A DNA stretch of 64,000 nt from Chrysophaeum taylorii. Taxonomy: Eukaryota; Sar; Pelagophyceae; Pelagomonadales; Pelagomonadaceae. The position numbers were made by a program, and so were the translations under genes. The notes beneath the pieces are model-generated. The model was not told the DNA's origin and did no database searches. It saw only the letters and a list, made by a program, of their open reading frames with translations. The stretch's first letter is position 1. Every line of letters starts with the position of its first letter. The DNA lies in assembly GCA_029834535.1 (NCBI GenBank), contig JAQMWT010000555.1:62001-126000 (forward strand), read 5' to 3'. Shown piece after piece: positions 1 to 64,000 of this stretch.

Positions 1-856
1 TTGGCGTGTTGCACACCACCGTGACCGGAAGGGCGACGTCGACATCGTGCTCTCAGGCCATGCCAATTCCCCCTCCAAACTTTTTGCTTGAGTCAATCCT
101 GACCTGCAAAATCTCATCTCATCTGCCCGAGAAAAACGCGGTCAACCGAGCACGCACAGCAACGAGTCTCCAGCAGACTCCTCTGAGGAAGTCGATCCGA
201 CTTCTTAATCAAATGCTCCGCAAAACCAACGTAACTCAAGTGCGATTCGCGTCTAATAAATCACCAGCGGCTTTGAAGTCGAGTCGAATTACCCGCGCCT
301 TTGAGTCTCGCACACGCTAGTGGCACACGCGATATGAATTATCTCCAACTAACCAGAAAGGTCTGCAACCGCCAAATGATGCTGACTACTGTCCTTTCGA
401 ATGCAAGGGTCATTCATTCAGGGAGAACCGCACCAGACAAACACACGCAGGATCTAACTCTCTCCGATCCATGCAGCATCAAATCCTGGTGCATCTTCTT
501 CTCGGATGCGCTGTTGTTGATGGTGAGACACACCGACCACTGTACTTTCCCGAGGCTTCTTCTTTGCTGCTAGATCCACCTACATATGTGGTCTTTCCGC
601 GTTATGATAAACTTATTGCTCAACTGGCCCATCTGCTTCTTAGTCACTCGCTCTTCGCGTGTGCCAGAGGGCGCAGCGCTCATGAATTCGCAGCGAAAAT
701 TAACCCCATAATAATCGTCGTCGTCACAAAGCCTATGGTAACGTTATTGGATAAGGCGCTGTGGTGTTTTTTACCAGCATCTTACGCGTCGACATAGTAG
801 TGTAGCACACAAGGCATTGTCACTACTTCGCAATGGCATGCATACCGGAGTTTACA
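1..856. other. No recognisable gene
   Basis: Only short overlapping reading frames occur here (104 codons or fewer), with no motif I recognise and no strong repeat. The stretch lies downstream of the minus-strand RAP gene. Confidence 0.6.
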
Positions 857-1423
857 TTAATCGCACAATTTTTGCAACACGAAGAATCGCGGTACAACTT
901 CGGCGCATGCCGGGCTCAACGAGTGGTCATCCGACAATAACACATTCCCACAGCAGGTCAACGCACGCATAATGCATATGTTTTGTGTGGTCACCACGTC
1001 ACGATGCATCTCAGCACTGGTCGACGCGAAGGTGCTGTTACAACAGCCAACCATCTTAACACAACTCATGATCAACCTGATAGCCTGCCGCATACATTTT
1101 TGAAGAGGGGGCGTCCTTGGGGGTGGTGGTGTCGAGGAGCTGGGCGCGGCACCTTGATGACCTGGTGCCTGTCGAAGACTTTGCGGCGTTTTCGTGTTGG
1201 TTTTCAAAGCTTTGACGTTGCAGAGGAAGTAGTTCCGAAAGCCCCCAACAGTGCCGAAAAATCTAAGGGGGTTCCCTACAGGAACATTCGCAGGCTTCTT
1301 TTTCTTTTTGTTCTTCAACACAGAGAAGGCGCACCCTTTGAGCTGCCAGCCATACTCCTCGTCGGATTCTTGCGTCACATTGTTTGCGCGGTAGCGACAT
1401 CAGGACTATTGCAGCCTTGGGCT

Positions 1424-4400
1424 TTAAGCAAGTGCAGTTGCAAACACTTGCAGCCTGGCCCGGAGGTAAGAGTCCTGCTCTTGCTCGCCGTCGAGCGCGC
1501 CCCACTCAAAAAATGGAATGTGAGCAACCTCCCAGCCAAGCCGCCGCAACAGTCGGGACTTGAAGCGCGTAGAGCCGTTCTCGACTCTCGATCTCTTGAG
1601 GTAGTGGTGTGGCCCGTCGACTTCGACCGCGCGCTTGGTGACAGGTTGAGCCATGTCGAGCGACAAGCCTTCTTCGGTCACGTGCTCGAAGACGTGCGGC
1701 GTCCAGCCAACTCGGTCGAGCGCGATCGCAACGTCGCGCTGGAGTTGGGACGGTCTTGGGTTCCAACGTTGATACGCCGCCTTGAGTATTTCCTGGTGGT
1801 TTGACAGCGGGGAGCTCCGTTCGGGCCATTCGAGTTGAAAGTGCAACGAAGCAAGGTGGAGCTGGGACAGTCCGCGATCATCGAGGGTGTCCAAATCGGT
1901 GACAGCGATGTGGGCGAGCTCTGAAAAAATCGCGGGGTCCTTTTTCCAGTCGACGCAGGCAAATGCCCACACTGTGTTGGCGAGGTCCTGCGGTTTAAAT
2001 TCGTCGAGCCGCGAAGGAGCCACGCCGGCCATCGCCACGAATAGCTGAGGCGCCTTGATGCCCGCCGTCGCGAACGCCCACGCTGTGTTGGCGAGGTTCT
2101 GCGGATTGAATTCCCCCAGCAGTGAAGGGGCCACGCCAGCAATCGCCGCGAAGAGTTGAGGTGCCTCGATACCCGCTGTCGCAAAGGCCCACGCTGTGTT
2201 GGCGAGGTTCTGCGGATCGAATTCCCCCAGAAGTGAAGGAGCCGCGTCGCCAATTGCCGCGAAGATCTGAGGTGAATCGATACGTGCCGTCGCGAAGGCC
2301 CACGCTGTGTTGGCGAGGTTCTGCGAATTGAACTCGCCCACCACCGAAGGAGGCGCGTCGGCAATCGCCGCGAAGAGCTGAGGTGCCTCGATATCCGCCG
2401 TCGCAAAGGCCCACGCCGTGTTGGCGAGGTTCTGCGGATTGAATTCCCCCAGCAGTGAAGGAGCCGCGTCGGCAATCGCCGCGAAGAGCTGAGGTGAGTC
2501 GAAACGCGCCGTCGCGAAGGCCCACGCCGTGTTGGCGAGGTCCTGCGAATTGAACTCGCCCAGCCGCAAGAGAGCCGCTTCGGCGAATGCCGCGAAGAGC
2601 TGAGGTACATCGATGCGCGCCGACGCGAACGCCCACGCCATGTTGGCGAGGTTCTGCGGAGTGAACTCGCCCAGCCGCGAAGTGGCCGCGGCAGCGATCG
2701 CCACGAAGAGTCCAGGTGCCTCGATGCCTGCCGTCGCGAAGGCCCACGCGGTGTTGGCGAGCCCTTGAGGATTGAACTCGCCCAGCCGCGAAGGTGCCGC
2801 GCTGGCGATCGCCGCGAAGAGCAGAGGTGCCTCGACGCCCGCCGTCGCGAAGGCCCACGCCGTGTTGGAGAGGTTCTGCGAATTGAACTCGCCCAGCCGC
2901 GAAGGGGCCGCGTCAGCAATCGCCGCGAAGAGCTCGGGTGCCTCGATGCGCGCCGTCGCAAAGGCCCACGCCATGTTGGCGAGGTTCTGCGGACTGAACT
3001 CGCCCAGCCGCGAATTGGCCGCGCCGGCGATCGCCGCGAAGAGCTGAGGTACCTCGATGCGTGCCGTCGCGAACGCCCACGCGGTGTTGGCGAGGTTCTG
3101 CGGATTGAACTCGCCAAGCCGTAAAGGAGCCGCACCGGCGATCGCCGTGAAGAGCAGAGGTGCCTCGATGCCCGCCGTCGCGAAGGCCCACGCGATGTTG
3201 GCGAGGTTCTGCGGACTGAACTCGCCCAGCCGCGAAGGAAAAGCGCCGGCGATCGCCGCGAAGAGCAGAGGTGCCTCGATGCCTGCCGTCGCGAAGGCCC
3301 ACGCGGTGTTGGCGAGCCCTTGAGGATTGAACTCGCCCAGCCGCGAAGGTGCCGCGCCGGCGATCGCCGCGAAGAGCTGAGGTGCCTCGACGCGCGCCGT
3401 CGCAAAGGCCCACGCGATGTTGGCGAGGTTCTGCGGACTGAACTCGCCGAGCCGCGAAGGAGTGGCGCCGGCGATTGCCGCGAAGAGCAGAGGTGCCTCG
3501 ATGCCCGCCGTCGCAAAGGCCCACGCTGTGTTGGCAAGCTCCTGCGGATTGAACTCCCCCAGCCGCGACGAAGCCGCGCCGGCGATCGCCGCGAAGAGGT
3601 GAGGTGAGTCAAAACGCGCCGTCGCGAAGGCCCACGTTGTGTTGGCAAGCTCCTGCGGATTGAACTCCCCCAGCCGCGACGAAGCCGCGCCGGCGATCGC
3701 CGCGAAGAGCTGAGGTGAGTCAAAACGCGCCGTCGCGAAGGCCCACGCCATGTTGGCGAGCTCCTGCGGATTGAACTCGCCCAGCCGCAAGAGAGCCGCT
3801 TCGGCGAATGCCGCGAAGAGCTGAGGTACATCGATGCGCGCCGACGCGAACGCCCACGCCATGTTGGCGAGGTTCTGCGGAGTGAACTCGCCCAGCCGCG
3901 AAGGAAAGGCGCCGGCGATCGCCGCGAAGAGCTGAGGTACCTCGATGCGCGCCGTCGCGAAGGCCCACGCGGTGTTGGCGAGCCCTTGAGGATTGAACTC
4001 GCGCAACCGTAAAGGAGCCGCGCTGGCGATCGCCGCGAAGAGCAGAGGTGCCTCGACGCCCGCCGTCGCGAAGGCCCACGCCGTGTTGGAGAGGTTCTGC
4101 GAATTGAACTCGCCCAGCCGCGAAGGGGCCGCGTCAGCAATCGCCGCGAAGAGCTCGGGTGCGTCGATGCGCGCCGTCGCAAAGGCCCACGCCATGTTGG
4201 CGAGCGCCTGCGGATCGAACTCGTCAAGCCGCGAAGTGGCCGCGCCGGCGATCGCCGAAAAGAGTTGAGGTACCTCGATGCGCGCCGTCGCGAAGGCCCA
4301 TGCGGTGATGGCGAGGTTCTGCGAATTGAACTCGCCCAGCCGCGAAAGAGCCGCGCTCGCAATCGCCGCGAAGAGCTGAGGTGCCGCGACGCCCGCCTTC

Positions 4401-5023
4401 GCGAAGGCCCACGCAGTGTTTGCAAGGCCCTGCGGATTAAACTCGCAAATGCAGCGCCGACAAGCGTCTGCGAGGGCCATCACGCGGCGATCCCGTTGCA
4501 CGTCGCGGCGGTCTCCAAACTTGGCGACGCGGTGCGCCGCGGTCGCCAAATTCCGAGCGCAGAATTTATGGCCTTGAGCCACAAAGAGCGAGAGAATCAT
4601 CTCGGGAGTCGCACCGCGGTCCGTCATCTGCTTCCCCCACTGCACTTGTTGCCATCGCGGTGCCTCGGCACTTCTGGCTCGCGCGCGGCTCGCGTCTGCG
4701 CAGCGACGGTCGTCGCGGCCGGCGTCGCCGCGGCGTCCTTGTCGCGCTGGCGAACGAAAACGGTGCGAGTCCCCGGCGCGTCGCCAGTCATCTCGCCCAT
4801 GGTGTTCTTCGTACCTCCGGCTTTGGCGTCCGTAGTTGTTTGATAACGGCGAGTCGTCGCGTCGCCTCAAAGTAGTTATCGTCTTCAACTCCCCACCTCG
4901 CGGAGGGATTTTATCATCGCTCCGCCCCGAGTCCACCATCTGTCGACGGCGAGGCGATGGCTCGTCGACGCGCCGATTCCGACCGTCGTCGTGGCGCCTT
5001 CTACTTCCGCCTCTTCTATGCAT
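1424..5023 (-). CDS. Heptatricopeptide-repeat (HPR) protein with C-terminal RAP domain
   Basis: A single 1199-codon frame. Residues 1-130 are Arg/Asp/Ser-rich and look disordered, or like an organelle-targeting leader. From residue 195 there are 22 near-identical 37-residue units (FNPQGLANTAWAFA, then about ten variable residues, then LFAAIA and SRLGE), followed by a 23rd divergent unit at residue 1009. Residues 1127-1190 form a RAP domain (RAVEVDGPHHYL, then GWEVAHIPFFEW), a restriction-endonuclease-like fold. Known for the family: 37-residue HPR arrays and related OPR arrays ending in RAP bind organelle RNA and act in maturation, stability or rRNA processing. I infer a mitochondrial or plastid RNA-binding role. 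The units are so alike that the array must have expanded or been homogenised recently. The start is the first ATG of the frame; ATGs further in, such as residue 29, are possible. No intron is needed. Confidence 0.85.
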   Translation of the reverse strand: MHRRGGSRRRHDDGRNRRVDEPSPRRRQMVDSGRSDDKIPPRGGELKTITTLRRRDDSPLSNNYGRQSRRYEEHHGRDDWRRAGDSHRFRSPARQGRRGDAGRDDRRCADASRARARSAEAPRWQQVQWGKQMTDRGATPEMILSLFVAQGHKFCARNLATAAHRVAKFGDRRDVQRDRRVMALADACRRCICEFNPQGLANTAWAFAKAGVAAPQLFAAIASAALSRLGEFNSQNLAITAWAFATARIEVPQLFSAIAGAATSRLDEFDPQALANMAWAFATARIDAPELFAAIADAAPSRLGEFNSQNLSNTAWAFATAGVEAPLLFAAIASAAPLRLREFNPQGLANTAWAFATARIEVPQLFAAIAGAFPSRLGEFTPQNLANMAWAFASARIDVPQLFAAFAEAALLRLGEFNPQELANMAWAFATARFDSPQLFAAIAGAASSRLGEFNPQELANTTWAFATARFDSPHLFAAIAGAASSRLGEFNPQELANTAWAFATAGIEAPLLFAAIAGATPSRLGEFSPQNLANIAWAFATARVEAPQLFAAIAGAAPSRLGEFNPQGLANTAWAFATAGIEAPLLFAAIAGAFPSRLGEFSPQNLANIAWAFATAGIEAPLLFTAIAGAAPLRLGEFNPQNLANTAWAFATARIEVPQLFAAIAGAANSRLGEFSPQNLANMAWAFATARIEAPELFAAIADAAPSRLGEFNSQNLSNTAWAFATAGVEAPLLFAAIASAAPSRLGEFNPQGLANTAWAFATAGIEAPGLFVAIAAAATSRLGEFTPQNLANMAWAFASARIDVPQLFAAFAEAALLRLGEFNSQDLANTAWAFATARFDSPQLFAAIADAAPSLLGEFNPQNLANTAWAFATADIEAPQLFAAIADAPPSVVGEFNSQNLANTAWAFATARIDSPQIFAAIGDAAPSLLGEFDPQNLANTAWAFATAGIEAPQLFAAIAGVAPSLLGEFNPQNLANTAWAFATAGIKAPQLFVAMAGVAPSRLDEFKPQDLANTVWAFACVDWKKDPAIFSELAHIAVTDLDTLDDRGLSQLHLASLHFQLEWPERSSPLSNHQEILKAAYQRWNPRPSQLQRDVAIALDRVGWTPHVFEHVTEEGLSLDMAQPVTKRAVEVDGPHHYLKRSRVENGSTRFKSRLLRRLGWEVAHIPFFEWGALDGEQEQDSYLRARLQVFATALA
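2000..4441 (-). repeat. Tandem array of 111-bp units (22 copies) inside the RAP gene
   Basis: Each unit encodes 37 residues, and unit n begins at 4441 - 111(n-1). There is higher-order structure: units 2-6 closely match units 13-17, a spacing of 11 units or 1221 bp. Units 7 and 8 are nearly identical to each other. Apparent long frames on the other frames and strand are shadows of this array. Confidence 0.9.
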
Positions 5024-6189
5024 TATTCTGTACGTGTGGTTGTTCTAGGCGGAGGTCAAGATGATGCACCCCTACGTCTGAAACTAGGCCCTATATTTGA
5101 AGTTCCGGACTCGGTTCCCGGAAGAGCGTCACTGAAAAGCTTAAGTGTTGTTGTACAAGTGCAGTATATATCCTTCAACCAGTTCCCCCTCGATCCCCCC
5201 GTTAATTTCATCGACCATTGATCTTGGCGTGGAAAACGCCTACCTAACGCTAAAACCCGCATACAGTTAATCTTTAGTATGTGACACACCTCAACTTGCC
5301 ACTTGCTGGGCTTCCTTTTTTTTTCACCGCTTGGCTGATGCGCGTAATTTCGGAGAACCGAAGAGGAGAGGCTCGCGGCGCGTTCGAGCTGGGCGATACG
5401 GTCTGGATCGTTGGCGACGCCGCAGTGCGCCGCCTTGACGATGCCGAGGGCGTCGAGATTTCGCGCGGCGAGCTTCTGCGTCGTCCCTTCGCCCTCCCAG
5501 GATCTTGCGGCACGTCCGGTCCTGGGCTGTCGGCTTGAGGATCGGATCTTATCTTCTTCTGTACGTCGTCGGTCATCTCGAGGCCGAGGCGCCCGACCTC
5601 ACGGACGAGTCTGTGATGGTCTTCTCACCTCTAGAAGTCACTATTAATGAGAGTTCTTGATTTGAGTCTATTATTAGTTAATTAATTATTTTCTGACAAG
5701 GCGAATTTCGTCGTGCTCTAGAAACGTTCACACATCGCCGAATTGTTGGATCTTCGCGATTTTTTTGCTCGTAGAGGGACCCAAGACAACGCGTCGTTTG
5801 CGCACATAAAAACCACCTGTTGCCCACACACCCCGACCCCTGATTTTCGGCGCGCTTAGCTTAGGTAGGTGGTTCTTAATTGTAGACTTACTCTATCCCC
5901 CGCTGATTAATAAGAGCTGATGATGACCTCCGATGTTCAAACTTTACTCAATCCTTACCCCGCTGTCGGAGGGCTTGAGCCGTGCCCTAAAACCCAGCGT
6001 TTGCACTTTTACTCGAAGTTAAGGGTACAAGGAAAACGCCTTTACTCTGAGGTGGCAAGGAGGGGCAACGAATAAATCAAGTGGCTAACGGTTACCGAGT
6101 GAGTCGAGGGTAAAGTAAAATAGGCAGTCGCGAGCCGCCGCAGGCCGCCGCGAGCCGTCTACTCTTCCGGAGCGGGTCCGTGTCGTCCT
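5024..6189. other. Intergenic, nothing recognised
   Basis: Upstream side of the RAP gene. Contains short non-coding-looking frames, a TTAATTAATTAATT run near 5677 and AT-richer sequence to 6080. The RAP promoter must lie in the first part, but I see no clear core element. Confidence 0.5.
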
Positions 6190-6754
6190 CTTGGTTTTAT
6201 TTGTCGGGGATCGTGGTCTCGTCGGCGACGTTGGCGATCTTGCCGTATTTGCCTCGGGCCCACTCCATGAACTTGCGGTTCGTGCGCAAGAGGACGAGCA
6301 TGTCGCATTCTTCGTCGCCATTCAGCGAGTTACCCTCGGTCAGAACGATTTTGCCGGCCGAGATGATTCGTTCGCAGAAGCTCTCGGCGTGCCGATGGAA
6401 CCGCATGAAGATTAATCTGGCCCCGAGCTCGGAAGCCATACTTGGAGTCTTTCCCGATCTTCTCGTAGAACTTGCTTGCCCACATGGAGGGGTGTTCTTC
6501 CGTTCGTCGAACTCATTTTCCCATTTGATAGCCGCGCATCCTCTTGCTTGGATCGGTATCTTCCTTCGCGCACTCGGGATGATCGCCAGTCAAGCGCTTG
6601 ACGCGCAACCACGCGCGCCTCGAGGAGTGGGACGGCCTCCCTTCGGTTTGTTATCGCGGAACCATTGCACCGCCGGGATGGCCGCCGGAGATTCCTTGTC
6701 GCCTCCTCCTTGTTCACGCAGCTTTTGGTCCAGCACTTTTTTGTTCAAAGCCAT
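6190..6754 (-). pseudogene. Broken gene of unknown function
   Basis: A minus-strand ATG at 6754 opens a plausible N-terminus (MALNKKVLDQKLREQGGG). The coherent reading then jumps frame at least twice: a piece containing MWASKFYEKIGKDSKYGF near 6490-6430, then an 80-codon frame 6439-6197 containing FCERIISAGKIVLTEGN and FMEWARGKYGKIANV, ending at a stop. Neighbouring pieces look protein-coding but lie in different frames. I read this as an eroded gene or transposon ORF; short introns are the alternative. I do not recognise the family. Confidence 0.35.
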
Positions 6755-7440
6755 TCTCTGTCGACGAAAAACGTCACGCCCAACTACTGCGCAGCTCGCG
6801 ATCTCACCACCACCACGAGGGTAAAATAAAACCCTAAACTCTAGGCACCGCGAGCGAGATGATCAAGTAAAAGGTAAAATAAACTCGACTCTGTAAAGGT
6901 GCAACGCTGCTAAAAACCCATCCAACCTTCTTCGAGCACGGGGGAGTACCTGCTGCTGCAAGCACCCCCCCTCTTAGCAGTCGACCTTTTAAAAACAAAC
7001 AAACCTTTAGGCTGACATTTATAACAATTAACGGCAAAAAAAAAATTGACACGTGTAAAATTACGAAACGTCGTGACACATTGATACAATTCACAACCAA
7101 AAATATTTTTTTTCTCCATTAAATGACACTTAGAAGATGTACTAAAAATCTATAACAAATATATGTTTGTGGTGGTCCAACTCAAGTACGTTTGGACGAC
7201 GGAGAATTTGGACTCAGCGCATAATTAATTAATTAATTAATCCGGCAAGAGTGTTCCGCCCGCTGGCGAGTTTCACTTTCTCGCAAAGCCACACTGCGAT
7301 AATGGCTGACTGTCGCCGCCCCGGTTTTTTTTCTAGGCCTCGTTCTGATAGCTCTAGACCGCCCCGATCAACCAAGGTGCTGTGGCTCGACTTTGTCGCG
7401 TGTCTACCTGGAACTACTATTGAGGTGAATGCTTAAAAAT
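6755..7440. other. AT-rich intergenic stretch
   Basis: Lower GC than its surroundings, with A and T runs around 7035-7120 and a TTAA tandem run at 7224-7241. No coding signal. It contains one copy of a three-copy C-rich motif, listed separately. Confidence 0.5.
6962..6990 (+). repeat. Dispersed C-rich motif, copy 1
   Basis: A run of C's followed by TCTTAGCAGTCGACCTTT. The same sequence recurs at 62053-62079 (plus) and, without the TC, at 14279-14304 (minus). It is probably the end of a mobile element, because the 62-kb copy lies just downstream of LINE coding remains. Confidence 0.6.
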
Positions 7441-9744
7441 TTGAACCACTCGCGTGGTTCGCAAATTTGTCGTCGAGAGAGTCTCTCCAACCTTGCGGAG
7501 GCGACCCTCAGCCTGCTCGATGGGTTTCGCTCCACTCGATCCTCTCACTTTGGTCGTCGCCAAGTTGATGGCTCGAGGGGTGTCTTTTTTTTTCGGAAGA
7601 GCAGAAACGGTTAGCGTTGCAACGGTCAAAATAAATAAATTACCGCGCCCCGGGTGGAGAGAGAGTCCCCAACGACCCAGCAGGCCAGGCGTGGTAATAA
7701 ATAAAATCCCGACAACACTTCCTCGAAGACGGAGACTCAGAGGAGCGTCGAATTTGGTTAAACTGGCAGGCATTGGTTGACTGGCGAGGCATGAATCACA
7801 CGGTCATACCAGCTGCTGCCATCGGAGTTGTTCCTGCGACGCCGGTACGGACGCAGCCGTCGATGCGCGCGGATATATGGTCAACGTCTTTTTTTTTCGA
7901 GCTACGGACAGACTTTCTCATACGGGACCAGACGGCGATGCTAGGGACGACACCAGCTGGAGAAAAAGGCGACCTACGTCGTACCTTCAAGACGGCTCGA
8001 CAATAATCTATTCCTTAGCAAGGAATGCCCTCTGATCCGATCGCCCCCACGATTAAGAAGAAAAAATTTGCCGTTTTTTTTTACTGCGCGCCGATTGGCG
8101 CCTCGACGACGACGACCCAAGCAAAAAAAGAGGGTTAGCATTTTTTTTTCTTCGACTTGTGCGACGTGGCCCGGGGTAACCCTCGGGGGTCGCTCTTGGG
8201 ATCATGGTTTACGTACCCAGGGATCATATATTTTGGGTAGGCATCATAAGAAGTCAATGTTGAGGTGCTACGCGGCTGCAACCTGACTCCGCTCTAAAAA
8301 GAAGGACGCGCAACGAGGTTGGCGGGCTTGATGTGGTGTATGGGCACGCGCACAGAGGTGGGGTGGCAACCGAGCCTGGAATGGCAGCGCGCTTCGTTGC
8401 GGCCGCGATGTCGAGCAGACTTCTTTCTCAGCGTAGTGGTCGGACCGGAAGTCGTGGAAGAACCGGAGCCAAAAAAGAAGGGCCCGCGGAGGGAAAACCA
8501 GGTGCACGGTGAAAAACCCAAGGCGGACGGCGCGACATAGCATCGATGTGACCCCGGGCTCTCGTGCTCTCGAGGAGGCGATCGTCCGGCCAGCCGCGTA
8601 ACGCACGAAGAGGGTCTTGCGGCCCGGGCTTTACCGGACTCACGAGCTTGGCCTTGAAAAAAAAAACCGACGTCCGCGAGCGGGCGATGAACGCGCAGCG
8701 CGCACACCGCCGGTAAGCCGCACGGATCTCCTCGCGCGATGCCCCCGGCTTGCACCCGAGCGGCTGCCCGCGATACCGTCGCGGACATCAGCCGCCACGT
8801 CCGTCCAAACCGAGGTAAACGGTTATTGTTGTTGTTATGGAGTAATATCTTGGCGCCAGCCGAAAGCGTCGCACGCCTCATGATTCTCGAGCACACTGGA
8901 CGTTCCAGTCAGCACTCTTTCCCAGCAGCGGAGCGGAGCGGCAAACACCGAGGTCGTTGAGTGCTCGTAGCGGTCGCTATGCTGAGCGCCGGTGTTTTTT
9001 TTTGGTGTCGCGCGCGGGGGCACACGCGTGATCAGTCACCATGCCACCCCGGGAGCGAAGATAAGGGCACCCTGCATCGCGCACTTGCTTGTGGTGTCGG
9101 CGCCGATTCACGTTTTTGCCGAGGTTCAGTTCTCCACTGGCCGTCCCTGCATTCCGAAGAACGGTGACGTCGTCCATCGCACTTCGTTTGTCGACGAGGA
9201 AACGTGGATTCTCGAAAGCGATTTCGAGAGGGCGCCACTTCACCTTGATGCTCGGGGAGCTCAAAGTATGTTACCGAGCGCCTATCAACGTGAAGACTCC
9301 GAGCTCGACTCGACAACGTGCTCCCCGAATCGTGGTGTGAACGAACCACGAGCTTCTCCTTAAGTAGTAGTAGTAGTAGGATTGTGGACGCGAGTTCTTC
9401 TTCATCCAGATACAGCAGCTACGTCGTGGCGAGTCGAAGCCCTAAAATTTCAGCGTATCTAAGATGTCGTAAGAAGAAGCCGAATTCACAATGCAACCTC
9501 TCTGAGAGCGCGCGTTGAACCTTCAAAACGTCTGAGGGAAGGGGCCACCGGCTACGAAGAAGCCCGCTTCGCGGCGCCAGCGACGCAGCAACCTGCGAGA
9601 CGGCGTTTTCCGCATGAACAACAAACTCCAAGGCGCGGGCGAACTTCTTCCCGTCACCTCGAATGCAACGTGCTCGACTGACTGACTGACTGTCTGTCTG
9701 CCGGAAGGACTGAGCGCCAACAACGAAAGCCAATTCAAGCGAGG
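7441..9744. other. Non-coding region with old repeats
   Basis: No convincing gene. The block near 7478-7556 (GAGTCTCTCCAAC onward) resembles 54572-54700, and 9750-9990 resembles 54765-55000 in the same order. The two regions therefore look like copies of one element that differ by about 2 kb between the blocks. Poly-T runs occur near 8081, 8137 and 8996. Confidence 0.4.
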
Positions 9745-9995
9745 CCGCAATCCGCCGCCGACTCTCCGACGCGCTCGCGGGGCATCGCATGGAACACGGA
9801 CATTCGGCCTGGCGACGCGCTCCACGTCCTCGAGATCTATCGCCTCAAATCCGCAACTTCGCTCGCGAGTGCGACCGCACGGTCGAATCGCTCCACTACG
9901 ACTCGAGCTTGGGGACGGTCATGCGAACACCCTCCGCCAAGCTCATCATCCGCAACAAGGACGGCTTGCGGAGCTGGGTGTTGTTACCCGGGAGG
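9745..9995 (+). repeat. Duplicated block, copy 1 (partner 54765-55000)
   Basis: Shares long stretches with the 54.8-kb block, including CCGCCGACTCTCCGACGCGC, GGACATTCGGCCTGGCGA and CTACGACTCGAGCTTGGGGA. Both blocks show coding-like character, but in shifted frames. I infer an ancient transposon-derived duplication of unknown class. Confidence 0.6.
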
Positions 9996-10449
9996 CGGGT
10001 GTCACGCGGCGAGTATGGCAGCAGGCCTCGTAACTTCCCCAGCACCCACTGCTCCCGACTATATGGCCGACAATTCTGACGAGATCCAGAATATGGCGTC
10101 GTCGACCACTTCGGCCTTGGCGACGTAAAAAAAGAATCGGGCAATCGGCCGCAATCGGCGAGAATACACAATTCTCCGTAATAAAAAACACCAAATACGC
10201 GAAAGAGGTTCCGCCGCCGCCGCCGCGGCCGAATGAGTAGCTTTCGGCGAAAACGTCTGATATATAGACGATCCGTCTACAGTCTCCCGAGTACTTCAAA
10301 AGAGGGAGACTCCAAACGGAGGAGGGCTCACAACATTTCTTTCGGCACAGCACGGCTCCTATGCTCGATTCTTCTCGCGTCTCCTACTGTCGTCCTCGAC
10401 AATCTGGAAGAGATATGCACCAAGACGACAGGCGGGTCGACACCAAAAA

Positions 10450-11450
10450 TTGCTGTTTTGTTGCAAGGGCCGTAAAATGGACCGAACTCAGCGATGATGT
10501 GAGACGCTCAGGAGTACTCCCGACCACTCTCCTTTCGGACAAGACGCCAGGGGCACGCCATACCTTAAGTTTAACGTAATGTCTAGCAGTACCCGACACT
10601 ACATATTACCAGGCATGAGGAAGGGGAGGATGGCGAGCCACCACACTAGGTATCGAAACAAACACCGTAGCTGTCGGTGGCCTGGTCGCTGCTTTTGGGC
10701 GGGTCGAGCTCGGGTAGCTGGTTGGTTCGTGGCTGGCGACGACCGTGAGCGATCTCGAATTCGGCGTCGCTGTCCTCCTCCTCCTCCTCCTCCTCCTACT
10801 CATCTTCGGCATCATCCGGCACGGCAAATGCAAGATCCTTCGTGGCGTCGCAGACGGCGAAGTTGTCGAGACCGCAGCCGTCCTTGCAGCGGTAGTGCCA
10901 CGCATCGCGAAGCATGCCGCCGAGAAAAAAAGCAAAGCCGCGTATAAATAAATAAATAAATCGAGGCCCGCACAGGGCCCCGGCACATCATGACGACAGT
11001 GTTTTGCACTCGCGGTAGTGTCATATGCCTGCAGCCCAGCAGCAGACTTAAGTTTGTAGTTGGCGTTGTTGTTGTTGACCGGGACTTTCTCGCGTCCACC
11101 GCCGCGCCGGTTCTGAAGAAGTCGACGATTGAGGAGTAAAATATGGCTGGCGCACTTTGACTCCCGAGTTGGAGCATGCGTCGCGGCTGTTTCATCAAAC
11201 AAAACACGGATCCGTTCTTCAGTCTATCGTCGAGCTGTTGTTTAAATCCAGGTGATGATGAGCTCAAATCCAGTCTGGGTGGTCAGTCGTGCGCTTCATG
11301 GCCCCTACTCCTTCCTTTTCGGCATGGCTTGGGGCGTTTAGACCCACCTTCGGCTTGGCTCTGGTGGCCTTCCTACAACTGCGGAAGCTGAGTTTCGAAA
11401 CAGCGGGTAATTTATTTTTAGTGTCGAGTGATTTTTAGTGTCGACCCGCC
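10450..11450 (-). mobile_element. CENP-B/pogo-like transposon remnant, copy 1
   Basis: Matches 58912-60145 across its length in the same orientation: the block ending in CGACCACTCTCCTTTCGGAC near 10539, GGGACTTTCTCGCG near 11080, ATCGTCGAGCTG near 11228, and the terminal GGGTAATTT...TTTTTAGTGTCGAC near 11405-11445. Minus-strand coding pieces include QQLDDRLKNGSVF and LLLNRRLLQNRRGG, corresponding to the HTH region of copy 2. They also include a Cys-rich piece with YRCKDGCGLDNFAVCDATK around 10840-10890, followed by an acidic run encoded by the GAG/CTC repeat at 10776-10800. The pieces are out of frame with each other, so the copy is dead. Confidence 0.55.
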
Positions 11451-12731
11451 CCTATCTTTAGACGCGACAAAACGTATCTGGAACGACAAATCGCAGTTGT
11501 TGTGGTGGTAAACTCCTCGAGAATCTGCCAAGTATAATTAATTGTGCCCAAGACGTTCTGACACTCGGGCGTCCGCTTGAACGGTACACCTTCGTGACAC
11601 TCCACAATCTTGGAGTCCATCATATAACGGCGGCGGCGGCGGCAGTAATTGCTCATGAAAGGTCGAATCTTTGGTGTTAGTCCCTGGAATCGGCATATTC
11701 TGTAGTGCTTTCGAATAGGAATTCGAAATCAAACCCCGTAGAAAAATGGCACAAAAACTCGACATCATCCAGGAGGAGATGGATGTTCGACCACTGCTGT
11801 GCTAAATGGCAAAGAACTTGGATCAAAAAAGCAAAACGTCTGTGGAGATCGTTCCGAACATCGTAATATCGTTGATGAAATAAAATAAAATAAAATAAAA
11901 TAAAATAAATCACCCGTGGACGTCCATTCGCTGGCCAACTGCTCGCAAAGAGTACTCCATCGATCTTGAGTGCAGAAAATCGTCGGCCCCGAGAGTGCTA
12001 ATAACCGTTCTGAAATGCTGAAGCATCATTCTTTCAAATATTCGGCAAACTATCATTGACCAGCTGACCATTGAACTGACGGAGATCTACTTCGGCGAGT
12101 CTTCTCGATTCCGGCTCTCTCTTTGGGTAACACGAGCACCACAAGATAATTCCATCACAACACCACGCGGTAATCTATCTGCTCGCAATCCTATCGTATC
12201 GTCTTGATCAGCTTAGGACTAGTCTCCGCAAAAAATACCCATGCTCAGGTGCGGTTTATCAGGCATTGATCATCACTTTCTCGACGTCTTCAACTCGAGT
12301 TTCGTATCCTTCGCGTGCTCGAGAGGACGCCATCCACATCCCGCGGTGCGTCTTTCCCAGGAAAATCCAATCATATGACTCCAGGATGCCTTTTATTCAT
12401 CTCATATCCTCCGGCTCGGGGGTGTTTCGGACTCGCCGAAGTCACTTGAGGCTGGGAGTTGAGATACCGGCTGTTCTCAAATTTTTGAAGGGTTCAGGAT
12501 TCTGCAGGAAAGAATCTCCTTGCCCGTGGAGGTTGAGGCGCCAGAGACAGAGCCTATTCTGCCCATCGTCCACGCGTCTCGGCTCGTCCGTGGGTGGACG
12601 TCAGCGAAAAAAGCGGGAGCTGAAAGGATGCCGGGGCCGAGGAGATGATCAAGGCGCACGCGCCGCCGGCGGAGTTGCCGTTCGAGGAGCGCTCTTTGGA
12701 GGATCAACAAAGGCGAGCGCGGAGTGGGCGG

Positions 12732-12768
12732 CAAAAATCAAATCAAATCAAATCAAATCAAATCAAAT
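12732..12768 (+). repeat. (AAATC)n microsatellite
   Basis: About seven tandem pentamers. Confidence 0.9.
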
Positions 12769-13251
12769 CGTGGAAGATTGCAACAAGAAGCGCGAAATAT
12801 GGCGGCGGTCAGGAGATACGCCGAGGAGTCCGACTGACTGCCAACGACAGCTCTTGGAACTGCTACAACCCGAAAGAGACCATATCGTTATTTTTAAAAT
12901 GCGGGAGATGAAGCTTCCGGTCTACGAGGAGCGACCTCGTGAAAAGGCCTTGCGGCGGCAGCGCTCATCGAGGGCACCGTCCGCGCATTTCGCCGAGCTT
13001 GCGGTGCTGGAGCTTCTTCGCCATAAACCGAATCCGAACTAGAGACCGGCGTCCCGAAGGAGATCCACATCGCATCTCCTTCGACGAGACAAAGATCACC
13101 AACGCCACATCAGCGCGAGGGACGGACCATCCTAGGGCGATCGGCTGCAAGACCTCGATCACCTTGAACCTCATCGCCGGCAGCACCGTGTGTGTCCTTC
13201 TTTGCCTCTCGACACACCTTCCTCTCCTGTAGCCCTTCGACCTTCTTCCAC

Positions 13252-13287
13252 GATGAGATGAGATGAGATGAGATGAGATGAGATGAG
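13252..13287 (+). repeat. (GAGAT)n microsatellite
   Basis: About seven tandem pentamers. Confidence 0.9.
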
Positions 13288-13308
13288 ACTCCTGGTCGAG
13301 AGCGCTGA

Positions 13309-13544
13309 CTTTCCTTTCCGTCGTTTCGTAAACGCGCAGTCGACGACGACGACGACGACCCGGACGCCGACGCCCCCGTCACCGGTGGCGCTCGCCTGTC
13401 ATCTGCTGACCTCCAGGCCATTGCTGGCGACGCCAACTCGGCGAGGAAGCTCAATACTTCTTCTTACCTCGAGCAGGCTGTCAGCAACGTCAATTGCTCC
13501 TCGGTCAAGATGATCAAGCAGATGCTCGAGACCCACCATTTCTG
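13309..13544 (+). CDS. Coding-like fragment, possible exon, function unknown
   Basis: This frame is open from a stop at 13306-13308 to a stop at 13544 and has no useful ATG. It reads as an acidic linker (DDDDDDPDADAPVTGG), then a compact helical stretch (LSSADLQAIAGDANSARK, then YLEQAVSNVNCSSVKMIKQ) and ends ETHHF. The composition is protein-like. A pyrimidine-rich tract ending in GCAG just before the acidic part could be a splice acceptor. I do not recognise the family; it could be an exon or a transposon fragment. Confidence 0.3.
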
Positions 13545-14278
13545 ATCGTACACCACCACCATCCAGGTTTTACGCCGGAATGGTCACCATCGTTCGTCCC
13601 CTCGAAACATCAAGATAACAACTCGCCTGGCTCCCTGAAAGCCTCAAGTTTGCACCCGGTGATGAGAAGAGAGAACGCCCCGGCGCCGCCACCACCCAAG
13701 AAAAAGAAGAAGAAGAAATTCGACGATGTATTCACACTCAAACCCCCCAGACTGACAAGGACGTTGCCGGCTCCAGGCTTGGTCGCTCATCGGGTGCCGC
13801 TCGTTCAAGCTCTCAAGCCATAGCACTCAAACACCTCGTTGAAAAATAGTTTAAGTTGTTTGGGCGTCCAGGATGTCCATCCGGAAGCATAGCAGAGCTC
13901 CACAGAAGGTCCGATGTCCGGGGGTCCGTGGGGACCCGCGGGAGTCTCTCCGTGGAGACTATCCTTCAAAAACCGGAAGAAGAGGCCACTTGAAAGTGAT
14001 CAACTTCGGACCGGTCAAATCGGACGACCGCCGCTCGACCCCAGCTCTTTCAGGGCTTCAAGACGAGACCATGGGCCGTTGTTTCGACCCGTTAAAACGG
14101 GTCGGGTTGCTTCTCTTTTTTTGGCGCGCTGCGCAGCGCTGCGGAGGATTTTCCTCTTCAAAAACTTGAGATTAATTAACAGGGTACTCCCTCCTTATGA
14201 AGTTGTGACGTACCCGTCGCAGAAAAGGGTAAGAGCCCTAAGAAGCGGGAGTTACCGGCACACTGCGTGCTTGTCTTT

Positions 14279-14304
14279 AAAGGTCGACTGCTAAGGGGGG
14301 GTGC
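14279..14304 (-). repeat. Dispersed C-rich motif, copy 2
   Basis: The reverse complement of the motif at 6962 and 62053, lacking the dinucleotide TC after the C run. Confidence 0.6.
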
Positions 14305-15178
14305 ATGAAGGGTGTGTGTGGTTTTGTGCTTGTTCCCCAAATCAGCAGGGTTTGGGCTCAGGTAGGCGCGAGCCAGACGACCAGGCCCTCTTCGCAGGAA
14401 GACGACGCTTCGCGCTCAAAGTGTTCGCAACCTCGACCCGTCGGCCACTGCAACGGCGCCTGATATACCTTCGATCGTATCGTCTCGCCGAGGCCACTTT
14501 CTATGACTCGCGTATTTCTGGAAATGTGAACAGCCGACCTGGAATCTTCCGGAATATTCCATATTCATCCATTTCCATATGGAAGTTTCCGTTTCCATGG
14601 ATTTTTCCGGATTTTTCCTGGAGAGGAGGTTTTCGGCCACCTGGCGGACTGAGCCCAAATATTGGATACATAACGCTCAATAATAGAGGCACGTGTGGGT
14701 GGGTGTCCACTGAGGTGTCTGCGACCGCCACCAGTGCGGGAAGGTGCGGTGGTGTGAGCACGCAAGGCGCTCGGTAGTTTTAGGAAAGTCTTTAAAGGTC
14801 ATCATCAACTGTTGGAAGAGGGGGCGGGGGAGTGCGAACGTGAGCATATGCGAGGGGCTCGGTGGCTTGCTTGAGTGTTTTGTTTTAACTTTGATTGCAA
14901 CAACGCTAGCAGCGTTTTTCCAGTCGCAACGCTTTTTGAGGCTTTGAGTGCTGCTGCTGCGAACCTCGGACGTCGTCGTCGAAAAGGAAGGCTGTCTGTC
15001 GTCGATGCGGCTGTGCTGACGAGGAGTCTCGTCGACGTCGGCACCTACTCTAGGATAGGCGACCGGCGGGAAGAGGCAGCAGAGGCAGAGGGGAGTGTCT
15101 TCTTCTAGCAACCTTAGCCTTAATAACAGTCGGAGTTCGACTGTCGTCCACATAGTTTTCTTCGAGTTTGAGCCCCTG

Positions 15179-15214
15179 CTGACTGACTGACTGACTGACT
15201 GACTGACTGACTGA
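15179..15214 (+). repeat. (GACT)n microsatellite
   Basis: Nine tandem tetramers. Shorter runs of the same tetramer occur near 9678, 19490, 21150 and 49060, so this motif is over-represented in the window. Confidence 0.9.
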
Positions 15215-15869
15215 AAAGGCGCGTTGTTGTTTGTCCCACTGAATGTTGTAGTTGTAGACCCGGGCGGCCCGCGGCTTGAACTCGACCACCCTCCCGAACC
15301 ACCATCAACCACCAAAGATGGCTCTCAAAGGTCGTCGTCGAGGTGTCCAACAAGCAGCAAAGTAGAACGTAGAGCGGGATCTATATTCGTCCTCGCGGAG
15401 AGAGAAAAAAAGGAAGCCGGCTTGTCGACGACGAACGAGAGAAGCCTGTGGAGGAACTTCAAACTCATCGAAGTAGACCGTAGTACCGTCTTGCTCTTCG
15501 TCTCTCCCGTCATCGTCGTCTTCCAAATCAAAATCTTCGTCGTCCTTGCGGCCGCCATTAATGCCGGCATCGTGGCTCTCACCCGGCACATTATTATTAG
15601 TCCCTCCCCGATGTTCATGCGCGTTGAAACTCTCGATGGGTCCTTCCTTCGGGGCCTTGAGCGTCAGCTTTGTCTCGACGTTCGCCGCGACCGTCAAATA
15701 ACTTGGACGGGGTCGTCCGTCCGTCCATGTAAAGGTTCCATTGGCGTCCAGCACTGACTCTTCTTCGCTAAAGAACGCCAGCACTTTCAACAACAACCCT
15801 TTGTCGCTACTGAAAGGTTGACTGACCCCTGTAAGGAGGAGGTTCACTCAGCGCCTTGTGAACGAACGA

Positions 15870-15871
15870 CA

Positions 15872-15911
<40 letters not shown>

Positions 15912-15931
15912 ATCGACATCGACATCGACAC
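15870..15931 (+). repeat. (GACACC)n / (GACATC)n hexamer run
   Basis: Tandem hexamers that change from GACACC to GACATC towards the right end. Confidence 0.85.
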
Positions 15932-16098
15932 CGCGGGGGGGACCTCCCCTCCCCTCCCGCCCATCCCACTCGAGCGTGTGGCCCATGACACCAACACGAA
16001 CGTGCACGCCGGCGCTCTCAATAAGCGGTCTGTCTCACAGTGGGAGAGCGTGGAGGAGGCCTTGCGCGCGCGTACTGCACACTGAATATTATTCACAG

Positions 16099-16800
16099 CA
16101 GTTGTTGGGAATTCACTTCAGCAAGGGAACGCGAACCACTTCACCACGGTCGCAATTCTAGTGAGGTGATCTCGTCACCCCACGTGGCTAAAGTGAACCT
16201 TGGTGAAGTGAACGCCACTTTTTTTTTTCTAGCCTGGGCCGCGCCCCGTCAGTTTCTTCCGTGCCCCCCCGCCGCCTATTGCCTCTAGGTCCTCTTAGTT
16301 TCATTCGCGTTTCCGGGCGAAGGAGGAGTGACAGTGGATGGTGTTCTGTATTTCTCGTCTTAGGCGACGTCAACGACCTCGGTATCTTCGTCTTGTTTTT
16401 CATGTGCAGTAGGGCAACTTTGTCTCGTTTCGTTTCCGCCGAGCAACACGTTTCTCTGGTTTATCATATCCAGAGATTCGCTGGGCGTGTTCGACGTCAC
16501 AACATCGACATCGGCTTTTTCTCGTGAACTTCCTCCTTCTGTTAACACCGCGTTTAAATTCCTGCTCATCATCAACATTATCCTCCACATCCAGTAGCGC
16601 GGCTCGACTTCGCTGATCAGCACACGGTGTCAGGGTCAGGCCGTCATCCAAAGTGAATAATGAATATGAAGTGAACAATGGACTTCGGACACAAGATTTC
16701 TTTTGGTGAAGTGAAATGAAATGAAGTGAAGTGAAGTGAAGTGAACAACAACAACAACAACCTAGTGTGAAGTGAGCCCAGTGAATTATTCCCAACACTG
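16099..16800 (-). mobile_element. hAT-like transposon, internally deleted (MITE-like) copy
   Basis: The right end, read inward on the minus strand, is CAGTGTTGGGAATAATTCAC; the left end is CAGTTGTTGGGAATTCACTT. CAGTGTTGGG-type inverted ends are characteristic of hAT elements. AATATTAT occurs at 16085-16092 and again at 16801-16808, which would suit an 8-bp target duplication with six extra bases at the left junction. Read from the right end inward, the sequence follows the left part of the element at 20766-23879 (TGGAGGATAATGTTGATGATGAG shared in part). Its left half matches the right part of that element inverted, including AGACGAAGATACCGAGG. About 2.3 kb of the larger element is missing, so this copy cannot encode a transposase. 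Confidence 0.7.
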
Positions 16801-16980
16801 AATATTATTATTCATATGATTTTTTGACGCACGCACTTTTCCGGCTTCTGAGAGGCCCTTTTGGAAATAGCTCGAAATGTCTCTGTAAAAAATTCCATTT
16901 CCCCAGAATGAAGTGGGTTTCTCCATTTTCTTTGAAAACCGCGCGAGTCATACCGAACGAAGTAAAAGTTCCCCCCCCTT

Positions 16981-17016
<36 letters not shown>
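16981..17016 (+). repeat. (CAGG)n microsatellite
   Basis: Nine tandem tetramers, about 145 bp upstream of the DUS1 start. Confidence 0.9.
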
Positions 17017-17161
17017 CCTTGGCCTTGGCCAAAAGAGCCAGGCGGCGCCTCCTCCTCCCCTCGTGTCGGTGGGTTTTTTTTTTTTTTGAGAACACGTTAT
17101 CCTAGCCCTAACCCCCGAACCCCTTAATAATCCTAGCCCTTATACACCACCCTAAACCCTC

Positions 17162-18304
17162 ATGTGCAACACCGACGACAGGTGGGAGCGATGGGAAAGG
17201 GAGCTCGGTTCGCCAAAGTTTGTGTGCGCGCCGATGGTCGACCAGAGCGATTTTGCGTTTCGCGAACTCGTGCGGTCGCGGGGGGTGGATTTGTGTTATT
17301 CGCCCATGCTTCTCGCGGAGCAGATGGAGTCGGCGGCGTATCGGGACCGGTACCTCCCAAAAGACCGGTGCGTCGTGCAGCTGGGGGGCAGGAAGGAGGC
17401 CGTCCTCCGCGCGGCGCGGTTTATTTCGCAGCAGCAGCAGCCGATCGATTTGAATCTCGGGTGTCCGCAGCGGTGTGCGAGGCGCAAAGGATTCGGAGCG
17501 TATCTTTCTGACGACGAAGCGATAGATATCGTGAAACGACTAAAATGTTCGGCGAAGATACGGAAAAGATCCGACACCGTCGAATTTGCGAAACGCCTCG
17601 CCGCCGCCGGGGCGTCGTTTATCGCGGTCCACGGTAGGACCGTCGATCAGAAAGCGCGCGGACCAGCCGATTGGGATGTCGTGAGAGAAGTGGTTCTGGC
17701 TCTGCCGGAGGTTCCCATAATCCTGAACGGCAACGTCAGGTCCAGAGAAGACGCGATAGCGGGGCTCCGGTACACGGGGGCGGCGGCCGTCATGTCTGCG
17801 GAGCCCTTGTTGGCGATGCCGTCGCTTTTTCGCGGGCCAGAGCTCGCGCGAGACGCGGCTCGAGCGTATCTAACCCTCGCCGCCGCGCACGACACCCCCC
17901 TTCCCTGGGTCCGCGAGCATATTTCGGCGATACTCCACGAGGACGTCGTCGATTTCAGGGACGTGGACGGGGCGGATTTTTTTTGTTATCCTCCCGTCCG
18001 CCGCGACCTTTTGTCTACGGAAGATCGAGAAAAAGCTGAAAAACGCCGCGCCGAGAGACACAAATTCAAAGCTATGATCGCTGGCCTGCGGATCCCGGTT
18101 CCCCGCCACGGAAGAAGCGGCGGCTGTCCGCGGTGCGCCAATCCGTCGAAGAAGACGTGTCCGGTTAGAGCGTGCGCCCGGTGTTGTGCCGTACTCAGAA
18201 ACGCTGACGCAGACTGCGGCAACCACGACTCCAAAAAGAGAAAGAGGTTGGACAACCTCTCCGGGTGTACGGCAGAGAGCGGTGGTGGTCTTGGGTCTAC
18301 CTAA
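17162..18304 (+). CDS. DUS1: tRNA-dihydrouridine synthase, DUS1 type
   Basis: An intact, intronless 380-codon frame. The enzyme uses FMN and NAD(P)H to reduce uridine to dihydrouridine in the tRNA D-loop; DUS1 members act at positions 16/17. Visible motifs: APMVDQSDFAFR (residues 23-34, FMN pocket), VVQLGG (71-76), DLNLGCPQ with the catalytic-type Cys at 101, SAKIR with Lys 132, AVHGRT with His 157, NGNV, and GAAAVMSAEPLLAMPSLF near 220 (phosphate-binding region). QLGG and the LNLGCPQ plus SAEP pattern favour DUS1 over DUS2-4. The C-terminal third is basic and has a Cys cluster (CPRCANPSKKTCPVRACARC), possibly a zinc-binding tRNA contact. The first ATG sits close before the conserved core, so little is missing. 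Upstream 17100-17160 is C/A-rich with CCCTAA-like words and no obvious TATA box. A likely active housekeeping gene. Confidence 0.92.
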   Translation: MCNTDDRWERWERELGSPKFVCAPMVDQSDFAFRELVRSRGVDLCYSPMLLAEQMESAAYRDRYLPKDRCVVQLGGRKEAVLRAARFISQQQQPIDLNLGCPQRCARRKGFGAYLSDDEAIDIVKRLKCSAKIRKRSDTVEFAKRLAAAGASFIAVHGRTVDQKARGPADWDVVREVVLALPEVPIILNGNVRSREDAIAGLRYTGAAAVMSAEPLLAMPSLFRGPELARDAARAYLTLAAAHDTPLPWVREHISAILHEDVVDFRDVDGADFFCYPPVRRDLLSTEDREKAEKRRAERHKFKAMIAGLRIPVPRHGRSGGCPRCANPSKKTCPVRACARCCAVLRNADADCGNHDSKKRKRLDNLSGCTAESGGGLGST

Positions 18305-18936
18305 CCGGATCTCTCCCGGGCATGGGCGGACCGCCACTGCGGTCTTGTGCGTGCCAAGGGGATGTTGCATTTCCGCCGGAGCGCCTTTGGCGACCGTCCT
18401 CGAGCCACTCGGAACAGGAGTGAGGCACCACCACGACTCCGCATCGTCGTGAAGGAGGATGGTTAGGACGAGCGAGACGTAGACGAGACGCGCTTGGCGC
18501 GAGCAGAGACGGACTTCTTCGATGCAGTCCCGCGAGGCACCGAAGGCCCCGAGAAAAACGACTTTTCCAAATTCTCGAGTCGCGGTAGAGGACGGAGGTA
18601 CTTGAGAACTTGACCGGTATGAAGCGGCCGCGCCCGAGTCCGTGTCGTCGAAGGACCGAATTTTTGTCGGGTGTGTGCCGGGCGAGCGACGAACAACGTC
18701 TCCTTTTTGGACGCGAAGCCCAGCAGGCCGAGCGGGACGTAGGCCTCCTCGGGATTCTCCCCAAAAAGAAAGGGGGACCTCTCCCTGCCGCCGGGCATCT
18801 ACCGCGGGATAGGTGACTCGCGCAGAAGATAGTTTCGAACATACATCGCTCGTGCGCGAGTCGTCTGCGAGGCCTTCGATCACGAGTCCCAACCTGGATT
18901 TCGACCCGAGCGCGGTAGACGCCACCTTCTCGAGCT
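18305..18936. other. Non-coding between DUS1 and a LINE fragment
   Basis: A 351-codon minus frame (17870-18925) overlaps the 3' part of DUS1 antisense and carries no family motif, so it is not called. No other signal seen. Confidence 0.5.
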
Positions 18937-19420
18937 GTGAAGAAACGGCGCGTCAGGATACTGTTCATCGATTTCGTTAAGGCGTTCGACCACGTCCAGC
19001 TTCTCTTGGGGAAGGTGCTCATCAAGTTCCTGCCGCCGAAGCGAAGAAGTCATAAAGGTCCGAATCCACTTCTCGGTCCGTCGTCGCCTCGGTTGACTCG
19101 ATCATCGGCGTCAAGCAGGCCGACATCCTGTTCGTGCTGTTCATGGCGGCATTGACGACGTCGTTTCGACGTCCTTTCGACGACGCCATGGCCGCGCCCC
19201 CCCCCCCGCGTGTCTACCGTACGCGGGAGGACTTTTTATTGGTCCGCTCGCCGCGCGACGAGGTTTTTCCCTTTGATGAATTAATAATCGCCGTACGCCG
19301 ACGACGTCACCTTTCTCTTCTGGGACCGCCTCATCGAACCGTTGGTCGAACGAACACTGCGACGTCTGGGGCATCGAGGTGCGGTCTTAGGTGTGTTCCG
19401 CACGTCACGTGTTACTCCTC
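18937..19420 (+). pseudogene. Non-LTR retrotransposon (LINE) reverse-transcriptase fragment
   Basis: The frame at 18949-18996 reads RILFIDFVKAFDHV, the classic RT palm motif with the first catalytic Asp. At about 19110-19160 another frame gives IIGVKQADILFVLFM, the IxQGDxLSP-type block before the catalytic box. At 19291-19326 the first frame reads YADDVTFLFW, the catalytic YADD box. Stops and frame changes separate the three, so this is an eroded fragment of a LINE. The endonuclease and 3' end are not seen here. Its motif C resembles the LINE copies at 42.9 and 53.6 kb. Confidence 0.75.
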
Positions 19421-19647
19421 CTACACGACGAGTCAGGAGTTAGTTCCTAACTTCCCCAGGGACCAGCGAGGTCCCGTAGAAGCTTTCACACTGACTGACT
19501 GACTGACAACGAGGAACAGATCTATTTAAGCACCAGACTCTGGGCCCTACGGCACGCGAGGGTGAAAACTTTTTTTCCTAGTAGGAAGCGCGGGACGAAG
19601 GATCTCGTGTGTTGTCTAGATAAGGATGAGGGCAAGCCGTGGTATCA

Positions 19648-19650
<3 letters not shown>

Positions 19651-19698
<48 letters not shown>
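19651..19698 (+). repeat. (GA)n microsatellite
   Basis: About 24 tandem dinucleotides. Confidence 0.95.
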
Positions 19699-19701
<3 letters not shown>

Positions 19702-20765
19702 GGCGCGAAGATCTCCAGAGAGCCGTCTACGATATGAGCCACGGGGCGCGCTAGACCATGATGATGAGCGGGAGGACAAGGGTGAGATCGCGTTCTCGAC
19801 GGACGGACGGAAGTCGGCAGATTTCACTTCACCCCGGTGTCTCGAATGCAGGGCAATCTCTTGAGAAATGTGGTAAGACATGAGCACATTTGAACAGTAT
19901 TGTCGATGCGTATATAGGATTCGATCCAATATTTTTTTGCGGAATGATGAAGGCACTCAATTGTAACTCGATCTTCAACAAAATGAAGCTTAATCATTAA
20001 CTCGGAGAGATGGGTGTTGAGCGACTTGCACCAACTCAATGTCGTCGGGGACAGACAGACACTGTGCGTGAGATTTTGCAACGCAAGAGTGAGTCGAATT
20101 TCACAGACTATATAAACAGAAGAACGTTTGCGTTAGAAGTAGTAGGAGGTGCTCTAGAGCATTGAGAGAGATTGGTAACACCCTTTTCAAAATCAGAACG
20201 TAAGAGGGAATTAATTAATTAATTATCGGAAGTTTGGCTTTGTCGTCTGTTGATTGACTAACACATGAAGTGTGAGCGAGTCGTTACCAGAACCTCAAAG
20301 TCCTGGTGGGACAAAGGAAAACAGGTGTGGTCTGTGGAGGTGAGTTAGCAAGCGAATAGTTTTTTAACGACGTTTCGGTCCAAGCTGTAAAAGTTGAGGA
20401 TACTTCGAAGATCTTTGCACGAGCAGAGGACTGAATGTCCTCGAAGTCGGATTTTGGTTTGGTTTCGTCTGAAATTGAGTTATGAGCGACAAGGTAGTAG
20501 TTATGACGCTTCTATAATTGTTAATTGCCGCTTAGAAACGTTTCCAAATGCAGTCTGGTTGGTTACCCGTTCAGAGGAAGGAATCAGTGGTGACTGCAGT
20601 AGGGAGAACTATATCCGCAGGCAGGCTATGCTGACCAGATATATCCTGTAGGAGAGCATGGAGATCAGAAGGAAGAAAGCGGAGCATCGTGGCCCGAAGA
20701 AGACCAGCAGGAGACGAGTCACGAGGGAAAGACGTCGTAGTAGCATGGCGAGCCTTGAAAACTAC
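19699..20765. other. Non-coding flank of the hAT-like element
   Basis: AT-richer, with a TTAATTAATTAATTA run near 20211 and no coding signal. Confidence 0.5.
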
Positions 20766-22199
20766 CAGCGTTGGGAATTCACCGGGCTCACTTCACTAGG
20801 TTCGCTGAATTTTTTGGTTCACTTCACACCGAAATTTCTCTTCCGAAGTCCAATGTTCGCTTCACGTTCATTCACTTTGGCTGACGGCCAAGTCTGATGA
20901 GCCAAGTCGAGCCGCGCTACCTGGAGGTGGAGGATAATGTTGATGATGAGGAGGAATTCAAACGCGGTGTTAACAGAAGGAGGAACTTCACAAGAATGAG
21001 CCGAACGTCGATGTTGTTGTGACGTGGATAACACGCCCGGCAACGAAAAAAGTGGACGATCAACAACCAGGTTTTTCTTTTCCAAGGTGTGGTGGTGGGA
21101 CATTTCGTGCGTCGAATGAAGGAAAATCATCCTGACCACCCACCGCGTTGACTGACTGACCAGTGGGAAGGCGACGGCGGATGTGTGCATCCGGTGCTGG
21201 GAGCGCCTCAAGGTGGTGAAGAGAGACTTCAAGAAAGGAACGTGGCAGACAGACGACCAAGCCCTCTTGGGGCCGCCCCACTTCAAGGCTGCGCATCCGG
21301 AGGAGGAGGATTCGACGAGCTGGGACGTGTTGACAGCTCACCAAGAAACAGAAGACAGACCAAGAAAAGGAGGGCGTTTTTTATGACGGCCAATATTGTG
21401 GCAGCCTCGAAGGGTAAATCGGATATTACGAGATAATTCATGGCCATGCCCTGCCAAGCAAAGGACTCTTCCCTGATGATGGCGTTCTCGGCTCGGCACT
21501 ACGTGTGCACGTCGCAGCGGATTTTTTTCCAAGCGCACCTTTGACTTACGACGAAGATCATCGCAACCTAATTGAGGCGTAGTATTACCGCGGCGGTAGC
21601 AAAGGGAAAGGCAGGCGCCCTCGTTCATGACTCGAAAGGCGCTGTTTGAATGGGTGGACGCTGAATATTTTTGCTTTGTTGTTCGAATCTTGAAGCACGT
21701 CGTTACGGAATGTTATGAAGCGGCGGCATTCGGCACTCCATTCGCCCAGGGGGGTGCTGCATGACGGCGGCGGGACACTCAAGGATAAGAAGTTCAAGCG
21801 ACAGGCCATTGGCCTATCCTTCATCTGGCCCGATTGGAGTGGCGTTGAGACGGTGTGCGTAGGGCCTCGTTCCAGCTGACGACGGAACCGATTCCGGCAC
21901 GGCTTCTCTGCTCCGTTCTGTGGTCGCGGAGCGTGAGGGAATCGATATCGATTTGGTGGCCGCAACCATTGTTCAAGAGACCGGGCTCCCAAATTGGCGT
22001 CGCCGAAGATTTTTTTTTTTTGAGGTCGAAGCGTGTGACATGTGCATGATATCTCAAAAATCTCGGCAGCGGCATGCGGCGACTTGACACGATCCAGAGG
22101 CAAGCAGGTGATTAATCCATTCCCAGTAGGCCAGGAGCTGCTGAACAGTGCCCACGATGGAGCCAAGTACTTTTCTTCTTACGGCACACACGCTTGAAG

Positions 22200-22860
22200 G
22201 ATGTGCGTGCGCTTTTGCCATTACAGCCGGGGATATAAATCGCCGAAGCTCAAGCTCGACCTCAATAAGACGAGGTTCCTGGCCCGATGCCAACTTATTC
22301 GTTCCTTGCTGCGTATGCACCACGTGCTCAAACTGTATACGGCGACCAACATTGGACTACCCTGGACAATCAATCAGTGATGAGCAATGGGTGGCGTTGG
22401 CTGAATTCGAGGCGATTTATTGCTATAATGGATGAGGCCGTTGTTTTCGTGCAACGTGAACACTTATACCTCGGGGCGTGCGCCGCATTGATCGAGCACA
22501 ACATGATCGAGTCTCTGCGAGCTGGGACGCTAGAAGTCATTAATCTCCCGAACATAACTGCGAAATCCATGCCACGTAAGACTGTCGATGTTGACGACCT
22601 CGGCGAGACCGGCAAAATCTGTCTTGAACGGGCTATTATTCTCGAATGTGAGCGTCGTTTTTGTTGCGGGAATAATGAAAACAACTACGTGCGTCACTTC
22701 GACTACGAATTCAACGATGGCGAGCTGATTGCCTTCCTTCTTGACTTTCGGACTATTAACTGCCGACACCTGTCGTCCTCCAATCAGAGAGCTCGGGCCA
22801 GGAAGTTGCTTGCTCAAGGAAGAATATATGAATTACGCACGGACTGCATTCCACCACCAC
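22200..22860 (+). pseudogene. hAT-like transposase, central fragment
   Basis: Overlapping plus-strand frames give pieces in the order expected for a hAT transposase: RFLARCQLIRSLLRMHHVLK near 22270, SDEQWVALAEFEAI near 22377 (the 'sdeeW..L.e...iL' stretch after the RW block), then YLGACAALIEHN near 22467, VDDLGETGKICLERA and LECERRFC near 22590-22670. The frame switches between 22360 and 22470. Known hAT transposases place such a block between the DDE residues and the C-terminal dimerisation region. My assignment rests on pattern and on the CAGYGTTGGG ends rather than on a search. Not functional as read. Confidence 0.5.
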
Positions 22861-22989
22861 GAAAAGGCAAAGATTTCCTCCGAGTCTGCGCCGCCCTCCG
22901 AGCCTGCGCCTGCCCGCAGTCTCTTGGCGGCACTCGACGCACCCGACGACGCTTGGGACGACGACATTAGTGGCGACGTGCCTTCTTTT

Positions 22990-23286
22990 GCTATGCCTGA
23001 GAACCAGATGCCCGATTTTTTCAATGTGGAGGAGTTTGAACAGGTCTTCGCTCTATGGATCATCAGGCTGTCGAGATCGCTCAACTGGAAAGAGCATTAT
23101 CCCGAGCTTGAGAAGAAGGATGAAGTCTCAGCTTCACAGATCTGGCTGCTGTGCTCGACGTTGGAAAGCTGTGTCGACCGCTCGCCAAGGAGCAGTATGG
23201 GTTCCTTCCTTCCGGACGTGGCGAGAGCCTCCTCTAAGGGATCTTTCAATTGGTACTCATGGCGCGCAGCAGAGCTACTACTTTAA
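22990..23286 (+). pseudogene. Possible hAT C-terminal (dimerisation) fragment
   Basis: The frame 22729-23286 contains FFNVEEFEQVFALW and then LNWKEHYPELEK, reminiscent of the W-W-K-x-H...YP-x-L segment that precedes the ASSxxSERxFS block in hAT transposases. The ASSxxSER block itself is not found after it in any frame, so the end is lost or the match is coincidental. Confidence 0.35.
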
Positions 23287-24309
23287 GCGCTGCCTGAGCA
23301 TTGGAAATCTTGTCTCCTGACTGAGGGAAAAACGTTGCTGCTCGGCGCGGACAAGACGGGCAAAGTTGTTGCCCTAGGCTGCGCATGAACAACAAGAATT
23401 TCTTCATTGCGGCGGCGGCGGCCCGGATTAAGTACAGGGACCTCGGACACGATACCGAGTTTTTCAAACACGCCGGGACACACCACCATGATTCCTTCCC
23501 CGAAGGCTCTTTGGAGATGGAGGATGATGAGGAAGAACCAGACGAAGATACCGAGGTTGTTCGTTCGTTCGTTCACATCGCCTAAAGTAAGAAGAAACAC
23601 TGAACCCCATCCACGGTAGTATGTCCTCCTTCGCCCCGAATTTAACGCGAATGAATCTAAGAGCACCAGACCTAGGAGCCAATAGCGCGCGGGGAGCACG
23701 GAAAAAACTGACGGGGCACGGCAGGGACCGTCGGCGCTGGCGTTAAAAGAAAGAAGGTGGCGTTCACTTCACAAAGGCTCAGTTTAACCACGTAGGTGAC
23801 GTGTTCACTTCAAATCACCAATATTGCGTGGCTGGTGAAGTGGTTCGCGTTCACTTGGTGAAGTGAATTCCCAACGCTGAAAAGTAACACTTATTATTAT
23901 TATGGTCAGCGTTAAGAAACGCATAGGAAGTTTTCAGGTCCCAATATGTCTTGATAAGTTTCCACATCGATAAATAGTGGTATGCCAAGGCCCTGAAGGC
24001 GCAATGAAACGAGACCAATTCTTCTTGCCGTACCTAAAAATACCGATATCAAAGGTCAGGGTTTTGTTTTCGTGCTTTAGTACATGTTTTAAACCGGTTT
24101 ATAACCGGATTTTTTAACTTTTGGATTTTACCGGCCGGCCGGTTCAAACATCTTCTCGCGTCCGGTTGACACCGAAACGCTCAGAAAAAAAACGTTGCAG
24201 GACGTCAGTTTTTTGTGGTCAGGGAGCATTTTTTCTCTCTTCCATTTATTTCTCTTCCGTGCGCTGCCTCCTGTTGAAGTTGCAGACGCTGGTGACCGTA
24301 ATGGTGTGA

Positions 24310-24720
24310 CCATGTCCAGGGAAGGAGTTTGGTGAGCGACAAAGTGATCACAACGCCCTTAGTTACAAGGGCGATGGCACGTTCGAATGGAGATGTGCGG
24401 CACGCGGCTGCACGCACGCACGGGCAAAAAAGTTCAAGCCAACTCAATGGGTCGAGCACATCGTCCTGCCAGATTGCAATCACACACCCGATGGCGTTAA
24501 GTGCACGCTCGCAAGTCGTCAGACGCTAAGAACATCTCGGGGTCTGTATGGGCCACGAATAAAAAAAAAACGGACCGCCGCTGTCTCCACGACCTTCTTC
24601 GCGCCTCGATGGCGACATCGTCCGCGCGCCTTGATTGTTGCCGGAGACTGGGACGACTCCGTCGCAAGTCGTGTCGAAGCAATCTATAGAGTCGCGGAAG
24701 TCAATGATTTTCAGGTGTGA
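24310..24720 (+). CDS. FLYWCH/MULE-type zinc-finger-like fragment
   Basis: Open from a stop at 24307-24309 to a stop near 24720, without an ATG. Near its start it reads YKGDGTFEWRCAARGC followed by about 25 residues and CNHTPDG. A Trp-x-Cys-x4-Cys pair and a distal x-N-H after an aromatic-rich lead match the FLYWCH zinc finger and the related N-terminal DNA-binding finger of MULE transposases. The rest of the frame (VEAIYRVAEVNDFQ) has no motif I know. It lies 430 bp outside the hAT-like element. It may be a fragment of a Mutator-like transposase or an exon of a host DNA-binding protein. Confidence 0.45.
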   Translation, partial: PCPGKEFGERQSDHNALSYKGDGTFEWRCAARGCTHARAKKFKPTQWVEHIVLPDCNHTPDGVKCTLASRQTLRTSRGLYGPRIKKKRTAAVSTTFFAPRWRHRPRALIVAGDWDDSVASRVEAIYRVAEVNDFQV

Positions 24721-26504
24721 GACGCGCCGTACCAAGCTTATCAACGAGAAGGAAGATCACCAAATTCATGCTTGGTTGCGCTCTGCCTTTCGTCAACACC
24801 TTTTTCTTCATCGATATGATCACGGCGCTCAACGCGGCCTACAACGTCAAGCACTTGCCCAAGTCCGAGGCCTTTCGGCGCGCCACGGCTTTTTTTTGAA
24901 GAGACCGTGCAGAATATCAACAAGATGCGGTTCGTTCGCCACCGGCAACTTGGCTATTGGGTTCGACGGCTTCAAGAGGTGAGCTGACGTGGCGGTTCGA
25001 AACCTAAACCCCACAAAAATGTGTGTCGTTTTTTACCGGAAGAAAACCCAAAATTACCTACCCCCATAAAAAAAAAAAAAAAAAACGAGAGGTTTTTACG
25101 GTAAAATCCTTCTTGCACTGCCAAGGTAAGCTATAGCCTTAATAGCAGGGGCAGAAGGGACGGCTAGGAAGGAAGAGAGTTCCACGAACGAGAGATGGTC
25201 GTTCGAAACATAAATAGCGTCGTCCAGAGCGGATGGTAGTACGTACGAACGAGGGAGAGTGGGACTCTGTAAGCTTCATCCGCAGGCAAACCTTTCGCAG
25301 CAAAGTTGGTGACATTGAAAGGACGTCGGCAAGCGTTGGAGGGGATGGAAGTTCTGCTTGCATCGACGAAGCAGAGCGTGTCGTCTCGGCTCGGCTGAAT
25401 CTGGTGGTAGTCAAGGGGGCTCGCGAGATACGCCTCTCGGGAGAGAAGGGCGCACTACCGAGTAAAGCATTGGCGAGATCCAAGGATAGTGGGAAAAAAG
25501 AAAGGGCTAGTTTAACGACATTGTAGCAGGGTTAGGAGAGAACGGAACGTAGCAAAGTCGGCTGCAAGCGGTTTGGCGAAGCCATCCGCCACAATTAATT
25601 TGCCATGGTGAACGCTTTTGCAATGCGACGTTTTGAACCAGCGTGTAGACTGTGCTTTGCACACACGAGCAGTAGAAGTGAGCATCCGACGACAAGAGTG
25701 GTAGACTCCAGCATATCCTCAGGGTTGCAACGAGCTCAATGGGTAGTAAAGAGAAATCTGCTGCCTCTTACCCATATCCGTCCGTTGAGAACGTGATCTC
25801 TTCCTTACCCTTATTCTTCCTTTTTTCTACACAATCTAATAGTCCTCTGATTTGTGCCTACGCTCATCATCATGGTCTAGCGCGTCCCGAGGTATGTAGC
25901 ACTATACACTTAACCTTTCTCGTGTAGTTCTAGATGCCGCCTGTCGTGTTCTGAGGATGATATAGGGAACATAACCTTTTCATTTCCCGAATTAACTACT
26001 TCCAGATATTCACGATGAGACGGGATGGTTTCCCAGGTGACTTACCACTGCTTTGCTAAATGCTCTGCAGGTTATGGGCCCAGGCGGGTCCCTGAGAAAC
26101 CATGTGTTAAAACATGCACGTAACCTATGGGTATTGGACTTTTACCGCGCCAGTCCAGCCTCGCCATGTGACACGCTTGTTTTATATAACGCCATTACCA
26201 TTGGGCTGTATATAATATTTTTTTTGCACGCGTGATCGTGTAACCTTGTGTGCACCTGTTCATAGCATCGTATTGTTATGTTAATGCTGATGTGTGTGTA
26301 ATTGGCTAACCTGTACTCTTGCACACATGTTATGGAATATTTTGGGTACGTCCACTCGTACATTATATGGCAATGCACTTAACAAGCTCCTTGAGAGCAC
26401 CAAAACTAACCAGCTGCCTGAGTGACTACGCTTAGCGACACTACTCTGGACTCACAGCTTGCACAGTCGTCATATAGACACATTTTCCATCGAAAAATCG
26501 ATGA
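24721..26504. other. Leader side of the Copia element and unassigned DNA
   Basis: Includes a poly-A run at 25069-25085. From about 25600 on, the sequence becomes AT-rich like the retrotransposon and probably holds the 5' LTR/leader. I could not fix LTR ends, a TG...CA pair or a primer-binding site. One pyrimidine-rich patch (CCGTTGAGAACG near 25783) recurs at 36286 and may be an LTR trace. A 97-codon plus frame at 25233-25523 has no recognisable motif. Confidence 0.35.
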
Positions 26505-26594
26505 GTGTACATAGACACCGATAGACAGACCCCCTTAGAATGTCTAGACAGTGTCAACTGCGTGACTGAACCCACAGGTTCCCCGTCAACTGCT

Positions 26595-28790
26595 ATGGCA
26601 GAACACGCAGCACGAGCCGCACCCAAGGCGATCACAGGTGCGGATATATTGAAGCTCGAAGCTCCTGTAGTTGAGTTTCTTAACGAAGGAAATCGGTTTC
26701 AGCTTCAGAACCGCAAGGTATCCTTGCAAATCAAGCATATCAAGCAATTACTACGGTCCAGTCATGCCGATGCTTTCCTCGAGTACGACTCGTACGAAGC
26801 ATATACTCGGTCATGCAAGGACTACGAAATCCTCCGGAATCAAATTCTCGATCGCGTTTTCCTGGAATGGAAGACCGATAGGGCTGCTGATCTCCGTTTA
26901 GCTGTTGATGAATTGCCCCCTGAGTATCAGGAATGGCATTTCACCAACGAAGCTTTCCCCAACTTACCTGATGCAGAAGTAGCTCAGCTAACTACTGTCT
27001 GTTACGACTATGAAGTCAAGGCATTACGTCCTGAAATCAATGCCCGTTTCTTAGAAGAGGAACGAATCTTAAATCGCGCGCACCCGAAGGCACTAGCTTT
27101 CGACACCCGTGTTCGTGCCCCGGTTACCATGTTTTCGTTAACTGCAGCTGACTGGCACACTTACCAGAACACGTACGCTACATTCTTGCATACTTACTTC
27201 AATCTTGAAAGTGTTGGAAAACCGGCACTTGCGGCCTGGCCCGCCATCAACGAGATATACAACAAAAGCTATTTACCCAACAAGGCTCGAGCTATTATGC
27301 TCATCGCCTTTAATCACTACGAGTCTGTTACGACTACTGATGTGTCTTATTTGAAACAGCAATTTAACTCTGTTGTTTATAATCCTAACTGGTATGTCCA
27401 TGTATTTATCGAAGCTGTCCTAGCATTTAGGCAAATCTCTTACCAACTTAACCAGGAAGAGACTGACCTTCAATTCGACTTTGGCACTCTTTGCAGAAAA
27501 ATCTATGAAGAGATACATCGGCATTATGCCGATAATACCAGCAACAACCGTTACGATCGTGGTTGGGTAGATTGGTGTTATATGTACGAAACCCGATCTC
27601 CATCTCGACCTGTACCAGAAGCTGAACGATTGTGTCACCCTACCAACCCAAGCTACATTTTAGAATACGCATTAGACCTTTACAATGTCGTATCAAACGG
27701 GTCGAACAAAAGACGCTTAGAACGCCCTGTTTCTTGGCAACCCTATGTCGAAGGTTTATCAACTCAACCAAAGCCAAAGTTACTCCTTACACATGCTTTG
27801 GACTCATCGGACAAAAGTCTGACTCAAACTGCTAACACACTCGCCTTCATCACTTCGTCCCAACCTGGTACATCTTCCACGTTTAACGCTAGACGCTTGC
27901 GTAACTCTAATGATGCTCGCCAGCCTTTCTCTCGCAGCGATTTATCGTATTATCGTCCTGGTGATTCTTACGTCACCAAGAAAACTGCCGGACAGTCCCA
28001 TGACCGTCCAATTTACCCCCGCACTTTTGACAGGTCCTCTCGGTCTAACATGAAATTATTAGATCGAACAAACCACACCTTAAACACCCTGCGAGAACAG
28101 TGTAGCGAACTCACGAAGCATGTGACAGATAATGATACCACGGCTCAGCTACAACATAATATCAACAAGTTATTTGAGACTTTGCTACAATCAGCCGATA
28201 TCCTGTCAACAACATCTACGGAGGACAACCGTAGTTTACTTCGTCTAAACGAACAGCTCATGTTTGCAGAAGACATCATTTGTGATGTAGACGTTCATCT
28301 ATCCTCGACCGAAAAGTCGTTAAACTACGTGGAGCCACAACACCATACTGTCGTTACTGCTCCCACCCCAACAACAACTCCTCCTACTACAAACACACAG
28401 GGTAATCTTTCCAATACTGTGTCTAACCTCTTTACCGCTTCCGCCATTTCGGCTTTACCACCAGCATTATTGTCCTCGTTATCTTCACAGGTCCAATCTG
28501 CGCTCAACATACCATCACAAGCCGAAACCAAAAGGGATGCCGATCATACTTCGCTATCGTCATTTGATGAAAAGCACGGCATGGCTGATGAGGCTGACGA
28601 ACCATCACCACCTGTTCAACCGATTATTATTCCAACGAATCTGTTATTGCTGGAGAACTTCTTCACAGCCAGCCTCTCCACTACTTGCCCACATTCGGAA
28701 AACGCCTTCCTCACCAACTACATGAAGGTAAACAGTGTCCCTCCACATTGCTCTTTTCTATATTTTGACTCTGTGCTACCATCTCATTGA
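26595..28790 (+). CDS. gag: Gag-like capsid/structural ORF of the Copia element
   Basis: This frame is open from 26505; I favour the ATG at 26595 (MAEHAARAAP), giving about 731 codons, because the upstream codons look like leader. The N-terminal ~400 residues are helical and mixed-charge (for example FLEYDSYEAYTRSCKDYEIL and HYADNTSNNRYDRGW), as expected for a capsid domain. A Ser/Arg-rich middle and a coiled-coil-like stretch (LDRTNHTLNTLREQCSELTK) follow, then a Pro/Thr-rich linker. No CCHC zinc knuckle is visible. Function is inferred from position first in the element; the sequence itself is not one I recognise. It overlaps the next ORF by 4 nt in another frame, possibly an original frameshift site. 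Confidence 0.6.
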   Translation: MAEHAARAAPKAITGADILKLEAPVVEFLNEGNRFQLQNRKVSLQIKHIKQLLRSSHADAFLEYDSYEAYTRSCKDYEILRNQILDRVFLEWKTDRAADLRLAVDELPPEYQEWHFTNEAFPNLPDAEVAQLTTVCYDYEVKALRPEINARFLEEERILNRAHPKALAFDTRVRAPVTMFSLTAADWHTYQNTYATFLHTYFNLESVGKPALAAWPAINEIYNKSYLPNKARAIMLIAFNHYESVTTTDVSYLKQQFNSVVYNPNWYVHVFIEAVLAFRQISYQLNQEETDLQFDFGTLCRKIYEEIHRHYADNTSNNRYDRGWVDWCYMYETRSPSRPVPEAERLCHPTNPSYILEYALDLYNVVSNGSNKRRLERPVSWQPYVEGLSTQPKPKLLLTHALDSSDKSLTQTANTLAFITSSQPGTSSTFNARRLRNSNDARQPFSRSDLSYYRPGDSYVTKKTAGQSHDRPIYPRTFDRSSRSNMKLLDRTNHTLNTLREQCSELTKHVTDNDTTAQLQHNINKLFETLLQSADILSTTSTEDNRSLLRLNEQLMFAEDIICDVDVHLSSTEKSLNYVEPQHHTVVTAPTPTTTPPTTNTQGNLSNTVSNLFTASAISALPPALLSSLSSQVQSALNIPSQAETKRDADHTSLSSFDEKHGMADEADEPSPPVQPIIIPTNLLLLENFFTASLSTTCPHSENAFLTNYMKVNSVPPHCSFLYFDSVLPSH

Positions 28791-29284
28791 TGTCCACTTG
28801 TGATTTTGCAATACCCAATCATATAATTCCACTGGACTCCAAATACGCGCCGATTGTTATTCAGACGGCTACAGGACAACAACGGGCATCACACATGATG
28901 TTAACACGCAACATCGTTATTCCCCTACCAGATCATCCACAAGTTGGCTACGTTAAGATCGACTTCGCTTTATGTCTTCAACCAGTGCATGACCGACATC
29001 TCGCTATCCTGAGCATGCTCGAATGGAACCAGACCAATCTTACCACCGTGTTCAACGATCGAGCTGAGCCAAGGCCCAGCGCTGTCACGAGCCGCATAGA
29101 CAAAGATGTACGTATATCCATACACTATGTCGCAGCTAATTTACCCGCTCTCCCTTGTATCACTTACAACATCGCGCGCGACAAGCGGCTGGAACTTCGC
29201 TCCCTTGCATTTCCCCTCAAGCGATACCATGATAACAGGGAGCTACAAGTGCAGGCCAGTAAGTTCGCCAGTAAGTTCACCTAG
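28787..29284 (+). pseudogene. Protease-like fragment of the Copia element
   Basis: A 165-codon frame following gag. VIQTATGQQRASHMML, about 25 residues, then HDRHLAILSMLEWNQ resembles the flap and the 'aiLG.d.L' helix of retroviral-type aspartic proteases. The catalytic D-S/T-G triad is not clearly present: the nearest candidate is PLDSKYAP upstream, with K in place of G. The frame runs into the GTAAGTTC repeat array and ends there. Either the protease lost its active site, or the true active site is in the gag tail. Tentative. Confidence 0.35.
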
Positions 29285-29592
29285 TCCCAATCTCTAACCC
29301 CAGTAAGTTCACCTGGTCCCAGTAAGTTCACCTAGTCCCAATCTCTAACCCCAGTAAGTTCGGCGTAAGCCCACTCGTGCTCACACCCACTCACCCCACT
29401 CTCCTTCGAGCTCGTCGCTCTCACCTCCGCCAATCTAAGCTGCTTTGATCCGTACACGCCGCTAGCCTTTGCGTTCACTCTAAAAACCCCAGTAAGTTCA
29501 CTTGGTCCCAGTAAGTTCACCTGGTCACTAAGTTCACCTAGTCCCAATCTCAAACCCCAGTAAGTTCACCTGGTCCCAGTAAGTTCACCTAC
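29255..29592 (+). repeat. Irregular tandem array of AGTAAGTTCACCTGGTCCC-type units
   Basis: About nine copies of AGTAAGTTC, usually followed by ACCTGGTCCC or ACCTAGTCCCAATCTC, spaced irregularly, with an unrelated segment at about 29360-29490 in the middle. The unit contains GTAAGT, the consensus eukaryotic 5' splice donor. It interrupts the element between protease and methyltransferase. Confidence 0.85.
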
Positions 29593-29991
29593 AGTGCGCG
29601 CGTAGACGCCGGGAGGGGGCTTATCGGTTGGGGTAGGGTGGAGTCGTCGACTCAGAAGAGGATATCCTCGGGGTTGCCGATCGACAGAGAGCCACGTAGA
29701 GCTGGACGTGGCAGAAGACGGGCTTCGCCAAGAGGACGCCGACCTCGCGGGGCGTCTGGCCCTGGCTCTTGGTGATCGTTTGGCGTCGGCGGGCCTTACG
29801 GGATACAGGTTGGAGGAGCCTCGGTGACAACGACACGATCGATCATGTATCTGGTACCGTTGCAGTGGCCGTGCGACGGGTCGAGGTTGCGAAGACTTTA
29901 AGCTCGCGATCAAAGTCAGCATGCCGTTGGTTGTCAGGGAGTTCAAAACTCGACTCTAAGAGCGAGGCGTCGTCTTCCGACCCAACCTAGT
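29593..29991. other. Unique filler inside the Copia insertion
   Basis: GC-rich, unlike the surrounding retroelement and like the host flanks. No coding motif seen. Confidence 0.5.
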
Positions 29992-30191
<200 letters not shown>

Positions 30192-30258
30192 AAAACATCT
30201 GTCGATTAGTAGTAAGGACTGGCATACTACAATTACCTACTCCAACGAGTTTACCAGA

Positions 30259-31704
30259 TTGGCCGTGGATTCGCCCTTTGGTTCTCAATCTTCGGAAACA
30301 GAACAAATTTGTTCAGCAAAATACGCAGCCATTGAGTTGACTACTCGCACGGCCAGTTTTCTCTCACAAGAGTCCAATCTCCGCAAACCCTCTGTCATGT
30401 TACTTTGTTCTGGTTTGTCAACTCCGGCGTTCCTGTCTCAAGCCACTAATGACTTAGGTTTAAATTTCAATGTAAAAGTTGTAGTTGAGTCTGATGATAC
30501 GCTTGTTCGTATGTTACGCCACCGTTTTCCTACTGTACTATTATTTGAATCTCTCCCCGCCTTTATTAACCATCTTAGCTTAATCTCACCAGAGGAAAGG
30601 CGCACATTCTATTGTGATATAATTGAGATCACACCTCCCTGCACAAACAGGAATTTACTAAAACAACAAAAGTCAGAAGACTTACACAGCCTGCTGGACG
30701 ATTCTCTTTTCGACAGCATGCTGTCTGTCATCAAACTACTCCAGCCCTTGGTACTACTGGCTGAGATGACGCCTCCGCATAAGTACTGTCACCAAGACCA
30801 CATCACAGTGGCCAACCTTATCTATGCTACTCTTGATTACTGTGTCGATGTTGTTGATAGGTTCCCGACCTACCTATGTGGCGACTACCAATCTAGAGAA
30901 AGATGGATATGCGTCGCACGCAGATATTCTACTGGACCAATTAACCTATCATCGTGGCCCATCCTCCATCCACGCCCCTTCCTAAAGATCGTGGATGATC
31001 TACAAGCTATTCCCAAGCGCCTTTGGCTACCTAACCACATATCCAAAGACTGGATCCGGGTGTTCCCCGATCCTCCATACATCCCCGTTCCTAAAACGTT
31101 TGCACCTTACTCTCGCACAGGTTCTGCTCAGCTTACTATGGCTGACCTTGAATCCCTCAATATGTTACTACTTCGCCTTCACTCACAACAGGCTCACGAG
31201 CAACGTACTCACTCTGTTCAACCCGAGTGTACTTACCATCAGTTGTGCTTTAAACGCTCCTCTATGGAGCCATTACCTAATGCAACACATCCTATACACG
31301 TCAAGATTTTTACAATCCTCTATAACGTGTTTGCAAGCTTACATACTAACTCACCCACTCCTGTGTCCTATTACATAACCGTTTTCGAAACTAACCAACC
31401 GTCACACAGGTTATTACTTACAACCTCATCAACATCACACAACTCCTACTTCTTAACTGGTGGCCACCATTCCGACGGCAACCTCACCATAGAGAACGCC
31501 ACCACCAAAACTCCAACTCCCATCAACGCCTTTGAGAGAACGTATACGTTCACTGCTTCCGACATCCCCCGCGACCGGGACAGATCCATATATCTGGAGC
31601 CGTTTGTGGGTTACTTGTGGATAGTCCAAGCCTTTCCCAAGTTGGCTCCGCTACCACCTATGGCACCGCCATACAAAACCTCGTGTCCAGATGCGCTCTC
31701 GTGA
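30259..31704 (+). pseudogene. C5-cytosine DNA methyltransferase-like domain, catalytic part
   Basis: An uninterrupted 481-codon frame. Residues 45-60 (SVMLLCSGLSTPAFLS) fit motif I (SAM binding); VVVESDD (75-80) fits motif II. CDIIEITPPC (119-128) is motif IV with the catalytic Cys at residue 128 (nt 30640-30642). LLAEM (166-170) is motif VI with its Glu. CGDYQSRERWICVARR (207-222) is motif VIII, Q-x-R-x-R. The rest, residues 225-481, is the position of a target-recognition domain and is unusually long. C5 methyltransferases attack cytosine with the motif-IV Cys and protonate with the motif-VI Glu; both are kept. Motif I has lost the usual second and third Gly, so activity is uncertain. The ATG may be internal to an original polyprotein. 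The domain lies between protease and integrase. Frame breaks after it make the copy a pseudogene. Confidence 0.75.
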
Positions 31705-31990
31705 TGCCTGGCTGCCTTACCTACTAGGCCACCGACAACTCTTTCGATTACAAGGATTCTCTTTTGCTCTGGAAGATCATCACCTATCTCATAGTCGCTA
31801 TATAGGGTACCTTCGTGGAAGTGACCGCAAACTCGGCTCTAAAATCCACTCAATGCTTGCTCCATTGCCAACCGTCCGAGGGTATGCCAATATTATTTTA
31901 CTCGACCCTCGCAACGGGAAATTACGCTACCCCACTCGACCGGAGTTGATTCGTGCTAACAACCACACCAAACAACAGGAATCCTCTTGT
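31691..31990 (+). pseudogene. Methyltransferase-like domain continued: target-recognition end and motif IX
   Basis: A second frame overlaps the end of the previous one by 14 nt and reads FRLQGFSFALEDHHLSHSRY, then YANIILLDPRNGKLRYPTRP and ELIRANN. 'L-R-Y-P-T-R-P-E-L-I-R' suits motif IX of C5 methyltransferases (R-x-l-T-x-R-E-x-a-r). The frame continues to 32137, but the protein-like signal leaves it at about 31990. Confidence 0.55.
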
Positions 31991-32496
31991 CTCTACGCCA
32001 TGACCTTTGCTGTGACATGCTCAGCAATGCTCTGCCTGCCGGTACGTACAGCACTCTGTACAAGCACCTTTCGCTCATCGTCGCCGATATTAAATCCCTT
32101 ATGTTGGACCCTACCTTCCAACATACTGCTGCCGTGACGAAGAAATCCTATGTATCCAATTTCATGACCGTTGACCAAGCCTCCACCACGTGCAGCACAG
32201 ATACCTTGTCTTTGGCACAATCTTTTATGATGTCTATTTCCAGCAACTGCTTGACCGAAATGTCGTTAAACTATATATCGTCGTCCTACGAAGATACTCT
32301 CGCTACTCGTGATAATGAGGATGCACCTCCAAGTGACCCTGCTGTGCACCAGGATGACGACGCACCGCCTTCCACTGCCTTAGACACCGAACTCAAGTTC
32401 GATGTTCGGCGCAAACGGCACATTCCCGCTCATCCATTCCTCGTAAGTCCTCGCACACGGATCCACCGAATATCTCAATGCCAAAGAACGTGCTAA
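31987..32496 (+). pseudogene. Methyltransferase-like domain end (motif X-like) and linker to integrase
   Basis: A third frame reads CDMLSNALPAGTYSTLYKHL, close to motif X (Q-x-G-N-A-V-P-x-x-l-a), followed by helical LIVADIKSLMLDP and then an acidic Pro/Asp-rich linker. Motif X completes the SAM pocket. The shift out of the previous frame at about 31985 separates motifs IX and X, a clear disabling change unless frameshifting occurs. Confidence 0.5.
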
Positions 32497-32833
32497 TCGC
32501 TTTCACCGGGTGCATCACTGCCCCGACAACGTCGCTGCCAAGGCCCCCAACGTACTTGCTCGCCCTGGATTCTCTGCTTCTGACATACCATATCGCGACT
32601 TATGCACCGACTGCATCGCACACAACAAGCGCCACCCGCACAAGCATTTCAATGCGACCAAGCCTTCTTTTGAGCAAACCCACAAAGCCGGTGAAGTCTG
32701 GGCGTGCGACGGCGGCTATGTGACCATCCCATCCGAATGGGGAGGCTTCACACATATCATCGTCTTCAAGGAACTCATTTCGAAATTTCTCATGGTGTAC
32801 TTTACACGCACCAGCTCTGGATTTTGTGTATGA
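32440..32833 (+). pseudogene. Copia integrase: zinc-binding domain and start of catalytic core
   Basis: The frame reads EYLNAKERANRFHRVHHC, then LCTDCIAHNKRHPHKH about 28 residues on. This is the H-x3-H...C-x2-C zinc-binding (GAG-pre-integrase) module. It then reads AGEVWACDGGYVTIPSEWGG, the start of the rve integrase core with the first catalytic Asp at 32708-32710, and ELISKFLMVYFTRTSSGF. It stops at 32833, where the reading moves to the next frame. Confidence 0.8.
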
Positions 32834-33530
32834 CTTCTGTCGTACGCAACTCAATGTGCACATGCGCACCCTCTACTCCGATGCATTCAAGCCTTACTTT
32901 AGCCAGCACATTACCTCCCCGTACCGCGTCGATAAGGGCATTCAACTCATTGCCTTCCCGCCGTACATGCACCACTTTAACTTTGAAGTTGAGTCTGCCA
33001 TCGGTTTCATCGCCTCCGCCTCCTCAACTCGCCTTCGTTCTCTCCTTAATGCTCACTATCGTGGCGCCAAGATCGTGGAACCCGCTATCATGTTCCCATG
33101 GGCGGTGATACACACCGTTCAAAGCTATAACCTTCTCCCGAACGCCACGCTCGAGCGCATTCATCATGCTATTCTGAGCCCGCAAAAGCTACTCTACAAC
33201 CAACTCAGCACTTCCCAACACGATATGCTCAAGATTTTTGGCGCTGAATGTTACCTCCTATTGGAGCCCCATGAACACCACAAGTGGGAACCGTGCCGCC
33301 GCAAATATTTATATCTCTGTTGCGCCAACGCACAAAACCCGCTCGTCTCCCCACGCGTCGACCATCTCGCTGACGTCGTCCTCAACCCTGAAAACGGACA
33401 AATTCGTGTTTCGTCCAAGCTGCAATTCCTCTACATGTTGCAGCATCCTACTCCTGATCCTGAACTAGCTCCTCCGCCACACGCTCCTTCCGCGCCTTTC
33501 TCGCTCACACCCCACACCACTATGCAAGAT
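32826..33530 (+). pseudogene. Copia integrase: rest of catalytic core and C-terminal part
   Basis: The frame 32826-33773 supplies TLYSDAFKPYFSQH (second Asp, 32880-32882) and YMHHFNFEVESAIGF (Glu, 32991-32993). The spacing is 36 residues, as in D,D35E-type cores, with FNFEVES at the usual qNG.aEr position. The integrase C-terminal feature KYLYLCCANAQNPLVSPRVD follows (compare 'GiFlGY...ayRv'). The sequence after about 33530 is Pro/His-rich linker. Confidence 0.75.
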
Positions 33531-33957
33531 CATGTCATTCAGAGGGGGACAAGGACTTCTCATCCTCAGAGGGGCACTCCCCACCTCCATCAGCTCCTCA
33601 TTCTTCGTCCCCTACTCCGGCCTCTTCTCCATCTTCTGCCGCTACCGCCGACGAATCTGGCTCTATGTCACCGCCGCCCTTGCTTCCTTCTTACAAAGAC
33701 CTTTTTGCACAAGATGACCTCATTCTTGTCCCAGGTTCCAAACAGCCTAACACTCGCAAGGCCACTTCTATGAAAACTATCCGAGCCCGGTTACAAGCGT
33801 CTACTATTGGTGCTTACAAAGCCGCTGGTGGCAAGCTCGCCGATTTCCGCTGGGATCTTCGCCACCACTTTCTTACGTTCAAGTCTCCCGCCCTCTCCGC
33901 CCTTCATCTCCGTGGTGGTATCCTCTGGTCTGCTATCTGCTCAGAGGGGAACATGCG

Positions 33958-35400
33958 TTGTTAGCTCGTCTTCTTCTCCCGTTGCGCACTGACTTACTTG
34001 CCCGCTACCCGCACGTCGATGGTTACTTCGCCCACGCCAAGTGCGCATCCAGCATCCCAGCTGCAACCTTTTTAACTGCTGATGGTTCACCTACGTGCCC
34101 TATTCCTCAGCCCCTTTTATCTGCGTTCACTGAACACGCTGCTGCCTTCGGCACTTCTTCCTTACAATATGCACTTACGTACCTGGCGCCGACCAGCTTT
34201 ATTGATCACAACTCATCCGAGTTTGGCGCTACTTCTGCATCTCTGGCTGACTTGGAGGAATACCTTCTGGTCTCTACAGAGTTTATCACCCAGGTCTTAC
34301 GTACCGACCCTACTATCCATATCCAACTGGAATCTGCCCCTACTACTCCTACTGACGCTGTTTCCGCTTATCCCGAAGTTGCGCACACTGCCTCGACCGC
34401 AACGTCGCTAAACTATAATTCACCAGCCACTGTTGGTCCTGACGAATATAAGGTCCAAGAAGCGGACGTTTCCATTGACGAATATAAACTTAAGTGCCTC
34501 CAGGGTTTGTCGCCTGAAAACAGGCACGCCTACCTCAAGGCCATCGCCGAGGAACTCCACGACATTATCCGCTTTGGCTGCTTCAAACTTTCCTTACCCG
34601 ACGGTGTCTCTCGTCCTATTGACAGCAAGATGGTGCTGAAGATTAAAACAGACTCTGCAGGCAAATACGTTAAGCACAAGGCTCGCCTCGTACTACGTGG
34701 CTACCTAGCATCTCTTGGCGCCGATTTCTTTGGTACCTTCAGCCCCATGGCCACTATGACCGCAATCCGGGTACTACTAGCTATTGCAGCATACAAGCAA
34801 TTGCCTGTCTACCATGCAGACGTCCCGAACGCCTTCGTTCAGTCTGACATCGATGCTAATGTCTATGTTCAATTACCAGACGGCATCAAGCTTATCGACC
34901 CCGATGACGCTAAGTACAAGGGCCGACGTCTACCGAAACTGGTGAAGTCACTTTATGGACTTAGGCAATCACCATCCCTTTGGAACAAAGAGATAGACGG
35001 CGGCTTCTTCCGTAGCCTTGGTTACAAACGCCTGCATTCGGACTCTTGCCTATATGCTCGAGTATCCGCACATGCTAAGTTCGTCGTATGCAGTCTGTCT
35101 GTAGACGACATTGTTATTGTGTCCAATGACGACCCACTTCGTACTGAATTACAGGATGCCCTCCGCAAACGGTATGCTGTAGAACAGTTTGAACCTGTCC
35201 ATACCCTCCTAGGCATGCGTGTGTGTCGCACATCTGACGGCTCCATTTCTCTGGATGTGCAAGCCAAGCTGGATGAACTCTTCGCTGATCACCCAGTCTT
35301 GCAGCAACTGACCCCGCCGCTTAAATATCCTATGTCATCGTCCTTCAAGTATAAAGATGGCACACTGAAACAGAGTTGTAAATCAACTCGCACTTTGCCA
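33958..35400 (+). pseudogene. Copia reverse transcriptase
   Basis: A 543-codon frame from 33958 to 35589. The RT core starts near 34550 (FGCFKLSLPDGVSRPIDSKM, the Copia 'T(W)..V.LP.g...I..kwv.k.K' block). It then reads KHKARLVLRGYLASLGADFF, YHADVPNAFVQSDIDANVYV (first catalytic Asp), LVKSLYGLRQSPSLWNKEI and SLSVDDIVIVSND (catalytic VDD at 35101-35109, where Copia usually has YVDD), then VHTLLGMRV. Domain order and motifs are complete, so this is the best-preserved part. The N-terminal 200 codons are acidic/Ser-rich linker. An upstream frame ends at 33964, overlapping this one by 7 nt. Confidence 0.92.
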
Positions 35401-35485
35401 CCCTCCTTGGCAAGGTGCTGGTGTTCATGCAAGTTGCCTGCAGACCCGACTTCTCTCGCATGCCTTAGGCAGATGTTCGCGTGGT

Positions 35486-35752
35486 ATGCATGCACCCACA
35501 TATGTTCACGTCCAAATGCTACTAGAGCATTTACTTCGCTACCTCAAGAAGCCGGAAAACCGCTCACTTCGCCTCTGGTTTCACCCTAAAGGTAATGCCA
35601 TTGAAGCTGACCTTCGCACTGTCTCCGCTAATCGAATTGATCTATCCACCGTGGTTGACTACCAACCACAGGATGTATCTCCAGACGCTCGATCTCTCGT
35701 GCGTTTCCGTTTTTCGCGAGGACCGAACGAGATTTATTGTTTTCTGAACTGA
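35486..35752 (+). pseudogene. Copia RNase H, N-terminal remnant
   Basis: HVQMLLEHLLRYLKKPENRS is the Copia 'H..a.kr.lRYLkgT' helix before RNase H. The following LRLWFHPKGNAIEADL is the first strand, but the D-x-D-W-A-G block and everything after are missing. The retroelement signal ends about here, so the 3' end with its LTR appears truncated. Confidence 0.65.
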
Positions 35753-35756
35753 TTTT

Positions 35757-38700
35757 CCCAAAACCCCGATTTGACCGACACAATTTTGCAGGTCCAACGG
35801 AATTGGGGACGAGGGCGCGGCGCGCCTCGCAGAGGGCCTACTGAAAAACACGTCTCTCAAAGCGCGCTCTATCTCTTGCGCGCATCCAATTGTCTCGGGA
35901 AACGTTTTTGTTATTTTTGGAAAGCAAGATTTAATTTCTCTCACTGCAACGACAACCGCGCGTGACGTAGGGTTAATTAACTATCTCGGCGATCAAACAA
36001 AAGAACGCCTTCGTTCGTTCTGTCGCCGAAAAGACTGGAAAAAAAATTAACTACTCGTAGAAGTACAGATGTTGGCTCGCGGGCGAGGTTTCTTCAAAGC
36101 ACAATGTGCCTCTCAAGTAAGTTGCGAGGCACCGCCATCGAAAAAAAATTGCCTTTCTCTTCTGTATCCGACGAGGTATAAATATTTATGCTCGAATTGG
36201 CTGATACGACTGAACGTGTGAAGCGCCAACTCCTTTTCTGGAGATCAAGTGCTTTTAGATATGATATCTAGGTTTTGTGCCATCCGTTGAGAACGACATC
36301 TCATCCTTTCTCCTTTTCTTTTCCACAAGCTTTAGTCGCTGCGCAATCGCGCCGTCCGTGGGTTGACTTGGCACGTAGGTTTATTACATGATAGAGTAGT
36401 TGGTGCTTATATTCTACGTGTCGTCGTGCCGAGGCTCGGAGAACTACGAACCTTCTGTTCTGAATCTGAATTTGCCGGCTCCCACGGTGAGCCGGAGGAT
36501 CGTTCTTCCGTTCTTTTACCACCGCACCTCAGAAGCCTCGGGACTTTTGTACCAGTTCTTGTCAACTACTACCTAATTGACTACATCCCAGCCCAGTGCA
36601 CGGGGCGTAGGCTACCCCCAACAAAACGCCGTAGCGCGCAGGATCAGAATCGCAGGGGAAAGAAAAGAGGCACGCCGAAACGAGCGTCGGGGAAGAAGAT
36701 TTGACGTTTGTCGCCGTGGAACGCGAAGAGTAGTCTTCGCGATTTGAATGACAATCATCTCGTTGTTTACGTTTCCTTCTGGGTCCCCAGGCCATGACCC
36801 GTCCCGCTGCGAACGTTCCAGCTTCCAAGGCGAACAGGTGCCAACCTACGGCGGGAGGACGGATGCCCTCTCTCGCAAAGTTCGGGAGGCACCGTCATAT
36901 ACGTTGCAATCAACTGACGCCTTTTATTTATTTATTTATTCCCAGTTCACTACGGCGGGGCCGCCACGTTCGCACATAGAACGCCTGGATGCGTTTTTGG
37001 TGTGTTCCCTCGGGGACCGCGGCGAGAGAGAGGTGACCCGTCGGGGACCGCGGCGAGCGACTCGAACAAGTTTAAATCGGCCGCTCGAGTCGGGCGTGGA
37101 GTCTTCCGTCAGTGTCGCCTCTTTTCCCGAAATGGAAGAACAGGTGGCCAAGTTCCCGGGCCTTCTGGCACTTTGTCAACTACGTAGTCTACACAATCTG
37201 GCCTGGCGTTTACAACATACGACCACCGCCACCGATTTGGAAGAATTTTCTTCTTCGTGTTGGCCACCCACGGCGGGGTTGAACTTGGCATTGAATTTTT
37301 TGGGGGATCTTGGAGAGGGGGATCTTGCAGACGTGCATGGTGCGCAAGAGGATACCGACGAACTTGACGAACGTGGTGAGGGCGTCGGGTGGAAAGTTCA
37401 TCTCGGGGCCCGCGAGCCTTTAATCCCGTCGATCTCCAGAACTTGCACTCGACCGACCACCCGCATCGTCGCCGTACATCTTGATGGCCTCCGCCAACGG
37501 CACCACCACCACTGGCTCCGGCTTTGGCTCCGGCTCCTCCGATGATGGCCTCGAAAAGGTCCGAGTTCTGCTTGATGCACTTCACCTCAGAGTAAACGGG
37601 TTTACCGCGCGCGCCCTATTCAGGCTGCAGATCGACGACAGTCTTCAGCGGCGACGACACCTTTCCGCCCAGCCGCGCGACCGCCGCCCGCTTGACGAGA
37701 GAGGTCATGCTTTTCCCGCGTCGGCGTGCGCAGGCTACACGGCCGCGCGAACAGGCCCGTGGCATTGCACAAACCAACAGTCTCGTATCTTTTTTTCCTA
37801 ACTAGCTAGAAAGGCGACACTAGTAGGAAGTTTGACGCCAACGGGCCATTAGGGTAAGGGTTAAAAACAAGCAGCAGATCGGAGCCTCTCGTCGAGGGAG
37901 GCCAGTGTTGATGCCAAGGCCGATACGATGGAGAAAACCATGTAAGTTGTCACTCCCCTCGGCGAAATCTCCGAAACTCAAAAAGAGTCCAGAGCACTTT
38001 GGAGGACGCGAACCCCGCGAGGCGATCTCGGAACGAGACCCGCCGCGGGGCGCAACGTGTTCCTCGATGCCGCTGGCTCGGGCCGCCATCGCGGCGTAGT
38101 GGCCGATCGTATTCTTCCGCGTCCTCCTCGTTTTGACATAAGGAACGGAACGCGCGCCGGGACGCGTTTCCACTACGAGCCCCCGAAGGCTCGAGTTCTT
38201 GTGCCGGGACTCCCGCCACGAGGCCATCAGCGAGCACGTAAAGGACCGAGTCGCACACGCGGGACCGAACCCCGTTGCGGTCGGTTAACGAGGCACGAGA
38301 AAGTTGTTGCCGCGCGGGTCGAGAAGTTCTGCGCGTCTGTCGCCAAGGATGCCACGCCCGACGATAGCGGGAATCCAGGCGGCAGCCCGAGCAAGGAAGT
38401 TGTTTCCAGAACGAGTGCTCAGAGAAGGCAAAAGACAGCGCCTTCAAGCCAAGAAGCCACCAGGGTGGAACGCCCTCTCGTCTGCGCGCGGGAAAAAGGC
38501 GCTCCACGAGGAGAGCCGAGGAGAGCCTCGCCTCGTCAACGCTGCACACCTTTTCATACGGCGCTCGGGTCGAGATGCCAATGCCGCTCGCGCGTTACAC
38601 CCGCGCTGCGGCCAATTTAAGGGCCCATCCCGGCGTCCGCCGGGCAAACGGCCCCGGGCGCGTCAATCATCAACAAAGGAAGAGTTTCGGCCGAGCGAGG

Positions 38701-39130
38701 GAAAAAGAGCGGCTCGTAGAATCCGCGCACCGCCCATGGCAGGAGAGCGGTTGAGCATGCGAGGGAGGACCGCACGGGCGGACCCGGCGAAGGCTTCGTC
38801 ACCATCGGCACGCGCGCGCGCAATGAATGGATTCCCAGGCCACTTTTGTCCCTCGCCACAAAAAATCGCCGGCAGAGCCCAGCAGAAGAGGACCATAGGC
38901 AAGACGGACTCCACATAGTAGTCTCCAGACGTGCTCAATCGCCGTGGGTGTCTTATCTTATGCGCCGAGACTGCTTCTCGGCAGTGAGTGACGGCGCATG
39001 ATTCCATAGAGATTTGGAAATAACGTCTCGTGACGTACTCGCATCCCACAGCCAGGTGCGGTTCCCTCTTGCCCGGCGCGCCATAGTTCGGGCCGCCGAG
39101 TTCAATTTTCGATAAACTGAAACGCGACTC
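35757..39130. other. No confidently recognised gene
   Basis: The 3' flank of the Copia element is AT-rich until about 36350, then GC-rich. Near 37210-37585 the minus strand has coding-like pieces in two frames (VKCIKQNSDLFEAIIGGAG and MNFPPDALTTFVKFVGILL), perhaps an eroded gene of unknown kind. Large Arg/Ala-rich frames at 38.06-38.92 kb on both strands look compositional. A TTTA run sits near 36925-36940. Confidence 0.4.
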
Positions 39131-39554
39131 TCAACTCGTGTCTCGACCCTTTTCGCACGAGACGTGCCGCGCGACGACAGTCAGCAGGGTTGTGTCGTCA
39201 AAGAAATGAAAAGAAACCCTAACAATCGGCCGTGCCTTTCTCAAGAGAAACCACAGTCCTTCAGGATGTCCTGGACTTGCTCGTGCGGAGAGCTGAGCTT
39301 GAGCCACTGAGCACGTAAACGACCGGCCGGAAAGTGAGCGACGACCTCGCGGACCGGTCCGTTTCGACCTCGTCGAGCTCCCCCAAACTCCCGTGGTCTT
39401 CCAGGACCACGCACACTCCTTGATTGGCACCCCATCGTCGTCGAGCACCACAACGGCAGGCTGGATCATCTCGTGCTTTTTTTCTCGCGAAGACGTCGCC
39501 GACCGGCACCTCGAGCGACTTGTTGTTGTGCTCTGGGAAGTCGAGCTTCGGCAC
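39131..39554 (-). pseudogene. Possible thioredoxin-fold-like fragment
   Basis: Minus-strand pieces PKLDFPEHNNKSLEVPVG and EMIQPAVVVLDDDGVPIKEC then WSWKTTG occur in adjacent frames. 'QPA-hydrophobic-LDDDG...WSW' resembles the late strand pair of AhpC/thioredoxin-like proteins in algae. No CxxC is seen. The frame change near 39480 suggests decay. Weak. Confidence 0.2.
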
Positions 39555-39974
39555 GCCGCGCGCCGCTCCCGCCTCCGGGCTCGGCCGTCACCGCAACGAC
39601 ATCAACGCCCGCTCGCAGTGACGTGACCTCACGAGCGTGTTGAGGGCCGTCAGCTGCGAACGATGTTAGTCATCGCCTCATCCCACCCCCCGAAAGAAGT
39701 ACCTGACTGACTCTTCTTTGACTCATTTCGTTTATTCCTGCGAACAAAAAACGTTATTTTTTTCCCCTAAGATCGGTGGGTGGGTGGGTGGGGAAAAAAA
39801 AAAAAGCCCAAGTTTTCCAAAAGAAGTTGAGCACGGCGACCGTTGTGGTGATGGTACGCCGCCACTTGGCGGCATCGGCCGGTGCTCGCGCTCGCGTAGC
39901 TCCTGTCGTTGAGATTTTGCAGCGGCGAAAGCCGATAATCGGACAGCAAACCACGCTTTCGGCGACTGGCTTCT

Positions 39975-40680
39975 TTGAATGCCTTTCTTAAAAAGGTCAC
40001 GGCGCACGCTCGCGAAGGTCCGTCCGTCCGGGGATCGTCGTATAACGGCGCAGGCCGAGGCGGCTTGTGTGATACCAAAACCAAACTTACCTTTCGTGAG
40101 CACGCCAGCTACTTATTAGGTGACGTCGAAAAAGCCTGGCGTCAAGCCAAAGTCGGCGCCAGGTGGCGAAGGAAGCACTAAAGAAGAAGAAGAAGAAGAA
40201 GAAGAAGCGCCAGCCAACAAGGAGACAGCAGATGCCGTTGCTGCGAAGAAGCACAGCAGCACCTGCAGGTTCCGCAGACGATTTGAAAAACTGTGAGGAA
40301 GAAGGCGTCGTTCCAGGACGCGGAGGAGCTGCGCGCGAGTCGGGACGAGTCGATTTGGTGCGCCGCGTCTTGCTCGCGCGGCTCCCTCCTGGGAAGGACG
40401 GCTGCGTCGTCTGCGAGAACCTACTACCAATCGGCGCGGAGGCTTGCGATGCGAAATTTGCGGCGACCTGAAGAAACGGCGGCTATGCAAGAAGAAGCGG
40501 TGCGATCGGCTATGCAAGAAGAAGCGGTGCGATCGGCTATGCAAGAAGAAGCGGTGCGATCGGCTATGCAAGAAGAAGCGGTGCGATCGGCTATGCAAGA
40601 AGAAGCGGTGCGATCGGGAGCGCGAGGCGGCCGTCGCCGATGGTGCGAACGACGACGGTCCCGCGGACTAGGCCTCGACT
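39975..40680 (+). pseudogene. Cys-rich tail of a pogo-like element, copy 3, with repeat expansion
   Basis: PPGKDGCVVCENLLPIGAEA near 40390-40445 and CEICGDLKKRRLCKKKRCD at 40449-40505 parallel the Cys-rich tail of the element at 58.9-60.1 kb (KDGCVCGKDNGTVCCDASK then YCEICGD), here on the plus strand with a one-frame slip. The final RLCKKKRCD is amplified as a 27-bp array. Upstream, a Lys run from (GAA)n at 40182-40208 follows YLLGDVEKAWRQAKVG. I infer a third, rearranged member of that family. Confidence 0.4.
40481..40615 (+). repeat. 27-bp tandem array, five copies
   Basis: The units start at 40481, 40508, 40535, 40562 and 40589 and are essentially identical. All three plus frames are open across it; the Cys-rich frame gives RLCKKKRCD repeats and another gives AMQEEAVRS. 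Confidence 0.95.
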
Positions 40681-41509
40681 TTCCTCCTACCGATGACTCC
40701 CACTGGACGTCCCTCGACCCAAAGGTGCGACTCCCCTGCTTTAACTGCTCTCGTTTTGAGCAGCCGTCTTCAGCGTGCCTCTCGTTCGTTTTGGTATCGC
40801 GGGCCGGAGCACGAGTTACCAAGGGCGGTGGCCGTCTTTGGGCGCATCGGCGGCCTCGCCGGTGTCGGGGGCTGTCGTGCATGTTTCTCGCAAAAAATTA
40901 AGTAAGTCTCGGTATCGCGCTGCGTATCGGTGGACGTCTTCGAGAAGTGGCCGACGCCCTTCGGTTTGGGGTCGGACCATCCGGAAGCAAAATCCGTCAC
41001 TTCCGATTTTTTCCACAAAGTTGCGGAAAATCTGAATTTCTACACAAACACGCAAGTCGGTCGCGACGTGCGCCTCGAGGCGCTGCGGGACGAAAAAAAG
41101 CCAGTCAGCCAACACGGAGTTTTGGTCGCGCAGCTCAGCTCTTCGGCGGCCGAGGGCTTGCCGAGACGACGACGACGGCGACCAACTCTGATTCGGGCGA
41201 CCAACTCTGATTCGGGTCTCCCTCGTGGCGCGTGATGCGTCTATGTCGGTACTGCCTCTACTGAGGCGCGAGCCTCTGAATGAATTAAGATACCGCGAAA
41301 CAACTGCCGGCACTCTTCAATGCTCAGAGTTGGATGACCGGCGTAATTGTGGCGCCCGAACGACGCGGGTATGCGTACTTTGTCTCGCCGCAGAGAGAAG
41401 TGGCAGCCGCCAAACCCAACCGCGGTGCATCCTCTCGTTCGCGCGTTTACCCCACCAACAAACTCAGGTCGTCGTCGGTGGACCGTCGTTGGGTCATTGT
41501 ATATGTCAC
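40681..41509. other. No recognised gene
   Basis: Overlapping frames on both strands without motifs; a short direct repeat of the GATTCGGGCGACCAACTCT kind near 41182-41215. Confidence 0.4.
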
Positions 41510-42009
41510 GGAGAGCACGTAGCCGATTCCGATCGCCGAGCGCTCGAGTGCACCGTCCGAATTTTTTTTCCGACTCGCGCGGCCTAAGAATGGACAAACA
41601 AAGCCGAGACTACTACTCTCCGCTCTTCAAAAAGGTACTGTCAGTTTTTGTCGCGCCGTGCGTGCGAACTACCCCACACGTCAGAAACGACGACGCCGTC
41701 GGACGTTGGCTCGCGTGCCGAGTTGCAGACCGCCGCGAGCAACGGCTTCTCCCGCGCGGAACCGCACACTTCGCAACAACGAACCGGCTTGGTTCGCAGC
41801 AAGATTATATTATATCACCCCTAATTTTCTGAACAAGCGACCTTCGCACCGTAACTTCTCGGCAGCATCCTCGGCCGCGCCGCTTGCTCCTCGCTCCCCC
41901 GAGAGTTGCGATTTCTCCGAGGAAAGGGGACGCTCGATGTGTGACGGGCTGAATGCCGGCTGCGAGTCGCGATACTGGGAGATATCTTGTCGACCGTCTT
42001 TAGGTCTTT

Positions 42010-42046
<37 letters not shown>

Positions 42047-42579
42047 GCGGCTTGTCCAAGGATAGGTCGCCAGATGGTGCGCGCTGTTCAACGGTTCCGT
42101 TCGCATTTTGCGAAGCTTTATCGCCGCCAGCCTTGTTTTGGAAGCAGAAGTCATTAAGGATATAGCATAGTGATGATGAACTTGGTGCTGTATCGTCAGA
42201 TGACGAGATTCGTCGACCAGTGCGGCATCGGGCGTTCGTGCGGAGAATCAAATGGCGCGCTCGCTGGTCGTCAGAGCACGTTTAGGACCCTCGGAACAGC
42301 AGCAGTCCATGAATTCTGGTCGTCGAGAGAAATAAAATAAATTGGGATATCGGCCTATTTTGCCGGTCCCTGCAAGCTTTCTATCCGAGCGTGCTCGAGG
42401 TTTTTCGCGCTAAAGATTGTCTCCAAAATCATACGCGTCTCGGTCTCGAACACGAATCCTAGTTCGGCTTCCGGCCGGAACGAAGGACCACCGACGCAAC
42501 CAAAGATGGCATTGAAGAAGCGTCGTGAGCACGGCAGCATGGAAACATGAGTCCTATTCCTTGATGTCGTCAAGGCTTT

Positions 42580-42697
<118 letters not shown>

Positions 42698-42760
42698 GAC
42701 GGGGTCCGTCCGTCCAGCGGGAAATTCTCTGGGCAAGTGCTGTCGAAAAAATTCGGCGGC

Positions 42761-42800
42761 GTTCGTTCGTTCGTTCGTTCGTTCGTTCGTTCGTTCGTTC
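42761..42800 (+). repeat. (GTTC)10 microsatellite in LINE copy A
   Basis: Ten perfect tetramers. Copy B has CTTC tetramers at the equivalent place (53401-53423). Confidence 0.95.
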
Positions 42801-42889
42801 CAGCGAAAAAGAAACTCGTGCGCCTCATTATAGCGCTCCACCTCCGGCGATACCGCCTCGATTGACTCCATCATCGGCTTTAAGCTTGA

Positions 42890-43552
42890 CCGTTTCACGG
42901 CGACGTCACGAAGGTCGGGAACCAGCATGCATTTTTTCGAGACGAAAAAGCCGTATTCACTGGACGTCGCCGCAAAAAATGGCACTGAGGAAGTCGCACT
43001 CGAGGAGACAGCAGCGTACGCAGATGATTCGGCGTTCCGATCGTCGTGCTGTTGTTAACGATGAGACGCCCCGTCTCGTCCGGTATCCACAGGGGTGACC
43101 GCCAAGCAGGGAAAGAGTCAAAATCCGAGATACTCTTTGTCGCCAAGCCAGGCATTCTCTACCAACGATGGTGCCGACCTCTCCCAGGTGACGCCCGTCT
43201 GTCTTATCCCCGCGGTGGCGACGTTCGGCCTTCTATCACCCAAGCGTACTGTAGATAGGTCGGTCTCATACTCGCCATCCTCTTTCACCGTGCGGAATCG
43301 TGGTGCCTAACCTAACCGAGGTTGTCTGTCTGTCGTCTACGGTCGGCTGCGATGATTTCACGCACCGCAAAAACGCTTTATTCACAACACGCGTCGCCAG
43401 AAAACCTGGGAACAACATCATATAAAAACTTCAACCCTACTCTCCAGCGCCTCGGTCTGGAGACTATCGACATCTACATCTCGCGCCGACAACTTCGCTG
43501 GGCAGGCCACGTTGCCCTCATGCCCTGGAATATCGTATCCCTCGGAAGATAA
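42890..43552 (+). pseudogene. LINE reverse transcriptase, 3' half (copy A)
   Basis: Pieces in shifting frames: GTEEVALEETAAYADDSAF near 42980-43040 (catalytic YADD), KESKSEILFVAKPG near 43107-43148 (the 'K(T/S)E.lv..pg' strand after YADD), and LGLETIDIYISRRQLRWAGH near 43446-43510. The last is the hallmark 'RR..LrWaGHv.RMp' segment near the C-terminus of many LINE ORF2 proteins; here it continues VALMPW. Stops between them show decay. Confidence 0.75.
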
Positions 43553-43560
43553 GATGCTCA

Positions 43561-45450
43561 CCGACTCCAAACTTCCCCACAGTTTTTTCGGGTGTGCGGC
43601 CGTAGAAGCAACTAGGCACTCCGCAAATTCAACATTCAGACAACGACCTAGTAATCCCTCCCTCCCTCCCTCGCTCAAAACAAACCGTGTCAACGACAAA
43701 AAATCAACTCGCTCTCAATTTTCTACCCTTCGCCCAGTAACTCTGATCCCACGCGACGACGCTGGGATTACGCCCCACGCAGTGCGCTGGCCTCTCATTA
43801 GTAGTATTGCGATGTGCTAACCATGTCGATCACAAGATTTGCGAGGCTAGATTTCGACGTTATTTGTCGACAAGTAACTTGTCGTATCTTGCGCCTACTG
43901 ATGGTGGTGTGCAACCAGTTGCTGCTGCTGCGACTGTCGATTTTTTTTTTTTTGGGGGGGGAGTGCACGCGACCGACGGGTGTGGCGTACGACGCGCGTC
44001 AAGGGTCCTTGGAATGAATGCACTGCTGGTTTTGTGATTCAGGAGGAAATCATTCGCGATGCGTAGTAGAACAGAGCATAAGGTGGCCCTGCCTTCTGGC
44101 ATCGCAGTGCGCGTCGCGTTAGTTCTTTGGCTATAACGCCACGCGTTTCGTCTTCAGATGGATGGTCCCTTAGACTCCTCCTCAAATGTGTCTACATAGC
44201 TGTGCCCGATCTCGATGTCGAGATTGGCTTCGGTCTCTATGGTCAGGTGGTTCGAGGTGAGCTGCCTCGACAGAAGTCGGTGCCTGATATATGCGACCAC
44301 GGGGTGTTCGTTTGCGCAGTCCTTTTTTTTTGGGGAGGGGGATTGCGAGCGATGCGATACCAGTTATTTTTTTGGTCCCGTTGGCGTTTTTTAACTGCAG
44401 CCTGAAGAATTCTTTCTCGCGGGTCGGCTATTTTCCTGTCGAGTTGAGACAACTCGGCGATGCTCGTTGCCACCGACTACGCTCGCTGTTGAGGCGCAGC
44501 TTCAGCGTGGGCGGTTTCCACTTGATCATTCGGGAAAGCGGTGCGTGTGGCGCCGTATATGTGTCAAGATTGACTTGACGCCGGGGAAAAAAAAAGGACG
44601 GGGCTTGCTTGAGGCATCGAGCTGGTGGACGCGGCTCTACGAGATGAATTGGCGAGGGCTTACGTCGAGGACGACGACGGCGTTGTTGTGTCTCTTGACT
44701 TTTTCACAGAATCGGGGTCGGATGACATGGCATCTTCTTTGGATGTCAGCTCCAGAGATGCAACAAGTGTTGAGCATACGACGGTGTTGTGAACTACGGG
44801 AGCTTTTTGACTATGTGCTGCGCGCGGTACGCGCGCCGGTCGGGGCGGAAGTCCTCCTCTGCTCGGTAGCGTGGTTGCTGCCAGGGGTTGGTGACGTTGT
44901 TGTCCGGCGCAGGGAGTTGCAGCGTATCCGCGCTGTCGAGGAAGGTGCCGTGACGATGGTACTGGTGACTCACTTCTTTATAGACGCCCGACCATCCTTC
45001 TGTCCACATTGCATCTGGCATCATTTTTCGTCACACTTCAATTCCGCTTTCGTTACTCACTGGACCCGATGACTGTATTCGCCTTATTTCACACTTGGCA
45101 TCCTAGCTTACATTTTCTTCTCTTTCTTTCACAATCGATACTTTCTCCTTTTTTCTTGCGTTCTTCTTGCGCTCCTTTGTGTCACCCCTTTAAAAGTTGC
45201 CCCGCTTTCTTCTTGCGCTCCTTTCTCACCAATATGCACCTGCTATCTTGCTCTCTATATCTCTCTCGTCCACTTGCACACTCCTCCCCACACGCGCCTC
45301 CTTCGAACACAACCTCTCTTTGTCTTTGGCTAGACATTTGTTTTGTTTGTTCCAGATTTTTTTGACTCTCCTCGAGTTCCATCTGCGAGAGGGCGTGGAG
45401 AGAGAAAATTCCTTTCTAGGGTTATTATTACTCTTATCACACTCATCAAC
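43561..45450. other. No confidently recognised gene
   Basis: Contains a 201-codon plus frame at 44467-45072 without motifs. On the minus strand, 45024-44794 reads MWTEGWSGVYKEVSHQYHRH, faintly like the start of a Copia RT ('W..A...E...h...gT'), but nothing else of Copia follows. G- and T-runs near 43941 and 44321. 45100-45450 is pyrimidine-rich. Confidence 0.4.
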
Positions 45451-45451
45451 A

Positions 45452-45545
45452 AGAATCGCTGTGTGTGTCCGATCACCGTGCTGCTCTTTGTGTCGTCGTT
45501 AGAGACAGGACGTTAAGGGCAGCACGACCACTGCCACCATTCTCT
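45452..45545 (+). repeat. Duplicated block, copy 1 (partner 62190-62284)
   Basis: Shares GATCACC-TGCTGCTCTT, AGAGACAGGACGTT, TTCTCTACCAG and GGCACAGTGA in order with the 62-kb block. Probably the same part (5' leader?) of one retroelement family. Confidence 0.7.
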
Positions 45546-45651
45546 ACCAGAGGCACAGTGATTTTTCCTGTTCTCTACAACTTTAGAGCCGAAAAGGTCG
45601 CGTGCTTCATCGCGCGCATTATCATCATCCATGTCGTCGCCGCCAAAAGAA

Positions 45652-45682
<31 letters not shown>

Positions 45683-46803
45683 GAGAAGAAGAACATCCTG
45701 GTCTCTCGCGAGTAACCCTCAATCCCGTGGCACGCACGACGCAACCTAACAAATTGCTGGTGTCGGACCTTCGCAGGGAGCTGCGTTGCGATTTCGCCGC
45801 GCAAATCAACAAGCTGGTCGCCACGGTCGCGCCCTTCACGGACGTGGCCTTAATCCAAAAAGCCCTATGCGCTGGCAACGTGCCACCCACAGAAGGCCAA
45901 GGCTGAGACCAAAATCGCCGAGGAACTCGACGCTCTCTTCCATTGCGCCCCGACGCGCGTTCGTTTTCGCGACGCCCCGAATCGGACGCGTGGTGACGGC
46001 CCGACAAATTCGAAGAAGCATGCGCCAAGGCCAAACAAAACACAGGCCCTCTCGGACTTTGCCGCAGACCGTCTCTACGACGCGGCTGCGGCGCCCACCC
46101 GAGGCTCGGCATCGTCAGCAAACCACGCGGTTTTGCGTCTTTGGACGCGTTTCGCGCAGCCGCTCTCTCTCGTGCATCCTAAAGATGCTCACGGACACTT
46201 TACCCGCATCCGCGGCGTGTCCGCATCCGCGTATTATCCGCATCGGTGATCGTGCCCGCATCTGGGGCTGTCCGCTTCTGCTACGAAGCTGCGTCCCCAG
46301 CCCTGTATACACGCGTCCAAGGCACACCTGCGCCTGCGGCTGCTCCGAGTCTGCACGGTGTCCGTACTTGTAGGGAAATGAGGCAACTTCGAATTCATTC
46401 TGCCATTGCCATCAAACACGTTCAATTACGTAACTGTGCCCTCGCCCGTTTGATCGCAAGTCTGGTTACGTGCATGGTGCGCGATCTTGAAGCCCGCCGG
46501 GGGCTCGAGCGGAGTGTTTTGCTCACGGCTCAAGGTTGCGACATGGACAGGATCCGGCGGTGCGAACACGAAGGAGGTGGCGGCAGGGGCAAAGCGCAAG
46601 CTCAAGGCAGGGAGAGAGCTGCCGATGAAGAGGATTGCCTAGAAGCCAGGGGAAGGGAGTTGGTGTTCGCGCTAGGAGCGTAGGCGCGGGCCGCAGGAAG
46701 CGGAAACACGAGAGATGGGTTAAAACAAAAGGAAGGGTGTCATCAAGGGCAGAGCGAGAAAACGCCCAGAGGAGGTGCGAGGACTACAGGCGATCAGGTG
46801 TTT
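45546..46803. other. No confidently recognised gene; GTC repeat
   Basis: A (GTC)n run at about 45650-45682. The frame 45631-45906 has a protein-like middle (VSDLRRELRCDFAAQINKLV then DVALIQKALCAGNVPP) following the duplicated block, so it may be the first ORF of a decayed retroelement. Downstream, 46.2-46.7 kb has no motif. Confidence 0.35.
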
Positions 46804-48043
46804 TCAAAAGGCGCCGGACTCTTCATCATCGACCTCGGTGTCGTCGTACTCGGGATTGTCGTGCTCACCAGTGGTGTTTGGCGTTTCTTTCTTTGAACAA
46901 CGCCCAAAGCCGGTCGTAGTCGATGCCGGCGCCGTCGAGTTTCTTTCTTCCAGAAAAATGGGGAAGTTATGTTTGATGATTTCGAAGGCCTCGAGCAGCC
47001 TTTGCCTGAGGCGAGAGCGAAGCGGCATCTTGGTCAACTTCGTGAACCCGAAGAAGACCCGCTCCTCATCATGAGCTTGAGTGATCTGTGCGCAGCCCTT
47101 ACTCTCAAACAGCAAGGTCGCCGTCGGTTATTCGTCGCGGATCATCGAGTTCGAATACACCTTTGTCATGTCGAGACGCTTGCCGCCGCGAAGACTCCGT
47201 CTTCGACAACGAATTGCTGGCATGTATCATAAGTCATCGCCCGGAACTTAGCCAGCTCGACGGTGAGCGTCGTGTTTCTACCGCGTAGCGACTGGCTCAT
47301 CCGCTGATTCGTAGTCATCGCCGAGGTCGAGAAGATCGTCGTCGGAGTTGGAGGCGGCAGCACGACGTTTCTTCTTATAGGGCGAAGGCTGCGTCGGTTC
47401 TGGCTGAAACGAAGAAGCGAGTCTCTCCGCCGCTTCCTCCCAAGCTGCCTCGAACAACGTGACATCAGTCGCGAGCTTGGCCTGTGCCCGCGGCAGAATG
47501 TTGTTTAGCTTGAGCGTTGGATTCAATACCATCACAAAATCATCACCGCCCTCGCCGGCGCGCGGCGCAGGGTGGCGCCGCTTCAGTTCTTCGAGACAAG
47601 CAGCACCTGACGGAAAGTTTGAATGGAATGGTCAACATCTGCCCAGGGCACATATCATCGAATTTGCGATTCGGGCCAGTGCCGGCGTGTCGTCTTGGGA
47701 CACGCGGCTCCGGTTTCTCGAGCGACGACTTGATGCAACGATAAATGTACACTCGCTCCATGTCGGCGGCGGCCACTGGAACGTCGCCTTCCGTCTGGAG
47801 AGTGAGTTTCACGGGTGGCTGCATGGCCGCCTCGAGCTGCGAGTTGTTGACGCTCCACTCGAAGTCAGTTAACGGCTGAGGAACCTTGCCGAAAGACGCG
47901 GAGGAAGAAGCGGGCTCGACGGCTCTAGAGGGGGTGTCTGTGGTCGCGTCTGTATCAGAACCTAGGCTTTCGTACTGGTCGCTCAACATGTCCTCGATCT
48001 CTGGTTCGACGACGTCAGCCTGGTTAATGACGTTCCCGGACAC
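46804..48043 (-). pseudogene. Decayed minus-strand gene of unknown function, possibly a transposase
   Basis: Three minus-strand frames line up as one protein-like reading. 48043-47543 starts MSGNVINQADVVEPEIEDML and has VYIYRCIKSSLEKPEPR. 47535-47278 reads MMVLNPTLKLNNILPRAQAK, then an acidic tail DDDLLDLGDDYESADEP. 47115-46804 reads FGFTKLTKMPLRSRLRQRLL then FEIIKHNFPIFLEERN and an acidic end. 'LNPTLKL' faintly recalls the LDPRyKl block of hAT transposases. Introns instead of frameshifts cannot be excluded. I do not recognise it. Confidence 0.35.
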
Positions 48044-48299
48044 GACAGACGGCGTCGACGAACGACGCGCGGCGCGCTCTGTCGAGAACCACGGTTATTG
48101 GAATTTCAAGAAGCAGCACGTTGTTTCGAGTGATAGTATCGTTTTCGGCAGCCTACCGGTTAACATCGCCCACAGCACCTCCCCAAGCTCCTTGCCCTTG
48201 GGGACGCCGCCGCCGCGCCTGTTCTGTTCAGCCAGCAGTTCGTTCGTGCGAGCCGACGATCGGTGAAAGAATGACGCTATCTTTCTGTTTTCTTCTTGC

Positions 48300-48690
48300 C
48301 TAGGGCTATGGGACCTCAGAATATACGGAAATATCGAGTGCGAGGAATCGAGCTGCGCGCGGGTCGCCGAAGGCTGGAAACTCTACAACGCGGAGCGCTT
48401 CTACGATAGGCCGCTCGTCTACAACGCATTCGCCAACTCTCTCTTTTTTTCACCACGCAGAACAATTTCAAGGAGAACAACTTTTACCCGGGCACCTACG
48501 ATATCCAGGTGATCGGCCTCACATCAACCTTCGAGTGGCTCCCGCACTGGCGCCCCACACACACACCTCGCCGTCGTCTTCGACGCGCCTCCGCCTCCGT
48601 CCGTTACCCTCGTCGTCACGAACCAGTGGGGCGACACACCACCAAAACCGACATCCTCTGCCCGCCGCCGCCTCGTCAAATATCTTGCTT
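48300..48690 (+). pseudogene. Frameshifted coding remnant, unrecognised
   Basis: Consecutive plus-strand pieces in different frames: GLWDLRIYGNIECEESSCAR, WKLYNAERFYDRPLVYNAFA, NNFYPGTYDIQVIGLTSTFE, LAVVFDAPPPPSVTLVVTNQ. They look like one beta-rich protein broken by at least two frameshifts. I cannot assign it. Confidence 0.3.
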
Positions 48691-48848
48691 TTTAATATTA
48701 TTAACCACCAGCGACTGGTATGGAAAGGGTTACGGCACCTCGAGCGGCGAGCTCCACTCTGAAGTTTGTCTCGCGGCATTATTGTTGCAATTTTGTTTTT
48801 GGGTCTGTAATTTTCAAAGGCGACTGGCATAGTGAATAGGGAAAATTC

Positions 48849-48975
48849 AAGTTTCCAACCACCGCCGCATAAGTTTGGTCACCGGAAGCCATCAACAAGT
48901 TTGGTCGGTCACCCAAGTTTGGTCCCCAATCCAGATCTGGACTGACCAAACTTAAACGTTTGGAGACCAAACGTA
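48849..48975 (-). repeat. Cluster of AAGTTTGGTC motifs (left)
   Basis: Four copies in this orientation, followed by two in the opposite orientation near 48946-48970 (GACCAAACTT, GACCAAACGT). Confidence 0.8.
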
Positions 48976-49368
48976 TGGTTCGTCGTGACAAAAAAACAAG
49001 GCCCGCCGCGCCGCCGTGATCAAGCTTTCAGCGGTTCTGCATGTCGTCGCGCTGTGACTGACTGACTGACTGACTCCGGAGCGTCCTTTCGACTTGGAAA
49101 CGGACGAGGAGGAGGTCGATATCGATGCGGGTTTCGTCGTCGCTCAGGTCGATCGGGAGCGTGATGGTCACGCGGCGCTGACGTCGGGCAACCACGACGA
49201 CCCCGAGAACGGCAACAAGAAGTCGCGTGCCCTGACGAAGGGCAACGACCATGAGAGGAGAGATCGCCGCGTAAAACGCTGCTCAGAGTATTCAAGCACC
49301 AAGTTCATCTGTTTTCATCCTATCCCACTGAAGCCGAGTTCAGCACGTGTGTTCGGGAAGAGGCCGAG

Positions 49369-49854
49369 TTGCAGAAGAAGATGGTCGACACGGGGGGCAA
49401 GCACCGCGTGCATAACATAATCAATACCGCGACGGCGTTGTCGTCGTTCAAGTGTAAAGTAGAGGGCTGCGGCTTCTATGAGCGTGCTGCTCGTCGTGAT
49501 GGGGATGGAGACTTCGTCGTTACGCGTGGTGAAGTGAAGACCACGGGAGATTTCGTGCCGACGAAGACCCAGCCTAAGTCGAACTACCGAGCAGAGCACT
49601 TCCTTGGCGCCGTGACGACCATCATCAAGGGCTCTATGGATGGCAAGTCAGGCGGCTCTACTCGGAAAAGGCGCCTGATAGATGTCCACGACAGCGTCAT
49701 CAAGGAAAGGCTAAACGAGATGACGAACCACAAGCATACTCCCTCATCCGTCGAGAACATCAAGCTCAAGTGCATCCAAGCGCTCTTGGGAGACGAGGAG
49801 AAGAACGCGCTATCAATCAGCGGTGTCTTGCGCAGGCCTTGTTTGTGGCTGTAG
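49369..49854 (+). CDS. Possible zinc-binding DNA-binding protein (MULE/FAR1-like N-terminus?)
   Basis: A 161-codon frame that continues upstream without a stop for at least several codons (STCVREEAELQKK). It reads HRVHNIINTATALSSFKCKV, then EGCGFYERAARRDGDGDFVV and TRGEVKTTG, then a basic segment and LIDVHDSVIKERLNEMTNHK. 'F-x-C-x4-C-x-F...G-x-F-x-V' resembles the first half of FAR1/MuDR-type WRKY-GCM1 fingers, but the closing His/Cys pair is not clear (YRAEHF is one candidate). It ends at a stop at 49852-49854, before the second motif cluster. It could be a transposase N-terminal fragment or a host gene. Confidence 0.4.
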   Translation: MQKKMVDTGGKHRVHNIINTATALSSFKCKVEGCGFYERAARRDGDGDFVVTRGEVKTTGDFVPTKTQPKSNYRAEHFLGAVTTIIKGSMDGKSGGSTRKRRLIDVHDSVIKERLNEMTNHKHTPSSVENIKLKCIQALLGDEEKNALSISGVLRRPCLWL

Positions 49855-49884
49855 TCCTGCAAGGAGATAGATGCATGCGTGTGA

Positions 49885-50065
49885 TCAAACTTTGTTCTAA
49901 TCAAACTCGTGAGTTTCTCATCAAACTTATTATGTTGCTCTGACGAAACTTTGTGACCATAAAACTTTTAGGCTTTTGTGAGTGACCAAACTTATGATGG
50001 CCGTGTGATCAAACTTTGTGATCAAACACGTGCTTTCGTGACCATACGCTGACCTTCGTGATGAA
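49885..50065 (+). repeat. Cluster of GATCAAACTT motifs (middle)
   Basis: About eight degenerate copies (GATCAAACTT, CATCAAACTT, GACCAAACTT, GACGAAACTT), immediately after the 49369-49854 ORF. Confidence 0.8.
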
Positions 50066-50320
50066 ACTCGTAGATAGATTTATTTGTGTGCTAGTATACT
50101 TCGCTCCATCTACCTTCACGCGTGTGCATCAAGGTCACACTTGTCATTCTCTTTTAGGCGGGGTTGCACGCGTGTATGTCAAAGGTGATGACAACCAGCA
50201 ACTTACGTCGATCGTTGTTCTCGGGAAGAAGGGAACGTTAATTTTGAAGATTCGGAGCAAATCGAAGCGCTTTCCTGTAGCTGTGGCAACTACGCGTTCT
50301 CTCGCCTGCCGTGCGTTTGC

Positions 50321-51274
50321 ATGATTGGAGCTCAGCTTGCTCGCCTGCTGAGGATCTCTATCCACTTTGGACCACGACGCAGCGTTGGGAAAATCAGTAT
50401 CGGGTGGAGTTTCCGATTCTCGACGCAGTGGAAATTGAATCGGCACAAGAAGAAATTGAAACCGAGTGCAAAGAAGCGGATGAGGAGTTTAAGCCTTGGC
50501 TGCCATCCACGATTCGGGCCCCGACGGACAGGCAGGCCAAAGAACGACCAACGCGAAGAATCCTCGCCGCGGAAGGGTATGGGGTCGGGGTCGAAGAAGG
50601 ACCGGAAGCGTGGACGAAAAGAAATGGCCAAGACGCTCGCCGGGTTGGACCCAGAAGGAGCTGCTGCCCGGGCCGCCAGTCAAAAGCTGAAGAAAAGAGC
50701 CGGCAAACCAACCCCCAAACAAAAGACGTTTACGACGGCACTGTTCAGTGCATCAGAAGAAGAAGAAGAAGCAGAAGAAGAAGCGCCAGCCGCGACCGTA
50801 GGATCGTTGGATAATGCCGCCAGTGCTGACCGCGCCATTAGTCTTAAGAAACGTGACAAGCGACGACCTACCGAGCCTTTCGCGGATGATACCGAACCCC
50901 CGAGAAAGCGGCAGAAAGAGTCGTCTACAAGCTCGTTTCCTCCCTTGTGGCCACCAAACCAAGAAACGTGGGACCGTGCGCGCGCTGAGCTCAGCACTGC
51001 CCTCATGAACCTTATGGCGCGCGGAAGGAGTGTCAAATCAGTCCGGGTGATGATGGCTTCGGACGTGCCGTATCACGTTGCGCAGCCTACACACTACGTT
51101 CCTGGCACAGTCACCTACTACAAGAATAAATTCACCGTCACGTACGACAACGGGGACGATACGGAGCGGTTTGATGCGAACGACGAAGACGCGGGAATTC
51201 TTGCCGAGCTGAGTATGGGGTACTTCTTACCTTTCGAGAACGATTCGGTACGATACGTGGAGCCTGAGTTCTAA
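50321..51274 (+). CDS. Basic/acidic protein with C-terminal Tudor-like domain
   Basis: A 317-codon frame from an ATG-like start at 50321. The first ~95 codons in this frame look artificial, because the overlapping frame 50311-50814 reads more naturally there (WENQYRVEFPILDAVEIESA, then EEIETECKEADEEF). The true coding therefore probably changes frame near 50600, by a small intron or a frameshift. From residue 102 this frame reads MAKTLAGLDPEGAAARAASQ, a poly-Glu tract from (GAA)n at 50755-50785, basic nuclear-localisation-like stretches and finally HYVPGTVTYYKNKFTVTYDN then GDDTERFD. That is the strand pattern of Tudor/agenet-type reader domains ('Y.pG.V......y.V.YddGd.e'). Tudor-like domains usually bind methylated histone tails or nucleic acid. 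I infer a nuclear chromatin-linked protein, possibly cargo of the candidate transposon. Confidence 0.5.
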   Translation: MIGAQLARLLRISIHFGPRRSVGKISIGWSFRFSTQWKLNRHKKKLKPSAKKRMRSLSLGCHPRFGPRRTGRPKNDQREESSPRKGMGSGSKKDRKRGRKEMAKTLAGLDPEGAAARAASQKLKKRAGKPTPKQKTFTTALFSASEEEEEAEEEAPAATVGSLDNAASADRAISLKKRDKRRPTEPFADDTEPPRKRQKESSTSSFPPLWPPNQETWDRARAELSTALMNLMARGRSVKSVRVMMASDVPYHVAQPTHYVPGTVTYYKNKFTVTYDNGDDTERFDANDEDAGILAELSMGYFLPFENDSVRYVEPEF

Positions 51275-51750
51275 TGATGTGTGTTTTTGTGGGAGTGTCC
51301 AAGAGTACTTGTAGCAGCGAGCGAGCTCGTGTGACCCCATCGTCCTATCGGGCATGTACACCCAACACACTCGTCGATACGGAAACAAAAGGCTTCGCGC
51401 AGGAATCCGGTCAATCAGGACGACGTACGCGCGTACCACCCGCCAGAAATCTTCGCTCCAAGAAAAGGACCCGGTGCGCCATGTTCTCCCCTCGTTCAAC
51501 AACAATGCACACAGGTGACTTGTTTATTTCCAAGCTCCCGCATCAACTTCAAATCCATGGTTCATTAACGCCCGGGGGGCACTTCGACATATCCGCGTGG
51601 TTGCTGCCTCGACGAGACCGCCAACGACAACCTCCACAACACTATCAAGAGCCACCCTCCTTAGAACGTCTGATGGATGCGCGCTCTCGACCCTGAATCG
51701 ATTCGCAAAGACGCTCTCCCTCTCGGAGAGATTTTGGGATCCAGAAAGGG

Positions 51751-52059
51751 GTGATCCGTCTCGCGGTTTACCTTTGTCTTTTGGCGTCCGCCTCTTGCCG
51801 AAGAATGGCGGACGACCACGGCAACAGCACCATGGTGAGTCGCGGTATGGGATGCTCCTACGATGGAAGGTACGAGAACGGGCCCAGCTTAACCGCGTCA
51901 AGCCGTGGGAAAACTGCTGGCGAGGCCGCGCGTCGCTGCCCTCAATACGACGCGAACCTTCTTGCGTATCGCCGCGCTGTCTTAGGATCTCCTCCTAAAG
52001 CGGTCATGGGGGGATGCCCATGCCATGCGTGTAACGACGCCACGGTGGAATCTGTATAG
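51751..52059 (+). CDS. Small, possibly secreted Cys-containing protein
   Basis: 102 codons starting at a non-ATG or upstream codon at 51751. The first 16 residues (MIRLAVYLCLLASASC) look like a signal peptide, followed by a polar region with CSYDGRYENGPSL, a CPQYDANLLAYRRAV segment and a terminal MGGCPCHACND cluster. Six Cys in total. No family recognised; could be a spurious frame. Confidence 0.25.
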   Translation: MIRLAVYLCLLASASCRRMADDHGNSTMVSRGMGCSYDGRYENGPSLTASSRGKTAGEAARRCPQYDANLLAYRRAVLGSPPKAVMGGCPCHACNDATVESV

Positions 52060-52149
52060 CTCCAGCTCTCGTTTTTAAAGCATTATTTTCGCAAAACCAA
52101 AAGCCCTCACGCGCCCCCTTAAAAGAAAGCGTCCTTAAGTGTGTTTGAT

Positions 52150-52445
52150 TAAAAAAGCCAAAGTTTGGTGGTGGTCAATAGCGCGTAATTGAGTAGTGAT
52201 CAAACTTGTTGACCAAAAAAAACTTTGGGTAAGAATGACTAAACTTACAAGTTATTAATAAAACTTGAATTTTTGATTGATCAAACTTACTGCAACTTCG
52301 GACTGACCAAACTTAAGTGATGACCAAACAAAGTCTCGCTGAATTTATCAAAGTTGTGAGTTTTCCCCAAAACATAGATCTAATTGATGAAACTTGTTTT
52401 GAGAAAATGACCAAAAAACTTTTTGATCATCAAACTTAACCGCCG
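52150..52445 (+). repeat. Cluster of GACCAAACTT / GATCAAACTT motifs (right)
   Basis: AT-rich, with about ten degenerate copies, mostly in this orientation (one AAAGTTTGG near 52162 in reverse). Confidence 0.8.
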
Positions 52446-53318
52446 ATCCCTAGTAGTAGTAAATATGTTCTCACACCCAAAATGGGGTTTCGGATCGCCA
52501 CGTCATGTGGCACGTAAGCGTATCCAAAAACAACGCGCCCGGTTCGAGTGCACCGTCCAGTTTTTTTCGTCGCGCCGTGGAACGACCGTCCGTTAGCAAC
52601 GACACGGTCGGACGCGGTGTGTACTCCACGTTGGAGACAGCGGCGCGAGTACTTGCTGAACCCGGAGAACCGGGTTCGGTATTAAAGTTATATCATCCTT
52701 TGAACAAGCTCTTCCGCAGCGTTCACGGCAGCGCCCGCTTGAGAGTTGCTCCTCGTGAAGTCTCTAGGGCCGTAGAGGAGCGCTGGATACCGGCTCCCTT
52801 CTTGGTGGCACGAAGCGATATTGGAAGCGGCTTGTCCAAGGATGGGTCGTTACTTCAGACACTCCTGCGCAAGCCGGATGGAACGCGCTGTTTTTCAACA
52901 CACGCCGAGGTGTTCCGTCCCTTGACGCGCTCTATCACCGCCGCCGCAACCACTTTGGTGGGCTGCACACGAACTCTAGGTGGTCATCAGAGCATCTCAT
53001 GACTTAAGAGCATAAATTTTCGTGCGGAACGCACACAGTGTTGCGCTTCACGTGCGTACTCATCTCAATCTTCAGCTGCTGGAGTGGAGAATCACGGACT
53101 TTCGCCAGGATGCTCCGAACGAACGAACAGGAGCGCCCTCTGGTGGTCCGAGAAACAACTAACTAACAATCTTCGATTTTCTTGCTATTATTTTGTCGAA
53201 GAAGAAAGGCGACTTTCGACGATATGCTTGCTTTGCTTGCTCGAGGAGAAAAAGAGAGTCCCTAACAACATACGAAGAAGCGTCGCGAGCACGACGTAGA
53301 TTCATTGACCAAAAGAGG

Positions 53319-53361
<43 letters not shown>

Positions 53362-53363
53362 TC
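53319..53363 (+). repeat. (CTTT)n microsatellite in LINE copy B
   Basis: About 11 tetramers, at the position of the 117-bp run in copy A. Confidence 0.95.
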
Positions 53364-53400
53364 GACACTCTGGAAAGAAAGTGCTATCGAAACTCGGGGG

Positions 53401-53423
53401 CCTTCCTTCCTTCCTTCCTTCCT
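53401..53423 (+). repeat. (CTTC)n microsatellite in LINE copy B
   Basis: Five to six tetramers, replacing the GTTC run of copy A. Confidence 0.9.
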
Positions 53424-54085
53424 GCGAAATGATGTCCTAGGTCCGGTTCTTTGCGTTCTATGCGTGTGGCGGCTTTGAAAAAAAAGACGTCGTCAAGGTC
53501 GGGAACCAGCATATGCAGTTCTCAAGTAAGACAACGAACTCGCTGGACGTCGCTACTACGCAAAACGCGGCACTGAGGGAGTCGCACTCGAAGAGTCAGC
53601 GTGCGCAGACGATGTGGCGTTCCCGTTCATCCGGCACCATGGAAAAAAGGTGACAGGGTTGAAAAAAAAGTCGCCGAGATACTGTTTGTCGTCGGACCTC
53701 TCCGGCGGCTTAGTGGCGGCCGTCATGTCCCCGCGGGGGCGAAATTCAAAAAATACCTGGGCTCTGTCTGCATTGACTCCGAGGACGTCTCGAGGAAGGC
53801 GGCAAAAGGCTTTCTGTCGTAGTGTGCTCGGTCACTACGTTTTTGAGATCCGAGCCAAACGAGCCGTAGATGTCTGTCTCATCCTCGAAATCATTCGTGG
53901 TGCTTGCTTACCCGAGGTTGTCTACAATCAATAGCGAAAAGACGCGAAATGTGCCCAAGTTAACACAACTCGCGTCGCCAGAAAAAAACCTGGGAAGACG
54001 AGCGTGGAGACTATCATCAGCACGAAAAATTTTCGCAACGACAACTTCGCCGCGCAGGCCGCCCTGGCATCGCCGCCCTATGTTT

Positions 54086-54571
54086 TAAAATGCACACCGC
54101 GCTTTCAGATATCCCCCGCGGGTCTGCTGGAAGTACAACGCACCGTTGTAACCCTCCGCCTCGAGTGACTCTTGACGCCTCCATTGGGATTCGTCCCGTG
54201 CATCATTGGGCCGGCCTCGTTTAGTCCACTCCGATGCTGTCAAGTTACCAAAGGTTGTGCGAAATGATTCCATCTTAAGTGATTCCATCTTCGTTCCGGT
54301 GCCGCCGCTCGAAAGCGATGAGATCACCCTTCGAGGGGGGGACCGGCCGACACCGTCACCTCCCGCCGGTCTGCGCCTCAGCCGCACATCGTCCGAAAAC
54401 CCACTGGACAGCAAAGCAAGTATTGTGCACGCACGCACGTAAGGCTGATTGATCCGAAATGAATTTAGAGAAGATAGCCCCCAAAGCGAGGCGAGACGGG
54501 ACTTGATTGTTAACGGCACATTTTGGTTCATTTGACCTAACTCTTCTCCCCAGGTCACCCTTGTCTCAAGA
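54086..54571. other. No recognised gene
   Basis: A 277-codon minus frame spans 54085-54918, overlapping duplicated non-coding blocks. No motif, so not called as a gene. Confidence 0.4.
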
Positions 54572-55005
54572 GTCTCTCCAACATCACTTTGCCGCCGGGT
54601 GGGTGACCCTTCTTGCATTTCCGCCGCGTTCGTTTGCTGTCGCCCGCGTCCAGCGTCTGCTTGATGGGGTTTTCTCCACTGCTTGGTATTTTGATGACGA
54701 AGGCGAGACAACTCGCTTTTGAATGTGGTGCCTACTCTGCTGCTGCTGCTGCTGGTGCACGCAACAATCCGCCGCCGCCGACTCTCCGACGCGCTCGCGC
54801 GGCAACCGAAGAACAATTCGGACATTCGGCCTGGCGATGCGGTTTTTACGTCTTGGAGATTGTATCGCCCCACCGTATCGTCCACGAGTGAGTGCGACGG
54901 CTCGAATTTTCCCTCCACTACGACTCGAGCTTGGGGACAATGATGCTCGCGGCGAACACCATCACGAAAGGCAGAGCTTGCGGGGGCTCTAGTCGCGGCA
55001 TATCT
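54572..55005 (+). repeat. Duplicated block, copy 2 (partners 7478-7556 and 9745-9995)
   Basis: Two blocks in the same order as at 7.5 and 9.75 kb but only about 65 bp apart here. It includes a (CTG)n run near 54740. Confidence 0.55.
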
Positions 55006-57485
55006 CAGTCCACCGTAGCCCGACCAAGGAGCTCAAGCAGCAGCAGCTGTCGCATCAACTTGAGAAGCAGGTAGGGACGTTGCGCGCCAGCCTCGAGTCG
55101 CAGTCCAACCGCGCCGCCTTGCAGGCGGGGAGAGACCGCGATGCGACGACGGCGCTCTCGATGCTGCGGCGGTGGCTGCGGAGGCCGAGGAGCGCCGAGA
55201 GCAGGCAGAGTTGCAGCTGGAGGAGGCTGTCCGTGTCGCCGCGGCTCGAGGGGAGCGGCTCGAGGTGCTGCTGCTGCTGCTGCTAATAAACCGACACAAA
55301 GACGCCAAGTGCAAGCAGCGCTCCGACGACGACGACGAAAAGCTCGACGCCGAAAAGCTCGACGCCGAGATTGCCGAGCTCGAGGCCACCCGGCAGCAGA
55401 CGGACGAGGTGGCCAAGGAAGCGGCCGCGCGGAGAGACGACGCACCCAGTGCTACTCGGCTCTCGCGATCGAATCCGAAGGAGTACCGAGAAGCTCCAGT
55501 CCAGTCATCGAGCTCGACCTCGAGCTCGTTCAACTGGATCTCTTCGCCGCCCCGAAGGGTGGTGCGCCGAGGCGAAGGAGGAGGAGGTCGGGCGGCTGCA
55601 AAAGTGAGTCGATGAGCTTAAGCAGCAACCGGCGCAGATCTGGGGGTGCCTTCGAAGCCGCAGGGCGCCGGTGCCGGCTCTGGGACGCCCTGGACGTCCA
55701 AGCTCCGGCGGCCGTACGCGAAACTTTAAACACTTTGCGCGTGGCACCGGCCGAGATCTCCGAGGCTGTCGTCGCGTCGGTCGTCTTATTGTTGGTGGGT
55801 CCCGAGATGGCTCTGAGGAACTGCCGAGTGTGGATTGGTGCTACTCTCGACTCGACTACCAGGCCTGCGACGTCGACGAGGAGATCGAGGCCCTACGAGG
55901 AGTTCCCGGGCGTCCGCTCCGAGTCAACGAAACGCTCAGTCGATGGCAAGACCTCGATCCGCGACGTCGCGGCCGTCCGCGACATCATCTTCGGCGAGCT
56001 CGACGCTCAGAGCAAGGATGTCATGCTCAAGACCACCCACCATCAAGGCCTGGAGCGAGGGCTGCCCGCACGCCTTGGAGAATGGTCGGGCGACGCGCTG
56101 CGCGGACGGCGGGCGAGGTGCCCTTAAGGCGAACCAGACGGATGAGCTCAAGACGGTGTGCGCTGCCGGCTCGAGAGGCGTCACACACTAACCGCTCCGA
56201 AAGCTAATGATAGGCACCGCGGCAGCATCTTCCCCTCGAGCGAGCGAGCGAGCGAGCAACATCTCGCGCACGTCGTCGTCGTCGTCGTCGTCGCAGTAGG
56301 CATGGTGTGTTTGGCCGGATTGGTGACTCGATCCGTGCCCGGCGTAGTAGCATGCTGGTCGATGAAAACGGCGGGAGCGGGTCGACGGTGAAGCATCGGC
56401 GCAAAAATGAGCAGCAGAGCGATGGAGTGTTTGGCGGCGAGCTCTCTCTCTCGTCGTCCCAGCTCGCGGCGTCGGTTTCGGCGGCGTTCGAGACTGCACT
56501 CGCAGAAAAAGATTAGACATTCTTACGCGAGGGCTCAGCGCAAAGCTGCCCAAGAGCAGCGCGACAAGGATCGAGATGGAGAAAACCAACCCTCGAGGTC
56601 ACGCCCATCATCGTCGAATCAGATCTAAACACGCTGGGGGCGTATGGCTCTAAATCCATCGCGAGCTTTCCACTCACCTTGCTTCGCTCTCGTCGGACGC
56701 AGATCAATCCCGCGTGATGCTACGTCTTGGGCACGGGGCGAAAGAGCTTCGGTCCCAAATTCGGACGACCAACGCGAATATCGGCGAGGCTGGCAGCACG
56801 TCGACTTCGTTGTTCTGACCGAGACGCTGGACTTTTCGATCTAAAAATCTGAGAAGAAGTGTGTGCAGGCAGCTGCTTGTCGGAGTCTCTTTAGGTGCAT
56901 CGACCGATCTAGATTCTCTCGAGGAGGCCCGTCCCGTCGCCTCGCGAGAGAGGATCTTCAAACAAAAGCCAACGAGCGACGAATCGCGAAGCGACTTGAA
57001 GAAGCTGCGACAGCAGATGCCGACGTTCTTTCACAAGAATCTCGGTGCTGACTGAGTTCGACGGGTGAGTTCTACTGGAATCGGGGCGGCATTATAGAGA
57101 TGCGGTCGACAAAGTCGTTGCGTCGTCGTGACGGCTGGATCGTTGCGGAGGCGGAGGAGGATTACGCGGCGGCCTGGTTCACGGCGAAGCGCCCCTCGTA
57201 CTTGAAAAAAAGTGGCCAACAACTCCTGGCGGCGGCGGCGGCGGCGGCGGCGCTTTGTTTGTTTCCATGGACCTCGATAAACCTCGCGTCGATCGACGTG
57301 GAAGACTATCGATCCCGAGGTCCCGCAAGCTGAGCCCGCCCATAAGGACGAAAACGAGGATGTGCGAGGTTCCGACGACCCAACGGGCACCGATACTATA
57401 CGAGCCGTGGACAGGCCCGGACTACGTCTCCGACTCACCTCCTCCTCCGTATCGTCATGAATGAATTAAAATTAATCCTTACCCT
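55006..57485 (+). pseudogene. Fragments of a coiled-coil protein, unrecognised
   Basis: The plus strand reads coiled-coil-like pieces in changing frames: TKELKQQQLSHQLEKQVGTL near 55035, ALDAAAVAAEAEERREQAEL near 55165, DEKLDAEKLDAEIAELEATR near 55338-55395, then ERRIAKRLEEAATADADV near 56975. The last is echoed by ERRISERLEEAEPAADPS at 58645. Between them are Arg-rich, (GTC)n and (GCC)n low-complexity stretches (56268-56294, 57227-57254). Probably one or two decayed or spliced genes, or retroelement ORF1s. Function unknown. Confidence 0.3.
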
Positions 57486-58260
57486 TTGGAAAAAAGAATG
57501 AAAGACTACCGAGGTGCGTGCGGCGGCGGCAAAAAAGCGCGCACGATGAAAGGAGAATCGACATCGTTTCGGCACGGCGCCCGGAACGAGAAGCGCGCGG
57601 CGAGGTTTGTGCGGTGGCTGATCGAGCGGTTCGGCATCGAGAAACTCGGGAACGAAGGCGTGGTCGATGTTGGGGGCGGCGCTGGAGAAGGGTTACGGTG
57701 CGGCTCGCCCACTGCCACGGCGTTCCCCCTGTGTACCCTGATCGACGACCGCGAGGTTGATTTGGAGTCGACGCTCCGAAAGAAAGAAAGTGGCGCCGCG
57801 GCTTCCACGTCGGTACCGGAAACATATCGAAGAAGAAGGAAAGGTCCGGCTCGAAGACGACGATTGGCTCCGCCTCGCGGAGCTGCGCGGGGGGAACGAA
57901 AGTGTCGCAGTTTCGAGGGTTTTACGACGACCCGATTCAACTCGAAAGGCGACGTGGTTTTCGTCGGATTTAGAACATTCGGTTCGCAATCTGACGGCGT
58001 GCGTGTCGGCGAATTTCGTCAACAAACACAACGTTGACCTCGTCGTCCTTCTTCGGACTCGGAATTTTATTGTACGACGGAGAGTTTGTTGCGCGCGAAC
58101 GCCCGCCTCAATTTCTCCGACCTCCTCGCGGTGGTTATGGCAGCGGAAGGTGTCGTTGTTATCTCTCCCTCCCTCGAGAAACATTCCATCCCACCTCGTC
58201 TTTCTGGATTCCAATTTTCCAGTCCGAGGATCGCGAAGACGCCAGAAGCTGAGAGGAATT
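57486..58260 (+). pseudogene. Class-I SAM-dependent methyltransferase-like gene, broken
   Basis: The frame from the ATG at 57498 gives RNEKRAARFVRWLIERFGIE, then GNEGVVDVGGGAGEGL. The V-D-V-G-G-G-A-G-E loop is a textbook SAM-binding motif I, and the preceding FVRWLIERFG helix is typical of a small family of algal and protist methyltransferases. TLIDDREVDLES later in the frame is a plausible motif II (acidic residue binding ribose). After about 57780 the protein-like reading leaves the frame, so the gene is broken or spliced. Substrate unknown. Confidence 0.5.
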
Positions 58261-58911
58261 TTGCTGCTGCTGCTTAACTACTAGGACCACCCTTCTTTCT
58301 TTCTTTCTTTCTTCGATGGGCACGTTACTTCTTCTCGTCCAAACCAAGCAGCGACCGCCCTCTACGAATCAAGTCCCAGGAGCCGCGCGGTCGTAAAAAG
58401 GTCGAGTGCCGACGAACGGAGGCTCCAGGCTCGTCGACGTTGTCCTGTCCGTCTCTGGGGGTTTCGAGCGGAGCCGGCACCTCGCGTCCGCGGGTGCCGA
58501 GTCCAGGCTCCGAGCGATGTCGACTGGCAGGAGAAGTATTTTGATGCCGTCGAAAATTATATTTGAACGATTACGTCCGAAACAGTGGATTGACTGATCA
58601 AAGCCGTGGACGAGATAATGGGGTCCAGCACGTTGGAAAGGGAAAGAAGAATATCTGAACGACTTGAAGAAGCTGAGCCTGCTGCGGATCCTTCGAGGTA
58701 TCGTGGACGACGGTCCGCGCGGAACGGTCGAAGAAAGAAGAAACCAAGAACGAGGCGCTGGTGTCGGCGAGCCGGCGATCGCGACTCAAAGAAACCTCCG
58801 TTTGGAAACAATCCGAGGATCGAGCCGCAGCATCTATGGCCGAATTTTTTTTTTTTACAAACCGCTGGGGATTACCTTACCTACGGCCGGGTCGTCGACA
58901 CTATAAGTTAC
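58261..58911. other. No confidently recognised gene
   Basis: A short (CTTT)n run near 58289-58313. The plus frame 58606-59046 begins with a coiled-coil-like ERRISERLEEAEPAADPS and then becomes Arg-rich. Confidence 0.35.
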
Positions 58912-60145
58912 TCTTTTTTTGTCGCAAGGGCATTCATTACCCATGGACCGAACGAGACGCTCAAAAGTACTCCCGACCACTCTCCTTTCGGACCGACCCG
59001 GGGTGGGGTACCCCACTCTTATAACGTGGTGTGGGACAAAGTCTAGCAGTAGTACCCGACACTACTCGGCTCGGTCGGTCGGTCGGTCGGTCGGTCCCCG
59101 CAGATTTCGCAGTACTTGAGTTTGCTGGCGTCGCAGCAAACGGTGCCATTGTCTTTGCCGCAGACGCAGCCGTCCTTGCAGCGCTGCCATGCCTCGAAGC
59201 GTGCCGTGTCCATCTCGGTCCGCTTTTACGTTCTTGGGCGATGACACGTCTGCGCTTGGCATCCTGTTCCTCAGCTCGGGCGGCCTCCTGTGCTTTGCGT
59301 TTGCCGAGCAGGTCCGACAGCTCTTGGCCCGTGCATGGTCGGTGATGCGGATGCGGGACATATTCGTCGGCTTTGTCGTCGATTTCTCGATGGTGGTCAT
59401 GGCCTACGAAGAATTTAGCCGAGGGCGAATGGCCGGGTACACAACTTTGTAACTGGCATTGCTGAACGGGACTTTCTCGCGGCCGCCGCGCCGGTTCTGA
59501 AGTCGACGATTGAGTAAAACATGGCGCACTTTGACTCCAATCTCTTGGTAGCTTGGCGCCGGCCTTGTTGCTCTCGACGATCCACTTCACAAGCGCGTGC
59601 TCCTTATTCGGCGTGAGCAACGTCCGGTCCGAGCGAGTGTTCGTAACGGCTGTTTTATCGAACGAAACACGCCCCTTCAGTCGATCGTCGAGCTGTCTCC
59701 TCCAGATGACAAGCTCAATCCATATTATTCTGGGTGGACAGTCATGCACTTCTTGACCCCGACTCCTTCCTTCTCGCTATACGCAAAGGCATCCGCGAAG
59801 ACTTTCTGCTGCTCGCGTTTCTTTTCCGAGTCCATCGCCGCCGTTTTCTTGTTGAACACGAGTCCATCGCCGCCGTTTTCTTGTTGAACACGAGTCCATC
59901 GCCGCCGTTTTCTTGTTGAACACGAGTCCTTGTTGAACACTCGCTTCGAAGTCGTTTTTTCCCGCTGCCGCTTCTCCCGGCCTGTCTGTCTGTCTGTCTA
60001 TCTGTCTGTCATCGGGGGCGGCCCAGGCTTGTTCCATACCTTGGGGTGCTCGACCACCTTTGGCTCGGCTCTGGTGGCCTTGCTGGCAGAGTTTCGAAAG
60101 AGCGGGTAATTTTTAGTGCCGGGTGATTTTTAGTGTCGACCAGCC
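58912..60145 (-). mobile_element. CENP-B/pogo-like transposon remnant, copy 2
   Basis: The same family as 10450-11450. The minus strand reads RRQLDDRLKGRVSFDKTAVT, then DRTLLTPNKEHALVKWIVES and NKAG near 59690-59590. This fits the CENP-B/Tc5-type DNA-binding helix-turn-helix ('R.Lt..eE..Lv.WI...n..G'). The next piece, in another frame, is GVKVRHVLLNRRLQNRRGG. Near 59225-59095 it reads RFEAWQRCKDGCVCGKDNG, then TVCCDASKLKYCEICGD, a Cys-rich tail. The DDE nuclease domain that should lie between is absent or too short, so this is an internally deleted, non-autonomous and frameshifted copy. A (GGTC)n run (59073-59096) directly follows CEICGD. Confidence 0.6.
59829..59940 (+). repeat. 32-bp tandem repeat, 3.5 copies
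   Basis: The units begin at 59829, 59861 and 59893, with a partial fourth copy at 59925 that has lost its middle. Essentially identical. Confidence 0.95.
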
Positions 60146-60149
60146 TGCA

Positions 60150-61900
60150 CACCTTTTTAGTAAAGTAAGGCGTACCGCGTAAAGTAATATGTTGGTACAA
60201 ACTTCGAGGTGCACCCGTAGTATACCAGTTTACAACGGTTCTAGCGTTCGCCGAGCGGTTTTGGAATCGCTACTGCAGCGCCCCGCGCACGGACTGTACC
60301 TCGCACAACACTGCTCCCCCACCAATGCCTTGAGTGCGCTCCGCCGCTGCCGTCCCCAACTTCGTCACCAAAGCACTTGGCGCTGACCCGCGCCGGGTTT
60401 TTGACTCCACCGACATCGTCCTCCAACGCCTCCGCCTTCCTGTTCGAAATGGGGGTGGCGGCATTCGCTCCTGCGCCGACCTCAGCCCCGCCGCCGCCTT
60501 TGTTGGCACGGCGGCCCAAGCCCTTCCACGCCTCGTCGACGTTCGCGATCCCACGGGTGCCGTCGAGGTCCCTGGCTACCTCCCCCGCCTCGCCTCGGTC
60601 CTGGGTGCCACTTCTTTTCGCGCAGGTAACGAGCTGCACCGTTGGCACCACCTCCTCGCATCCGGTTGCCGCCTGGCGCGAGCACTCGAGACTGCGTGGG
60701 ACGGACTCCGCGCTGATCTCCGTACCACGCTGGCTTCTCGCGGCGGCGCTGGTTCTGGCGACCCCGCCAACGTCAGTGTCGTCGACGGTTCTCTCGCCCA
60801 CGAGTTCGTCTCCATGGGCGTCCTCGTCGACCCCACCACCTCGACGCCCGTGCTCATACCCCAGCTCCAGCGTGCTCTAACCTCCCAGCGCGAGACAGCT
60901 CGGGCCACTGCACTCCAGAGACTTGCGACCACCCTTCACGTCACCGATGCTCTCCGAGTAGCGGCGTCCTCGTGGGATCGCTTCTCGACCACGTTCATCA
61001 GCTCGTGGCCCAGCCCCTCTCTTCAAATTCCCAACCGCTGCTGGGCCGAGATGTGAGCCCAGTACTTTGGCTACCCCTCTCCAGCTTGCTCGGGCCTCGC
61101 GGGCACTCGCATTCTGGGCGCTGACGTCGTTCTCGACGCCAACGGAAAGGTGCTTCTCACGCAAGCCAACCTTATCAACCGCGGAGGAGCGCAGACCACC
61201 TGGCACGACAGCGTACTCGAGACCGCCCTCTCCACCGTCGTCAAAGAGGCCGGCGGCATCCCCAGCCAGTCCGAGGTTTTCGGCATCTTTGCTGACGTCG
61301 TCACCCCTGCCGTTCGCACGCGCCTCTACGGCCAGTACCGAGGCAATCTCGCCCGACGCCACGTCGTCCCAGACATCCTCACCCTGCTCGACAACAGGGA
61401 GCAACTATACGACCTCAAATTCCTCGCTCGGGGTTCGTTCTATACAGCCCACGCCATCCCTCCAACCCGTCACCTGTCGATCGGCGCGCAGCGCAAGTCC
61501 ACTCCGAGCACCTCGCTTACGCCCGCGGCATCAACGCCATCATCACCCAGCCGGGTACGGCACCACCGCCTGGCTTGCCGGGCCCTGTCGAGCAGCGGCT
61601 ACGTAGCTACGGCACCGTCGCCGGCCTCGTCTTGGTGCCTTCGGTGAGGCGAGCGCGGCATGCCACGCCCTCGCCAAAACATGCGCAGAGCGCATCGCTG
61701 CGCGACCCTGGGTGGAAAGTGGCTGCGCTAACTTCGCAGAGGCAAAGGCGGCCCAAACTCGCCGCGTCTACCGCGAGTGGGGGATGGCCAACGCCTTGGG
61801 CCGGGCGCGCTGTGCCCTCACCGCCCTCACCCATGTCGCCGTCTCAAGCAGCCCCGCCCAGGGCCAGGCCGCCGCCCGATCCCAGCAGGACGTCACCCTT
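60150..61900 (+). pseudogene. C-terminal part of a LINE ORF2 with a PD-(D/E)xK-like motif
   Basis: The frame 60334-61056 reads RLRLPVRNGGGGIRSCADLS, then PAAAFVGTAAQALPRL, the 'LP.r.GGlGlrs....a.aAyvgs' segment downstream of RT in many LINE polyproteins. After a stop at 61054-61056 the next frame gives HDSVLETALSTVVKEAGGIP, then VVPDILTLLDNREQLYDLKF. PD-I...x-D-L-K suggests a PD-(D/E)xK nuclease-like fold. Later pieces in other frames: HLAYARGINAI, GPVEQRLRSYGTVAGLV, then AKAAQTRRVYREWGMANALG near 61735-61795. This is the end of a non-LTR element of a different family from copies A and B, decayed by stops and frameshifts. Confidence 0.6.
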
Positions 61901-62052
61901 CGTCGCACCTACGTCCGGCGGCAGCATGCGTACGACCTACGGGCGGGGCCCGCCCTTTCTTCGCCTGCCCCGCGGCTCGGCGATGAGGTCCCGCATACGT
62001 ATCTGCGCCCGTCGGGCCTCCATACCCCACACCAAAACCTCCAGGCCCACAC

Positions 62053-62079
62053 GCACCCCCCTCTTAGCAGTCGACCTTT
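62053..62079 (+). repeat. Dispersed C-rich motif, copy 3
   Basis: The same as 6962-6990, here shortly after LINE coding remains. Likely a 3' terminal sequence of that LINE family. Confidence 0.6.
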
Positions 62080-62189
62080 CAAAACCACAGTTTCACACCA
62101 TAGTATACTTTACAGAGATAGAGAATTTTCTCCTAGCCCCCCCCTTAGGGTTACTCTCCCCATTCACTACTCACACACCAAACCTAAAC

Positions 62190-62284
62190 ATCGCTGTGCC
62201 GATCACCATGCTGCTCTTTTGTGTCGTCAGAGACAGGACGTTTTAAGGGCTGCACTACCCGCTGCCAATCTTCTCTACCAGGGG
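62190..62284 (+). repeat. Duplicated block, copy 2 (partner 45452-45545)
   Basis: About four fifths identical by eye to the 45-kb block. Both blocks precede protein-like ORFs. Confidence 0.7.
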
Positions 62285-62483
62285 CACAGTGAAAATACTG
62301 TTACTCTAGGTAATAGGCCCAGGCCGGTACTGGTAGAGAAACGTCCCTCCGAAGATATCGACGCCGCTCGACATCTCACACAAAGACCGAATTTCCAGAC
62401 AGAGTCTCGGAAATTCGTCAGGATTTCCAAGAGGTTGGCAGTGCCTACCTTCTGAAGTTCCTGAAAACGATAGACAAGTTCGC

Positions 62484-64000
62484 TTGCTATCACCGTGTGT
62501 GAAGGAAAAAGCAACAAACAACGCAACCCCAAAGCTACGGCGACTCGCCGACCCAACGTCCCGAGTCTGGAAAATGGTGCCACAGTTCGCGACACCACAA
62601 GAAAAGGACCTCTGGCTCCGGCAAGAGCTCGACAACTTGAGAGCTAGTCTCGACGCTTTCAACAACGCTTCTCTTGATGCATTAGAAGCCAAACGCGCAG
62701 CATTAGAAGCCGAACGCGCGGCCGAATATGATGCACTCCGCGCAAAGGCATGCCGCAGAAACCGCAGCTATGTTCGCCCGACTCGACCAAGAAGAGCAAC
62801 TTGGACTCGACAACAACGAGCTCCTCGAACAAGACCCCACACCAGCCGTTCAGACGGAAACCCCCCTCGAGCACACTTCCCCGGAAGTGGCGACCGAAGA
62901 CCCAATCATCTCGATGGTCACTCCACCTCCTCTTGTCCAGCACGTTCTTGAACACGGACAACCAACACCCAACGGATGTCAAACCCCCCACGTCAAAGTC
63001 TCGGCCTCAACAGCCGTCACCCCAGACCCTGGCATAGCCATCGTCACCCCAAAAACCGACATTCCTCATCTTTACCCCGACATTCCTCATCTTCACGACG
63101 ACACTCCACTTTGTTCGACTATCTCCCCGACGAACACCCCACCACCAACACCAACCTTTTTTCCCTCATTCACCCAAATCAACTCCACCGGAACCACCAC
63201 CTCCTTCCCAAGACCTGGAAGCAAAAGAAACTCGGCACCAACAAGCGCGATGCAAACCCAAAGCGAAGCATATCGCAAAGATACGCGAGATTATAGCGAG
63301 GACACCCGCGACAAAGCTCGCCCGACTCGAGGAAGTCTCGCGACCACGCCTACGGGATCACATGCTCCACCAGCTTTCTCCCTAGCGCCTTCCTCTCTAA
63401 TTTCGGCGACTCCCCTTTTTCCCAATTCCACAAGTTCCCCAAACGTATCGTACGCCTCTTCGCCACGACCTCAAGTCCTTTCCACAAGACCACGCCACCT
63501 ATGGCTATGACGGCCACGGCAACCCTATCCCTGTCGACCAAACTCCTTCCTTGGTTCAAACTCCTGCCACCTCCTCCTCGGACCACCCTGTTCCATCATC
63601 TTCCGAAAATCGCTGCCCCTCGTGGTTTCAACCTACGCCCGAGCGATTACGCACTCTACGGCTACGACCCTTCTCCCACCATCACAACATTATCCTCCAA
63701 CACTCCCCTTCCAAGTTCCCATGCGCCTCTATCCGCGCTCCAACACGAGTTGGCTGCCACCCAAGCCGCACTCGACTCAACAACCTCCGAGTTGGCCGCA
63801 ACCGAGACCGCGCTCCAACACGAGTTGGCTGCCACCCAAGCCGCACTCGACTCAACAACCTCCGAGTTGGCCGCAACCGAGACCGCGCTCACCACCAGGA
63901 AAGACAACGCTCTAGCCTCCACCAAAGCCGAACCTCATCCTCGCGGACGCTGCATTAGCCTCCGCCACAGCCACGCTCGCCATCCAAGCCCCGGCGACCT
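62484..64000 (+). pseudogene. Coiled-coil, ORF1/Gag-like region, runs off the window
   Basis: A protein-like reading passes through three frames. 62484-62760 has PQEKDLWLRQELDNLRASLD, then ALEAKRAALEAERAAEYDAL (coiled coil). 62728-63290 has HAAETAAMFARLDQEEQLGL, then a long Pro/Thr-rich linker. From about 63270 other frames give ATKLARLEEVSRPRLRDHML and YGYDGHGNPIPVDQ. From about 63640 the first frame gives LRPSDYALYGYDPSP and a 25-residue repeated coiled coil. The position after LINE and duplicated blocks suggests a first ORF of a retroelement; a host coiled-coil gene is possible. The 3' end lies outside the window. Confidence 0.4.
63737..63886 (+). repeat. 75-bp tandem duplication (two copies)
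   Basis: The units at 63737-63811 and 63812-63886 are identical by eye. They encode ALQHELAATQAALDSTTSEL plus AATET twice in the coiled-coil frame, so the duplication keeps that frame. Confidence 0.95.

What the first reader, a model, noticed from the sequence alone, without database searches (positions are those of the whole stretch)
30259..32200. A Copia retrotransposon that carries a C5-cytosine DNA methyltransferase-like domain
Seen: motifs I (CSGLS), II (VVESDD), IV (TPPC), VI (AEM), VIII (QSRER), a motif IX-like PTRPEL and a motif X-like SNALP occur in the correct order. They lie between a gag/protease-like region and a clear HHCC plus DDE integrase, Copia RT and RNase H. Known: C5 methyltransferases need the motif-IV Cys and motif-VI Glu, and both are present. 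To my knowledge retrotransposon-borne DNMTs have been reported only rarely (a dinoflagellate and a charophyte alga); I could not check. Inference: the element captured a DNMT, perhaps to methylate its own DNA for silencing, tolerance or targeting.
Basis: partly seen in the sequence, partly recalled or inferred. Interest (0 to 1): 0.93.

Follow-up and report, generated by a model that had tools for sequence, protein, structure and literature searches.

The report
Copia retrotransposons carrying a DNA methyltransferase
In an unnamed eukaryote genome, at least three families of a common jumping gene (Copia type) carry, inside their own polyprotein, a cytosine DNA methyltransferase domain kept intact by selection, so these elements may chemically mark DNA with a tool that hosts normally use to silence them.

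Summary
The frame at 30259-31704 encodes the first part of a C5-cytosine methyltransferase domain; motifs IX and X follow at 31925-32049 in other frames, because this copy is damaged. The window sequence has no Pfam hit, but its homologues do: P0004 (34% identical over 242 residues) matches PF00145 at 1.2e-10, P0002 at 6.1e-5. The domain is not a nested insertion: 95 scored places in this genome (window included) carry it; a scored Copia RT lies downstream in 27 of 95, in 0 of 95 by either control. A second family has one unbroken 1,951-residue frame with PF00145, integrase and RVT_2; a third family was found. The domain evolves under purifying selection (median dN/dS 0.14-0.26). Known DNMT retrotransposons are LINE, DIRS and Gypsy (PMC5890265); one sentence in PMC12344493 names LTR Copia. 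So this is a new variant of a known kind. Two host-like methyltransferase genes read here are DNMT5-like and DNMT2-like; 45 of 57 PF00145 places were not read. Whether the element enzyme methylates DNA is untested; CpG sites in copies show no excess C-to-T change.

The parts
25750..26070 (+). 5' LTR (about 320 bp; ends TGCAGAG...CTCTGCA in the C42 copy)
   Evidence: Matches LTR sequence of sister copies on C42, C325 and C311
26071..26083 (+). Putative primer-binding site GTTATGGGCCCAG, complementary to the initiator tRNA-Met anticodon arm (tRNA sequence recalled)
   Evidence: Sequence; tRNA not confirmed: ARAGORN and Rfam found none at the 4 of 13 genomic sites tested
26505..28790 (+). Gag-like open frame (761 aa)
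   Evidence: same region lies in one 892-aa frame in the C311 copy L023; no Pfam family over its cut-off
28740..29246 (+). Aspartic protease-like region (FDSCATISLM, by eye), frame-shifted in this copy near 28770
   Evidence: FDSCATISLM in one frame in L021; no Pfam hit
29247..30217 (.). 971-bp inserted repeat (CAGTAAGTTCACC repeats and an (ACAG)n array), also at the same junction in L010 and elsewhere in L007, L015, L035, L042
   Evidence: Absent from 20 of 22 copies; repeats
30338..30340 (+). UGA stop (UGA CUA) between gag-protease and DNMT-pol; in frame with DNMT in 17 of 22 copies, off by one base here
30370..32049 (+). C5-cytosine methyltransferase domain, motif I to motif X (TPPC Cys codon 30640-30642, Glu of AEM 30763-30765); frame breaks after 31700 in this copy
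32447..33330 (+). Integrase (HHCC by eye, rve core, SH3-like part), broken frames
   Evidence: PF00665 E 0.029 and PF25597 E 2.4e-4, both under their cut-offs
34594..35253 (+). Copia reverse transcriptase, RVT_2
   Evidence: PF07727 E 8.8e-41
35254..35680 (+). End of the copy: connection region up to the truncation, before the RNase H core and 3' LTR
   Evidence: Homology to L022, L023 and L036 stops at 35679-35680 in all three

Best explanation
It is a damaged copy of an LTR retrotransposon of the Ty1/Copia type whose polyprotein has the order gag-protease-C5 methyltransferase-integrase-reverse transcriptase-RNase H. Shown: the domain is homologous to C5-cytosine methyltransferases, belongs to the element, occurs in at least three families, and evolves under purifying selection with its catalytic Cys and Glu kept. 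Inferred: it is made as part of a low-abundance Gag-Pol product (by bypassing the conserved UGA in family 1, by frameshifting in family 2), packaged with the RNA and reverse transcriptase, and methylates cytosines of the element's own cDNA before or at integration, so that new copies carry a mark that the host's DNMT5-like enzyme could propagate. Effect on the element: camouflage or controlled dormancy. Probability of the identity part about 0.95; of DNA (rather than RNA) as substrate about 0.65; of the packaging and self-methylation step about 0.5.
For: Homology: window vs P0004 E 2e-25 for the pair, P0004 in PF00145 at 1.2e-10, P0002 6.1e-5 and P0001 4.4e-4. Second family: PF00145 2.9e-10 for L027; its profile finds only C5 methyltransferases among its 16 PDB matches at E<=10 (best 0.0024, M.HhaI from 0.0032); profile-profile link to the window family 96.2%, E 2.5e-9 over 206 columns. 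One unbroken frame with PF00145, rve (under its cut-off) and RVT_2. Same-genome copies; scored RT 2-7 kb downstream in 27 of 95 places, 0 of 95 upstream, 0 of 95 on the other strand within 7 kb (only 150 of 1,670 RT candidates were scored). LTR pairs 92.7% (C42), 97.4% (C325, over the 273 bases compared) and 88.9% (L034) identical. Motifs in 20 copies, window included: CSGLS 19, TPPC 19, AEM 18, QxRER 18. dN/dS median 0.26 over 188 of 190 pairs (dS>0.02), 0.20 over the 36 pairs with dS>0.15; family 2 median 0.14 over 36 pairs of nine sequences. DNMT5-like host gene: 2,086-aa frame with PF00145 and SNF2, PDB 7r76 E 0. Precedent: retrotransposon DNMTs can methylate CGs de novo (PMC5890265, abstract).
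Confidence: 0.55

Rival explanations
1. The domain is an active C5 methyltransferase but its substrate is RNA: it methylates the packaged genomic RNA or the tRNA primer, as DNMT2 methylates tRNA.
For: It would be packaged with RNA and primer (inference); the SymbioLINE DNMT tested in yeast did not methylate DNA and RNA was suggested (PMC5890265, section 11); no CpG decay signal in copies.
Against: No pairwise similarity to the host DNMT2-like protein; the PDB matches of family 2 that name an enzyme are DNA methyltransferases such as M.HhaI and M.HaeIII.
Confidence: 0.25
2. The domain has lost catalysis and is kept as a structural, RNA-binding or SAM-binding part of Gag-Pol.
For: Motif VI Asn is lost outside family 2; sequence is so divergent that Pfam misses the window copy and family 3.
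Against: Motif IV Cys and motif VI Glu are kept in the three families and in P0001-P0003 and P0004; median dN/dS 0.14-0.26.
Confidence: 0.15
3. A host methyltransferase gene or another element is nested inside this Copia copy.
For: A real insertion (29247-30217) lies directly upstream.
Against: The DNMT segment is present at the same place in 20 of 22 copies that lack that insertion, at 95 scored places, and in one unbroken polyprotein frame with rve and RVT_2 in family 2.
Confidence: 0.01
4. The motifs are chance matches in a non-methyltransferase linker region.
For: No Pfam hit for the window sequence; weak structure models.
Against: Significant direct homology to PF00145 members and the family-2 match.
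Confidence: 0.02

Closest known systems
SymbioDIRS-Dnmt3, SymbioLINE-Dnmt and KnitGypsy-Dnmt3 (de Mendoza et al. 2018, PMC5890265; abstract and sections 6, 9, 11 read, passages of section 7)
   Same: A C5 methyltransferase inside retrotransposon coding sequence, high copy number, purifying selection, key residues kept.
   Different: Those are DIRS, LINE and Gypsy elements in a dinoflagellate and a charophyte; that paper states that the abundant Copia elements of Symbiodinium lack any DNMT domain. Here the element is Copia, the domain sits between protease and integrase, and a DNMT3 relation was not tested.
DNMT3 members in LTR Copia and DIRS elements, one sentence in PMC12344493 (2025; section 5 read, passages otherwise)
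   Same: Names LTR Copia as a carrier of a DNMT.
   Different: It cites the 2018 paper, which describes a Gypsy element, so the wording may be a slip; no anatomy or host is given in the section read. Whether it is this clade cannot be told.
Tca2 of Candida albicans (PMC2194720; abstract read)
   Same: Retrotransposon with gag and pol separated by a UGA stop.
   Different: No methyltransferase mentioned in the abstract; in family 1 here the UGA comes after the protease; the Tca2 junction sequence alone did not direct readthrough in yeast.
DIRS elements with Dam-like adenine methyltransferases (mentioned in PMC5890265, section 6)
   Same: DNA methyltransferase carried by a retroelement.
   Different: Different base, structurally unrelated enzyme, different element order.

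Membership tests
C5-cytosine DNA methyltransferase (PF00145) | Significant match to the family profile | tested here: inconclusive
   Window copy none at E<=10, family 3 none; direct homologues P0004 1.2e-10, P0002 6.1e-5, P0001 4.4e-4 (under cut-off), sister family 2.9e-10
C5-cytosine DNA methyltransferase (PF00145) | Motif IV Pro-Cys nucleophile | tested here: met
   TPPC at 30631-30642; PC in all 7 aligned rows that cover it; TPPC in 19 of 20 copies
C5-cytosine DNA methyltransferase (PF00145) | Motif VI Glu (usually ENV) | tested here: met
   Glu kept in all 7 rows that cover it and in P0004; ENV in family 2, AEM, MEM or SEM elsewhere; LAEMT in 18 of 20 copies
C5-cytosine DNA methyltransferase (PF00145) | Motif I and II SAM-binding positions, motif VIII QxRxR | tested here: met
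   CSGLS, E.D, Q(S/A)RER in window family; family 2 has AGGLHQEG and CEI but only part of motif VIII
C5-cytosine DNA methyltransferase (PF00145) | Motifs IX and X, C-terminal to a target recognition region | tested here: inconclusive
   R..(S/T)..E and (S/A)NA(I/L/V)P in all three families; no Pfam hit for that piece alone
C5-cytosine DNA methyltransferase (PF00145) | Fold of the catalytic domain | tested here: inconclusive
   Low-confidence models; C5 methyltransferases lead but tie with other Rossmann folds
C5-cytosine DNA methyltransferase (PF00145) | Methyl transfer to cytosine C5 | not testable with these tools
   Needs biochemistry
Ty1/Copia LTR retrotransposon | RVT_2 reverse transcriptase | tested here: met
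   E 8.8e-41
Ty1/Copia LTR retrotransposon | Order PR-IN-RT-RH (IN before RT) | tested here: met
   IN before RT in the window and L034; protease and RNase H by eye only; RNase H absent from the truncated window copy
Ty1/Copia LTR retrotransposon | Direct LTRs | tested here: met
   Sister copies C42, C325 and L034; window copy has the 5' LTR only
Ty1/Copia LTR retrotransposon | Target-site duplication and tRNA primer site | tested here: inconclusive
   Flanks match over about 4 bases by eye; primer tRNA not confirmed
DNMT3-type retrotransposon methyltransferase | Placement within DNMT3 in a tree | not tested
   No reference DNMT set at hand

The most novel reading that the evidence does not exclude
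In a host whose own C5 methyltransferases read here are DNMT5-like (maintenance, by recalled analogy) and DNMT2-like (tRNA), the Copia elements encode the other C5 methyltransferases found; the host methylome would then be seeded de novo by its retrotransposons and copied by DNMT5, so that the parasite, not the host, writes the silencing mark. The Copia population would form an ancient clade defined by a built-in orphan methyltransferase. Not excluded by the evidence, but 45 of 57 PF00145 places were not read and intron-split host genes can be missed.
Probability: 0.2. Interest if true: 0.88.

Novelty: new variant of a known kind. Interest (0 to 1): 0.63.

Why it matters
It adds the Copia class, with clear anatomy, many copies and three divergent families in one genome, to the retroelements that carry a cytosine methyltransferase. 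That points to an old recruitment of an enzyme that hosts use against such elements, and makes the question of why an element would methylate DNA testable. If host and elements split the work (elements write, DNMT5 copies), it bears on where de novo methylation comes from in lineages without DNMT1 and DNMT3.

Tried and rejected
Rejected: recent capture from the two host-like genes read, since no pairwise similarity was found (best E 0.23). Tried without result: PDB sequence search with the window frame (one unrelated match at 0.7), with A2 (C5 methyltransferases at E 0.46 and 0.57 among unrelated entries) and with P0004 (nothing relevant); Rfam on the window; tRNA search for the primer; RNA structure after the UGA; viral-contig scan (alignment too divergent, not run); naming the host by 18S rRNA (search did not complete). 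Short-chain dehydrogenases in the fold lists are taken to share only the Rossmann core (inference). Paper searches on carriers of a methyltransferase (listings of titles and abstract starts, capped) showed no Copia element with a C5 methyltransferase beyond the sentence in PMC12344493; two searches asked other questions. Subscription papers and preprints are not in that library. PMC9998398 and PMC12477816 were seen as passages only; the latter reports a Sola1 transposon with an N4C or N6A methyltransferase.

Full report
Check of the observation. The frame 30259-31704 holds CSGLS, VVESDD, TPPC, AEM and QSRER in order. Motif IX-like RYPTRPELIRAN (31925-31960) and motif X-like SNALPAGTY (32023-32049) follow in two other frames. 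Pfam gives no hit for this frame at E<=10, and a PDB sequence search finds one unrelated match at E 0.7. So by itself the window would leave doubt, and relatives were needed.

Identity of the domain. Three searches of 5.8 billion proteins gave P0001 (MMETSP transcript, 392 aa, 42% identical) and P0002 (38%), then with alignments P0003 and P0004 (P0005 and P0006 at E 0.1 and 0.27 were not followed). P0004 matches PF00145 at 1.2e-10, P0002 at 6.1e-5 (over the curated cut-off), P0001 at 4.4e-4 and P0003 at 0.0026 (both under it). Window against P0004: 34% identity over 242 residues, E 2e-25 for the pair. This chain settles homology to C5 methyltransferases. The structure models are poor (pLDDT 43 and 46). 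Foldseek puts a C5 methyltransferase first for the window model (3g7u, E 1.3e-5) but an oxidoreductase first for the P0001 model. VIA-align on the P0001 model puts C5 methyltransferases in its first 19 rows, with dehydrogenases within about 1 Z, which counts as a tie. They agree with the assignment but would not carry it alone.

The element. The window copy has a 5' LTR (25750-26070), gag, protease-like part, the methyltransferase, integrase (PF25597 2.4e-4 and PF00665 0.029, both under cut-off) and a Copia reverse transcriptase (PF07727 8.8e-41). Against L021 (C42), L022 (C325) and L023 (C311) its main blocks are 82.6-96.7% identical; homology stops at 35679-35680 in L022 and L023 and L036, so the copy is truncated before the RNase H core (seen by eye in L036) and the 3' LTR. 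Of 22 distinct copies checked, 20 are continuous across 29246/30218 and two (the window copy and L010, 60 kb away on the same contig) carry the 971-base insert, whose sequence also occurs elsewhere in L007, L015, L035 and L042; the flanking matches overlap by two bases, as a 2-bp duplication would leave. Sister LTR pairs are 92.7% identical (C42, 11.85 kb from end to end) and 97.4% (C325, 273 bases compared).

Copies. The own-genome search with the domain gave 97 match rows at 95 places (two rows continue others), the window's own included; the other places are 81-97% identical; 55 of 97 rows have no internal stop (hand count); 1,495 candidates existed and 95 were scored, so this is a lower bound. 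Of 95 places, 27 have a scored RVT_2 match 2-7 kb downstream on the same strand, against 0 of 95 upstream and 0 of 95 on the opposite strand within 7 kb; only 150 of 1,670 RT candidates were scored.

Second and third families. PF00145 rings at 57 places in this genome, all over the cut-off (123 of 474 candidates scored). Two are host-like genes (L024, L025). Ten of the other 55 were read (L026-L035): all ten carry LPCQHLS and an IVEN motif; the remaining 45 were not fetched and are only guessed to be the same from similar match ranges. In L034 a single unbroken frame of 1,951 residues contains a protease-like LIDGGASF, PF00145 (1.1e-7), rve (0.0061, under cut-off) and RVT_2 (1.6e-38); a separate gag frame precedes it and LTRs 88.9% identical flank it. 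RNase H follows in another frame by eye; Pfam did not name it. A profile of this family finds only C5 methyltransferases among its 16 PDB matches (best E 0.0024) and aligns with the window family at 96.2% probability. L044 and L045, fetched because of their different RT match ranges, belong to a third family whose domain is 50% identical to the window's in the alignment; Pfam does not detect it. No Copia without the domain was sought systematically.

Selection. Among 20 copies of family 1 (window included), dN/dS has median 0.26 (188 of 190 pairs with dS>0.02) and 0.20 (36 pairs with dS>0.15); among nine family-2 sequences (L032 left out) 0.14 (36 pairs). The ratios include decay after insertion, so selection on active lineages is probably stronger (inference).

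Junction of gag-protease and pol. In family 1 the two parts are separated by a UGA. Among 22 distinct copies (L017 and L023 are one copy) UGA is present in 21, followed by CUA in 20, and in frame with the methyltransferase in 17; none of the 21 has a sense codon there; L022 has another sequence at that place. In 8 of 20 copies with UGA CUA the upstream frame is open to the edge of the fetched stretch. I read this as a conserved gag-pol control signal, probably readthrough; that UGA CUA favours readthrough is recalled. Tca2 offers a precedent for a UGA at this kind of junction, not for the mechanism. Family 2 places gag and pol in different, overlapping frames.

Host enzymes. L046 encodes a 2,086-residue frame with PF00145 and SNF2, matching PDB 7r76 with E 0; that entry is deposited as Rad8, which I recall as the Cryptococcus DNMT5 structure. 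L024 matches PDB 1g55, DNMT2, at 3.9e-39. No DNMT1 or DNMT3 was recognised, but the search is exon by exon, can miss intron-split genes, and 45 places were not read. The element methyltransferases tested (P0004 and L034) show no pairwise similarity to either host gene (best E 0.23), so a recent capture from these is unlikely.

Test against the self-methylation idea. In 17 of 20 copies (L002, L008 and L017 left out for indels) C-to-T or G-to-A change at CpG is 6.7 per 1000 cells, below CpC 8.8, CpA 9.5 and CpT 16.0. CpG observed/expected is 0.94 and 0.99 in the two element stretches of the window, 0.84 in the LTR, and 1.24 in the rest of the window, with TpG/CpA 1.16-1.18 in the stretches against 0.93; this leans the other way but base composition differs. 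Codon position was not controlled. The result does not support dense long-term CG methylation of this segment.

Mechanism. As for other retroelements (established knowledge), the domain should enter particles as part of Gag-Pol and meet the cDNA there; de Mendoza et al. report de novo CG methylation by retrotransposon DNMTs (abstract; sections 6, 9, 11 read). I favour cDNA methylation with maintenance by DNMT5; RNA as substrate is the main rival.

Novelty. The 2018 paper reports LINE, DIRS and Gypsy carriers and says the Symbiodinium Copia elements lack a DNMT. A 2025 paper mentions DNMT3 members in LTR Copia in one sentence. Hence a new variant of a known kind: Copia class, position between protease and integrase, divergent sequence type, three families. 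The host could not be named.

Noticed in passing
L037:164-2245 (C325), also L036 and L045:5427-6536: Between RNase H and the 3' LTR lies a further open region of 427 and 266 codons with no Pfam family over its cut-off (only weak coiled-coil matches); similar stretches by eye in L045 and, degraded, in L036.
   Followed up: partly
L046:1168-7425 (C621): Host-like gene with methyltransferase and SNF2 parts, DNMT5-like (PDB 7r76, E 0).
   Followed up: partly
L024:1498-2577 (C634): Host-like DNMT2 gene (PDB 1g55, E 3.9e-39).
   Followed up: partly
window 29247-30217: 971-bp repeat with CAGTAAGTTCACC units and an (ACAG)n array, possibly with a 2-bp target duplication; also in L010 (same junction), L007, L015, L035 and L042. 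Nature unknown.
   Followed up: partly
L037:2889-3498 (C325): A second, diverged gag start shortly after the 3' LTR, suggesting two elements in tandem.
   Followed up: no
window 1424-5044 (-) and 17156-18304 (+): Host-like genes: a FAST/RAP-domain protein and a dihydrouridine synthase.
   Followed up: no
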